Origin: Nitrosomonas sp.
GTDB taxonomy: Bacteria; Pseudomonadota; Gammaproteobacteria; Burkholderiales; Nitrosomonadaceae
Direction of reading: 5' to 3'
DNA: 57,013 bases
NCBI GenBank assembly: GCA_008015595.1
Contig: SSFW01000153.1
Coordinates: 1-57,013, forward strand
A program made the translations under genes and the position numbers. Shown here one piece after another: positions 1-57,013 of the stretch (positions within the stretch are counted from its first letter, which is position 1; every line of letters begins with the position of its first letter). The notes below the pieces were generated by a model. It searched no databases. It saw nothing but the letters and a program-made list of their open reading frames with translations, and had not been told where the DNA came from.

Positions 1-316
1 AAACCCTAAAACTATTTGAATTTCAAGACCGCAAACGGCTCTAACCAATACTGCAGGGAACTTGAAGCCAAACGCCAGTTGCAGTTTTACGCAAATTTTA
101 ATCTTAAGTCAAGCGTTTAGCATTTGAAAATATCACTTTTATACTTTTTTTAAGTAGCAGTAAAATAAGTGAATGCAGCTAATACGCTTGAAAATTTTGT
201 CGTAATCGTCAAATATGTAAAAAGAAAAATAATTAGAATGCTAATGTTGATGAAGACTTATGATTAAATTCCTGTAGTCTAAAGTTTTTAGATATTAGCT
301 TGGCAAAAAGGAATCA

Positions 317-634
317 GTGATGACAATAAGAAATAATCGCGAAGAAAGTGTTCTAGAGGATAATAAAAATAAGCTCAAAACACCTCCGCTGTATAAAGTG
401 CTGTTACTTAATGATGATTTTACACCAATGGATTTTGTCGTAATGGTACTTCAAACTTTCTTTTTTATGAGCCAAGAAAAAGCGATTCACGTTATGCTTA
501 AAGTTCATAATGAGGGCGCAGGAATTTGTGGTGTTTATCCGAGTGATATTGCAATGACTAAAGTGAAACAAGTAAATGATTTTTCTAGGCAAAATCAGCA
601 TCCATTAAAGTGTGTTATGGAGAAAAATACATGA
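317..634 (+). CDS. clpS: ATP-dependent Clp protease adaptor ClpS
   Basis: Protein contains [20 protein letters not shown]..., the ClpS core; its stop overlaps the clpA start (ATGA at 631-634). Confidence 0.95.
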
Positions 635-2871
635 TCGCTCAAGAATTAGAAGCTAGCCTCCATATGGCGTTTATCCAATCACGCCAGAAGCGACATGAAT
701 TTATTACAGTAGAACATTTACTGCTTGCGCTACTCGATAATCCAAGTGCGGCTGAAGTATTAGTTGCTTGTGCAATCGATATTGAGGAATTGCGCACACT
801 TTTACATGATCATATTAATCAACATACCCCTATTGTGGGGGGAAGCGAAGACGTAGATACACAACCAACACTTGGATTCCAACGGGTAATTCAGCGCGCA
901 ATCTTGCATGTTCAATCATCTGGAAAGAAAGAAGTTACAGGAGCAAATGTTTTAGCCGCAATCTTTGGCGAGAAAGATTCGCATGCAGTTTATTTTCTTC
1001 AACAAAAGGGTATTACGAGACTGGATGTAACGAATTACATATCCCATAAAATCTGCAAGGTTTCGCAGAATAACGAGCAAAATAATAAAGCCGAAGAAGA
1101 AAGTGAGAACGAGCAGCAGTCTGCTGCGCCTAGCCCATTAGAAAGTTATACGATTAATCTGAATAACCTGGCAATGGCTAACCGTATTGATCCGTTAATT
1201 GGTAGGGAAAAAGAGTTAGAACGAGTTATTCAAACCTTATGCCGGCGTCGGAAAAATAACCCGTTACTGGTTGGGGAAGCGGGTGTTGGTAAAACAGCGA
1301 TTGCTGAGGGTCTAGCCAAGAGAATCGTAGAAGGGGATGTACCTGAGATTTTGTCTAAACATCAAGTTTATGCATTGGATATCGGAGCGCTTCTTGCTGG
1401 CACTAAATATCGCGGTGATTTTGAACAACGGTTTAAAACTATCCTAAAGCAATTAACTGATAATCCAAAAGCCATTCTATTCATTGATGAAATTCATACA
1501 CTGATCGGTGCTGGCGCAGCTTCGGGAGGTACGTTAGATGCATCGAATTTACTTAAACCGATATTGAGTTCTGGGAGATTGAAATGCATTGGTGCAACAA
1601 CTTATAACGAATTTAGAGGTATTTTTGAGAAAGATCATGCGCTATCACGCCGCTTTCAGAAAATTGAGGTCAACGAGCCGAGCATTGATGAAACGGTAGC
1701 GATATTACGGGGTTTAAAATCTCATTATGAGAAACATCATGGGGTGAAATATTCGTCGATTGCACTAACATCAGCAGCAGAGCTTTCAGCACGATTCATT
1801 GGTGATCGGCACTTGCCTGATAAAGCAATTGATATTATTGATGAGGCAGGTGCTGCACAACGTATCCTACCAAAATCTAAGCAACGTAAAGTGATTGGCA
1901 AAACCGAAATTGAAGAAATCATCGCTAAGATTGCAAGAATTCCTTCTCAGAGCATTTCAAGCGATGATCGTAGTAAACTCAAAACGCTCGATCGTGATTT
2001 GAAATCAATCGTATTTGGTCAAGATGCCGCAATCGATGTGCTTACAACTGCTATGAAATTATCGAGATGCGGTCTAGGAAATCCGCAAAAACCAATTGGA
2101 TCTTTTCTTTTCTCTGGTCCTACGGGTGTCGGTAAGACCGAAGTGGCACGTCAACTCGCCTATATCATGGGAATCCCATTGCACCGTTTTGATATGTCCG
2201 AGTATATGGAGCGGCATGCTGTTTCGCGTCTAATCGGAGCGCCACCGGGTTATGTCGGATTTGAGCAAGGTGGTTTATTGACCGAAACGATTATCAAGCA
2301 TCCCCACTCGGTATTGCTGCTTGATGAAATAGAAAAAGCCCATACTGATATTTTTAATGTATTACTTCAAGTGATGGATCATGGCACATTAACCGATAAT
2401 AATGGGCGAAAAGCGGATTTTCGTAATGTCATTATTATTATGACTACTAATGCTGGGGCTGAATCACTCGTGAAATCAAGTATTGGTTTTACGGAAACTT
2501 CGCAGACCGGTAATGAAATGGCTGAGATTACGCGCTTATTTACACCTGAATTTAGAAATCGATTAGATTCAATTATTTCATTTGCACCATTAAGTAAAGG
2601 TATTATTTTACGTGTAGCAGATAAGTTTTTAATGCAGCTTGAAACTCAATTGCAAGAGAAAAAAGTTGAAGTTATTTTTACTGATGACTTGCGCAATTAT
2701 CTCGCAGAAAAGGGATTTGATCCTTTAATGGGCGCCCGTCCTATGGCTCGTTTGATTCAAGATGTTATTCGCAGTGCCTTGGCTGATGAATTACTCTTCG
2801 GGAAATTGACGAATGGGGGGAAAGTGACAGTTACCATTTCAAAAGAAGGTAAAGTAGAACTTCAATTCTAA
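631..2871 (+). CDS. clpA: ATP-dependent Clp protease ATP-binding subunit ClpA
   Basis: Two AAA+ modules ([18 protein letters not shown]), Clp N-domain, Walker B motifs; ATG at 631 preferred over GTG at 610. Confidence 0.96.
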
Positions 2872-2981
2872 GGCACACAAGATTAATGTTGGTATGAATA
2901 TTCAAGCAAGTGTTATAAAGATTGAAAAATTGGGCCTGGTCTTCCCGTTCTTGGGGAAAATGGTTTTTATTAATTAGATTC

Positions 2982-3530
2982 TCATTGGAAGAAGGTGAAA
3001 TTTACTGCTGTTTCCTTGGAAAAACAGTCAAAAAGTGGCCAGTAGCTATAGCTCTTAAATTCCAGGCGTAGGCGACTATCAATAAATTGATATGATCGAC
3101 CAATAAATCTTTTCAAGAAGTACTTCCCTTTTGCCGCGCGATGCTGCAACATGATGAAATATTTCTGGTAACGTATGACTGTCATGCAGGTTTTATTCGT
3201 GATTGATCACGCTGACGATTAAATGATCTTGTGCGGTACTGGCAATCGATGCCTTGCTGCCATATTCGTATTGCTTGTGGTCTTTTCTCCTGTACACGCA
3301 GCGAGTAGATCTTGTTCAGGCGATTAATGATTTTGATCGCCAGTTTGCTGTCAGTAAGATAGGTACTGTTCTTTTTTTGTAGCGTCGTATCAATAAGAAC
3401 CGTATCTTCCAACGTCTTAGGCCCATGTAAATCAATACTTATTCAGAAAATTTGCTCGACCAATGTGTTTACGCAAATAGACTACTTTCGTACTGTGGTA
3501 AGACAATATTAGTCAATTTGATCTGCAAGC
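2982..3530 (-). pseudogene. Decayed IS5-like transposase remnant
   Basis: Fragments in different minus frames: EDTVLIDTTLQKKNSTYLTDSKLAIKIINRLNKIYSLRVQ, then HKQYEYGSKASIASTAQDHLIVSVINHE*, then DSHTLPEIFHHVAASRGK and an NLLIVAYAWNL-like tail. Frameshifts and stops split a typical IS5-type DDE transposase. Confidence 0.72.
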
Positions 3531-3581
3531 ATACAACCATTTACACTTTATATCTGGGGTGTGGATGTATTTCAGGGACAA

Positions 3582-4466
3582 CTATTTAAACACGTTAGTA
3601 GATAGATAACGATCACCTCGATCACAAGCTATGAAAACGATAGTAGCATCTTCGACTTCATCTGAAATTTTAAGTGCAGCAGCGAGTGCACCGCCTGATG
3701 AAATACCGGTAAAAATTCCTTCTTCGCGTGCTAGGCGTTTTGTCATCGTTTCAGCTTCCGTTTGGGAGACAAAGAGGATACGATTAATGAGTGTTGGGTC
3801 GTAAATTTTAGGAAGGTAATTTTCAGACCATTTTCTGATACCAGGTATTTGAGATCCTTCTTCAGGTTGTACACCAATAATTTTAATGTCTGGATTAGCT
3901 TCGGAAAAATATCGAGCGCACCCCATAATCGTTCCTGTTGTGCCCATACTGCTGACAAAATGGGTAATCGATTGACTGGTTTCATGCCAAATTTCAGGTG
4001 CTGTGCCTTTGTAGTGGGCCAATGGGTTGTCAGGATTAGCAAATTGGTCAAGAATAAATCCTTGACCTTCATCTCGTAGTTGTTCGGCAATATCTCTGGC
4101 GTGTTCCATACCCCCTTCTTTAGGAGTTAAGATGATTTTCGCGCCGTATGCACTCATTGATTGGCGTCGTTCAATACTCAGATTTTCTGGCATTACTAAA
4201 ATCAACTGATAATTCATCATAGCAGCAGCCATCGCTAATGCAATGCCGGTATTCCCACTGGTTGCTTCAATCAAAGTATCACCTGGTTTAATAGCGCCAC
4301 GTTCTTGTGCACGCATGATCATTGAAAGTGCCGGCCGATCTTTAACTGATCCTGCTGGGTTGTTACCCTCTAACTTCGCTAAAAGAATATTGCTGGTTTT
4401 TCCTGGTATACGTTTAAGTTGAACGAGTGGGGTATTGCCAACACAATCTTGAATTGTTTTGAACAT
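3582..4466 (-). CDS. cysM: Cysteine synthase B (O-acetylserine sulfhydrylase)
   Basis: Motifs VGNTPLVQLKR, NPAGSVKDRPA, EATSGNTGIALA, FTGISSGGALAA. Confidence 0.93.
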   Translation of the reverse strand: MFKTIQDCVGNTPLVQLKRIPGKTSNILLAKLEGNNPAGSVKDRPALSMIMRAQERGAIKPGDTLIEATSGNTGIALAMAAAMMNYQLILVMPENLSIERRQSMSAYGAKIILTPKEGGMEHARDIAEQLRDEGQGFILDQFANPDNPLAHYKGTAPEIWHETSQSITHFVSSMGTTGTIMGCARYFSEANPDIKIIGVQPEEGSQIPGIRKWSENYLPKIYDPTLINRILFVSQTEAETMTKRLAREEGIFTGISSGGALAAALKISDEVEDATIVFIACDRGDRYLSTNVFK

Positions 4467-4560
4467 AGGTGAGCTTGGATTTTTTTAAATACCAATGAAT
4501 AAATGGAATTATTACATACAGGGTACAGACTTGATAAAGCATAGGGTTAATAAAAAAGCA

Positions 4561-4593
4561 AAAACCCTCTGAAATTATATTTCAGAGGGTTTT
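4561..4593 (-). terminator. Intrinsic terminator downstream of the ComEA-like gene
   Basis: 14-bp perfect stem AAAACCCTCTGAAA / TTTCAGAGGGTTTT with 5-nt loop; on the minus strand it is followed by a T-rich tract. Confidence 0.8.
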
Positions 4594-4610
4594 GATGAAG
4601 CTAGCTTTAT

Positions 4611-4925
4611 TTACTTAGAAGACAGCTCTTCTTTTTTTACAACCATCTTTTCGGGATCAGGTGCAGCGGCAATTTCATCAACGATTAATTCGTTGCGGAT
4701 TTGATTAATGGTGCCTGGACCAACGCCACTTACTTTCTCTAAATCATCAATAGATTTGAAATGGCCATGTTGATTTCGATACTCTACAATAGCCTTTGCT
4801 TTAGCTGGTCCAATTCCCTTTAAAGCTTCAAACTCCGCTTCAGATGCTGTGTTGATATTAACGCCAGCGAAAACAGTGCTGCTGAATACAAAAAAGATTA
4901 CTAAAAGTTGTAAAAATCTTTGCAT
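4611..4925 (-). CDS. ComEA-like helix-hairpin-helix DNA-binding protein with signal peptide
   Basis: N-terminal signal peptide then VNINTASEAEFEALKGIGPAKAKAIVEYRNQHGHFKSIDDLEKVSGVGPGTI. Confidence 0.88.
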   Translation of the reverse strand: MQRFLQLLVIFFVFSSTVFAGVNINTASEAEFEALKGIGPAKAKAIVEYRNQHGHFKSIDDLEKVSGVGPGTINQIRNELIVDEIAAAPDPEKMVVKKEELSSK

Positions 4926-5047
4926 AAAATCTCCTATCGTTTAAAAAAGATTGCCAAGTGAAATACAAATCGTGCAATCAAAAGGCCAGAATATATCGGC
5001 AGATCGTTGTGGAGTTTTAGGCTAGGATGAAAAATCAAATAAAAGGA

Positions 5048-6682
5048 TTAGGCAATTCGGAAACGTGTTTGTTTTAAGATAAAAATTGTAAGCAAAGGAA
5101 TCACAAAACCAATAGCGGTAATAGACATCAGTAATAAACCTAATTGACTATAATCAGCAGGAATAGTGACTTCACCTGTACTGGCATCAATAACTTCTCT
5201 GGATATGATGAATATTTGATTGATATATTTTGTGCATAATTGAGATGCCGATAGTGCAAGATTAGTAAAAGATGCCATAACGGCGAAAAAGGTAGCTTTG
5301 AGTTTCTCAGGGGCTGAATTGGCAATCCAAGCTAGCATGGGAATCATAGCGATTTGCCCTAAAGGCGATTCTAACGCTGTGTCTACGACAGCAATAAAGC
5401 GTGCATCAACGATACCCCCTGTCAACGCGGCAGTCCATTCATGCAATCCAAAGTACATTCCAATGATAGGCAAAGAAAGGATTGTGCCTGCAATTGTCAG
5501 TATTCCGATAATAAAAGCCATCGATCGCTCTGCCATAAAGCGTCGAAAGATAAACATACCTGCGAGCGTTAAGGCGGAACCGATTAATGAGAGCGTTGCC
5601 AGAAATTGTTGGTCAAAACCAAGGTGGTCAATCATCCACCAAGTTGAGCCAGCACCCGGTCCTGGGATGGCTCGAAATACAAAGATTAGAATTGCCGTTC
5701 CAACCAGCATATTGCGTGCTTCTTCATCTAATTCACCCGAGATTTGCTTTATTAGAAAAAGAACGATGGCCATTGATAATGCAAAAACAATCTCTTCTGC
5801 GCCGCTAATACCACCTAATCCTACACTTAATGAGATGACTGTGAAGGCGGCACCTCCCCCCAGAATCCACCAATTGATTGGAGGGGTCTCAGCATGGGTA
5901 TCTAATAGGGCAATCGATTCTTCACGCTTCATTCCTTGTTGCATTAAACGGGTAATATTTTTTCTTCTGAGGCAGCTTGCTAGAAATACTCCACCGACAG
6001 ATACAATGGGGATAACTAGCGCAAGTTGGTAAATAAATAAGTAAGTTGCTAATTTTTCTGATTCAGATAAAGAACCCATATCGTGCATCAGAATGACATT
6101 CAGAATCGAGACCAGTACCCCCCCTCCGATAATTGCTACTCGCCCCAGTGTTTGCATGGTGACATGCATTTGTTTACGAGCTTCTTGTGAGACCGCTTGC
6201 CCATTAGCATCTACTTTGGGAACAGCTTCAACGGTCATCGCATCTGCGACCACATCTTGAAGCACATAGCCGATTGGAGCGAGTAACGCAGCTAGCACAT
6301 ACCAATTTTCGATAGGCATTATGGCTTGCATATCGCTAGGATATCCCAGTAATCCGATCATGATCAACAAACTGAGCATGATCAAGCTGGCACCCAGATA
6401 GACAAGAAAGCCCTTCCATCGCCAAATTAAATCGACTAAGTGACCAAGTGGCATTTTCAATGCCCAAGGTAAGGCCATCCAGAATCCTAATGCAGCTAAA
6501 AATTCTGCTGATAGTCCTAATCGTTCTTTGACATAAAAAGTACCTACAATGGCAGTTAAGCTTGAAATACCAGCTGCTAAATAAACCATGAGCGGCGGTA
6601 GATAAGATAATTTAATTTCACGGCTCAGTGAAAGAACTACTTCATCAAGCCAACAATAAATGCGATTGAGAAATTTAATCAA
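5048..6682 (-). CDS. Multi-pass membrane transporter, MFS-like
   Basis: 544 aa with many hydrophobic helices; 29-nt gap to upstream htrA-like gene suggests cotranscription. Substrate unknown. Confidence 0.65.
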   Translation of the reverse strand: MIKFLNRIYCWLDEVVLSLSREIKLSYLPPLMVYLAAGISSLTAIVGTFYVKERLGLSAEFLAALGFWMALPWALKMPLGHLVDLIWRWKGFLVYLGASLIMLSLLIMIGLLGYPSDMQAIMPIENWYVLAALLAPIGYVLQDVVADAMTVEAVPKVDANGQAVSQEARKQMHVTMQTLGRVAIIGGGVLVSILNVILMHDMGSLSESEKLATYLFIYQLALVIPIVSVGGVFLASCLRRKNITRLMQQGMKREESIALLDTHAETPPINWWILGGGAAFTVISLSVGLGGISGAEEIVFALSMAIVLFLIKQISGELDEEARNMLVGTAILIFVFRAIPGPGAGSTWWMIDHLGFDQQFLATLSLIGSALTLAGMFIFRRFMAERSMAFIIGILTIAGTILSLPIIGMYFGLHEWTAALTGGIVDARFIAVVDTALESPLGQIAMIPMLAWIANSAPEKLKATFFAVMASFTNLALSASQLCTKYINQIFIISREVIDASTGEVTIPADYSQLGLLLMSITAIGFVIPLLTIFILKQTRFRIA

Positions 6683-6711
6683 TTGAATTTTATTACTATC
6701 GTTTTAGATTA

Positions 6712-7860
6712 TTAACTAGGTGGACGCTTGCCGACCGTCACTTTGAATGATTTCTCCGATTGACTTCGAATAATGGTTAACAAAACGGTTCTACCAGGAG
6801 GTAAAGCGGCGACTAAATTCAGTACTTCTGCTGAATTACTAATCTCGTCACCATCGACTGCTTGTAAGATGTCGCCAGGTTTTATACCCGCTTGATCGGC
6901 TGGACCATCCTTGAGCACACCTGTAATGAGGATACCCCCTAGCTTTTTTAATTTGAGGGACTCAACCAACTCAGGTGTAACATCGTGCATACTTACACCA
7001 AGCCACCCTCGCGTCACGCTCCCAGTTTCGATGATTTGCTTCATGATTTGTATGGCTGCGCTAACAGGGATGGCGAATCCAATACCCAGTGATCCTCCTG
7101 TTCGAGACCAGATTGCTGTATTGATTCCAATTAGGTTGCCTGCAGTATCCGTTAAAGCGCCGCCTGAATTGCCGGGGTTAATCGCAGCATCGGTTTGTAT
7201 GAAATTTTCAAACGTGTTGATGCCAACTTGTGATCGACCTTTTGCACCGATAATCCCCATTGTTACCGTTTGACCAACCGCAAAGGGATTGCCAATTGCT
7301 AATACAATATCGCCTATTTTTGCAGATTCCGAGTTGCCGATGGTAATACTTGGTAGGTTTTCTAGATCAATTTTTAAGACGGCTAAATCACTTTCCGGAT
7401 CAGAGCCAATAATTTTTGCCTTAGCATTTCGACCATCTACCAGTGCGATTTGTATTTCGCTTGCAGCTTCTACAACATGATGATTTGTCAAAATATAGCC
7501 TTCAGCGCTGACAATAACACCAGAACCAAGGCTGGATGTTTGTTTCGTTTTGGGGCTAAAGCGATCGCCAAAGAAAAACTGAAATGCTTGATCATCCAGT
7601 TGAGGATGAGTCTGCGATCGGACTTCTTTACTGGTAAAGATATTACCAACCGCAGGCATTGCAGTTTCAGCGGCAGCGTTGAAACTATCAGGTATGATAG
7701 AGGGATTCGCGGAAGTATATTCTTTAATTGTGGCAATTTTCCCACGAGGCGTCCATGGAAGTAGTTCTGGTCGCAATGTGGAAACAACAAAAAAGATAGC
7801 CAACAAAATCGTGACGGTTTGTGCAAAAATCAACCAGAGTTTATTCATTTGCAAATTCAT
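6712..7860 (-). CDS. HtrA/Deg-family trypsin-like serine protease with PDZ domain
   Basis: NHHVVEAA (His), SDLAVLKID (Asp), AAINPGNSGGALTD (Ser), C-terminal PDZ (KPGDILQAVDG), N-terminal TM. Confidence 0.93.
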   Translation of the reverse strand: MNLQMNKLWLIFAQTVTILLAIFFVVSTLRPELLPWTPRGKIATIKEYTSANPSIIPDSFNAAAETAMPAVGNIFTSKEVRSQTHPQLDDQAFQFFFGDRFSPKTKQTSSLGSGVIVSAEGYILTNHHVVEAASEIQIALVDGRNAKAKIIGSDPESDLAVLKIDLENLPSITIGNSESAKIGDIVLAIGNPFAVGQTVTMGIIGAKGRSQVGINTFENFIQTDAAINPGNSGGALTDTAGNLIGINTAIWSRTGGSLGIGFAIPVSAAIQIMKQIIETGSVTRGWLGVSMHDVTPELVESLKLKKLGGILITGVLKDGPADQAGIKPGDILQAVDGDEISNSAEVLNLVAALPPGRTVLLTIIRSQSEKSFKVTVGKRPPS

Positions 7861-7915
7861 ACCTAAGACAATAAAGCGAATATTAAATATATAACTGACA
7901 GGTTGGAAGTAAACA

Positions 7916-8662
7916 ATGTTGCAATATGATCTAGAAAATTATCTTAATCAATTACTGGAAATTTCGCGCTTTCGCGATTATTGCCCAAATGGACTCCAAG
8001 TGGAAGGGCATAAGCAAATAAATACTTTGATTAGCGGCGTTACGGCTTCTCTGGAATTGATAGAGATGGCTATTGCTTGCAATGCTGATGCAATTCTTGT
8101 GCATCATGGTTATTTCTGGAAAGGGGAAGAACCTTGCATACGGGGCATGAAACGTCAACGCCTCAGCTTGTTACTGAAACATAAAATTAATCTTTTTGCG
8201 TATCATTTGCCGCTCGATGCACATTTAGAGTTTGGAAATAATATTCAGTTAGCGCGAAGACTAGGTTTGCAGTACGATGGTACTTTTGGGGAACAAGCAA
8301 TTGCGATGCATGGGCAATTGGCTAATCGTATGATGCTTGGTGATTTTGGGAAGACTATTGCGACTTCTCTTAATCGAGAACCGTTGATTATTGGTGATTT
8401 ATCTCAAAAGGTGCAGCGTATTGCATGGTGTACCGGTGCAGCACAAGGTTATTTTGAAGAAGCGATTGACGCTCGGGTTGATGCTTTCATTACTGGAGAA
8501 ATTTCCGAACAGAACGTCCATATGGCTAGGGAATCAGGGGTTGCCTTCATTGCAGCGGGGCACCATGCAACGGAACGTTATGGCATTCAGGCGCTTGGTA
8601 TGCATATTGCACAACGGTTTGGAGTCAACCATGAGTTTATAGATTTAATGAATCCAGTATGA
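7916..8662 (+). CDS. Nif3-like dinuclear metal centre protein (YbgI family)
   Basis: RDYCPNGLQVEG, ADAILVHHGYFWKGE, DAFITGEISEQ, AAGHHATERYG are typical of the NIF3 family. Confidence 0.92.
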   Translation: MLQYDLENYLNQLLEISRFRDYCPNGLQVEGHKQINTLISGVTASLELIEMAIACNADAILVHHGYFWKGEEPCIRGMKRQRLSLLLKHKINLFAYHLPLDAHLEFGNNIQLARRLGLQYDGTFGEQAIAMHGQLANRMMLGDFGKTIATSLNREPLIIGDLSQKVQRIAWCTGAAQGYFEEAIDARVDAFITGEISEQNVHMARESGVAFIAAGHHATERYGIQALGMHIAQRFGVNHEFIDLMNPV

Positions 8663-8741
8663 CCAGAATCGCTAGCGGGCGCTATGCAGCATAGGGGTTC
8701 TGATTAGATAAACTGGTAGTGCTCATCGTATCGGACTATTT

Positions 8742-8843
8742 TTAAGGCTTATCTTTATCCTTCTTTTTTTTAGGAATCGTCCACCAGATAATGAAAAGAA
8801 AAAGCCCCAACGCAAGTGCTGCTTCAACCACTAATACCCACAT
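8742..8843 (-). CDS. Predicted 33-aa single-TM membrane peptide
   Basis: Manual translation: MWVLVVEAALALGLFLFIIWWTIPKKKKDKDKP*. Hydrophobic helix plus Lys-rich tail; absent from the supplied ORF track because of length. Confidence 0.5.
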   Translation of the reverse strand: MWVLVVEAALALGLFLFIIWWTIPKKKKDKDKP

Positions 8844-8894
8844 ATTATTTTCTTGATTGTTTTAATAAAATCGTAATAACAGCATACCACTAAC

Positions 8895-10085
8895 GTGAAT
8901 TTGATGAAAAGATACTCGTTTTTTAGTTTATTACTATTACTCGCGCTTAGCGCATGTAAAACCGAATCGCTTTCAACAACCAAGCAAGCAGATACGATAC
9001 AACCAGCTCCAAGTGTTACTGAGAATATTAATCAACTTAGGTTAACACAATGGACACAGTTAATCGGTTGGGAAGCGGATGAGCTATTGCCTGCTTGGAA
9101 TACATTCATGCAAAGCTGCACTACATTAAAGCGCCAACCTAACTGGCAAGCAGTTTGTACAAAAGCCAGTATGCTTGAGCAAGCAAATGAGCAAACCATA
9201 CGATTATTCTTTGAAAGTCAACTTGCACCGTATCAGGTATTTAATTCAGACGGCAGTGATACTGGGATTATCACAGGCTATTATGAACCCTTGCTGCAAG
9301 GTAGTAAAAAATCAACTGAGAAATATCGTTTCCCAATTTATTCACCTCCCGATGATCTACTCGTCATTGATCTCGGTAACGCACTTCCCGATTTTAAGAA
9401 TTTACAGCTTCGAGGACGCCTTGAAGGTCGTAAGGTTGTTCCTTTCTATAGTCGTGCAGAAATTGAAAAGGGGATTCCAACGCTAAAAAATCGAGAATTA
9501 CTTTGGGTAGACGATCGGGTAGCGCTTTTTTTTCTCCATATTCAGGGTTCAGGGCGTATACAGCTTGAGAATGGAGAAATTATTAAGGTAGGTTATGCGG
9601 ATCAGAATGGCCATCCCTATGTTTCGATTGGGTCACTTTTAGTTCAGCGCGGTGAATTACCATTAGAAAAAGCATCGATGCAAGGTATTAAACAATGGGG
9701 TGTACAGAATCCAGAAAAATTAACTGAGTTATTGCATCAGAATTCTCGCTATGTTTTTTTTCGGTTACTTCCAGATTCATTAACGGGTCCACTGGGTTCA
9801 CTGGGTGTTCCATTGACGGCGGGCCGGAGTCTTGCCATAGATCCCCGAGTTGTACCTCAGGGCGCGCCTGTTTTTCTTTCGACGACCTGGCCTAATAGTG
9901 ATAAATCATTAAACCGACTAATGGTTGCTCAAGATACCGGTAGCGCCATCAAAGGGGGCGTACGCGCCGATTTTTTCTGGGGATTTGGTAAAGAAGCCGA
10001 GAATCAAGCAGGCAAAATGAAGCAGAATGGTAAAATGTGGGTATTACTACCGAAAGATATGACCATTCCACCTCATTCGAAATAA
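8895..10085 (+). CDS. mltA: Membrane-bound lytic murein transglycosylase A
   Basis: Lipoprotein signal (LALSAC), TGYYEPLLQGS, LFFLHIQGSGRIQLENG, VAQDTGSAIKGGVRADFFWGFG (MltA/3D domain). Confidence 0.94.
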   Translation: MNLMKRYSFFSLLLLLALSACKTESLSTTKQADTIQPAPSVTENINQLRLTQWTQLIGWEADELLPAWNTFMQSCTTLKRQPNWQAVCTKASMLEQANEQTIRLFFESQLAPYQVFNSDGSDTGIITGYYEPLLQGSKKSTEKYRFPIYSPPDDLLVIDLGNALPDFKNLQLRGRLEGRKVVPFYSRAEIEKGIPTLKNRELLWVDDRVALFFLHIQGSGRIQLENGEIIKVGYADQNGHPYVSIGSLLVQRGELPLEKASMQGIKQWGVQNPEKLTELLHQNSRYVFFRLLPDSLTGPLGSLGVPLTAGRSLAIDPRVVPQGAPVFLSTTWPNSDKSLNRLMVAQDTGSAIKGGVRADFFWGFGKEAENQAGKMKQNGKMWVLLPKDMTIPPHSK

Positions 10086-10095
10086 CTCAAGATTC

Positions 10096-12189
10096 TCAAG
10101 TGGTCATGCAATTATGGCGGAGCAAAGCGTCAATTTTAGGTTCCCGTCCTCGAAATGCGATAAATGATTCTAGTGCAGGCCGACTTCCTCCCACCGCTAG
10201 AATTTCGCTCCAGAAGCGACTACCGGCTTGAGTGTTGACGATATTACTTGGATCGGTTTCTTCAAATAAACTGTACGCATCTGCTGATAAGACCTCAGCC
10301 CATTTGTAGCTATAGTATCCGGCAGCGTATCCACCTGCAAAAATATGCGCAAAACTGTTGGGAAAACGACTAAACGCGGGTGGAATAACAACTGCAACCT
10401 GCTGACGCACTTCATCGAGTAATGTTAATACGGTCTTTTCGCCATTAGGATCGAAATCATAGTGTAGATGCATATCGAACAGCGCAAATTCAATCTGGCG
10501 TAATGTTTGTAGACCACTTTGGAAATTTTTGGCAGCCAGTAATTTGTCAAATAAAGCACGTGGGAGCGGTACTCCACTTTCGATATGAGCGGTCATTTGA
10601 CTCAATACGTCCCATTCCCAGCAAAAATTTTCCATAAACTGGCTGGGCAACTCAACGGCATCCCATTCAACCCCATTGATGCCGGACACTGCTAAATCTT
10701 CAACTTGAGTCAGTAAATGGTGTAGGCCATGACCAAATTCATGAAATAGTACGATCACTTCATCGTGGGTAAACAATGCGGGCCGTGCCTGGCCATTTTT
10801 ATTGACGGGTGCCGAAAAATTGCAAGTCAAATAAGCGACCGGAATCTGTATAGATGATTGCCTATTTTCTTGCTCGATGCGACGCCGAGTCATCGCATCA
10901 TCCATCCATGCTCCACCGCGTTTACTGGGGCGTGCGTAGAGATCAAGGTAAAATTGACCGATCAATTGACCCTTTGCATCATGAATATCAAAGAATTTCA
11001 CATCAGGATGCCAGCGCTGAATGGGACGTGAAAGGCTTGCCTCAGAAATGGTAATTCCATACAGTGTTTCAACTAATCGAAACATTCCAGGGAGGACTTT
11101 GTTTTCAGGGAAATATTGTTTAACTTCTTGATCTGAGAAGGCATAGCGTTCTACACGAAGTTTTTCACTTGCATATGCTAAATCCCATGATTCTAGCTTT
11201 TCTAACCCGAGTTTGGTGCGGGCAAATACTTTAAGCTCTTCTAGATCTCGTTGAGCGTAAGGCTTTGCTTTAGCAGCAAGTTCATGTAAGAAATCGAGTA
11301 CTTGTCGAGGTGACTCAGCCATTTTGGGCGCTAAAGATACTTCTGCATAACAATTGAAGCCGAGTAAATTAGCTTCTTCTTTGCGCAGCTTTAGAATTTT
11401 GTTGATGAGTGGCATATTGTCCCAATTCGATGTGCCATGCACTAGGCTATCGATTTCGCTTGCGCGAGTTTGGTAAGCTCGATACATCTTTTCGCGTAAG
11501 TCGCGATTGTCAGCATATTGCATGACCGGTAGATACGAAGGGGCATGTAAAGTAAACTTCCAACCCTTCGATGGGTTAGGTGTTTTTTCAGCAGCTTCTT
11601 TAGCTGCTAAAAGCGCATCTTCTGGAATACCTGAAAGTTCATCTTGTTGAGTAATAATGAGGTAGAAATCATTGGTTGCATCAAGGAGATTGTCGCTAAA
11701 CTTCGCAGATAAAGCAGATAACTCTTCTTGAATCGCAAGAAAGCGTTTTTTGTTATCAGTAGTCAATTCTGCGCCACCCAATCTAAAATCGCGTAACTGA
11801 TTTTCAATAATTTTCTTGCGAGCATTGCTTAGATCATTAAATTCAGGGCTATTGCGTAATTGCTTAAATTTTTCAAATAACGATTGGTCTTGTGATAATT
11901 CCGCAAAATACTGCGTTACTTTGGGTAAGTTGGCATTGTAGACTTCACGCAGTTCTGGGCTATTCATTACTGAATTTAAATGTGATACCTGTCCCCAAGC
12001 TCTGGATAGTCGTTCGTTTGCATCTACGAGGGGTTGAATAAAGCTATTCCAAGTAGCAGTCGCTGCGGTGCGAGCTTGATCTGCAACGGATCGACATTGC
12101 TGTAGTAATGTTTCAATAGCAGGCAAAACATGTTCGGGTTTAATATCCATGAAGCGAGGTAGGCTAGTAAAATCAAGTAAGGGATTCAT
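10096..12189 (-). CDS. prlC: Oligopeptidase A (M3 metallopeptidase)
   Basis: Zinc motif FHEFGHGLHHLL; MNPLLDFTSLPRF start at 12189 preferred over ORF start at 12282. Confidence 0.93.
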   Translation of the reverse strand: MNPLLDFTSLPRFMDIKPEHVLPAIETLLQQCRSVADQARTAATATWNSFIQPLVDANERLSRAWGQVSHLNSVMNSPELREVYNANLPKVTQYFAELSQDQSLFEKFKQLRNSPEFNDLSNARKKIIENQLRDFRLGGAELTTDNKKRFLAIQEELSALSAKFSDNLLDATNDFYLIITQQDELSGIPEDALLAAKEAAEKTPNPSKGWKFTLHAPSYLPVMQYADNRDLREKMYRAYQTRASEIDSLVHGTSNWDNMPLINKILKLRKEEANLLGFNCYAEVSLAPKMAESPRQVLDFLHELAAKAKPYAQRDLEELKVFARTKLGLEKLESWDLAYASEKLRVERYAFSDQEVKQYFPENKVLPGMFRLVETLYGITISEASLSRPIQRWHPDVKFFDIHDAKGQLIGQFYLDLYARPSKRGGAWMDDAMTRRRIEQENRQSSIQIPVAYLTCNFSAPVNKNGQARPALFTHDEVIVLFHEFGHGLHHLLTQVEDLAVSGINGVEWDAVELPSQFMENFCWEWDVLSQMTAHIESGVPLPRALFDKLLAAKNFQSGLQTLRQIEFALFDMHLHYDFDPNGEKTVLTLLDEVRQQVAVVIPPAFSRFPNSFAHIFAGGYAAGYYSYKWAEVLSADAYSLFEETDPSNIVNTQAGSRFWSEILAVGGSRPALESFIAFRGREPKIDALLRHNCMTT

Positions 12190-12250
12190 AGCAAGTGCAC
12201 TTAAAGAAAATGATTGAAAGAAATAACTGAGTCGAAACCGACCGGGTAGT

Positions 12251-13531
12251 TTAGTTACTACGCTGATAAATGATATTACCACCGACTAAAGTATATTTAA
12301 CAGAACCAGGAAGCTCCATGCCCATAAAAGGAGTGTTTTTACCTTGGCTCTTTAGGGTTGATGGCGTTACTTTCCAGTAGGCTTCAGGGTCAAAGATACA
12401 AATATCGGCTGCTGCACCCAGGCTCAGGTGTCCAGCATCAATTGCCAAGATACTAGCTGGTATCTGGGTAATGACTTTTAGTCCATCTATTAATGAGAGA
12501 TTCATTGAATCGGCCCATTTTAGCGTCAAAGATAGTAGTAGCTCTAATCCACTAGCGCCTGCTTCCGACTCACCGAAAGGCAGCAATTTAGCGTCATCAT
12601 CAATGGGCGCATGGTCGGAACATATTGCATCGATCGTGCCATCGATCAAACCTGCTCTTAACGAATCTCGATCCTGCAAGTTTCTGAGTGGCGGTATAAG
12701 GTGGCAATTGGTATTAAAGAAACCAATATCCATTTCAGAAAGATGCAGATGATTGATAGAGACATCGCATGTAATCGGTAATTTTTGTTGCTTTGCAGTG
12801 CGAATCATTGCCACGCTTTCAGCGCTTGAGATACGGCACACATGAACACGGACACCAATTTCACGGACCAATAAAATAATATTAGATAAGGCAATGGTTT
12901 CAGCACAAACTGGAATGGGAGATAACCCGAGGCGTGTGGCGACTTCACCATCATGTGCAACCCCTCTATTCGCTAGGTTAATTTCTTGAGGGCGGAGCCA
13001 AACACTAAAGTTGAAGGTTGATGCGTAATACATTGCCTGGCGCAAAATATGAAGGTTTGTTATCGGCTCATCTGCATGACTGAATGCAACACACCCTGCA
13101 TCCCTTAGCTCGGCCATTTCTGTGAGTTTCTCGCCTTTTAATTTTTGGGTTAGCGCCCCGATAGGATAAACATGGATATGATTCAAGCTTTTAGTGCGAT
13201 GCTTTAACATTTCAACCAAACCTGGTTCATCCAGTGGGGGGTCTGTGTCAGGGGGGCAGGCAAGGCTAGTGATACCTCCAGCTGCAGCAGCATCGAGCTC
13301 GGATTCCAAGGTTGCTTTATATTCCAGCCCTGGTTCTCGTAAACGGGCAGACAAATCAATTAACCCAGGACACACCACCCAATCTTTGGCATCGATAACG
13401 GGGCAATCCGTAAATTCTGTGGGAATGCTACCAATTGCAACGATTTTGCCCTCAGCGATACAGAGATCTTTAACTGCATCGAGTTTATTTTGGGGGTCGA
13501 TCAAACGTCCATTTTTGATGAGCAATTTCAT
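12251..13531 (-). CDS. pyrC': Dihydroorotase-like protein, predicted catalytically inactive (PyrC'/PyrX type)
   Basis: Overall dihydroorotase family match (GLIDL..RLREPGLEYKATLESE, AICSDHAP), but the canonical HxH is replaced (DLSARLREPG). Adjacent to pyrB. Confidence 0.88.
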   Translation of the reverse strand: MKLLIKNGRLIDPQNKLDAVKDLCIAEGKIVAIGSIPTEFTDCPVIDAKDWVVCPGLIDLSARLREPGLEYKATLESELDAAAAGGITSLACPPDTDPPLDEPGLVEMLKHRTKSLNHIHVYPIGALTQKLKGEKLTEMAELRDAGCVAFSHADEPITNLHILRQAMYYASTFNFSVWLRPQEINLANRGVAHDGEVATRLGLSPIPVCAETIALSNIILLVREIGVRVHVCRISSAESVAMIRTAKQQKLPITCDVSINHLHLSEMDIGFFNTNCHLIPPLRNLQDRDSLRAGLIDGTIDAICSDHAPIDDDAKLLPFGESEAGASGLELLLSLTLKWADSMNLSLIDGLKVITQIPASILAIDAGHLSLGAAADICIFDPEAYWKVTPSTLKSQGKNTPFMGMELPGSVKYTLVGGNIIYQRSN

Positions 13532-13611
13532 AAATTGGATGGGTGCTTACTCAGGTAATACTATTATAAAGGAAGGTTATTTCTCGTCATGCTAATAGGT
13601 ATAAGATCGCG

Positions 13612-14562
13612 CTAATTACCGGCTAAAATGGACATGACAGCCATGCGCACCGCGATTCCAAACGTAACCTGCGGTAAAATCACTGATTGCCCGCCATCAG
13701 CAACGACAGAGTCAATCTCGATTCCTCGATTCATTGGGCCAGGATGCATAACAATAGCATCTGGCTTTGCTTTAGCTAATTTCTCCGGCGTGAGTCCGTA
13801 ATATTTGAAATATTCTTCATTGCTCGGTAAGTTTGCGCCTTGCATGCGTTCATTTTGCAAGCGCAGCATGATGACCACGTCGACATCGCGCAAGCCTTTT
13901 TCCATATCATGGTAAACATGAACGCCCAGCCGCTCGACTTTGTTGGGTAGTAATGTTTTAGGGGCAACGACTCGAATTTCCGGTACGCCGAGCGTGCTTA
14001 GGGCATGAATCTGTGATCGAGCCACTCTCGAGTGCAGAATATCGCCAACGATCGCAACGCGCAGATTATGAAAATCCTGCTTGTAGCGACGAATCGTAAA
14101 CATATCGAGTAACGCTTGAGTAGGATGAGCATGTCGGCCATCACCCGCGTTGATGACATGAATATCGGGTTTTACATGACTTGCAATCATATGCGCTGCG
14201 CCACTTTGCGAATGGCGAACGACAAACATGTCTGCATGCATTGCAGACAGGTTGTTGACAGTGTCTAACAATGCTTCCCCTTTTGATTGCGCTGAAACCG
14301 CAATGTTTAGGTTAAGCACATCTGCAGATAGACGTTTTGCAGCAATTTCAAATGTCGTTCGAGTACGTGTGCTAGGCTCAAAAAAAAGATTGAATATCGA
14401 TTTACCTCGTAACAGCGGGATTTTTTTGATTTCTCTTTCCGTGACACCGGTAAAGGACTCTGCTGTATCAAGAATCAGAGTCAAAATCGAAGCTGGCAAG
14501 CCCTCGATAGTCAGTAAATGAAGTAGCTCACCGTTTTTATTGAGTTGAAGTTGATGATTCAT
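13612..14562 (-). CDS. pyrB: Aspartate carbamoyltransferase catalytic subunit
   Basis: [44 protein letters not shown]. Confidence 0.96.
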
Positions 14563-15074
14563 TCTGCCGCCAGCTTCACATCCAGTAAGCCCAAACTAAG
14601 TCTTCCATCGGATTGTTGCTTAAGTTCTAACATATTATTGGTGGGTAACGATAATACAGCCCCAACATACTGAGCAGCAATTGGAAGCTCTCGCTGGCCG
14701 CGATCGACTAACACAGCCAAATGAATACTGGCAGGTCGGCCATAATCGAAAATTTCGTTTACGGCCGCACGGATTGTTCTTCCGGTATAAAGCACATCAT
14801 CGACTAAAATGATATGGCTATTTTCAACTTCAAACGGAAGGGCAGAGGGTTTGACCTGGGGATGCAGGCCAATTTTACTATAATCATCCCGATAAAATGA
14901 GATATCCAGGACGCCAAGGGGTAATTTAAGGTTGAGCGCTTGGTGAATTCGCTGTGCAACCCATACGCCTCCCGTATGAATACCTACCATTGCCATCGAT
15001 TCATGGGTAATCGGTGTTAATTGCTTGATCAGCTCAGTGAGTAAAAACTCTGCATCAGGGAGTCGTTGGGACAT
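14559..15074 (-). CDS. pyrR: Bifunctional pyr operon regulator / uracil phosphoribosyltransferase PyrR
   Basis: PRPP loop [31 protein letters not shown]; within pyr operon. Start at 15074 ([10 protein letters not shown]) preferred. Confidence 0.92.
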
Positions 15075-15537
15075 GATCAAAGAAAGATTGAAGAATATGT
15101 TGTGCTGCAACTTGATCGATAAAACGATCTTGTTGCGAGCGGCGGATACCTAATTCATTGAGTGTTAATCTCGCACTGCGGGTCGTAAAGCGCTCATCAA
15201 CCATAACGACCTTGATTCTGAAACGACCTTCTAGTCGCCTTGCAAATAATCTGCTTAATCGAGTCATTTCATGCTCTGCGCCATCATCATGCAGCGGTAA
15301 TCCAACTACTAATAATTTTGGTTCCCAAGCTGTGATAAGTTTTGCGATGGCTTCAAATTGTATTTTGATTACCTCGCTAGTGATCGTGGTCAGCGGATGA
15401 GCCAATTTCAGCTCGCTTTCACCAATAGCAATTCCAATATAGCGTTTTCCAAAATCGAAGGCCATCACTGTTCCTTGGAAACAATACTGGGAATCGTTAA
15501 TCGTACTTAAAGTGCTTTCCGAGTTGCTCGTTACCAT
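15055..15537 (-). CDS. ruvX: Holliday junction resolvase-like protein RuvX/YqgF
   Basis: MAFDFGKRYIGIAIGE, VVGLPLHDDG, VDERFTTRSA. Confidence 0.93.
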   Translation of the reverse strand: MVTSNSESTLSTINDSQYCFQGTVMAFDFGKRYIGIAIGESELKLAHPLTTITSEVIKIQFEAIAKLITAWEPKLLVVGLPLHDDGAEHEMTRLSRLFARRLEGRFRIKVVMVDERFTTRSARLTLNELGIRRSQQDRFIDQVAAQHILQSFFDHVPTTP

Positions 15538-15566
15538 TGAACTTAGATGATTACTTTGTGGCTCAT

Positions 15567-16142
15567 TTAAGCATGACCGATTTGGTTGGATAGATTAGAA
15601 AAATCAATACCAAGCAATTTGATCGCTGCAGGCAATCGTTCATCAAAAGTCATTTCAAAAATGATGCTATGAGAAGCGGGCACTGTAAGCCAGGCATTCT
15701 GGGCTAATTCTTGTTCTATTTGACCTGGTGCCCATCCCGAGTAACCGAGGGTGACGAGCATTTCATCAGGGCCCTCACAGTTTGCAATGGCGTGAAAAAT
15801 ATCAACCGAGGAAGTTAATCCAACTTTTGGGTTGACAGCAAGTGTCGATTTCCAGTTTCCAATCGGCTTATGTAACACAAAGCCACTATCAATTTGCACG
15901 GGGCCACCAAATAGAACAGTCGGTTCTTTAGGAAAGGTATCAATCCGAGGGATGCCGAGTTGGTCAAAAAATTTCTCTAATGAGAGATCAGTGGGACGAT
16001 TGATGACTAATCCTAATGCCCCACGCTCATTGTGTTCGCAAATATAAGTCAATGTTTTGGCAAAAAAGGGATCGGCCATATTCGGCATGGCGATAAGGAA
16101 ATGATCTGTTAAATTGACATTTTCCATTGCTTCAACGCTCAA
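15567..16142 (-). CDS. YqgE/AlgH family protein
   Basis: [62 protein letters not shown]. Confidence 0.94.
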
Positions 16143-16179
16143 AACATTGTTTTTACTGTTGCTTGGATACGATTATTCA

Positions 16180-16845
16180 TTAAATCCAATATGCGGTTTG
16201 CGTCATTACTTTCGAGCTGGCTTTCATTGCTAATTTGACGGGTAAAGGCAACTCGGCACCGCCATGAGAAACCGCCATCGTTGCATGGCTCGCTTCATCG
16301 GTTTTCATTTGTGTAACAATCGCACGACTCTTTTCATCCTGAGTGGGCAATTGTTGAAGGTGTCCTGCTAGATGCTTTTCCACTTGATGCTCGGTCTCGG
16401 CCAGAAAACCAAGGTTCCATTTGTCTCCTAGCATACCAGCTACAAGACCGATTGCAAATGATCCCCCATACCATACGGGATTGAGTAAACTTTTACGTCC
16501 GCCTAATTCAGCGATTCTTCTTTCGGTCCATGCAAGGTGCTCGGTTTCTTCCCGAGCGGCTTGAGTCAGTGTTTTTTGTACCACTTGATTACGTGCGGTT
16601 AACGCTTGCCCTTGATATAGCGCTTGGGCGCAGATTTCTCCCACATGATTGACCCGCATCAAGGCGATCGATTTTTTTTTCTCCACTTCCGTTAGCTCAT
16701 GATCTGGCAAACTATCCCCGGGAACCGGGCGATAGGTCTGAGCTGGCGCGGCGAGCGTGCGTAATGCATTATCTAGTCCGATAATAACGCGATCGATATT
16801 GAACATCTCTTCCAAGCTCCTTTTCAATAATAGATTTTCAATCAT
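16180..16845 (-). CDS. coq7: 2-polyprenyl-3-methyl-6-methoxy-1,4-benzoquinone monooxygenase
   Basis: Di-iron motifs [39 protein letters not shown]. Start at 16845 or 16806. Confidence 0.92.
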
Positions 16846-18149
16846 TGTATACTCATTTGACGAGCGAGCAAGGTTACTGGATGCAAAACTTCGATTCCAG
16901 CTTGCTGTTCGTTTAGCTGACTTGCGATATGGAATGCGCACCCAATATTGGATGTGGCGAGATAATCAGCATTAATTGCGAGCACATCCTGTATTTTATG
17001 AGTTAACAAAGCTTCTGCAATACCTGGCTGATCAAGGAAATAAGTCCCCGCCGCACCGCAACATTGATCCTGATTTGCTAATTCTTTCAATTCAATTTCT
17101 GGGATGTACGCCAGAATTTTTGAGGGAAATTGCGATCCGCGTAAAACATGGCGTAAGGTACAGGGATGATGAACCGCAACGCGTTTCGCTAAAGGATTGA
17201 ATTTAATCTGACTGAAATCTTGTTCTGCGAGGAATTGATTGATATCCATCACAGGAATTGAAAAGCCATTATTCTCAACTAAGTGAGCACCACAGCCCGA
17301 TGCAGTTGTGATCAATGCGGTCAGATTCAAGTCTTTAAAAGTTTGCTGATTCTGTGCTAGCAAATTTCCGGAATGAGCGGATTCACCACGGTGCTGATAT
17401 AAGGCGCCACAGCAAGTTTGCTGCTGAGGGACATGAACCGAGTAGCCCAATTGGTTCAATACTGCAATCGTTGATAAATGCGTTTCTACATCGATTAATC
17501 GCGCAATGCACCCTAAAAACAAACCAACTTCACCGCGTTGTTTCCCAACCGCAGGATAGAATGATTGCCAGTGCTGGAAGGGATAACGGATAGGGGGTAA
17601 TTTCGATAGCAATAATCTAAATGAAGTTCCATTCAGAAAGGGCAATCGTAACAATAAGCGCTGTAAGCCCAGTTGCTGGAATAATTTAACAAATGGGCGA
17701 AGCGTATCAAAGCGCCAGGGTTTATCGATCCATTGCCGTTCAAGCCAGCTTCGTATCTTATAGGGGACATCTGCTTTTTTAACCGATGCATTCAAAATTT
17801 TGACCCGAGCTTGGTCAACTAGCTTTCCGTAGGACACTTTACTTGGGCATACATATTCACAGGCCCGGCAAGTTAAGCACCGATCGATATGCAAAGTAAA
17901 GCGCTCATTCATGGGAATGTGCTGTTTCATGACCCCGCTGATCATCGCGATGCGGCCGCGTGGCGAATCTGCTTCAGACAGCGTTAATCGGTAAGTTGGG
18001 CAATACGGCAGGCAAAGTCCGCAGGCAACGCATTTATCGGCTTCAGCGAGTATTTCAGTTTGATTCCAGGATGCAACTGAAGCTTGTGGTGTTTCTAATC
18101 GGGTCGTTTCCATGAATAAAAATTGATAATGTTTTGCTGTTATTGCCAA
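16842..18149 (-). CDS. glcF: (Fe-S)-binding oxidoreductase, glycolate oxidase iron-sulfur subunit GlcF-like
   Basis: Two CxxCxxC ferredoxin motifs ([24 protein letters not shown]) and two CCG motifs ([18 protein letters not shown]). Confidence 0.85.
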
Positions 18150-18440
18150 TTGCTGCTAATAAATAGATTTAGGTTGATTGTAGCCGATTTATTAGCACGT
18201 ATTAGTACACGCTTTATCAATCGTAATTCAGCACTACAGGTCATTTTACTGAGCGTTGAGCTATCGTATCGAATCTAACCCTGATTGCCCATCGAAACTC
18301 ATTTATGCTGCACTTGATCTCAAAGCAGGAACTTGCTCCCCAGGGGTTTATTTATGATTACAATTTGTGGGTATGTCAAAGTTTGTTATGATGAAAGCTA
18401 AGTCAATGTTATTCCACGAACAATTGCAAATAAAAAACGA

Positions 18441-19088
18441 ATGAACATCTCCGCCTCCGCAATAATGATTTTGTTTGGTGCTGTGTTGGCTGCAGTAGGT
18501 GCATTCTGGACATCGCACAAACAGGGGCGATTTGAAGCCGATCTCCAAGAAAAGCAAAGAATGCTTGAAGAAAAGAGTGAAGAAATAATCAGCCTTAATC
18601 GCAAAATTGCAGTCTTGTCATATCACACCATGAATATGGTTACAGGAGGAGATAGCTATGCGTACATACTTTTTTCTGATAATCAGAGTCAATCTGCCGA
18701 GAACGTACAACTGAGAAATATTCTCCTTATTCATGAGGGACGGTACCCTCTTTATGATTTGAGTATACAGATTGCCGACATAGATGATCTCAAGGATGTC
18801 AAAGTTTTCCCTGTGGGCAATATTGGAAGTACTCAGCATATTAAACACTGGCCGCTTAATCATGCAATTAATTTTGATTTATCTGAAAAGCAGTCGCAGC
18901 GATTTAATATCTTCTTCTATAGCAGAAATGGCACTTGGTACCAGCAAATGATTTACAAAAAATTAGAAGGCAGGTGGTTGCTTGCTACACGAGTTGTTAG
19001 ACCTAACGAAACGGGGGGTATAGATGTGCTATTCAAGAATATTAGCCCAGATTTCCCAATTCCTGAAAATGAGATTGTTTGGGAATGA
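18441..19088 (+). CDS. Hypothetical protein with N-terminal TM helix and coiled coil
   Basis: 215-aa ORF; N-terminal hydrophobic helix then EADLQEKQRMLEEKSEEIISLNRKIAVL coiled coil. No recognised domain. Confidence 0.7.
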   Translation: MNISASAIMILFGAVLAAVGAFWTSHKQGRFEADLQEKQRMLEEKSEEIISLNRKIAVLSYHTMNMVTGGDSYAYILFSDNQSQSAENVQLRNILLIHEGRYPLYDLSIQIADIDDLKDVKVFPVGNIGSTQHIKHWPLNHAINFDLSEKQSQRFNIFFYSRNGTWYQQMIYKKLEGRWLLATRVVRPNETGGIDVLFKNISPDFPIPENEIVWE

Positions 19089-19211
19089 ATTTCAATATCA
19101 AAAGGGTTACCCATTAGATTCTAGATTCCTAAGTTCTCTTGGCTAAAATCTAAGATGATAAGTCGAGCTGACTGTACAGGGATCACCTGATTCCATCACC
19201 CATAATAGTCC

Positions 19212-19304
19212 TTATTTGCGCATCTTATCTTTGATATATTTTGCTAAAAGAAATCCTGCGACCAATGCAATCACTGCATAAAGAACCGTTTCAAATAAAC
19301 CCAT
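19212..19304 (-). CDS. Predicted 30-aa single-TM membrane peptide
   Basis: Manual translation: MGLFETVLYAVIALVAGFLLAKYIKDKMRK*. Hydrophobic helix with basic tail; not in ORF track. Confidence 0.4.
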   Translation of the reverse strand: MGLFETVLYAVIALVAGFLLAKYIKDKMRK

Positions 19305-19456
19305 AAAGTTCATAACTTGCTAATTCCATTTCAACAGAAGAAAAGGGGATCATACCGCACATGAAAACCTTTCGGGTACGAAACGTTAAATTTTGAGGAG
19401 GCGTTAGAATGGGGCTTGGATTAATATGTCCGTTACTTCTCTGTTTATAGCCTAGG

Positions 19457-20302
19457 TTAGTATGGCGATGCTTGCTCGAAAAAATTGATGATTGCATCCA
19501 ATCCGACATGATTGATTGAGAATGTCGTTTTTCCCTGCAGAATCGGTTTTCCATGGAAGGCAACACTGGTTCCTGCTTCGGTCAACATCGGTAAGTCGTT
19601 TGCGCCATCGCCGATCGCGATAACTTGCTCTTTGCTTAAACCGAGGTGATCTCGAATTTCTTTTAAAATATCTGCTTTTCCTTTTGCACCAATGATTTCT
19701 CCGACTACTTTACCTGTCAATTTGCCATCAGCAATTTCCAATTGATTGGCAAACGAAAAATCCAGGCCTAATTTTGCTTTGATGCGATCGGTGAAGAACG
19801 TAAAGCCACCGGAAATAACCATGGTTTTTAAGCCAGCTTGCTTCATTTTATGCAACATCTTATCGGCGCCAAGAGAGAGCTTTGCTTTCTCATCATAAAC
19901 TTGCTGCAATAAGTTTTCTGGGAGTGCCTTGAGTAGTGCGGTGCGCCGGATCAAACTTTCGGCAAAATCGATTTCGCCTCGCATGGTGCTGGCAGTAATT
20001 TCAGCAACTTGCAGTTTGACGTTGCACAACGCAGCGATTTCATCGATCGATTCAATCGCAATGAGCGTGGAGTCCATATCCATAACGACCAAACCAAACT
20101 CGCTTAGTTTTTTGTTAGGGGCAGCATAAGCGAAATCAAGCTGTACGTCTGCACAATAATCGGGAATTTCGCTGTGTTCAGTGGCATTAACCAAGCGGAA
20201 TGCTTCTCCCGTGATGCGTTCAATATGCGAGGCTTGAGCTAGTTTTGCGATATGCCTTAGGTCGTGATTTTGGATATCAAGACCTTGAATGATTAAATTC
20301 AT
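19457..20302 (-). CDS. serB: Phosphoserine phosphatase
   Basis: HAD motifs VMDMDSTLIAIESIDEIA, VISGGFTFFTD, AIGDGANDLPML. Confidence 0.95.
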   Translation of the reverse strand: MNLIIQGLDIQNHDLRHIAKLAQASHIERITGEAFRLVNATEHSEIPDYCADVQLDFAYAAPNKKLSEFGLVVMDMDSTLIAIESIDEIAALCNVKLQVAEITASTMRGEIDFAESLIRRTALLKALPENLLQQVYDEKAKLSLGADKMLHKMKQAGLKTMVISGGFTFFTDRIKAKLGLDFSFANQLEIADGKLTGKVVGEIIGAKGKADILKEIRDHLGLSKEQVIAIGDGANDLPMLTEAGTSVAFHGKPILQGKTTFSINHVGLDAIINFFEQASPY

Positions 20303-20416
20303 AAAATTTCTGAGTATAGATTAAATTTTTTGCAGAGATAGCTTAGGCGTTATACACGCAAGTTGTGTGTATAACTGAAATGTGAGATTGAATGATACTA
20401 ATTTTTTGGAGCGATG

Positions 20417-21895
20417 CTAACTGTGATTTTGCAGGGAGAGTGAATGATCCCATTCGACAATTTTATTGCGACCCGCATGCTTAGCCGCATATAGCGCTAA
20501 ATCGGCGGCTTCCAACATGCCATCGTGGGAAGTAAAAATACTCCCTTTATCAAGATTCGTGGCAATGCCCATCGATACGGTTATCCCAATGTGCTTATCA
20601 TTGTCGAGCTTATAGGAGATGGCTTCAATACTATTTTTTAGTCGGATAAGCAGTTTGCGCGCTGAGGCAATGGTTGTTCCGGGTAGAATGAGGACAAATT
20701 CTTCACCCCCATAGCGACATAACAAATCATCTTGGCGAATCTGTCCAAAAATGGCTCTGACCAGTGCGATGAGCAATGCATCTCCCACCACGTGTCCATG
20801 GTTATCATTGACTTGCTTGAAATGATCGACATCGATCATTGCGATGGTTAGCGGGGTTGAGTGTTGGGTAGAAAAGATAAATTCACGCTCAAAGACTGAA
20901 TCGAAGAAAGCGCGGTTATGCGCTCCAGTCAATCCATCGCGTTGTGTTTTGTCTTCGAGATCACGTATTTTTATTAGGGATTGAATCGATAACAATTCTT
21001 GAGCTTCCGACATGAGCGCATTGAGCTCACTTTCACTGCAGATACTAAATTCAAATAATTCCTCGACCGTTCTGAGCTCATCTTTGATTTTTGCGATAAC
21101 TTTGAGTAAAGCTTGGCCATCTAAGTTAAGTCGAGCATATAGCTTAGTCATGGTTTGCGCTATTTTTTCGGTATCGCTTGGGTTTAAAAAATAATCTGCG
21201 ATATACCCCGATGCGGCGACACAATCGGCTATCGTCGGTTCTCCCTTTTGAGAAGAAGATTGATTGTGGCTCGTCATGCAAGCGATTGCCACATAGCTCG
21301 GTAAATTCCAGCGTTTGAGTAAGGTATAGCCTAGCTCGTCATGCCCCGTTTCAAAAGCTTCGTATTCTGCCTGAAGCAAAGCATCATGGGAGGCGGCGGA
21401 TGAATAGATTTTGGCATACGCTTCAGGAATGATCGAGAAGAAGGCGAGGATACCGATATCTTGCAATAAGCCAGCAAGAAACAAATCATCCGCCATTTTC
21501 AAGTTGATTTTGTTGCCTAGCGCTTTACATGCAAGTGCTGCAATGATCGATCTACGCCAAAAAAGATCACTACTTTCTTTTCCGATACTGGATTCTGTGT
21601 GCTGCATCAATGTTTTCGTCAGCGAGAATGAAAGCGCGATGCTGATGACGGCATGAGTACCTAATACACAAACCGCCTGACGGATGTTGCTAGATGTTCT
21701 TCTCGATTTATACAATGGGGAATTAGCAGTTTTTAGTATTTTTGCTGCTAATGCCGGATCTAGCGCAATGTAGTGACTAATTTGGATCATGTCAGTATCA
21801 GCACTATTAGCTAGATCGATAATCTTGAGTGCGACCGCAGGTAGGCTCGGTAATGTCGAGCAAAAACGCAGTTGTTGGATGAGATTCTCTTTCAT
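20417..21895 (-). CDS. HDOD domain - GGDEF diguanylate cyclase
   Basis: N-terminal HDOD (LPSLPAVALKIIDLAN...DPALAAKILKTANSPLY), C-terminal GGDEF with intact RYGGEEFVLILP. Confidence 0.92.
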   Translation of the reverse strand: MKENLIQQLRFCSTLPSLPAVALKIIDLANSADTDMIQISHYIALDPALAAKILKTANSPLYKSRRTSSNIRQAVCVLGTHAVISIALSFSLTKTLMQHTESSIGKESSDLFWRRSIIAALACKALGNKINLKMADDLFLAGLLQDIGILAFFSIIPEAYAKIYSSAASHDALLQAEYEAFETGHDELGYTLLKRWNLPSYVAIACMTSHNQSSSQKGEPTIADCVAASGYIADYFLNPSDTEKIAQTMTKLYARLNLDGQALLKVIAKIKDELRTVEELFEFSICSESELNALMSEAQELLSIQSLIKIRDLEDKTQRDGLTGAHNRAFFDSVFEREFIFSTQHSTPLTIAMIDVDHFKQVNDNHGHVVGDALLIALVRAIFGQIRQDDLLCRYGGEEFVLILPGTTIASARKLLIRLKNSIEAISYKLDNDKHIGITVSMGIATNLDKGSIFTSHDGMLEAADLALYAAKHAGRNKIVEWDHSLSLQNHS

Positions 21896-22130
21896 TACCT
21901 TCCCTCTATCGCCTATAAAAATTGAGAATAGTTAATTTTTCCTTTAGTAGTCATAATGCATTCTAAGCGATGCAACCTAATGAAAAGAAAGAATAAGAAG
22001 GCAAAAAATGCTAGAGTTTGTCATTATGAATAAAATTCGATTTGAATTGCTTGGCTTCTTTTGACTTTGTACCGGGAGTCCAGCGATAATCCAATTGAAT
22101 TGCTATCGAATAACTGACAAGGAGTGGAAT

Positions 22131-23636
22131 GTGGATTTCGCAATCAAGGTAGGAAGCGCTGACAAGCAACGCAGTGCTTGTATCGTGGTAGGTGTTTTTG
22201 AATCGCGTAAACTGACGAACGCAGCTAAACATATCGATGTCGCTACGGATGGTTATGTAAGTAATGTCCTTCGTACTGGAGATATGAATGGAAAACTGGG
22301 CACTACGCTACTATTACATAATATTCCTACCAGTCTGAGTAAACGTATTTTGCTAGTCGGTTTAGGCCAAGAGAAGGAATGCAATGGTAAAGCGTTTAGA
22401 ACGGCAATTTTGTCAGCAATGAATGCGTTGTTGCGTACTGCCGTATCGGAAGTTGGTTTGTTTTTACTGGATGTTTCCCTGAAAGATCGTGATTTATCCT
22501 GGAAGATATCTCAAACAGCGATGCTTGCTAGCGAGTGTGTTTATCGATTCGATGCACTTAAATCCAAATCAGAGGGTGAGCCTCCGTCGTTGAATAAAGT
22601 AACGTTCTATCTCGGTGACCGGGCATACCTCAAAATAGCTGAGATAGCATTGGCGCAGGGGAAAGCAATTGCTCAGGGTATGAAAGTAGCTAAAGATTTG
22701 GGTAATTTAGCACCCAATATTTGTACTCCTAGCTATCTTGCCAAATGCGCTGTTGATATGGGTAAGTCCCACAAATTAAAGGTCTCAGTGCTCGGTCAGA
22801 AAGAGATGGAGAAGCTGAAGATGGGCGCGCTATTGGCTGTGGCAAAAGGGAGTCACCAACCGGCTAAATTAATCGCATTGGAGTATCGAGGGCTCGCCAA
22901 AACAGAAAAACCGATCGTATTGGTCGGTAAAGGGATTACCTTTGATACCGGCGGTATTTCGCTCAAGCCAGCAGCAGAAATGGATGAAATGAAATATGAT
23001 ATGAGTGGCGCCGCCAGCGTGTTGGGAACGTTGGCCGCAGTCGCTGAAATGCAGTTGCCGCTCAATGTAGTGGGTATTATCCCAACCACCGAGAACATGC
23101 CCGGCGGTAATGCGACTAAACCGGGAGATGTCGTGACCAGTATGTCTGGGCAAACCATCGAAATACTGAATACAGATGCAGAAGGACGGTTGATTTTATG
23201 TGACGCATTAACCTATGCAGAACGTTACAATCCTGAAGCAGTCATTGATATCGCTACATTGACGGGCGCTTGTGTCATTGCACTCGGCCATGTCGCTTCT
23301 GGGTTAATGAGTAACAACGATCAATTGGCAGATGAGTTATTGCAGGCTGCTGAATTATCGGTAGATCGCGCTTGGCGATTACCTTTGTGGGATGATTACC
23401 AAGACTTATTAAGAAGCAATTTTGCAGATATGGCAAATATCGGTGGAAGATCAGCAGGAACGATTTCTGCAGCTTGTTTCCTGGCGAGATTTGCTGAGAA
23501 ATACCAATGGGCGCATCTTGATATTGCAGGTACTGCTTGGAAGTCTGGAAAAGAAAAAGGTTCTACCGGACGTCCAGTTCCTTTGCTCACCCAATTCTTG
23601 ATTTCACGGGCGATGCGAAAAGTGGCACATAACTGA
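22131..23636 (+). CDS. pepA: Leucyl (cytosol) aminopeptidase
   Basis: VGKGITFDTGGISLKPA, NTDAEGRLILCDALTYAE. GTG start at 22131 after AAGGAG is likely; ORF track start 22095. Confidence 0.94.
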   Translation: MDFAIKVGSADKQRSACIVVGVFESRKLTNAAKHIDVATDGYVSNVLRTGDMNGKLGTTLLLHNIPTSLSKRILLVGLGQEKECNGKAFRTAILSAMNALLRTAVSEVGLFLLDVSLKDRDLSWKISQTAMLASECVYRFDALKSKSEGEPPSLNKVTFYLGDRAYLKIAEIALAQGKAIAQGMKVAKDLGNLAPNICTPSYLAKCAVDMGKSHKLKVSVLGQKEMEKLKMGALLAVAKGSHQPAKLIALEYRGLAKTEKPIVLVGKGITFDTGGISLKPAAEMDEMKYDMSGAASVLGTLAAVAEMQLPLNVVGIIPTTENMPGGNATKPGDVVTSMSGQTIEILNTDAEGRLILCDALTYAERYNPEAVIDIATLTGACVIALGHVASGLMSNNDQLADELLQAAELSVDRAWRLPLWDDYQDLLRSNFADMANIGGRSAGTISAACFLARFAEKYQWAHLDIAGTAWKSGKEKGSTGRPVPLLTQFLISRAMRKVAHN

Positions 23637-23720
23637 GGCTAGGCTACCGAAGCGAGTTGAATGCAATTGGATCATGGCAAATCTAGCACACCTAATTCAA
23701 TCGTAGTTAGATCAGCATGA

Positions 23721-24158
23721 TTGGCAGGAATGGTACAAGTTGATTTTTATACAGGTGCGGCAGATAAGCTTTCAACTGCCTGCCGTCTATGTATAAAGGC
23801 CGTTCAGCAAATGCAGAGAATGCTTATACTGAGTGATGATGCACCACAACTCACTCAGTTGGATAAACTGCTCTGGACTTTTTCTTCGGTCAGTTTCATT
23901 CCACATTGTTTCGTCGACAATCAACTATCTGCGATTACCCCGATCGTATTGGGTTCTCCAGCCCACGTTTCTCCCGAAGCGTTAAATTATGGTATTTTGC
24001 TTAATTTTCATGATGAAATTTTGCCTTACTATCAATGCTTTGATCGAGTTATTGAGATCGTTGATCATACTTCAGCGGATAAAGAGAAAGCACGTAAACG
24101 ATACCGCATCTATCAAGCACAAGGCTGTCAGGTTCGACACCATAACCTAGATGGTTGA
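23721..24158 (+). CDS. holC: DNA polymerase III chi subunit
   Basis: MVQVDFYTGA..KLSTACRLCIKAVQQMQRMLIL, DKLLWTFSSVSFIPHC; sits between pepA and valS. Confidence 0.87.
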   Translation: MAGMVQVDFYTGAADKLSTACRLCIKAVQQMQRMLILSDDAPQLTQLDKLLWTFSSVSFIPHCFVDNQLSAITPIVLGSPAHVSPEALNYGILLNFHDEILPYYQCFDRVIEIVDHTSADKEKARKRYRIYQAQGCQVRHHNLDG

Positions 24159-24185
24159 TTGATTGACAATGAATAGGGATATTAT

Positions 24186-24590
24186 TTGATGACTGATCAT
24201 CTCGATGTGCCACCTGAGCCAGAAGATAATACACTGCTCAATAAACTCGATGCGATATTGAAGAAATATCGAAAAGAATATTCTGCGGTGATCCGTCCGG
24301 CGGATCTTAAAGCGACGCCTGCGATACCAGAACCTCCAACTCCCATCGTAACCCCAACCCCAACTCAGAATCAGTCTGATGTACTACCCAGTTTTACTGT
24401 TCCAGAAATTCCAATTCTAACCGAGCGAATCGTCGTGGCTCCGGAAATATCATTTAATGAGTCGGGTATTTCGTTACTCCTCTGTTATGCGTTTGATTCA
24501 GCGCTTAAGGATGCAAAACTTGATCTGACCTCAACACAGCGTTTTGAGCTGCTTCAAGCACTTGCCCAACGGTTACCTAAAAATCTTTGA
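24186..24590 (+). CDS. Hypothetical protein between holC and valS
   Basis: 134 aa, Pro/Thr-rich central linker, predicted C-terminal helical segment; collinear with pepA-holC-valS. Confidence 0.75.
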   Translation: MMTDHLDVPPEPEDNTLLNKLDAILKKYRKEYSAVIRPADLKATPAIPEPPTPIVTPTPTQNQSDVLPSFTVPEIPILTERIVVAPEISFNESGISLLLCYAFDSALKDAKLDLTSTQRFELLQALAQRLPKNL

Positions 24591-24655
24591 GAGAATCGGT
24601 GCGCTTTCTTTAGTTATAATCTCTAAATTCATAGTCTGCTCTATTTATATTATTT

Positions 24656-27418
24656 ATGGAACTTGCAAAAAGTTTTGATCCAAGTGAAATTGAAGCACGC
24701 TGGTATCCTGAATGGGAATCGGCAGGGTACTTTCAGCCGTTGAATGAAGGGGGCGTAGCACCTTACTGCATTATGCTGCCACCACCCAATGTGACTGGAA
24801 CATTGCATATGGGACATGCATTTCAACATACGTTGATGGACGCATTGACGCGTTATCACCGAATGTTAGGTCAGAAAGTGTTGTGGCAACCTGGAACCGA
24901 TCACGCAGGAATTGCAACGCAAATTGTGGTTGAGCGACAGCTCGATCAACAGAATCTGGATCGGCGTAGCCTTGGGCGGGAAAAATTCCTTGAACGGGTC
25001 TGGAAATGGAAGGAAGAGTCGGGTTCAACGATTACCCGGCAAATGAGGCGCATGGGTACTTCCTGTGACTGGTCGCGTGAACGGTTTACCATGGATGAAA
25101 CACTTTCAAAGGCAGTTACTGAAGTTTTTGTACAGTTATATCGGGAAGGGTTGATTTATCGCGGAAAACGACTCGTTAACTGGGACCCCGTTTTACAAAC
25201 GGCGGTATCTGATTTAGAAGTGATATCAGCGGAAGAAGAAGGTTCGCTTTGGCTGATTCGCTACCCGTTTGAGCAACAAGATGGAAACGCCGCGCTCACC
25301 GATGGATTGATTGTTGCAACCACTCGACCTGAGACGATGTTGGGGGATATGGCCGTTGCAGTGAATCCCGACGATGATCGCTATAGCCATTTGATTGGGA
25401 AGCACTTACGTCTGCCACTTTCTGAGCGAACAATCCCGATTATTGGGGATAGTTATGTGGATCCTACTTTTGGGACGGGGTGCGTAAAAATTACGCCCGC
25501 GCATGATTTCAATGATTACCAAATGGGGTTGCGGCATAAGCTGGTTCCGCTCAATATCTTTACACTTGACGGTAAAATCAATGAGTTCGCACCTTCCGAG
25601 TATCAGGGATTAGACCGATTTGATGCTCGCAAAAGGATCTTAACGGACCTTAAAGCGCATGGGTTATTGGTTGAAACACGCCCTCATAAGCTAATGATAC
25701 CGAGAGGCGATCGCACTCAATCGGTGATCGAGCCGATGTTGACTGATCAGTGGTATGTGGCGATGGAGGACATGGCGAAACGCGGCCTTGATGTAGTTGC
25801 CCAAGGTGAAGTCAAATTTGTTCCAGAGAACTGGACTCATACCTATCAGCAGTGGTTAGAAAATATTCAAGATTGGTGTATTTCACGCCAGCTTTGGTGG
25901 GGGCATCGTATTCCCGCTTGGTATGATGAAGCCGGTAATGTAACGGTTGCGCATGATCTGGAAGAAGCGCAGCGATTATCTGGGAAGGATCAGCTAATTC
26001 AAGATGAAGATGTGCTTGATACTTGGTTTTCATCAGCCTTGTGGCCTTTTTCTACATTGGGTTGGCCAAAGGAAACAACGGAATTAAAAACATTTCTACC
26101 GACTTCAGTGTTGGTAACCGGATTCGACATCATTTTCTTCTGGGTAGCGCGCATGGTGATGATGTCGCTTCATTTCACGGGGAAGGTCCCATTTAAGGAA
26201 GTTTATGTGACGGGATTGATCCGTGATGCTGAAGGGCAAAAAATGAGTAAATCGAAGGGGAATGTCCTCGATCCGCTTGATCTGATCGATGGGATTACTT
26301 TGTCGGATTTAATCAAAAAGCGCACGACAGGGTTGATGAATCCGAAACAAGCGGAATCCATCGAAAAAAATACTCGGAAACAATTTCCGCAAGGTATTCC
26401 AGCATTTGGTACGGATGCGCTGCGTTTTACGTTCGCAAGTCTTGCCTCACATGGGCGTGATATCAAATTCGATCTGCAACGCTGTGAGGGTTATCGGAAT
26501 TTCTGTAATAAATTATGGAATGCCACGCGCTTTGTATTGATGAATTGTGAAGGGAAAGCGATTGGATTCGATAACACGCCGCATGCTTTGAATTACTCCT
26601 TGGCAGATAAATGGATACTCAGTCGCTTGCAGCAAACCTTGGAAGCAGTAGAACAAGGTTTTAACAGCTATCGCTTTGATATGGTTGCGCGTGAAATCTA
26701 TGAGTTTGTTTGGGATGAATATTGTGATTGGTATGTAGAGTTTGCAAAAACACAATTAAGTTCTGAAAATGAAGCGATTCAACGGACTACGCGCTATACG
26801 CTGATTAAAGTGTTAGAGACCGCGCTCAGGTTGTCCCATCCCATTATTCCTTTCATTACTGAAGAATTGTGGCAAAAAATTGGCCCACTAGCAGGTATAA
26901 AGGGTGGAAGTATCATGGTGCAATCGTATCCGCATGTAGATTCAAGCGCTATCGACGTTGAAGCCAGTGATCAAATTGTACTACTCAAAGAAATGATTAA
27001 CGCTTGCCGCACGTTGCGGGGTGAAATGAAATTATCCCCTGCTGCAAGGGTTCCTTTATTGATAGAAGGCAATGCGGCAGTACTTAATCATTTCTCTTCC
27101 TATATTTTAGCGTTAGCAAAACTCTCAGAAGTTCAAATCGTTTCTGGTGAATTACCTAATGATGATGCGCCCATTGCGGTGGTACGCGATTTTCGTTTGA
27201 TGCTCAAAATTGAAATCGATATTGTTGCAGAGCGTGAACGTTTGTCTAAAGAAATCTCTCGCTTGGAAGGTGAAATCAATAAAGCACAGGCAAAGCTCGA
27301 TAATGCAGATTTTATCGCACGTGCACCAGAGAAGGTAGTTGCACAAGAGAAAGAGCGAGTTGCAGAATTCAGCGCAAAAAAACAGAAATTAACCGAACAA
27401 CTGGCGCGGCTAACCTAA
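24656..27418 (+). CDS. valS: Valyl-tRNA synthetase
   Basis: HMGH (TLHMGHAFQ), KMSKSKGN, C-terminal coiled coil; 920 aa. Confidence 0.98.
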
Positions 27419-27469
27419 TCGCGATGCGGGAACGAAAAATTTGGTTAATGTATCAAATAGCTAAGACCT

Positions 27470-27991
27470 TTGAGAAGGATCAGCTTCATCATGATAATTA
27501 ATCAACGCCTTATAGTTGGCGCTTTGTTTCTCGTTATTTCAGCGAGTTTAAATTCGTTTGCAACGGCAGCGACTGAAAATCGCGATCCGTTGTTTGTCCA
27601 AACAGACGGTAGGATAGCGCTACAACTCAGTGCCGGATGGAATACTTTCTATAGCCCATTCATGTATCCTCAGGCGTTATTGCATCCTTATCCACTGTTC
27701 GTTAATCCTTGCTATCCTTATGTACATTGCGGTGCATTCAACCAATATCGGTTGCTACAGGAACGGAGAAAACGATCGGAAAGATCTCCGGGTCAGCATG
27801 CTAAACAAAGAACGTTTGCATTTGATCGGCTCGCATTGGAGTATCAGAGACGAGGCAAATTGTATCGAACCAACGAAAATGAAATTGTTCCAGCGCATAA
27901 AGGGGATAGCAAAATAAAGCCTGAATTCCGCGATAGCGGGTCATTTCTACCTACATTCTTAGAACGACATAATCATTCAGTGAAAAGGTAG
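27470..27991 (+). CDS. Hypothetical exported protein
   Basis: 173 aa with N-terminal signal peptide (LIVGALFLVISASLNSFATAA); basic C-terminal half; no recognised domain. Confidence 0.55.
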   Translation: MRRISFIMIINQRLIVGALFLVISASLNSFATAATENRDPLFVQTDGRIALQLSAGWNTFYSPFMYPQALLHPYPLFVNPCYPYVHCGAFNQYRLLQERRKRSERSPGQHAKQRTFAFDRLALEYQRRGKLYRTNENEIVPAHKGDSKIKPEFRDSGSFLPTFLERHNHSVKR

Positions 27992-28030
27992 TGTATGGGG
28001 ATAGCAATTGAAAGAAAGCATTAAAAAAAT

Positions 28031-29143
28031 TCAGATGAGCTTGGCTGTAATTTTAATATCACTACCAACCTTACCAATTTCTTTTATTTCTAGCTGCCAT
28101 TTTTGAGAAAGCGATGTTAGCTCAGGCAAATTAAGCATACTTTGTGCGTAGTTGCCTAATACTATCGGGGCGAAATAAATAATGATTTCATCGACGAGCC
28201 GGCTTTCAACGAATGCACTGCTTAAAGTGCTTCCTGCTTCCACTAATACTTCGTTTATTTCAAGCTCGGCTAATGTTGACATGACTTCCGCGAGATCAAG
28301 TTTCCCCGTGCTGCTGGATAAGACAACGACGCGAGCGCCTTTTTCCGATAACGAATCGATTTTTTGGTTATCTTGCAAGGTAGTAAAAATTAAACTTCCG
28401 GGTTTCTGTAATACCTTGGCATTCGTCGCGATTTCAAGTCGATTATCTAAGATGACACGAAATGGTTGTCGAGTTGTTTGAATATAGCGGACAGATAGCT
28501 CAGGATCATCTTGTTTTACGGTGTTGATTCCGGTCAGAATTGCGCAGGAACGGGCTCTTAATCGATGCACGTCTGTTCTGGCTGCTTCCCCAGTTATCCA
28601 CTGGCTTTTACCATTTGCTAAGGCGATTTTTCCATCTAGGCTCGATGCGATTTTGACGGTAATCCAGGGACGTTGGCGCGTCATTCGTGAGACAAAACCA
28701 ATATTGAGTTGGTTTGCTTGCGCTTCCAATAGACCATATTGAACTTCAATGCCGGCTGCTTTGAGTTGTTTTATCCCTTTTCCGGCAACCCGTGGGTTAG
28801 GGTCTTGTGCAGCAATGATCAATTTAGCGATTCCTGCATTGATCAAAGCATCTGTACAAGGGGGAGTGCGGCCATAGTGGCAACAGGGTTCAAGCGTGAC
28901 ATAAACCGTACTGCCTTTAACTTCAGAGGCTGCCTGTTTTAGCGCATTGATTTCAGCATGCGGTTGTCCCGCTTTTTCATGCCATCCTCGCCCAATAATT
29001 TGATGATTTTTTACAATGACGCAGCCAACTCGCGGGTTAGGACTTGTCGTATATAAGCCTTTTTCTGCAAGCCGAATGGCTTCAGCCATGAAGGTGTAAT
29101 CTGCTGCAGAAAAGAGTGATGGTTCGCCAGGCATTATGTGCAA
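28031..29143 (-). CDS. ribD: Bifunctional riboflavin deaminase/reductase RibD
   Basis: HAEINAL, VTLEPCCHYGRTPPCTDALI, C-terminal reductase domain. Confidence 0.95.
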   Translation of the reverse strand: MHIMPGEPSLFSAADYTFMAEAIRLAEKGLYTTSPNPRVGCVIVKNHQIIGRGWHEKAGQPHAEINALKQAASEVKGSTVYVTLEPCCHYGRTPPCTDALINAGIAKLIIAAQDPNPRVAGKGIKQLKAAGIEVQYGLLEAQANQLNIGFVSRMTRQRPWITVKIASSLDGKIALANGKSQWITGEAARTDVHRLRARSCAILTGINTVKQDDPELSVRYIQTTRQPFRVILDNRLEIATNAKVLQKPGSLIFTTLQDNQKIDSLSEKGARVVVLSSSTGKLDLAEVMSTLAELEINEVLVEAGSTLSSAFVESRLVDEIIIYFAPIVLGNYAQSMLNLPELTSLSQKWQLEIKEIGKVGSDIKITAKLI

Positions 29144-29233
29144 ATAATCGTTACACCTAACTGTACACTATCATCAATTTTATTAAAGAAGCGATATAAA
29201 AAGGATTTGCGATCAAGTTTTACAATGCGATGA

Positions 29234-29695
29234 TTAATCTTTAGGGATTTCCCGGACTTCTTTAATGACATCCTGGAAATCATCAACATCTTGAAAGCTC
29301 TTGTAGACTGAAGCAAAACGGATATAAGCGACTTTATCCATGTTATAAAGTTCCTGCATTACCAGTTCTCCAATGCTACGGGATGAAACTTCACGTGCGC
29401 CAGAATTCAGCAGTTGTTGAATAATTCGCTCAATGGCAGCATCAACTGCTTCAGTAGGGACGGGCCGTTTATGTAAAGCACGCAAAAAGCCCGTCAGTAA
29501 TTTATTACGACTAAATTCAGTCCGATTTCCGTTTTGTTTGACGATTTGTGGTAAACGCAATTCGATCGTTTCATAAGTCGTAAAACGTTTACCACATACG
29601 ATACATTGGCGCCGACGTCTTACCCGATCACCTTCTTCACTGATGCGTGAATTAATGACGCTTGTATCTTCAGCATTACAAAAAGGGCATCGCAT
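29234..29695 (-). CDS. nrdR: Transcriptional repressor NrdR
   Basis: [17 protein letters not shown]...[17 protein letters not shown] zinc ribbon plus ATP-cone. Confidence 0.97.
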
Positions 29696-29745
29696 TACCT
29701 TAATAGATCAGAAATCGAACTGATCATTACCCAAAGTGCAGTCTT

Positions 29746-30996
29746 TTATCGTTCATACACGGGAAGCTTTGCACATAAATCCTGAGTTTCTTTTGCGACC
29801 CGATTCAATACGGCTGTATCGGTAGGGGCTTCCAATACATCTGCCACGAGATTGGCTAACTTCTCGGTTTCGATTTCCTTAAAGCCGCGTGTGGTGATTG
29901 CAGGTGTTCCAATTCGTACGCCACTGGTTACAAAAGGTTTTTGAGGATCATTGGGGATCGCATTTTTATTGACAGTGATATGAGCAGCTTCTAATGCTGC
30001 TTCTGCATCCTTTCCGGTTAAATTCTTGGCACGTAAATCGACCAAAAACATGTGGCATTCGGTACGGCCTGAAACGATCCGTAATCCACGGTTTTGCAAT
30101 GTTTTTGCCATCACGCGGGCGTTTTCTAACACTTGTTCTTGGTAATCTTTGAAAGCTTGGCTTGCCGCTTCTTTGAATGCCACTGCTTTAGCCGCGATGA
30201 CATGCATCAAAGGACCTCCTTGGGTTTGCGGAAACACTGCTGAATTGAGTGCTTTCTCAAATTCAGGTTTAGCCATGATAACGCCACCCCTTGGACCTCG
30301 AAGCGTTTTATGCGTCGTGCTCGTTACGAAATCCGCAATACCCACTGGGTTAGGGTAAAATCCCGCAGCAATGAGTCCAGCGTAATGGGCCATGTCTACA
30401 AAAAGGTAGGCACCAACTTCGTCAGCAATTCGACGGAATTGTTTCCAGTCGATAATTCGGGCATAAGATGAGGCGCCCGCGACAATCATGCGAGGACGAT
30501 GTTCCTTGGCCAGTTGTTCTACTTGTTTGTAATCGATTTCTTCGGTTTCAGGGTCTAAACCATAAGTAATCGAATTGAAGATTTTTCCACTCATATTGAC
30601 CGATGCACCATGCGTTAAGTGCCCGCCATGAGCAAGCGACATACCCAGTAAAGTATCTCCAGGTTTAAGAGCAGAAAGATAAACCGCTGCATTGGCTTGT
30701 GAGCCAGAATGGGGTTGTACGTTAACATATTCGGCATTGAACAACGCTTTCAAGCGATCGATGGCAAGTTGTTCAACGATGTCGACATGTTTACATCCCC
30801 CGTAATAGCGCTTGCCTGGATAACCTTCCGCATATTTGTTGGTCAATACTGTACCTTGTGCTTCAAGAACCGCAGGGCTCGCGTAATTTTCTGAAGCAAT
30901 CAGTTCAATATGATCTTCTTGTCGTTGCATTTCACCTTTAATGGCTAACCATAGATCTGGATCAATTTGCTCTATTGTATTGTGTTTAGAAAACAT
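29746..30996 (-). CDS. glyA: Serine hydroxymethyltransferase
   Basis: [44 protein letters not shown]. Confidence 0.98.
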
Positions 30997-31082
30997 GACC
31001 GTATCTTCTCTTTATGAAATTTATCAAAACAGGTAGCTTTCCATTCTACCACCTTGATCTATCTTGTGTAGGGACTTAACGC

Positions 31083-32123
31083 ATGGGTTACAATGCAATA
31101 CCCGAGTCAAAGCGGTTGAGGGCGTTTCGCAATGGAGAAAGTAGGAATGGAGATGTTATGCGTGCAGTGTTCTTAGATTTTGGGTCTGTTACCCGAGGCG
31201 ATCTTGATTGTACAAAGTTAGAAAATGCAATTTCGTCTTGGCAGTACTACGATGAAACCAGTCCACAACAGATCGTAGAACGAATTAAAACAGCGGAAGT
31301 CGTCGTGAGTAGTAAAACTTTCCTCGATCGAGCGGTGATTGATTCAGCTAGCCACTTGAAATTGATTTGTATTGCAGCGACTGGCTATAACAATGTCGAT
31401 CTTAACGCTGCGGCTGAACGCAATATCGGCGTTTGTAATGTGAGGAATTATGCAACCGATTCGGTTGCTCAGCATGTGGCCATGTTGATGCTCAATTTGG
31501 TCCGCCGTTTCGTTGAATACCAAAGCTATATCAAACATGGCAAATGGCAGGCTTGCGCCCATTTTTGTTCTCTGGATTACGGAATAGAAGATTTATCTGG
31601 GAAAATTCTCGGCATAATTGGATATGGTGAGCTAGGTCGAGCAGTAGGAAAAATCGGACAAGCATTCGGTATGCAATTGCGGATAGCTGAACATAAAGGG
31701 CAACCCCCTCGTTCTGGAAGAGTTAGCTTTGAGGAGGTACTTAGTGAATCGGATTTTATTAGTTTGCATTGCCCGCTGACTGCGCAAACACATCATCTGA
31801 TTACGCGTACTGAGCTTGCACTGATGAAATCTACCGCTTATTTAATCAATACGGCACGCGGCAAATTGATCAATGAAGCTGATCTACTCGAAAGTTTAAT
31901 TGATGGGCGTATTGCCGGAGCAGCACTTGATGTTTTGTCTGAGGAACCACCGACAAAAGGTAATATACTCCTAACTTACCCTCGCCCTAATTTGATTATT
32001 ACGCCTCATATTGCTTGGACTAGTCAGGCTGCCAGGCAATGCTTGCTCGATAAAATTGCCGATAACATCACCCATTTCTTTGAAGGAAAACCTTATAATC
32101 AAGTGCCTGAGCAACCAGAATAA
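31083..32123 (+). CDS. D-2-hydroxyacid dehydrogenase (hydroxypyruvate/glycerate dehydrogenase-like)
   Basis: GYGELGRAVGKIGQAFG nucleotide-binding motif, LINTARGKLINEADL, ALDVLSEEPP. Start may be 31158 (MRAVFLDFGS). Confidence 0.88.
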   Translation: MGYNAIPESKRLRAFRNGESRNGDVMRAVFLDFGSVTRGDLDCTKLENAISSWQYYDETSPQQIVERIKTAEVVVSSKTFLDRAVIDSASHLKLICIAATGYNNVDLNAAAERNIGVCNVRNYATDSVAQHVAMLMLNLVRRFVEYQSYIKHGKWQACAHFCSLDYGIEDLSGKILGIIGYGELGRAVGKIGQAFGMQLRIAEHKGQPPRSGRVSFEEVLSESDFISLHCPLTAQTHHLITRTELALMKSTAYLINTARGKLINEADLLESLIDGRIAGAALDVLSEEPPTKGNILLTYPRPNLIITPHIAWTSQAARQCLLDKIADNITHFFEGKPYNQVPEQPE

Positions 32124-32205
32124 GCTGGGAAGGCCCTTATTCGTTATTTTCCAAATTATTTTTTTTTGATAGACTCTTCACTATCGATCTCTATAAACTT
32201 ATAAC

Positions 32206-32699
32206 ATGCCAATCAAATACAGTGCCGTTCTCATTGTCTTTTGTTGTCTCGTGGTTGGTTGTAGTTCAGTCAGTCAAAAAGAACGAAGCTCAAAACAAGA
32301 CGAACACCTGATTCGAGCATTCAAACTGATTCGCGTGGTGTAAAGGGCAAGTTATATGCCAAATACCGCCAATGGGAAGGCGTTCCTTATCAATGGGGAG
32401 GACTAAGTCGCAGCGGGATTGATTGTTCCGGTTTTGTGCACGTGGTTTACAAGCGAGAATTAGGTAAAATTCTTCCTCGAACGACTGAGCTCCAGGCGAG
32501 AGCGGGTCGGCATGTAGATATCAATTCATTGAAAGCAGGGGATTTGGTTTTTTTTAGAATCGGTAATAACACACGGCATGTTGGAATTTATCTCGAGAAT
32601 CGGAGGTTCATGCATGCTTCTCGGAGCCGGGGTGTTACCATTTCACAATTAGATCATCGCTATTGGAAATCCCGCTATTGGAAATCAGTGAGGGTCTAG
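32206..32699 (+). pseudogene. NlpC/P60-family lipoprotein, apparently frameshifted
   Basis: Lipoprotein signal MPIKYSAVLIVFCCLVVGCSS in frame of 32206, catalytic domain GVPYQWGGLSRSGIDCSGFVHVVYKRELGK...GDLVFFRIGNNTRHVGIYLENRRFMHAS in the frame of 32436; a one-frame change is needed to join them. Confidence 0.75.
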
Positions 32700-32760
32700 T
32701 TGGCTGATGAATATAACAGACGGACAAAGTTTACAATAAATACTGACAGAGGCAGTAACC

Positions 32761-33405
32761 TCATTGAGTGGTTTTCTGATTTCTAATAAAGAAATAGATT
32801 AGGCCACTTGCAATCGCTGCAAAGAAACACCAAACCGAAGCAAAGGTTTGCTGGTAGAAAAAGAATGCAACAAAAAAACCGAGGGTAATGATCATCCCTG
32901 TTAGATTCAACAATTTTCTGCTTGATAAAATAAAGGGTGTGCAAGTAGCAAATAAATACATGGCAAGAACAAATTGCTGGCCTTCGACTTGATGCGCATA
33001 ATGAATACTATGGGTGATAATGCTCGCTACAATCGGTTCCTGAATTATTCCAATAATCGTATATGCAGCAAGGCCTACCCCTGCTAATAGCATTGAAGCT
33101 ATGACTCGCTTGGTTTGACTATCCGTTTCTTCTCGATAAATTGCAAACGGCGCGTAAACCGGCCAAATAACCCCAATAAAAATCCCATATAAACCAGCTA
33201 ACCAATTAGAAGCTTGTGCAAGCGCAAGTTCAGGATTTTGCAGCACCACCCAGAGCAAGCCCTCGGTAAGTTGCTGCAATGCAAAAATGAGCGGAATGCT
33301 TGCAACAAAAATGTCTTTTCTAGCTTTAATTTGCCTAATTGCACTGATACCAATGATAGAGAGTGTCCCACTCACGATGAAACTTGCTTCAGCTGAAAAG
33401 CACAT
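32761..33405 (-). CDS. Multi-pass membrane protein, DUF6629-like
   Basis: MCFSAEASFIVSGTLSIIGISAIRQIK... FALQQLTEGLLWV pattern and seven or so hydrophobic helices. Confidence 0.65.
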   Translation of the reverse strand: MCFSAEASFIVSGTLSIIGISAIRQIKARKDIFVASIPLIFALQQLTEGLLWVVLQNPELALAQASNWLAGLYGIFIGVIWPVYAPFAIYREETDSQTKRVIASMLLAGVGLAAYTIIGIIQEPIVASIITHSIHYAHQVEGQQFVLAMYLFATCTPFILSSRKLLNLTGMIITLGFFVAFFFYQQTFASVWCFFAAIASGLIYFFIRNQKTTQ

Positions 33406-33529
33406 AATAAAAGTGTTATTGAAAAAAATTCTTTAATTATTCAGAAGTTTCTGAAATGTACATATAAAGAAATAAAAGCTTATGATTAAGACTCCTTTCC
33501 ACTGCTAATAGGGTAAGTAAAAACTTAGA

Positions 33530-36500
33530 TTAATTTAGGGGTACAAACTTATAGGTATTATCTTCCTTCTTAACTTCAACTAGATATGCAGAGCTATTAA
33601 GCCTTTCTCCATTTTTCTTATCAAATTCGATCTCTCCAGTAATTCCTAACATTTTATTATTTGGGTTTGAAATTATGTGTTGTAAATTATCTCGGTCTAC
33701 GGAATTACCAAGCTTACCAAGCTGTTTTATCCCATTGATAACTAGCTGAGTGGCGTCATAAGCCAAAGCAGTTCTCCAGGTTACTCCGTTCATACTTCTC
33801 CATAACTCATTAGCTTTATTGATAAAATTTTTGTTTACATCATTATTATGTGAACTTGCATGCCAATAAACAGGCAAAATCATATCTTCAACTGCTTCAC
33901 CCCCTAGCAAAAGAGTATTTTGGTTATATAAAGTTGGGCTAGCGTACAACTTGAGTTTAGGTTTTATATTTTTATTTTCCATTGCCATATTGATTGCATC
34001 ATGAATTGTATTCACGTGAGGAGCTAAAATTAAACTACTAATTCCATTAGTTCTTATATTTTGATCGGTAAGTATTCCTGGAATGGGATCAGGTTTATGG
34101 AAATCACAATCTATATCTGAAAAGGCATTCTTATATTGACTTGTATGAGATAAATTTTTAAAGCGTACTTGATCGTGAGCATTAGAGTCATAGCAAAGAA
34201 GAATTTTTTTATCACCTACAATAGGAATTTTTTCAAATAATTTAGTGATTAAATGACTGACATCAAAAGCAAGTGAATAAACAAAATTTTTGCCACCATT
34301 CTTATTTTTTTCAATTTTATCAAAATCAAGCGCAAAGCTTGTTGGAGAGATCATTAGCATCTTATTTTTTTGATAAATTTCTATTAAGTCATTTGATACA
34401 TTACTGGCATTATGTCCTATGACAGCTAAAATCTCGGGTTTGTCCTTAATTACATAGTTAATAATTTTTTTTGCTTTTTCTGATTCATTATCATCATTTG
34501 CTAAACTTATAAAGAGAGCTGGGTTTGAACATGCTTCGAGTGCTGGCTCTTTCTCGCATTTTTCCCAATTAGGATTGAATTCATGCTGTGCTTGTGCCAC
34601 ACCTCGCAGTATTTCTTGGGCGATAATTGGATTTTTCTCCATTGGGGCACTAACAATAATTTCGAAATATTTTGTATCGTGCCCACGTAATTTAATGTTG
34701 CTGTTGTGCCAGTAGATTAAGGCCTCGGGGTCGTCTAGCAGCTTATAAGATTTTTCGAATGCATCACTAGCTTGCTCGAAGTTTTCTTTATTGACATACT
34801 GAACACCAGATCTTTTAAGGTAATGTGTTTTTATAAAAGAACGTTCTCCTTCACTAATCATTTCTTTTGCTTCATCTTTTAGGTGATCCTGATATAGACA
34901 TGCAGCCCCAAAAGATAAAAATACAAATCCTATAAGTGGGTATACATAAGTTATCTTATTATCTCGACGCTTTTTAGCGTTTGCAAAATTAATTACTAAT
35001 TGCGATAGCGGGTAATTTTCTTTTTCAAAATCTTTTATTTTTTTATAATGATCCCCATTCGGGAGGGATTTTGACCTATAACCTTTCTCAGCCCAGCTTC
35101 TGGCATCTTTCTCAAATCTATCCTGATCTTCGATAAAACTCTTGTGATTTTTCAGTACTACAGTTGGTACCCATTCCCAATGTCGTATAAGTGCTTCATG
35201 AATAACCTCTATAGTTGTATCATCATTTATATGATTAGCAGATTTAGATTCATTATTAGCAGGTGCAGATTGATTGTTAGCTTGCTTTGGCGAATTGATT
35301 ACGATTAGTCGGAAATCAGCGCTTGCTAATTTTTCAACGATTGGCCAGAATTTTCTTAATGATGAACCACTCGCTATGCGAGGCATAATGGCTGTATGTT
35401 CATTCTTGAATAATAGTGATGAGAAAATTTTTTCAGCTATAACTTGCTCTTTATTTTCTAATTTCCCTAATACGTTTGACGCGTGAAAAGTTATTACTGT
35501 TCTACTGTTCATGCTGTCGTAGTCTTTTATGGTGATTTCATAGTCATCTTCCGCTCTTTTCTTTGACCAGTTTTCAAATATCATCCATAAGGAAAGTTCA
35601 AGTAAAGCTATGCTTTGAGGGGTTGATTTTTCCTTTACTTCAGTAATTAATTTTTTAACTAGTCTATCGCTGACTCTAAATGAGCATGCTACTGCAGGCT
35701 TTACAATAATGTCTTTGAGCTCAGGATCCTTTATTTGAGGAAGCAAAGATTCATTATCAGAAAAGTTTTTATATATTTCAGGGTATTTGAGAAAAATAGA
35801 GTCATCAAGGCTAGATTTTTTCAGAGTGATTACAAAAAAAATTTTCCCAAATTTTTTTGAAGAGTTAATTGCTAATAATAAGCAATTAACAAATGAGCTG
35901 CAGGTTTCATCTTCAATGTTTGAATAAAATATTTCATCGAATTGATCGATGATGATCATCAGGTTTTGATCTTTGCTTATTGCTGTTCGAATACTTTTTA
36001 AATTTTCTTCTATTGATTTAGGATCTCTTTGAAGCTCATCTGCTAAATCTATCGGGCTATTTGAATATTTTTCAATTAATGGAGATAGTGCGTAGGCGAT
36101 TTCTTTGAATGGATGGATTCTGGGACGAAAATAAGTAAATTGCCATTTATCTTTTTGTTTATCTGAGAGCGAAGGTACTATTCCCGCCAGAACTACAGAT
36201 GATTTCCCACTACCTGAAGGACCTGTAATGACGGTGAGTGTTTTTTTATGATCTACAATTCTTTTGATAATCTTATCAATAAAGTCTTCTCTACCAAAAA
36301 AAAGCTTTTTATTTTCTGGACCGTAATGAGATAGATTTAAATATGGATTAACTACTTTCCTAGCTTTGTTACTTTTCAATTCTGGTGTTGGATTTTCGTA
36401 GTTAATAATTTTTAGAATAGGCCATTTTTGCTTAACAGCATCTAGAATAGCTGCTGGAAGATCTTTATCGCACTCGAGTCTTTGTATGAATCGGATGCTT

Positions 36501-36817
36501 TCTGGAATTAAAATTTCTTGCACATCATTATTCTTATCTATGACAGGAATGATTCGATTATCCAAATTCTTCCAATGTTTTATCGCAAATTCTATTTCTT
36601 TATGAACCCAACTATTTTCTGACACTGAATCAGGTGTTATTAAAATAATTAAACGATCGCTATGCTTTATTGCTTCTTCAAGTTGATCTGGAAATTTTTG
36701 TCCTAACTCCAATTTTTCTTTATCGAGGAAAACATCATAGTGATTTTTTTTTAGGAGATCATAGATTTGCCAAATAATCTGGGTTTGTTTGCTTGAGTAA
36801 GAAATAAATATTTTCAT
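33530..36817 (-). CDS. TIR domain - nSTAND NTPase - TM helix - periplasmic-binding-protein-like (Peripla_BP_6-type) fusion protein
   Basis: Residues ~1-135 TIR (MKIFISYSSKQT..., SENSWVHKEIE with candidate catalytic Glu74); ~165-610 nSTAND (GREDFIDKII, GPSGSGKSS at 199-207, IIIDQFDEI at 288-296, EVIHEALIRHWEW at 537-549); KKRRDNK then TM at ~622-643; ~717-1090 PBP-like (IIVSAPMEKNPIIAQEILRGVAQAQHEFN, AVIGHNASNVSNDLIEIYQKNKMLMISPTS, GITGEIEFDKKNGER). Confidence 0.85.
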   Translation of the reverse strand: MKIFISYSSKQTQIIWQIYDLLKKNHYDVFLDKEKLELGQKFPDQLEEAIKHSDRLIILITPDSVSENSWVHKEIEFAIKHWKNLDNRIIPVIDKNNDVQEILIPESIRFIQRLECDKDLPAAILDAVKQKWPILKIINYENPTPELKSNKARKVVNPYLNLSHYGPENKKLFFGREDFIDKIIKRIVDHKKTLTVITGPSGSGKSSVVLAGIVPSLSDKQKDKWQFTYFRPRIHPFKEIAYALSPLIEKYSNSPIDLADELQRDPKSIEENLKSIRTAISKDQNLMIIIDQFDEIFYSNIEDETCSSFVNCLLLAINSSKKFGKIFFVITLKKSSLDDSIFLKYPEIYKNFSDNESLLPQIKDPELKDIIVKPAVACSFRVSDRLVKKLITEVKEKSTPQSIALLELSLWMIFENWSKKRAEDDYEITIKDYDSMNSRTVITFHASNVLGKLENKEQVIAEKIFSSLLFKNEHTAIMPRIASGSSLRKFWPIVEKLASADFRLIVINSPKQANNQSAPANNESKSANHINDDTTIEVIHEALIRHWEWVPTVVLKNHKSFIEDQDRFEKDARSWAEKGYRSKSLPNGDHYKKIKDFEKENYPLSQLVINFANAKKRRDNKITYVYPLIGFVFLSFGAACLYQDHLKDEAKEMISEGERSFIKTHYLKRSGVQYVNKENFEQASDAFEKSYKLLDDPEALIYWHNSNIKLRGHDTKYFEIIVSAPMEKNPIIAQEILRGVAQAQHEFNPNWEKCEKEPALEACSNPALFISLANDDNESEKAKKIINYVIKDKPEILAVIGHNASNVSNDLIEIYQKNKMLMISPTSFALDFDKIEKNKNGGKNFVYSLAFDVSHLITKLFEKIPIVGDKKILLCYDSNAHDQVRFKNLSHTSQYKNAFSDIDCDFHKPDPIPGILTDQNIRTNGISSLILAPHVNTIHDAINMAMENKNIKPKLKLYASPTLYNQNTLLLGGEAVEDMILPVYWHASSHNNDVNKNFINKANELWRSMNGVTWRTALAYDATQLVINGIKQLGKLGNSVDRDNLQHIISNPNNKMLGITGEIEFDKKNGERLNSSAYLVEVKKEDNTYKFVPLN

Positions 36818-36880
36818 TATTTTTTTAGGAGCTAGCTAACATAGACTATTGATTTAAAGCTTGGAGTTTTTTTACTGATA

Positions 36881-36917
36881 AAGACAGTTTGTTGTATGTA
36901 GCACAACAAACTGTCTT
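36881..36917. repeat. Perfect 15-bp inverted repeat between haloperoxidase and TIR-nSTAND genes
   Basis: AAGACAGTTTGTTGT (36881-36895) - 7-nt loop - ACAACAAACTGTCTT (36903-36917). No obvious T-tract next to the stem. Confidence 0.85.
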
Positions 36918-36982
36918 CTATTGTTGTAGTTTCAAGTCATTTTAAATATTTAATTAAATTGATTGACTTGATAATTATAGGC

Positions 36983-38422
36983 TTATACCGTAGATTTAGT
37001 CATACCATTCGAATAAATATCTTCCGCTATGGTTAATCCAAGATCAACCCCGCCAGTTTTTTGATCAAAGATTGGGTTGTTTGCACTATCAACCTTAAAA
37101 GCATCAAATACCCAATGTACGCCTAGATATACTCGGCTACGTCCATTTTCTTCGATCATTTGCCAAAGACCGCCCGGGAAATTGCGAACATGTCGAGGTC
37201 TAACCGTTCCTTTATTGTCTTTATTAACTCCGTTCATTTCTTCTGAAACAAAAGTCAATCCTTGAAATAAATTGTCAGAGTTGCGATCTCCTGGAGTAAC
37301 ACCATAGAAAAGGCGAGTCATGTGGAATGCTGCTGCACCAAACGTTGCGTGGCCTGATGGATAAGCTGGGAATGGGGGGGTAAAGTTCTTTTTCGATGAA
37401 TTGGTACTTGGTGCACCTAATGGTAACCAAAGGCTGTGGCAATCATTATCAATATTATTGTTGCCAATACCTGATGGTCCCATTGATGGATCATGTTCGC
37501 GAATACCCAAAACAGGGCGCCATAAATTGTGAATATACTTTTGTTCCCACGCGAGAATACCCGCATCGGCCATGGCAACGTTAACCATCGCAAATAGACG
37601 AGCATTTTCTAGGGGTGTATTTAAAGCACTCGTGTTGGGATTAGGTTTGTTGAGTGCAATTTCACGGATGATTTGATTATAGAGTCGTGGCGGTGTACCC
37701 AAACCGGAAGCGCCATCATAGCCCCAATAAAGCCCAATTAGAGTTTGATCAACTGTTCGGCGCGTGACAGGGGGGACGCTTAGTGATACAGCAGGTACGG
37801 TTGCCATTAATTCGGGGGCAATGCCTTTACTACGAACTTCGCGGAGTGCATTTGTGTAACTGGTATCGCCAGGTTGTGGCGGTGAGTTCAGTCCATGCCT
37901 GACTGTTACAGCAAAGCATTTTGATGCTGCTCCATAATATGGGGCATGATAGCCTTGATCTGGATCGTCTGGATCAGGACGATGCTTGCCACGCGCCATG
38001 GATGGGATGTATCCATCTGCTTTTGCATTAGGATCATTTTTACGATCATTTAATATCGCTAGCGCAACTGTTCTGCCATAGTTGAAGCCTTCATCAAAAC
38101 TTGGATTTGGCAGACTTACTGCTGATAAGCTAGTATCAAAGAAGTCTTGTTGACTTGGAAAGAGATTTAGTAATGTTGTATAGGCTGCACCTGCCACAGC
38201 AGCATCTGCAGATGCTGCTGGATTTGGAACCGGGAGTCCAGTTAAATAATGAGGAAAGCTTGGGTTATTTGCGACCCCAGCTAAGGCATCATACATCGCT
38301 AAATGTACAATCGCTAAGGCTCTAGAGCTTAGCGTGGGACCTGTCTGTTCATTTTTACCATTTGTGTGACTTATTCGGTTTGCCTCTAATGAGACATCAT
38401 TCCAATAAAGGATTGCATCCAT
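36983..38422 (-). CDS. Vanadium-dependent haloperoxidase (PAP2-like superfamily)
   Basis: Complete signature: KYIHNLWRP (Kx6RP), YPSGH, SRVYLGVH (SRx5H). Confidence 0.9.
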   Translation of the reverse strand: MDAILYWNDVSLEANRISHTNGKNEQTGPTLSSRALAIVHLAMYDALAGVANNPSFPHYLTGLPVPNPAASADAAVAGAAYTTLLNLFPSQQDFFDTSLSAVSLPNPSFDEGFNYGRTVALAILNDRKNDPNAKADGYIPSMARGKHRPDPDDPDQGYHAPYYGAASKCFAVTVRHGLNSPPQPGDTSYTNALREVRSKGIAPELMATVPAVSLSVPPVTRRTVDQTLIGLYWGYDGASGLGTPPRLYNQIIREIALNKPNPNTSALNTPLENARLFAMVNVAMADAGILAWEQKYIHNLWRPVLGIREHDPSMGPSGIGNNNIDNDCHSLWLPLGAPSTNSSKKNFTPPFPAYPSGHATFGAAAFHMTRLFYGVTPGDRNSDNLFQGLTFVSEEMNGVNKDNKGTVRPRHVRNFPGGLWQMIEENGRSRVYLGVHWVFDAFKVDSANNPIFDQKTGGVDLGLTIAEDIYSNGMTKSTV

Positions 38423-38589
38423 TTTATTTCTCCAGTAGTAAGATAGTGAAATGTTTCAATTCATTGACACTGAAATCAATGCCCCAATGAACATTTGAAT
38501 GTTGGGGATAGCACTCATGGTAGAAGGACTGCGTTATGATTAATGTGCCTTTTCACACACCGGAGTAAGCTTGGAAATAAAAGTACTGA

Positions 38590-39267
38590 TTAAATGTTCC
38601 TAATCATGCCATCTTCAAGCTCAAGAATGCGATCTGCTACATCTGAAATTCGGTAATCGTGCGTGACCAGGAGTATCGTTGTTTGTGATTCCTTGGCTAG
38701 TTTTTTAAGGATACTAACCGCTTCATAGCCACTTTGTTTATCCAGCGATGCAGTCGGTTCATCGGCTAATACAATCTTAGGTTGTCCTACTAGAGCACGG
38801 GCGATCGAGACACGCTGTCTTTGCCCGCCCGAAAGTTGATCGGGTTTGTAATGAATTCTGTCACCAAGACCAACTGCAGTCAGCATGGCGATCGCTCGCT
38901 CTTGCCGTTGCTGTTCGGAGAGCTGGTTATTCATTTCCAACGTCATGCTGACATTTTGAAGCGCAGTTAATGACTTAAGCAAGTTGTGTTGCTGAAAGAT
39001 GAAGCCGATTTGTTGCCGAACTTTAACTCTAACCTGTTCACTACTTTGGATGAATTGCTGCCCGAGTACCACTACGCTACCGGTGAAGGCTTGTCTGAGT
39101 CCACCAATAATAGTCAAAAAGGTGGTTTTTCCTGAGCCGGATGGTCCCGTGATTAAAACAATTTCACCTTGTTGGATGGAGATTGTTATTTCCTTTAATA
39201 CGGGTTGTACTAAAGTACCGCTTCCAAAACTAAAGCTTAAATTCTGAACATCGATGGCAGTTTGCAT
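38590..39267 (-). CDS. devA: ABC transporter ATP-binding protein, DevA/LolD-like
   Basis: GPSGSGKTTFLTIIGGL, LSGGQRQRVSIARALV, ADEPTAS; followed upstream by DevC- and DevB-like genes. Start MQTAIDVQNLSFSFG at 39267. Confidence 0.88.
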   Translation of the reverse strand: MQTAIDVQNLSFSFGSGTLVQPVLKEITISIQQGEIVLITGPSGSGKTTFLTIIGGLRQAFTGSVVVLGQQFIQSSEQVRVKVRQQIGFIFQQHNLLKSLTALQNVSMTLEMNNQLSEQQRQERAIAMLTAVGLGDRIHYKPDQLSGGQRQRVSIARALVGQPKIVLADEPTASLDKQSGYEAVSILKKLAKESQTTILLVTHDYRISDVADRILELEDGMIRNI

Positions 39268-40436
39268 TAGAACATATCTGCCGGATCGGCATCTCTGAGT
39301 TTCCGAATCGCAATTAATCCGGCGATGAAACACATTGAAAGAATGAGCATCAGGACTGAGGTAGCCTTGGCTATCGTCATGGGCATCGGCATAAAAATTT
39401 GAGATTCAGCGAGATGATAAAGACCCAAGGAAAGCATTAACCCGGGTATAAACCCAAAAATAGCAAGCAGTAATGCCGAAGCAAACACCACTCGAATAAA
39501 ATAACCATGGGAGTATCCCATCGCTTTTAACGTGGCAAACTCATTGCGGTGATTCGCGATATCGGTGAAAAGAATTTGATAGACGATTACTAAACCGACA
39601 ACCCATCCCATGATCGTTCCAAAACCAAAAATAAAACCGATGGGTGCCATATTGGCCCAGTAATTCTTCTCAAATTGCAATAACTCTTGGTATGTGAAAA
39701 TGTTAATCGATTCATCTAGCAGCTTCTCAAGTTCACCCTTTACAGATGTCTGAGATGAACCTGGCGTTAATTTAATAATACCCACATCGATATTATCCAG
39801 GCTTCGTTTGGGAAAAATGCGCATAAAATTGAGATCGCTGGTGACTACATTTCCATCCGCTGCAAAAGAAACACCCATCCGAAACAAGCCGATAATCGCT
39901 ACTTTATAATCTTTGATTTCAGTCCAATTCTGATTGGCTGCGATTAACTGACCAATTGGTCCAAATTCAGGGCGTGAATATTCGTCGAATAGTACGGTAT
40001 CTTTTAGTTTTAACGCTTCTCGTTTGTTGTTGATCGCTTCAATACGAAATGATGTTGAATCTGGATCAAAGCCGTATACCATGAGTGTGCGCTTGACTTT
40101 GGTCTCGATATTCTTGAAAGGCGCTAATCCTAGATAAAGCGGGAATACATCTGCAACAGCCGGATTACCGAGTGCTCGCATTAACTCACTGCGTTTAAAT
40201 TCGATGGGTCGCCACATTGCTTCGCTTTGTTTATGCATTAAGAACAGATCGCCATCCAGTTTGACCGGTGCTGATGTTGCACTGGCATAGAGTGCATCCC
40301 GAAAGCCTAACTGCATGAAAACCAGTACGCAGGCAAACAATACACCACAAATCGCAACCATTAATTTAGTGCGATCAAAAATTAACTGGCGCCACGCAAG
40401 ACGCATTGGAAAATAAAGCCAGTTAGTGTAATTCAT
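39267..40436 (-). CDS. devC: ABC transporter permease, DevC-like (FtsX/MacB fold)
   Basis: 389 aa, N-terminal TM LAWRQLIFDRTKLMVAICGVLFACVLVFMQLGFRDALY, three C-terminal TMs, FATLKAMGYSHGYF. Confidence 0.85.
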   Translation of the reverse strand: MNYTNWLYFPMRLAWRQLIFDRTKLMVAICGVLFACVLVFMQLGFRDALYASATSAPVKLDGDLFLMHKQSEAMWRPIEFKRSELMRALGNPAVADVFPLYLGLAPFKNIETKVKRTLMVYGFDPDSTSFRIEAINNKREALKLKDTVLFDEYSRPEFGPIGQLIAANQNWTEIKDYKVAIIGLFRMGVSFAADGNVVTSDLNFMRIFPKRSLDNIDVGIIKLTPGSSQTSVKGELEKLLDESINIFTYQELLQFEKNYWANMAPIGFIFGFGTIMGWVVGLVIVYQILFTDIANHRNEFATLKAMGYSHGYFIRVVFASALLLAIFGFIPGLMLSLGLYHLAESQIFMPMPMTIAKATSVLMLILSMCFIAGLIAIRKLRDADPADMF

Positions 40437-41338
40437 GGCAGGATTTTTACTTTCACCTGCCGAAAAATTTGATGTTGTAAATCTTCAACCGCACTTGTTT
40501 CAAGCGTTAGACGAACTTCGATGATACGGTTGTCACGGTCTGAGAGGGGATCCGTATCATTGATATCATTTTTGCGAACCAGATAACCTAATTCTCTGAC
40601 TTCAGCGAGATAAGTATGCTCAAAACCAGCTCCACTGATGCAGCCGGTCTGGCCGACTCTGACTCGATGTAAATCGGTTTCATAGACCTCTGCAACAATA
40701 TCGAGCTGTGATAAATCAGCCATTTCCAATAAACCGCTATCACCGATTCGTTCACCGGATCTGCGATGGATCTTTAAAATGGTTCCATGAATCGGTGCAC
40801 GGATTAACGTGTTGTCTAATTCCGCTTGTGAAACTTTTAGCTCGGATTGAGCTTGATGAATCTCGGCTGCGAACCGGTTTAGATTGGCTAATGATTGCTC
40901 ATAAGCCATTTTTTTTGCCTCGATCTGAGAGATACTCACGGCAGCATCGGGCTGCAGGGATTGGTGACGTAAATGTTCTTTTTTATTGTAGGTATGTAAA
41001 GCTTGCTCTGCTACCCGTTGTGCTTCCAGCACTTTAATGCGCGCAGTCGCAGTTTCAACTTCAGCTTTTTTCTTACTGTGATCTGACAAAATTGCCAGTG
41101 TATCGCCCGACTTAACGTGATCGGATTCATTAATGAAGAGTTGTTCAACTCTGGCGCCTTGAGGGCCTGCATTGTGTGAGATTCTGATGACGCGAGATCG
41201 TGGTTCAATGCGCCCTAAAGCACCGACACCTTGATGAGTTGTTGACTGGCAACGCGACTCCTCTGCCAATACTTGATCATTGGGCTGCGTAAATAAAACG
41301 GTGAGTACTACAGCACTCAAAATTATTTTAACTGGCAC
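40433..41338 (-). CDS. devB: HlyD-family membrane fusion protein, DevB-like
   Basis: GALGRIEPRSRVIRIS, coiled coil, TLIRAPIHGTILKIHRRSGERIGDSGLLEMADLSQLDIVAEVYETDLHRVRVGQ. Confidence 0.86.
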   Translation of the reverse strand: MPVKIILSAVVLTVLFTQPNDQVLAEESRCQSTTHQGVGALGRIEPRSRVIRISHNAGPQGARVEQLFINESDHVKSGDTLAILSDHSKKKAEVETATARIKVLEAQRVAEQALHTYNKKEHLRHQSLQPDAAVSISQIEAKKMAYEQSLANLNRFAAEIHQAQSELKVSQAELDNTLIRAPIHGTILKIHRRSGERIGDSGLLEMADLSQLDIVAEVYETDLHRVRVGQTGCISGAGFEHTYLAEVRELGYLVRKNDINDTDPLSDRDNRIIEVRLTLETSAVEDLQHQIFRQVKVKILP

Positions 41339-41431
41339 GCTTGTTTAAGTTTTCTTAGACAAATGACAAGCGCTCATTTTATCAAATCGTTTCCCTGATT
41401 AACTTATTGCAGGATCAAATGGATTGATGCT

Positions 41432-41887
41432 TTAGCGATTTTTAGCACGATCATTTATTGGGTACTGACTTAATAGAGAGTGAATCGCAGATTTTAGGGG
41501 AGAGTGGGCGAGTGAAATTTCAAATTGTTGCAGTGCTTGTATTCCCACTGAGCTTAAGGCAGTTTTTTTTGATATTTTTGTTTCATCGTTTTGATTTTTA
41601 TAATCGTGTGTATCAACCGCGATTCGAATTGATTGAATTTGATTCTCAAATTCCTTCAGAAGAGATGGCACCATTTGCTTTAGCTTGGCTGCAACTGCGC
41701 TATTGGAGGTTTTAATCACTAATGCACCGTTTGAACAACTACCAATGCAGCAACGTTTTGCAAGTTGAGGCGGAAGCTTTCTCGACAGCGTTTTCTGTAG
41801 TCGCATGATTTCATTGACGTTGAGAAATAAGCGTTGATGGTCACGTGAGCGACTAACTACTTTGAGATAAGTGGTCAGCTTATGCAT
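41432..41887 (-). CDS. DUF721 / DciA-like protein
   Basis: RCCIGSCSNGALVIKTSNSAVAAKLKQMVPSLL resembles the DUF721 core. Confidence 0.75.
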   Translation of the reverse strand: MHKLTTYLKVVSRSRDHQRLFLNVNEIMRLQKTLSRKLPPQLAKRCCIGSCSNGALVIKTSNSAVAAKLKQMVPSLLKEFENQIQSIRIAVDTHDYKNQNDETKISKKTALSSVGIQALQQFEISLAHSPLKSAIHSLLSQYPINDRAKNR

Positions 41888-42135
41888 GAATTGTTATGGT
41901 TTTCCCAATCATTGATTGGCAAGGCTAGGTTGTTTTTCAGCTAAATCGAATTTCTAAATATAGATAATCGCAGTTGCTTCGCTTTATTGCAAACGTTCAT
42001 ATGATTCACTGTTGATTAATCCTTGCTAATCATAATGAGATAAAAATATATGCTCAAATATACCTGCTAGTATAGCTTGGTACGGGTAGCCTAAGTAAAG
42101 TAAACTGACATTATTGGAAATAAGCATAAATAACG

Positions 42136-42756
42136 ATGATGAAATTAATTGGTTCTCTAACCAGTCCTTATGTGCGTAAAGTGCGTATTGTTTTGGCGGA
42201 AAAACAGATTAACTACGATTTTGAAGTGGATGTGCCTTGGAATGCTCAAACGAACGTTTCCCATCATAATCCGCTTGGTAAAATTCCCATTCTTATCGTA
42301 GACGAGAAAGCTTCTCTGTATGATTCACGCGTTATCGCAGAATACATCGATAGCCTAGAAACTCAGCCTGGGATGATTCGATTGATTCCGGAATCGGGTA
42401 ATACGCGTTGGCAGGTAAAACGGTGGGAAGCCCTCGCAGATGGAATATGTGATGCAGCAGCAACGATTTTTCTGGAGCGTAAAAGACCCGAAGTGCAGCA
42501 GAGCGAAGAATGGAGTATGCGCCAGCAAAAAAAGGTCGATTTGGGTTTAATTGAAGCAGCGAAGATGTTAGGGGATGGAGATTGGTGTGCAGGAAAGTCT
42601 ATTTCATTGGCAGATGTTGCACTCGGTTGTGCACTCGGTTATCTATCTTTTCGTTTTCCACAGATTGAGTGGCCTCGGTCTTACCCTAATCTTAATCGAT
42701 TAGCGGAAAAATTAGCGCAGCGAGCGTCATTTATTGCGACAGCGCCCAGAGATTAA
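42136..42756 (+). CDS. Glutathione S-transferase family protein
   Basis: [46 protein letters not shown]. Confidence 0.93.
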
Positions 42757-43829
42757 TTGATTATTCCACCACCCAGGCAAACTTTGCTTTCATAGATTAC
42801 AACCGATTGCCCAGGGGTGACCGCCCATTGCGGTTGCGCAAAATCGATCTGGCAGGAAAGCGCATCAATTCGAGAAATTGAACAGGGCGCATCGGTTTGG
42901 CGATAGCGCGTTTTGGCCGCATAGACCCAATTACTGTGCGGTGCGGCGCCACTAATCCAGGATAGATTCATTGCTTGCAAAGAATCAGAAAGTAGCGCCG
43001 GGTGATCATGCCCTTGAACGACAATCAATCTATTTTTTTCGATATCTTTGCGGCAAACAAACCAGGGGCTTTCATCGCTATCGCGAACACCGCCGATACC
43101 CAAACCTTGCCGTTGCCCAATGGTATAAAACATCAAACCGATATGTTGACCAATTACCTGACCGTCAATGGTTTGAATTTCGCCAGGTTCATGCGGTAAA
43201 TAACGATTCAGAAATTCGCGAAAAGGCCTTTCACCAATAAAACAGATTCCGGTGCTATCTTTTTTGGCAGAGTTAGGTAATTTATAGTCCGATGCGATTT
43301 GACGTACTTCGCGTTTATAGAGATGGCCGATTGGAAAGCAGGTTTTTGCTAATTGATCTTGATTTAAGCGATATAAAAAATAGCTTTGATCTTTGCGTCC
43401 ATCTTCACCCTTGAGTAATTGAAACAATGTGCCCACTTTCCTAACTTGTGCATAATGTCCAGTCGCAATGGCCTCTGCATTTAATTGTAGGGCATGGTCA
43501 AGAAAGGCGCTAAATTTAATCTCAGCATTACAAAGCACATCAGGATTCGGTGTTCTACCTGCTTTGTATTCTGATAAAAAATTATTAAAAACACGGTCTT
43601 TGTATTCAGCTGAGAAATTGACGACATCGAGTGGGATACCGATGATATCTGCAACTGAGGCGGCATCAAGAAAGTCTTGGCGAGATGAGCAATATTCATC
43701 ACTATCATCGTCTTCCCAATTTTTCATGAATAAACCGATGACTTCATGGCCTTGTTTTTTGAGTAGTAATGCCGCTACCGAGGAGTCGACCCCGCCTGAC
43801 ATACCGACAATAATCCGCTGCTTCTTCAT
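42753..43829 (-). CDS. mnmA: tRNA-specific 2-thiouridylase MnmA
   Basis: [48 protein letters not shown]. Confidence 0.97.
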
Positions 43830-43838
43830 GTACTTAGT

Positions 43839-44288
43839 CTATGTTTGATGGGTAAAAATATCTAATGAATAGCGTTTTCCGGCAAGATAATCTTCAATAC
43901 ATCTTAACACCAGGGGGCTACGATGATGCGACTTGCGGCGTTGAATTTCTTCGAGATCAAACCAACTGGCACGTAAAATTCCAACATCTAATTTTTGATT
44001 GACATCGAATTCAGTAACGAAACCTGAAAGCGCAAATCGCAAATAAGTTGTATCAGTCGCGGTGGAATGCCATTGATAAATACCAATTAACCATTGTGGC
44101 TGGAAGGTATAAGCTGTTTCTTCTAATACTTCTCGAATGCAGCCTTGAATGATCGATTCCGAGGGTTCAAGATGACCCGCAGGTTGATTGAGTTGTACGC
44201 CTAAGTCTTGCTGATCTTCTTCAACAAGCAAAAATTTTCCTTCCTGTTCAATGACTGCAGCAACCGTGACATTGGGTTTCCATATCAT
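43839..44288 (-). CDS. NUDIX hydrolase (NudJ-like)
   Basis: NUDIX box GHLEPSESIIQGCIREVLEETAY. Confidence 0.92.
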   Translation of the reverse strand: MIWKPNVTVAAVIEQEGKFLLVEEDQQDLGVQLNQPAGHLEPSESIIQGCIREVLEETAYTFQPQWLIGIYQWHSTATDTTYLRFALSGFVTEFDVNQKLDVGILRASWFDLEEIQRRKSHHRSPLVLRCIEDYLAGKRYSLDIFTHQT

Positions 44289-44362
44289 TTGATTTATATC
44301 CTTTGGTTAAACAAATCTTGACTTGCCTTGAGCTTTAAGCTCAGCCACAATAACTGCAGCTT

Positions 44363-45109
44363 TTGTCTTTTATTGATCAAAATTTTATGCACGTCTCGAT
44401 AATTATTCCTGCGTTTAATGAAGAACGCCTGATAGAAAGTTGTCTACATTCTATTAGGGAAGCTCTTTCATTTAATCAACACTTTAATTTTACGCATGAG
44501 ATCATTGTCGTAGATAATAATTCTACCGATAGCACGGCTAGTCTTGCAAAAGCTGCTGGTGCCGTTGTTTTTGAACCGATTAATCATATCGCTCGTGCGC
44601 GTGCTGCAGGGGCTCAAGCAGTTAAAGGTGATTGGTTTATATTTTTAGATGCGGATTGTTTGATGAGTAAAGAATTGTTGAAGGATATATTTCAGTTAAT
44701 CCAGAGTGGTAAATATGTTGCGGCTGGCAGCACTTTATTGATGCGAGATTTAACTTGGTGGGCTAAATCTCTATTAAAAATATGGACGATGTTATCTGTA
44801 ACTTTCCGTTGGGCTGCTGGCGCGCTTATGGTATGCAACGCGCAAGCTTATCGTGAAGTGGGTGGTTTTAATTTGAATCTTTATGCTGCAGAAGAAATTT
44901 CCTTTAGTCAGCAGATGAAACAATGGGGACGTGCTCACCGTCTTAAGTTTACGATCCTAACTGCCCATCCTATTGAGACTTCGTCAAGAAAGATTCATTT
45001 GTATTCAGCGCGTGAGGTCTTTGCACAATTTCTTTCATTAGTACTACACCCTTACCAAACTTTGCATAGTAAAAAGAAACTATCGATGTGGTATGACGGT
45101 CGACGGTAA
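44363..45109 (+). CDS. Family 2 glycosyltransferase
   Basis: VSIIIPAFNEERLIESCLHSI, IIVVDNNSTDST, FLDADC. Start may be 44387. Confidence 0.9.
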   Translation: MSFIDQNFMHVSIIIPAFNEERLIESCLHSIREALSFNQHFNFTHEIIVVDNNSTDSTASLAKAAGAVVFEPINHIARARAAGAQAVKGDWFIFLDADCLMSKELLKDIFQLIQSGKYVAAGSTLLMRDLTWWAKSLLKIWTMLSVTFRWAAGALMVCNAQAYREVGGFNLNLYAAEEISFSQQMKQWGRAHRLKFTILTAHPIETSSRKIHLYSAREVFAQFLSLVLHPYQTLHSKKKLSMWYDGRR

Positions 45110-45178
45110 TTTTCAAGAATTGCTATACTGCGCATTAGCAATTTATTCTTGCCGCTAGCGCATCACTAAAAAGAGGTC

Positions 45179-45844
45179 TTGCATATGAACTGGTCGCAAA
45201 TTTTTATGATCGTATTGCTGACAATGCTGATCACGATCGGAGGAACTTACTGGGTACTGAAAAACTATGTTTTTACAACCCGTTTCACGCCAGTTGAGCT
45301 TAACGAAAAAGAAGAAAAAAATCTAAATGAAAAATTACTGTCGATTGGATTTTTAAGTGACGAACCAACAAATAAGAATGATTCGACTATTGACCAAGAA
45401 ATCGATCATGAAGGTTTCTTAAAACCCGAATCGTACACCGAGCACAATGCGCCGCGTGAAATTACATTTACGGAGCGCGAACTCAACGCACTTTTAGCAA
45501 AGAATACGGATCTTGCACAAAAACTCGCGATTGATCTAGCAAACAATTTAGTGAGCGCTAAACTTTTAATTCCACTGGAAGAAGATTTTCCAGTGCTAGG
45601 GGGGAAGACACTGCGTTTTAATGCAGGAATTGGAATGGCTTATCAGAACGATAAACCGTATATTGCTTTAAAAGGCATCAGTATTATGGGTGTACCGATT
45701 CCCAATGCTTGGTTAGGCGGAATCAAAAATGTCGATCTCGTTAATGAGTTTGGTATTGACCCTGGATTCTGGAAGTCTTTCTCTGAAGGTGTTGAAAATA
45801 TCCAGGTGACTGATGGAAAAATTTTTATTAAATTAAAGGAATGA
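45179..45844 (+). CDS. Hypothetical membrane-anchored protein
   Basis: 221 aa, N-terminal TM (IFMIVLLTMLITIGGTYWVL), RBS-like AAGAGG upstream; no recognised domain. Confidence 0.75.
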   Translation: MHMNWSQIFMIVLLTMLITIGGTYWVLKNYVFTTRFTPVELNEKEEKNLNEKLLSIGFLSDEPTNKNDSTIDQEIDHEGFLKPESYTEHNAPREITFTERELNALLAKNTDLAQKLAIDLANNLVSAKLLIPLEEDFPVLGGKTLRFNAGIGMAYQNDKPYIALKGISIMGVPIPNAWLGGIKNVDLVNEFGIDPGFWKSFSEGVENIQVTDGKIFIKLKE

Positions 45845-45915
45845 TGACTCAACAATGATTGATGGGTCATGCTACGATTAATAACCGGTAAAAAATCAAT
45901 GGAACAAAAAGGATC

Positions 45916-46074
45916 ATGCAGAGTTATTCATCAATTGAAGCATGGATTGATAATTTGAGCTTCGGTGAAGCTGCTTTAGTTGCACTCGCGATGTCTACAA
46001 TTATTGTGAGTATGCTGGCGTGGCTATTTCGAAGAAAACATAAGCAAGATTCGACCGTTCCCAAGAAGAATTAA
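45916..46074 (+). CDS. Predicted 52-aa single-TM membrane protein
   Basis: Manual translation: MQSYSSIEAWIDNLSFGEAALVALAMSTIIVSMLAWLFRRKHKQDSTVPKKN*; not in ORF track. Confidence 0.5.
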   Translation: MQSYSSIEAWIDNLSFGEAALVALAMSTIIVSMLAWLFRRKHKQDSTVPKKN

Positions 46075-46120
46075 CAATCCTGGTTATCTGCCTAATTCCC
46101 AACTAATTCGAGGAGTTGTA

Positions 46121-46591
46121 ATGATGAAATACTTACTTTTGCTGATTTTAAGCTTTTGCACCGTTTCGCTTTATGCTCAAACAAATCCGAGCTTATCAAT
46201 GGCGCTTGCAAATAAAATGGTGCTAGCCGCAGCACAACAGTGTGAGAATGATGGATATAAAGTATCCGTTGCGGTTGTTGATAAAGGTGGCGTTATACTT
46301 GCTCAGGTTAGAATGGATGGAGCTGGTGTGCATACGATCGAGAGTAGATTTCGTAAAGCTTATACTTCTGCAAGTATGAGAATGTCAACACAAAAGCTAG
46401 CGCAAATTGCTGCAAAAGACCCTGAATTACAGGGATTGCATCGTTTGGGTAATAATATTCTTATTCTAGGAGGCGGGCTACCGATTACCCTTAATGGAGA
46501 AGTAATCGGTGGAATAGGTATTGGAGGAGCGCCTGGAACCCAGTTCGATGAAGCTTGTGCAGAAGCTGGTTTGAAGGTTTTTCGAAATTAA
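46121..46591 (+). CDS. Secreted GlcG/HbpS-family (DUF336) heme-binding-like protein
   Basis: Signal peptide; KVSVAVVDKGGVILAQVRMDGA, GGLPITLNGEVIGGIGIGGAPG. Confidence 0.9.
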   Translation: MMKYLLLLILSFCTVSLYAQTNPSLSMALANKMVLAAAQQCENDGYKVSVAVVDKGGVILAQVRMDGAGVHTIESRFRKAYTSASMRMSTQKLAQIAAKDPELQGLHRLGNNILILGGGLPITLNGEVIGGIGIGGAPGTQFDEACAEAGLKVFRN

Positions 46592-46643
46592 CGTTATTTC
46601 TTGACTCGCGGCGAATAACTTTGGAGATCGTTAGCAATCTTTG

Positions 46644-46799
46644 TTATTTGAGCTTGGTTTCTTTATAAGTAACATGCTTCCTAGCAACAGGATCAAATTT
46701 TTTCATTTCTAATTTCTCGGGTTTCGTTTTCTTATTTTTTGTTGTTGTATAGAAATGTCCTGTTCCAGCAGAAGATTCTAATTTAATTTTTTCACGCAT
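46644..46799 (-). CDS. rpmG: 50S ribosomal protein L33
   Basis: Manual translation: [51 protein letters not shown]; adjacent to rpmB. Confidence 0.96.
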
Positions 46800-46848
46800 A
46801 TAATATTTTCCAGAAATTAATGAAATAGCTTGCTAATTTTAACCGTAA

Positions 46849-47085
46849 TTAGACATCAACCCCACGAGCCCTTATTTTTGCAAGTACAGCATCGATACCA
46901 TTTTTATCGATAGTCCGTAATCCCGCGTTGGTCAGGCGTAGTGTAACCCAGCGTTTTTCGCTTTCAACCCAGAAGCGACGTCGTTGTAAATTAGGCAAGA
47001 ATCGCCTTTTCGTTTTATTGTTTGCATGAGATACATGATGACCAGTCATCGGTTTCTTACCTGTAACTTCACATACACGAGCCAT
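46849..47085 (-). CDS. rpmB: 50S ribosomal protein L28
   Basis: [34 protein letters not shown]. Confidence 0.98.
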
Positions 47086-47229
47086 TTTAAATCCTCAAAT
47101 TTTTCTATAATTTTTTATTGTATCCTAAATCAAAAGATTCACACAATCGGTTTAATTATCATAGTGTAGTGAGAATAATTAACTGAGACGGTTGATATTA
47201 AATCCTGATCAGATTATTTTTTAAATTAA

Positions 47230-47763
47230 TCAAGTCGTAGCGATACTCTTTTCTAAATAATCAATGGTTAAATTTATTCGTTTAGGAATGCCGATATTTG
47301 CTGGTAAATTTTCGACTTGGCCTGTTCGCCGATATCCCCTTCGCTCATAAAAAGCAATCAATTCAGTGCGCTGACTTACGACAATCATGAGTAGTTTTTT
47401 TGAATATAAGCGAGTTTTTGCGAAGATTTCTGCTTGTTTGAGTACATATGTACCTAATCCATTGCCTTGCAGAGATGGTTGAACAGCAAAGAAACCAAAC
47501 TGGGCATGATCATCCTTTTTAGTGATATGGATACACGATGCGAGTTGGTTTGATTGGTTAACTACAAAAAAATAGCTATTAGGTAACTTAATTGCTGCTT
47601 CAATCTCATTACGATCAGCTCGCTTACCCGAAATAATATCTACTTCAGTAGTCCAACCATCGGTTCCACGGTAAGCAGAATTCAATAATTCACAAATTGC
47701 CTGAGATTGATCTACGCTAGCGCTATCGAGCTTAAAATCAGAAAAATCCATAATCGACCGCAA
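47230..47763 (-). CDS. GNAT family N-acetyltransferase
   Basis: FFAVQPSLQGNGLGTYVLKQAE acetyl-CoA-binding motif, AFYERRGYRRTG. Confidence 0.9.
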   Translation of the reverse strand: MRSIMDFSDFKLDSASVDQSQAICELLNSAYRGTDGWTTEVDIISGKRADRNEIEAAIKLPNSYFFVVNQSNQLASCIHITKKDDHAQFGFFAVQPSLQGNGLGTYVLKQAEIFAKTRLYSKKLLMIVVSQRTELIAFYERRGYRRTGQVENLPANIGIPKRINLTIDYLEKSIATT

Positions 47764-47783
47764 TTGTATTATGAGAATATTAT

Positions 47784-48932
47784 TTAAACACCAGGTTGCA
47801 GCGTAATATGGACTTCTCGCGTTTGTTCATTTCGGAATACCGTAAGGGTTACGACATCTCCAACGTTAAAGTCATCAATTCTGGCAAGTAATTTTGAGAC
47901 AGATTCTACTTTCTTCCCATTAATAGCGATGATGATATCTTGCGGGGTAATATTACCTTCTATGCTAATAGCCGCGCCTTTTAACCCAGCTTTTTCAGCA
48001 GCGGATCCAGGCGCTACATTTAATACGACTACACCACGGATATTGAGTAATTGTACAATTCGATCATTAAAACGTTCATCGACACTGATACCAAGCGAGG
48101 GCCGAATATATTTCCCTTTATCAATGATCTGAGGAACAACTCGCATAATCGTATCTACGGGTACAGCAAATCCGATCCCGGCCGATGCGCCACTGGGACT
48201 ATAAATCGCAGTATTGATACCGATCAATCTACCGGCTGAGTCGAGAAGAGGGCCTCCCGAGTTACCCGGATTAATCGCAGCGTCGGTCTGGATTAAGTGT
48301 TCGATTGCCGTTCCATTATCACTTGCTAGGGAACGATCTAGCGCTGAAATGATACCTGTCGTTAAAGTCCAATCGAGTCCAAAGGGATTGCCGATTGCAA
48401 AAACTTTTTGCCCAACTTTGAGATTATGGCTAGTTCCTATTGGAATAGGGTTAGGACGCTTGAAGCCCACACCAATTTTTAGTACAGCAATATCATGTGC
48501 AGGGCTTACTCCAATGAGCGCTGCTTTATAATCGCGCCCATCCGCTAATTTGACCGTTGCTTCACTCGCACCTTGGATCACATGGAAATTTGTGACAATA
48601 TGACCTGCATCGTCCCAGAAGAAGCCAGAGCCATTGCCTCTTGGAACAGCAAATACATTGCGAGTCCAGATATCTCTTACTAATTTGGTTGTGGAGATGA
48701 ATACAACGGAATCACGGGATTGCTCAAATAATTCAATTGTAGTGCGTTCATCTAGAGCAAGATCTCCTCTTGCAGTTACTGTTCTGATTTCCCCCTTTTC
48801 TGGAACGAAGAGGGACTCAATGAGTGGCAAAGTGCGCCAAAGTAGCATTAGCGCTGCGATCGTTAGTGCGATGATTACCATACGGCGAGCAAACGGATCT
48901 GGTCGTTTTGGTGGCGTTAGATTGGAAAGCAT
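47784..48932 (-). CDS. HtrA/Deg-family serine protease with PDZ (DegS/AlgW-like)
   Basis: TNFHVI, HDIAVLKIG, AAINPGNSGGPLLD, PDZ domain, N-terminal TM. Confidence 0.93.
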   Translation of the reverse strand: MLSNLTPPKRPDPFARRMVIIALTIAALMLLWRTLPLIESLFVPEKGEIRTVTARGDLALDERTTIELFEQSRDSVVFISTTKLVRDIWTRNVFAVPRGNGSGFFWDDAGHIVTNFHVIQGASEATVKLADGRDYKAALIGVSPAHDIAVLKIGVGFKRPNPIPIGTSHNLKVGQKVFAIGNPFGLDWTLTTGIISALDRSLASDNGTAIEHLIQTDAAINPGNSGGPLLDSAGRLIGINTAIYSPSGASAGIGFAVPVDTIMRVVPQIIDKGKYIRPSLGISVDERFNDRIVQLLNIRGVVVLNVAPGSAAEKAGLKGAAISIEGNITPQDIIIAINGKKVESVSKLLARIDDFNVGDVVTLTVFRNEQTREVHITLQPGV

Positions 48933-49051
48933 TTTGACTAAAAGTAAGTAGATACAAAAATTGGTTATGGAATGCTAATAATAAACCTTATGATCTAAAA
49001 CAAGATAGAATGTACCTCACTTTAGAATACGATTATTTAAATAAGTGATTT

Positions 49052-49537
49052 ATGGTAGGAAAACGCTATTTTAGAGAATTTATGAATTATTTGGTTTTTG
49101 TAATATTGGTGATGGTGCTTTCTTTTTCTGCTTTATCTTTTGCATCTAATGAGTCAGATAAAGAGAACGTTCTCGGATTATGGTTAACGAAGAAGAAAGA
49201 TGTTGTGGTACAAATCAAACACTGTGAAGAAAAGACTTTATGCGGGTATGTGTCTTGGATTAGTCCGGAAGAGATGAACGAGAAGAATGCTACGTTATGT
49301 GGAAGAAAGGTATTGTGGGGTGCACGCTTAGCAGATGATCAGCCGATAAGGTGGGTTGGTGGTGTTTTGTATAAAGCAGATGAGGATAAATACTACAGTG
49401 CTAACTTGCAATTAATTGATGCTGATACATTAGCACTTCGTGCTTATATTGGGGTGCCTTTATTGGGGAAAACCAAAAAACTTACCCGTACTTCAGAGAA
49501 AGTACACCCTTCGTGTATCGTTCCTAATCAACCATAA
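49052..49537 (+). CDS. DUF2147 family secreted protein
   Basis: Signal peptide; VLGLWLTKKKDVVVQIKHC..LCGYV..., KYYSANLQLIDADTLALRAYIG. Start may be 49082. Confidence 0.8.
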   Translation: MVGKRYFREFMNYLVFVILVMVLSFSALSFASNESDKENVLGLWLTKKKDVVVQIKHCEEKTLCGYVSWISPEEMNEKNATLCGRKVLWGARLADDQPIRWVGGVLYKADEDKYYSANLQLIDADTLALRAYIGVPLLGKTKKLTRTSEKVHPSCIVPNQP

Positions 49538-49605
49538 AATAGGTAGTAAGCGTCATGCTGCTTTGACATTAAAACAAAGGCAGACCTTGTTGATTCATGA
49601 AGAAA

Positions 49606-49905
49606 CTACCGCATTTTGATAGATTTTTTCAGATCTTTATATAACTCTGGATGTTGTGTTTTAAGCATTGCAGCGATCAGTATGTCATCTCTTTTAATTT
49701 TGAGTAAATCAATACGATCGATATGCACGAGTCTTACAAGTTCTCTGACGGCTTTTGGCATTTCTCTGCCACTTTCATAACGAGAACCACCACTCTGAGT
49801 AACGCCAACTTTACTCCAGAATTCTTGCTGATTCATATTTAGCTTTTGTCTCACTTCTCTTGGGTTTGGAATTTTCTTGAATAATTTCATAATGTTTTCT
49901 CTCAA
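49606..49905 (-). CDS. XRE-family helix-turn-helix protein
   Basis: REVRQKLNMNQQEFWSKVGVTQSGGSRYESGREMPKAVRELVRLVH. Confidence 0.82.
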   Translation of the reverse strand: MRENIMKLFKKIPNPREVRQKLNMNQQEFWSKVGVTQSGGSRYESGREMPKAVRELVRLVHIDRIDLLKIKRDDILIAAMLKTQHPELYKDLKKSIKMR

Positions 49906-50077
49906 TTGTCATCAAAGCGATTAGACTTAGAAATAATTTTTTTGTTCGAATTTCAGATAGATCAAAAAAATACTAACTCAGGGTGATATTCATTCAGAAT
50001 TAGTTTGATTTTTATCGGAGTATCTATATGGAATTTAAGCTTTATTTAAAAGGAATTTATACGTTATTTCTTTAAAT

Positions 50078-51028
50078 CTATTTAGTGTTTTTATGCAATT
50101 GAATTTGTTTTAATAAAAATCCTTTAACGTGTGAGATCTGTTCCTCGTTGACTAATAAGGGGGCATGTCCCACATTTGATATTTTAATTATTCTTGCTCT
50201 TGGACCACGAATTCTCATTTCTTCAGCAATTTGGGGAAGTAAAACATCTGATTTTTCACCGTGCAGTACCAAGGCAGGAATAGTTAACTGATCCCAGAAT
50301 GGCCATAAATCAATATCATGCTCAAAACTTTCATGAAAATTGATAGCAATACGGGGATCGTAACGAAATCCATACACGCCTTCAGAATATTTGCAGGCAC
50401 TATACAGTGTCAGATGGCGCCACTGATCTTTAGTTAACTCTCCAAATGGCGCTGAAATAACTCGGATATAGTTTTCTAGCTGATCGATATCAGTGAATTT
50501 AGGATCTTCACCAACATAGCGCTTAAAGCGGAGAATGGCATCAATGGGAATTCGAGGCCCTATGTCGCTCATTATAATCGATTTTATGGGAATAGGTAAA
50601 TCCTGGCCGGCAAGTATCATACCAATAAGCCCCCCCATTGATATGCCTACCCAGTTTAGATGAATGGGTTGCTGATACTGAGCTAGGATATGGGTCAGTA
50701 AGATTTTTATATCAGATAGGTAGATCGCTGGTTGATTGTATTCTTCTGCATTCGTAAGCCAATCACTTTGTCCGCGACCGACGATGTCAATGCAGATAAC
50801 TCTAAACTGGTCTTGTAAAGCTTTTGCAAGATAATCAAAATCCCGACCATTTCGAGTAAGTCCGTGAGCGCAGATAACAACCTGTGTATTTTCCGGATTT
50901 CCCCAATCAGTAAACGCGATATAGCGAACTGTCCGAGTATTATTATTTTTTTCAGAAATCGTATTAACAGCAATTCGATTAAAGCGCATAGATAAATCTT
51001 GAGTGGGTTCTAGTAATAACTGCTCCAT
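50078..51028 (-). CDS. Alpha/beta hydrolase
   Basis: VVICAHGLTRNGRDFDYLA, nucleophile elbow GISMGGLIG, C-terminal NVGHAP. Confidence 0.9.
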   Translation of the reverse strand: MEQLLLEPTQDLSMRFNRIAVNTISEKNNNTRTVRYIAFTDWGNPENTQVVICAHGLTRNGRDFDYLAKALQDQFRVICIDIVGRGQSDWLTNAEEYNQPAIYLSDIKILLTHILAQYQQPIHLNWVGISMGGLIGMILAGQDLPIPIKSIIMSDIGPRIPIDAILRFKRYVGEDPKFTDIDQLENYIRVISAPFGELTKDQWRHLTLYSACKYSEGVYGFRYDPRIAINFHESFEHDIDLWPFWDQLTIPALVLHGEKSDVLLPQIAEEMRIRGPRARIIKISNVGHAPLLVNEEQISHVKGFLLKQIQLHKNTK

Positions 51029-52401
51029 TAAGGTGGTATTACTTTACTGATGACGTAGCGAAATTTCCCAGATTTCTCTAAAGGAATTTCATTAACCTCT
51101 TCTATTTTAATCGTAATATCGTTGCCTAATCTTGTTTGAAATTCATTGGTAATTAACTTTATTGTTGCCCCATCTAGTGCAGATTTACTGACAATTAATA
51201 TACGTGTTAAATCGAGGTTTTCTTGTATTATCTTGAATGCATTAATTTCAGGAATCTTTCTTAATATATAAATCAAAGCAAGTCCATGCATCACGGTACC
51301 ATCTTGAGCAACAACAAAATCAGTGCTTCGCCCCTCGATTTCTTTTAATAGTGGCAGACCTCTCCCGCAGCTACATAACTGATCATCGAGTTTGCCAATA
51401 TCGCCAGTTCGGTAGCGTATGAATGGAAAGTCGCTACTTGCAAGGTGTGTAATGACGATTTCACCAGATTCACCACACGGTACAGGTGTTCCTTGATTAT
51501 CAAGGATCTCAACAATAACATCCTCAGCAGTAATATGCATACCACCTGCTGGGCATTCATGCGCAATAAATCCAGCATCGCGGCCCCCATAGCCATTGGC
51601 AACAGGGCAATTAAACGTTTTACTGATCTGCTGGCGCTGTTCATCGTACAAGCGCTCAGAAGTCACAAATGCAACTTTTATTCCAAGATCATTCATTAGC
51701 TCACCGGTTTTTTCAGCATAACGCGCGATAAAGGATAAGGCTGAGGGATAGCCAAAGAGCATTTTAGGCTGAAAAGAGCGAATCTCATCAAGGAAAATTT
51801 GTAATTTCTGATCTGACATTTCAAAAGCAGGCAGTAATTTGCTCCGAAATAATGAGTCTCGTAACGCGCGGATATTATCCTGGGTTCCCAATTCGATAGG
51901 AGATCCCCAAATCACGATCTCAGGATCACCGATATCAACATTCCACCATCGGGTAGCTCGCCATTTCGCTGCAACATCATGGCTTACCCGTTCTTTACCT
52001 AAATAAAAAATTAAGGGTTCTCCGCTAGATCCGCCTGTGTTTGATCGAACAAGTGATTGAGCATTAAGGGATTTTAATGATTCGATATTGGTCCTAATCG
52101 CTGCTTTATTTAAAAGTGGAAGCTTAGATAACGCTGCAAGCGATTCAAATTGCTCAGGTTCAATCGCTAGGTCACGCATTATTTTTTGATAGTAAGGAAC
52201 ATTTGCTTTTGCATGGATGAGCAGTCGTTTTAGTTTTGAGAGCTGAAGCTGTTCTATTTGGCTTTTATCCCACCATTGCGTGATTTCAAGTTCTCTTCTA
52301 ATCGAAACTGTATGATGGCGTTTGAAAAATTCATGAATCGGAAAACAAATATTTGCAATAAACCAAGTATATAAATGCTTATTGACAGGATTAGTCCTCA
52401 T
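51028..52401 (-). CDS. Phenylacetate-CoA ligase-like (PaaK/CapK) adenylate-forming protein
   Basis: RSNTGGSSGEPLIFY, NGYGGRDAGFIAHEC, IRYRTGDIG, EGRSTDF. Confidence 0.88.
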   Translation of the reverse strand: MRTNPVNKHLYTWFIANICFPIHEFFKRHHTVSIRRELEITQWWDKSQIEQLQLSKLKRLLIHAKANVPYYQKIMRDLAIEPEQFESLAALSKLPLLNKAAIRTNIESLKSLNAQSLVRSNTGGSSGEPLIFYLGKERVSHDVAAKWRATRWWNVDIGDPEIVIWGSPIELGTQDNIRALRDSLFRSKLLPAFEMSDQKLQIFLDEIRSFQPKMLFGYPSALSFIARYAEKTGELMNDLGIKVAFVTSERLYDEQRQQISKTFNCPVANGYGGRDAGFIAHECPAGGMHITAEDVIVEILDNQGTPVPCGESGEIVITHLASSDFPFIRYRTGDIGKLDDQLCSCGRGLPLLKEIEGRSTDFVVAQDGTVMHGLALIYILRKIPEINAFKIIQENLDLTRILIVSKSALDGATIKLITNEFQTRLGNDITIKIEEVNEIPLEKSGKFRYVISKVIPP

Positions 52402-52425
52402 ATAATTTACGGTTTCGTTATTAAA

Positions 52426-53511
52426 TTAGAACCGATGAGAGAGAGTACGCTCATATATTTCCATTAATTGAGTTCGCACATTCTTCCACGCATAGTGTTG
52501 TACCATTTCATATCCAGCCTCAGCCATTTTTCTGGATTTTTCTGGGTTAGTGAGAATGTGCTGGATGGCTTCTGCTATTTCTCCGGGATTTTTCGGTGGA
52601 ACCAGTAATGCAGTTTCATCATGTTTGACTAAGAATGGAATGCCGCCAACATTGGTGCTGACTACTGGTACTTTACAAGCGAGTGCCTCCAATATCGAGA
52701 TTGGCATGTTATCAATTAAACTCGTATTGATCATAACATCCGCTTGACGATACAAATCATTGATAGCAGTATTATCCACTCGACCGAGGAAAGTTACGGA
52801 GTCTACTAAATTAAGGTCATCTACAAGCTGCTCTAGCATCAGTTTCTCGGGGCCTGAGCCTGCTATCGATAGCTTCGCATTCGGAAAATTCTTTTTAACG
52901 ATAGAAAATGCGCGAATTGCTGTCGCATTATCATAAATTGATTCAAGGTTGCGCGTTAAAATGATATGGGGACTATTCTCAATTTTAGGTACGTTCCATT
53001 CTTGAGTCTGTGCAGCAAAGCGATCAAGATCGATGATATTGGGTACGATCGTTACATCAAATCCTTGCTGATTGAAAACATGCTTAAGAAATGCGGAAGG
53101 AACGATGATGGCGCTTACTCTTTTTAAGCTGGGCCTAACCCAAAAAATAGATTTATTAAGAAAGGCTTCAGCTTCTCCACCCCGGTAATTGATGATGACA
53201 GGCTTATTTCTCAGGTATGCGATCCAAATTACAGGTGCTGAAAACAGATGCCATGACCAACCTGAATTCGCCATCACATGAAAAATTTGAACAGAATGAG
53301 AGGCTTGCCATAGCTTGTACAAGTAAGGAATTAGTCGAAAGAAAGCGCGGATCCCTTTGAATTTTTCAATCCACTGGGGGTAATAGGGGGCATTGACTTG
53401 AATTAAGGTAACTTGAATATTTTCATCCGTTAGCAAATGAGCTAACTGCCTCGTTTGATTTGCCATTCCTCCGGATGGTGGTGGTAATGGACCAACCAGT
53501 CCGATATGCAT
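52426..53511 (-). CDS. Family 4 glycosyltransferase
   Basis: GLVGPLPPPSGGMANQTRQLA, C-terminal MPISILEALACKVPVVSTNVGGIPFLV. Start at 53511 preferred. Confidence 0.92.
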   Translation of the reverse strand: MHIGLVGPLPPPSGGMANQTRQLAHLLTDENIQVTLIQVNAPYYPQWIEKFKGIRAFFRLIPYLYKLWQASHSVQIFHVMANSGWSWHLFSAPVIWIAYLRNKPVIINYRGGEAEAFLNKSIFWVRPSLKRVSAIIVPSAFLKHVFNQQGFDVTIVPNIIDLDRFAAQTQEWNVPKIENSPHIILTRNLESIYDNATAIRAFSIVKKNFPNAKLSIAGSGPEKLMLEQLVDDLNLVDSVTFLGRVDNTAINDLYRQADVMINTSLIDNMPISILEALACKVPVVSTNVGGIPFLVKHDETALLVPPKNPGEIAEAIQHILTNPEKSRKMAEAGYEMVQHYAWKNVRTQLMEIYERTLSHRF

Positions 53512-53512
53512 T

Positions 53513-54742
53513 TTATAATGATTCAACGGTTTTACCTTGTTCGACGAGGAGCTGGTTATAAACGGTCTTATAACGTGCAACACTATTTTGCCAATTTCTT
53601 TCATTCTCTACGTAAGCACGTCCGGCTTGAATCAAGCTTTTCCAAAGATCAGGTGTATTAAATAAATAGATGATTTTTTTTGCAAGCGCGTCTGGATCGC
53701 CGGATTTAAATAAAAGACCTGTTTCGCCATCGCGAATTAATTCGCGGTGACCTCCTACGTCGGAAGCAATAAATAATTTACCTTGCGCCATTGCTTCAAG
53801 TGGTTTCAACGGAGTAACTAAGTCGGTTAATCGCATCGATAATCGCGGATAAACTAATACTTCGATTAGATCATAATATTTTTCTACTTGCTCATGGGGT
53901 ACTCGGCCTGTAAAGATAACTTTGTCTTGTATTTCAAGTGTTTGAGCCGTTTGTTTTAAGAAATTTTCTTGAGGTCCGCCGCCCACTAATAATAGTTGGA
54001 GATTGGGATATATAGGTAATAGGCTTGGTAACGATCGCAATAAGATCTCCAAACCTTCATACGCATAAAAGGAACCGATAAATCCGATGACGCGCTTATC
54101 CTGAAGACCCAAACGCTGCTTCAGTGATTGATCAATCGAGTGATTCATTGAAAACTGTGCGAGATCCACCGCATTGGGAATTGTTGTAACTTTATGCGCT
54201 TCAATTCCTCGTTCTACAATATCATTACGTAATCCTTCACATATCGTGGTAATGGCGTTAGCACGCTTTAATGCATAGGTTTCTAAGCCACGTGTCAAAC
54301 GATAACGTAGGCCCCCTGCGTTACTCGTACCATGATCAACTGCCGCATCTTCCCAGAATGCTCTAACCTCATAAACAACCGGAATACCTTTCTTATTGCC
54401 AACATATAAGGCTGGTATCGCATTTAATACCGGAGAGTGAGCATGCAATATATCGGGTTTGACGATATCTACTACTTCATTTAATCGTTGAGTAAGGCTT
54501 GTCATTACTGCTATCTGATTAATGATAGGCAATGTGTTGATAAAACGATTATTAACGGGTGTTCGATAAAAGTGGAAATTATCGATTACTTCTTCAAGCG
54601 AGTTTGTCAAACCTTGCTTAGTGCTGGTTAAATGAAACGTTTCCCATCCTAACGCGCGTTGCGCTTTCAGAATAGAGCGTGTTCGGAATGTATAACCGCT
54701 GTGTAATGGAATCGAATGATCAAGTATATGCAGGATACGCAT
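53513..54742 (-). CDS. Family 4 glycosyltransferase, exosortase A system-associated type
   Basis: MRILHILDHSIPLHSGYTFRTRSILKAQRALGWETFHLTSTKQG matches the remembered N-terminus of the exosortase-A-associated glycosyltransferase family. Confidence 0.85.
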   Translation of the reverse strand: MRILHILDHSIPLHSGYTFRTRSILKAQRALGWETFHLTSTKQGLTNSLEEVIDNFHFYRTPVNNRFINTLPIINQIAVMTSLTQRLNEVVDIVKPDILHAHSPVLNAIPALYVGNKKGIPVVYEVRAFWEDAAVDHGTSNAGGLRYRLTRGLETYALKRANAITTICEGLRNDIVERGIEAHKVTTIPNAVDLAQFSMNHSIDQSLKQRLGLQDKRVIGFIGSFYAYEGLEILLRSLPSLLPIYPNLQLLLVGGGPQENFLKQTAQTLEIQDKVIFTGRVPHEQVEKYYDLIEVLVYPRLSMRLTDLVTPLKPLEAMAQGKLFIASDVGGHRELIRDGETGLLFKSGDPDALAKKIIYLFNTPDLWKSLIQAGRAYVENERNWQNSVARYKTVYNQLLVEQGKTVESL

Positions 54743-54923
54743 TATGTTTAGATAGCTAAATAAGCCAAACGAATAAAAATTACTTCATATCATAACTGTT
54801 TATTTTTCTTAACTGAGATGAAAATAGCAGTAGTTTTTTATATAACTAATGCAATATTGATTTGGGCTGATCGATAATTTGCAATATTAACGATTAGTCA
54901 GTGATTGGTAATGGCGAGATTTG

Positions 54924-55784
54924 TTAATTCGCTGCGTTGTTTTCATCTTTTTGTACGGCTTTTAAAATATGGTTAACATATTCGTGGATGCTATGGTCAG
55001 AAAAGTGGTCTATCCGGAATTTGCGAATGCCGCGTAGGAATCCATGCCAGCGATCTAATCGTTTGGATGCGTAATCGAGTGTTCGTAAAAGACCGTTACG
55101 GTTTAGGTACATTTCAATGCCGATATGACGATAACCCAGCCATATCGGGGGGACTCTTGTCACAATATCATTATTATTGACCCAGCGATAATGCTTTAGC
55201 TTGACAAAGTTGACATACCGTTTATTCCCGACGCGAGGGCTGCCAAATGTATAGAGTTCAGCCGGATTAGCGCATTTGTTTGAAACATGGCATCGATAGG
55301 CGCACACGGTTGCCATAGCTGCGCCTAATGAATGGCCAGTAAACCACAACGTTTTGCCTAAATCGATTAGATGCTTTTCCATCATGGGCCAGAGATCATC
55401 CGCTTCTTGTTTAAAACCTCGGTGAACGCGTCCCGCTGTTTCTGCTAATACGGTTCCTAAGTTAGCATCTGCATGGATATCGTTCCACTCATTGGGCTCT
55501 GTTCCTCGACAAACGATTACGGCATCGTGGTCATTTTCGAAGAAAAAACCTTGGGCGCCATCATAATCAAAAAAAATACTCACTGGGAAACCAATCAAAT
55601 TGACAGCACGTTCTGCTTCATTAGAATCGTTATAAGCGATCATCGATAATTCAGCAAATAACAATGATTTGCGAAGTAATGATAGATTTGAGATGGGTTC
55701 ATTGACGCGGGAATGAAAGATTAAAGGTAATTCGTTAGGATCTTGTATCAATTGTGTTGATAGATTATTTCTACTTTCTGGCAT
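54924..55784 (-). CDS. Lipase family protein (class 3 lipase-like)
   Basis: LWFTGHSLGAAMATVCAYRC, YTFGSPRVGNKRYV, HYRWVNNNDIVTRVPP. Confidence 0.92.
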   Translation of the reverse strand: MPESRNNLSTQLIQDPNELPLIFHSRVNEPISNLSLLRKSLLFAELSMIAYNDSNEAERAVNLIGFPVSIFFDYDGAQGFFFENDHDAVIVCRGTEPNEWNDIHADANLGTVLAETAGRVHRGFKQEADDLWPMMEKHLIDLGKTLWFTGHSLGAAMATVCAYRCHVSNKCANPAELYTFGSPRVGNKRYVNFVKLKHYRWVNNNDIVTRVPPIWLGYRHIGIEMYLNRNGLLRTLDYASKRLDRWHGFLRGIRKFRIDHFSDHSIHEYVNHILKAVQKDENNAAN

Positions 55785-55834
55785 AACGTTTCTTGGTTGT
55801 ATTTTTAATTTTAAATTAATAGGATTTTCCTAAC

Positions 55835-56332
55835 ATGATAGCGTTAAAGTGGTTCTTGGTTTTGATACTGATTCTTGTTATTGTAGCAATTCTAGCAGGC
55901 CAGCTTGGGATGTTTAAGGGGGTCGCACCCAACGACCTGGGTATTGTCGAAGGTAGGCTGAAATTGCCTGCGGATACGCCAAATAGCGTATCAAGCCAAG
56001 CAGATCTCTACCCCAATCACCCGCAGCATAATTATGCCCGAATTGAGCCATTACCATTGGTAGGCGATAGCAAATCTACCTTGAGTAAAATTAAAGCAAT
56101 TATCGAGCTGATGCCTGGCTCTCAAATAATTACCAATCAAGAAAACTATCTTTATGTGCAATTTACAACGCGTGTGATGAAGTTTGTCGATGATGCAGAG
56201 TTCTGGTTTGATCCTCAGTCAAATGTCGTGCAAGTACGATCTGCCTCTCGATTAGGCAAGAGTGATCTTGGTGTTAATCGACAACGGATTGAGTGGATCC
56301 GTAAACAGTTGGAGGAAATCTCATTAAAATGA
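55835..56332 (+). CDS. DUF1499 family protein
   Basis: N-terminal TM; PNSVSSQADLYPNH..., NYLYVQFTTRVMKFVDDAEFWFDPQSNVVQVRSASRLGKSDLGVNRQRIEWIR. Confidence 0.85.
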   Translation: MIALKWFLVLILILVIVAILAGQLGMFKGVAPNDLGIVEGRLKLPADTPNSVSSQADLYPNHPQHNYARIEPLPLVGDSKSTLSKIKAIIELMPGSQIITNQENYLYVQFTTRVMKFVDDAEFWFDPQSNVVQVRSASRLGKSDLGVNRQRIEWIRKQLEEISLK

Positions 56333-56342
56333 GAGATCACTG

Positions 56343-57013
56343 ATGACTCATTCTATTATAAATAAAAACAAGCTTTTTCTCGGCTTGGCTTTTTTTCTGC
56401 TTGGATTAGGGGGTATCTTTTGGTTTGTGTTGAGCGCTAGCTTACCGCAATACTCAGGTTCTGCTAAGCTTTCAAGCTTGACTCAGGCAGTTAGAGTTGA
56501 TCGTGACGCGTTGGGTACGGCAACGGTTCAGGCGATGAATCGACTTGATTTAACGCAGGCACTTGGCTATGTTCATGCACAAGAGCGTTTCTTTGAAATG
56601 GATCTGATGCGTCGAAGTGCGGCCGGTGAGTTGGCGGAATTATTTGGTAAAGCAGCTTTACCAAAGGATAGGCAAATACGAAAACACCGTATGAGACCTC
56701 GAGCCAAGAATATGTTTGATAACTTACCAGAGGATCAACGTGCTCTAATTGAGTCATACCGTAAAGGAGTTAATGCAGGACTAGCTGCATTACCCATCCA
56801 GTCTTTTCCCTATTTATTGATACGAGAACGTCCAGTTCCTTGGCAGAATGAAGATACTTTGCTAGTTATATTGGCGATGTATTTTACGCTGCAAGAATCA
56901 AGTCTTGACCGAGAGCTACAGCTATCAGCTTTGCAAACAGCTTTACCCGCCTCAGTCTATCAATTTTTAACTGCATCTGGCGGGGATTGGGATGCACCTC
57001 TCATCGGGATACC
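56343..57013 (+). CDS. Penicillin acylase family protein, 5' part (runs off window)
   Basis: Manual translation from 56343: N-terminal TM then AVRVDRDALGTATVQAMNRLDLTQALGYVHAQERFFEMDLMRRSAAGELAELFGKA; open to window end. Confidence 0.88.
   Translation, partial: MTHSIINKNKLFLGLAFFLLGLGGIFWFVLSASLPQYSGSAKLSSLTQAVRVDRDALGTATVQAMNRLDLTQALGYVHAQERFFEMDLMRRSAAGELAELFGKAALPKDRQIRKHRMRPRAKNMFDNLPEDQRALIESYRKGVNAGLAALPIQSFPYLLIRERPVPWQNEDTLLVILAMYFTLQESSLDRELQLSALQTALPASVYQFLTASGGDWDAPLIGI

Follow-up and report, generated by a model that had tools for sequence, protein, structure and literature searches.

We describe a gene of Nitrosomonas, here termed P0001, that encodes a 1,095-amino-acid protein with, from the N to the C terminus, a TIR domain, an nSTAND1 NTPase, one transmembrane (TM) helix, a TPR-like linker and a class I periplasmic-binding-protein (PBP) domain. 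On balance, P0001 is probably a one-protein transmembrane receptor of the effector–NTPase–sensor type, in which a periplasmic solute would lead to NAD+ cleavage by the TIR domain. The window (the whole stretch of DNA that was analysed; 57,013 nucleotides) makes up the whole of one contig in a Nitrosomonas genome assembly. Judged by sequence comparison, the sensor half of P0001 falls within a large family of cyanobacterial TM–TPR–PBP receptor modules, and the joining of a TIR domain to this module appears to be new.

Domain architecture and membrane topology

Pfam matches to TIR_2, nSTAND1 and Peripla_BP_6 each exceeded the curated cut-off (Table 1), and both the TIR and the PBP folds that a sequence-only reading of this DNA had placed at the termini were found there. 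The motif positions given in that reading agree with our recomputed ones to within a few residues; for example, GITGEIEFDKKNGER of the C-terminal domain occupies residues 1058–1072 and the HEALIRHW tail of the nSTAND1 domain residues 540–547. The TPR-like helical linker between the TM helix and the PBP domain was absent from that reading.

Table 1 Features of P0001 and its upstream flank, in window coordinates
Feature	Residues	Position	Strand	Basis
P0001 gene, TIR-nSTAND1-TM-TPR-PBP protein	1-1095	33530..36817	-	ORF (ATG start), Pfam domains
TIR domain	3-111	36485..36811	-	TIR_2 (PF13676), E 6.1e-20
WVHKE of TIR	70-74	36596..36610	-	aligned with WVHKE of NAD hydrolase tir-1
nSTAND1 NTPase	158-580	35078..36346	-	PF20703, E 1.1e-64
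Walker A GPSGSGKSS	199-207	36197..36223	-	motif position recomputed
Walker B IIIDQFDE	288-295	35933..35956	-	motif position recomputed
TM helix, after KKRRDNK	about 622-651	34865..34954	-	hydropathy 622-640; AlphaFold helix 626-651
TPR-like helical linker	about 666-710	34688..34822	-	three helices in AlphaFold model
Class I PBP domain	about 717-1095	33533..34669	-	Peripla_BP_6, profile search, Foldseek
C875, half of covarying cysteine pair	875	34193..34195	-	87-module comparison
C904, other half of covarying cysteine pair	904	34106..34108	-	87-module comparison
Terminator-like 15-bp hairpin, between upstream haloperoxidase gene and P0001		36881..36917	-	T-run match scored on + strand

The TIR domain is also matched by PF01582 (E 4.7e-10) and resembles the NAD hydrolases SARM1 and tir-1 (phmmer, E about 3e-6 to 1e-5). 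The placement of W70 and E74 that had been read as typical of NADase-active TIR domains holds, as the motif aligns with its tir-1 counterpart. Such a WxxxE placement is no guarantee of NADase activity, which we predict for P0001 from knowledge of the family. The activity of TIR NADases requires a catalytic glutamate (PMC10022894).

The proposed nSTAND NTPase is likewise borne out by its Pfam match and by both Walker motifs. The LR[AS]DF motif that follows Walker B in nSTAND1 domains is not present in P0001, which reads LKKSS at this site, whereas LR[AS]D[FY] occurs in all six other nSTAND1 sequences aligned with it; the NTPase cycle of P0001 may therefore be altered.

Hydropathy identifies a single TM segment, directly preceded by KKRRDNK (residues 615–621). 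Exactly one TM segment is also found in 106 of 118 ORFs in which the sensor module is fused to another domain, and an excess of Lys and Arg lies before the segment in 76 of 110 such ORFs and after it in 13. All 80 stand-alone homologues of the sensor module carry an N-terminal TM segment, with the Lys/Arg excess before rather than after it in 50 versus 10 cases. Within the module, C875 and C904 are both present in 60 of 87 sequences compared, both absent in 20 and found singly in only 7, a co-occurrence that would fit a disulfide bond formed where conditions are oxidising. A second pair, C754/C763, lies in an insert of the Nitrosomonas modules and is common to them. Because the single TM segment, the charge bias, the cysteine pairs and the signal-anchored stand-alone homologues all favour it, we strongly infer an N-in/C-out topology with an extracytoplasmic PBP domain, as had been predicted from the positive residues before the helix.

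Alternatively, the helix could be a mere membrane anchor, with the PBP domain reading a cytosolic metabolite or phage product in the manner of Avs and bNACHT proteins. Known antiphage STAND sensors are cytosolic, and a hydrophobic helix also follows the NTPase in nSTAND1 relatives that bear WD40 repeats (L035 and L173), in which a WD40 propeller outside the cytosol would be odd; this calls for caution in reading the topology. We nevertheless regard a cytosolic sensor as improbable, in view of the charge bias around the helix, both cysteine pairs and the signal anchors of the stand-alone homologues.

An AlphaFold model of residues 615–1095 only, built on 61 aligned modules (mean pLDDT 91.8, pTM 0.91), contains a single long TM helix, then a set of three short helices and finally a two-lobed alpha/beta domain. 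The three short helices would fit a TPR-like unit, and TPR_2 matches occur at the equivalent position in two relatives (L191 and L189). Foldseek matched the model to class I solute-binding proteins of known structure (4ey3, 4obb, 4nv3 and 3td9; E about 1e-15); its matches to ectodomains of the metabotropic glutamate, GABA(B) and natriuretic-peptide receptors were weaker. Peripla_BP_6 covers residues 795–1084 (E 7.6e-12), a profile search gave matches to 4mlc (E 6e-28) and LIVBP (E 2e-21), and P0001 retains the near-invariant sensor residues W1014, R1015 and D1021. The likeness to branched-chain amino-acid-binding proteins noted from sequence stands for the fold and is weakened for the ligand. 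Glu226 of LIVBP (LivJ), the acidic residue that holds the ammonium group of the ligand, aligns with Pro961 of P0001 and with P, T, S or H across the family, so amino acids are not favoured; Ser79 of LIVBP is matched by Ser805. Aromatic acids or another small solute are as likely as amino acids.

A cyanobacterial sensor module with exchanged effectors

P0001 used alone as a protein query found no match in the genome contigs; its TM-to-end half, used as an alignment query, found 319 relatives in the genome collection, and among the 79 loci kept almost all were cyanobacterial. The sensor module is present in 91 of 387 genomes of the cyanobacterial phylum (E 1e-20) and in 1 of 399 genomes of the phylum to which the window belongs, namely that of P0001 itself. 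Among about 87 Nitrosomonas genomes, two others have the whole module and one (G026) a 67-amino-acid remnant; no relative of the module was found on viral contigs. Identity between P0001 and its relatives is 34–42% over the module.

We took a census of the N termini of the 118 fused ORFs, which include some duplicates. They comprise CHAT (48), AAA/STAND-like (30) and Ser/Thr kinase (25) domains, plus caspase and TIR groups; in 10 cyanobacterial ORFs a caspase, with or without nSTAND1, precedes the module. The partners CHAT, AAA/STAND, kinase, caspase and caspase–nSTAND1 are all cytosolic effector or signalling types. About 80 further ORFs are stand-alone modules with an N-terminal TM segment. 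On a quick tree of 87 modules, on which the Nitrosomonas branches are long, effector labels change 22 times against a minimum of 6, which indicates that effectors have been exchanged on the sensor module. The three Nitrosomonas modules fall together with one from Xenococcus (SH-aLRT 99); support for the three as a clade of their own is not firm (SH-aLRT 78).

A nutrient or stress receptor that serves signalling rather than killing or defence, and whose TIR domain yields a modest NAD-derived signal comparable to the phospho-signals of its sister kinases, would be consistent with the kinase fusions, with the very frequent stand-alone modules and with the lack of a defence gene near P0001. We consider it rather unlikely, as most partners (CHAT, caspase, nSTAND and TIR) are those of conflict systems (PMC7159879, PMC8195603), and the sporadic spread (3 of about 87 Nitrosomonas genomes) and the occurrence of sensor-module relatives on conjugative plasmids are more like what is seen in conflict systems than in core signalling.

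Several related loci stand out. In cyanobacteria, stand-alone TM–PBP genes are often situated within a few kb of a CHAT–TM–PBP gene (L081, L093, L098, L080 and others) and possibly encode partner receptors. The conjugative Nostoc plasmid pNLP1 (L165:508–9681, minus strand, and L220) encodes a 3,057-amino-acid protein with two caspase domains, nSTAND1, a TM helix and a PBP domain, and L173:2–5503 (minus strand) encodes a caspase–nSTAND1–TM–WD40–TPR–PBP protein; its TM helix, if real, would place the WD40 propeller on the non-cytosolic side. On a Streptomyces plasmid (L219:2197–5238, plus strand), a caspase–nSTAND1–SBP_bac_3 protein shows the same arrangement built with an unrelated PBP class, which suggests convergence. 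A caspase–nSTAND1 gene of a Gloeothece plasmid (L218:2770–6816) overlaps a separate PBP gene, and the pair adjoins a Trypco1 gene of conflict systems.

The P0001 locus and TIR versions in Nitrosomonas

P0001 sits among core genes that occur across Nitrosomonas: ribD, nrdR and glyA on one side, and an ABC/FtsX/HlyD operon and dciA on the other. Its immediate neighbours are genes for a haloperoxidase, a DUF6629 protein, an ABC transporter and a 2-hydroxyacid dehydrogenase, and it is apparently monocistronic. The haloperoxidase gene (window 36983–38422, minus strand) resembles vanadium-dependent enzymes (VCPO_N, E 9.5e-21; PAP2) and, among the matches listed, has a DNA match in one other Nitrosomonas genome (G039). 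PADLOC identified no other defence gene within about 8 kb (weak ATPase-only matches were disregarded). With housekeeping flanks and no defence neighbours, we rejected a defence island, and the surroundings lend no support to the defence role that had been suggested. Contamination was also rejected: of 85 genomes searched, 79 contain matches to the flanks, whose core genes are common to Nitrosomonas.

P0001 has a GC content of 0.328, whereas the flank on either side has 0.43; the gene is foreign by GC and a lone acquisition. Its TIR domain has closer relatives in the bacterial order of the host than in cyanobacteria. A cyanobacterial origin of this domain was rejected, with a close TIR in 3 of 378 genomes and none in an ORF fused to the sensor. 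P0001 thus looks like a local TIR/STAND head joined to a cyanobacterial-type sensor.

A transferred gene could also be a decaying or non-functional mosaic. The foreign GC content, the rarity and long tree branches, the remnant in G026 and the LKKSS sequence all fit such a fate. It is nonetheless very improbable for P0001, which keeps an intact ORF of 1,095 codons together with Walker A and B, WVHKE, the cysteine pair, W1014, R1015 and D1021; an independent TIR fusion in another genome (G054) is likewise intact.

In the genome samples surveyed, TIR and the sensor module were found together only in Nitrosomonas, in P0001 and in this second fusion. The latter, P0004 (L071:7317–9599, plus strand; Nitrosomonas sp. 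RBC050), is a 761-amino-acid TIR–TM–TPR–PBP protein in which the TIR domain directly precedes the TM helix. It has no STAND NTPase, its TIR domain belongs to another subfamily (motif WCMTE, residues 82–86) and its sensor is homologous to that of P0001 (37%). Arguably, P0004 is nearer than P0001 to a plain outside-in TIR receptor. Its gene overlaps that of a DASS-type transporter by a few bases.

In a further genome (G021), an nSTAND1 gene with a helical N terminus is split across two reading frames close to the end of a contig (L032:82–1762, minus strand), and a TM–PBP gene lies at another contig end. Joining these contigs (STAND on C12, TM–PBP on C8) was unsupported, as they share no sequence overlap.

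Proposed mechanism and known systems

In the mechanism that we propose, a small solute would be bound by the PBP domain in the periplasm, and lobe closure or dimerisation would be relayed to nSTAND1 by way of the TPR-like linker and the one TM helix. ATP-bound nSTAND1 would then oligomerise in the cytosol and bring TIR domains together, and the clustered TIRs would cleave NAD+, leading to cell arrest or death or to a cyclic-ADPR-type signal. Ligand gating, oligomerisation, NADase activity and physiological purpose are predicted here from family knowledge only. Avs5, a STAND protein with a Sir2 effector, drives NAD+ hydrolysis (PMC12931631), and NACHT antiphage proteins that bear TIR or Sir2 domains have been reviewed (PMC10952713). 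These antiphage STAND proteins (Avs5 and NACHT) share with P0001 the effector–NTPase–sensor layout and an NAD+-consuming effector (predicted in P0001); however, their sensors are described as cytosolic recognisers of phage proteins, whereas that of P0001 is probably a membrane-spanning solute-binding sensor.

The closest published precedent is the two-gene EACC1 conflict system described by Kaur et al. (2020), in which caspase proteins have a TM helix followed by an extracellular PBP (PMC7159879). Like P0001, this system, which is predicted only, places a cytosolic death-type effector, a TM helix and an extracellular PBP on one polypeptide; its effector is a caspase instead of a TIR domain, it requires a separate EACC1 gene, which was not found among the neighbours of P0001, and it occurs mainly in actinobacteria. 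The cyanobacterial caspase–nSTAND1–(WD40)–TM–TPR–PBP proteins (L165, WP_104910174; L173) have the same NTPase family, TM helix, homologous TPR–PBP half and domain order, but a caspase instead of TIR and extra domains. Orthocaspase surveys list fusions to Peripla_BP_6 or ANF_receptor in cyanobacteria (8 proteins in Table 1 of PMC8283722; PMC3501461); these have a homologous kind of sensor on a death-type effector, lack TIR and STAND domains, and were listed rather than studied. P0004 shares with P0001 the genus, the homologous sensor and the TIR effector, and differs in lacking the NTPase. None of the open-access papers searched describes a TIR version of the TM–PBP receptor. Within that scope, the suggestion that this exact version had not been characterised holds, but the class of architecture is less unusual than implied: caspase–nSTAND1–TM–PBP proteins exist, as do caspase–TM–PBP proteins (PMC7159879).

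The comparison with eukaryotic Toll-like receptors requires qualification. Both have a ligand domain outside, a TM helix and a TIR domain inside; however, the TIR domain of P0001 is N-terminal and its sensor C-terminal, the reverse of the order and orientation of Toll-like receptors, which have LRRs (no Pfam match in P0001), no intervening NTPase and a sensor that is not of shared descent. The likeness is thus an analogy only.

Tentatively, it is quite possible that the Nitrosomonas TIR receptors, with or without an NTPase, form a family that converts a periplasmic small molecule into NAD+ cleavage, a functional counterpart of Toll-type receptors made by grafting TIR domains onto a cyanobacterial solute-receptor module. 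The STAND-less P0004, at 761 amino acids, is of a size that suits direct biochemistry. If the proposal is true, bacteria could respond to a chemical cue outside the cell by depleting NAD+, and the death of kin, the product of a competitor or nutrient collapse are candidates for such a cue. The wider finding is the module itself, a single soluble-ligand sensor found joined to caspases, CHAT proteases, kinases, AAA/STAND NTPases and TIR domains.
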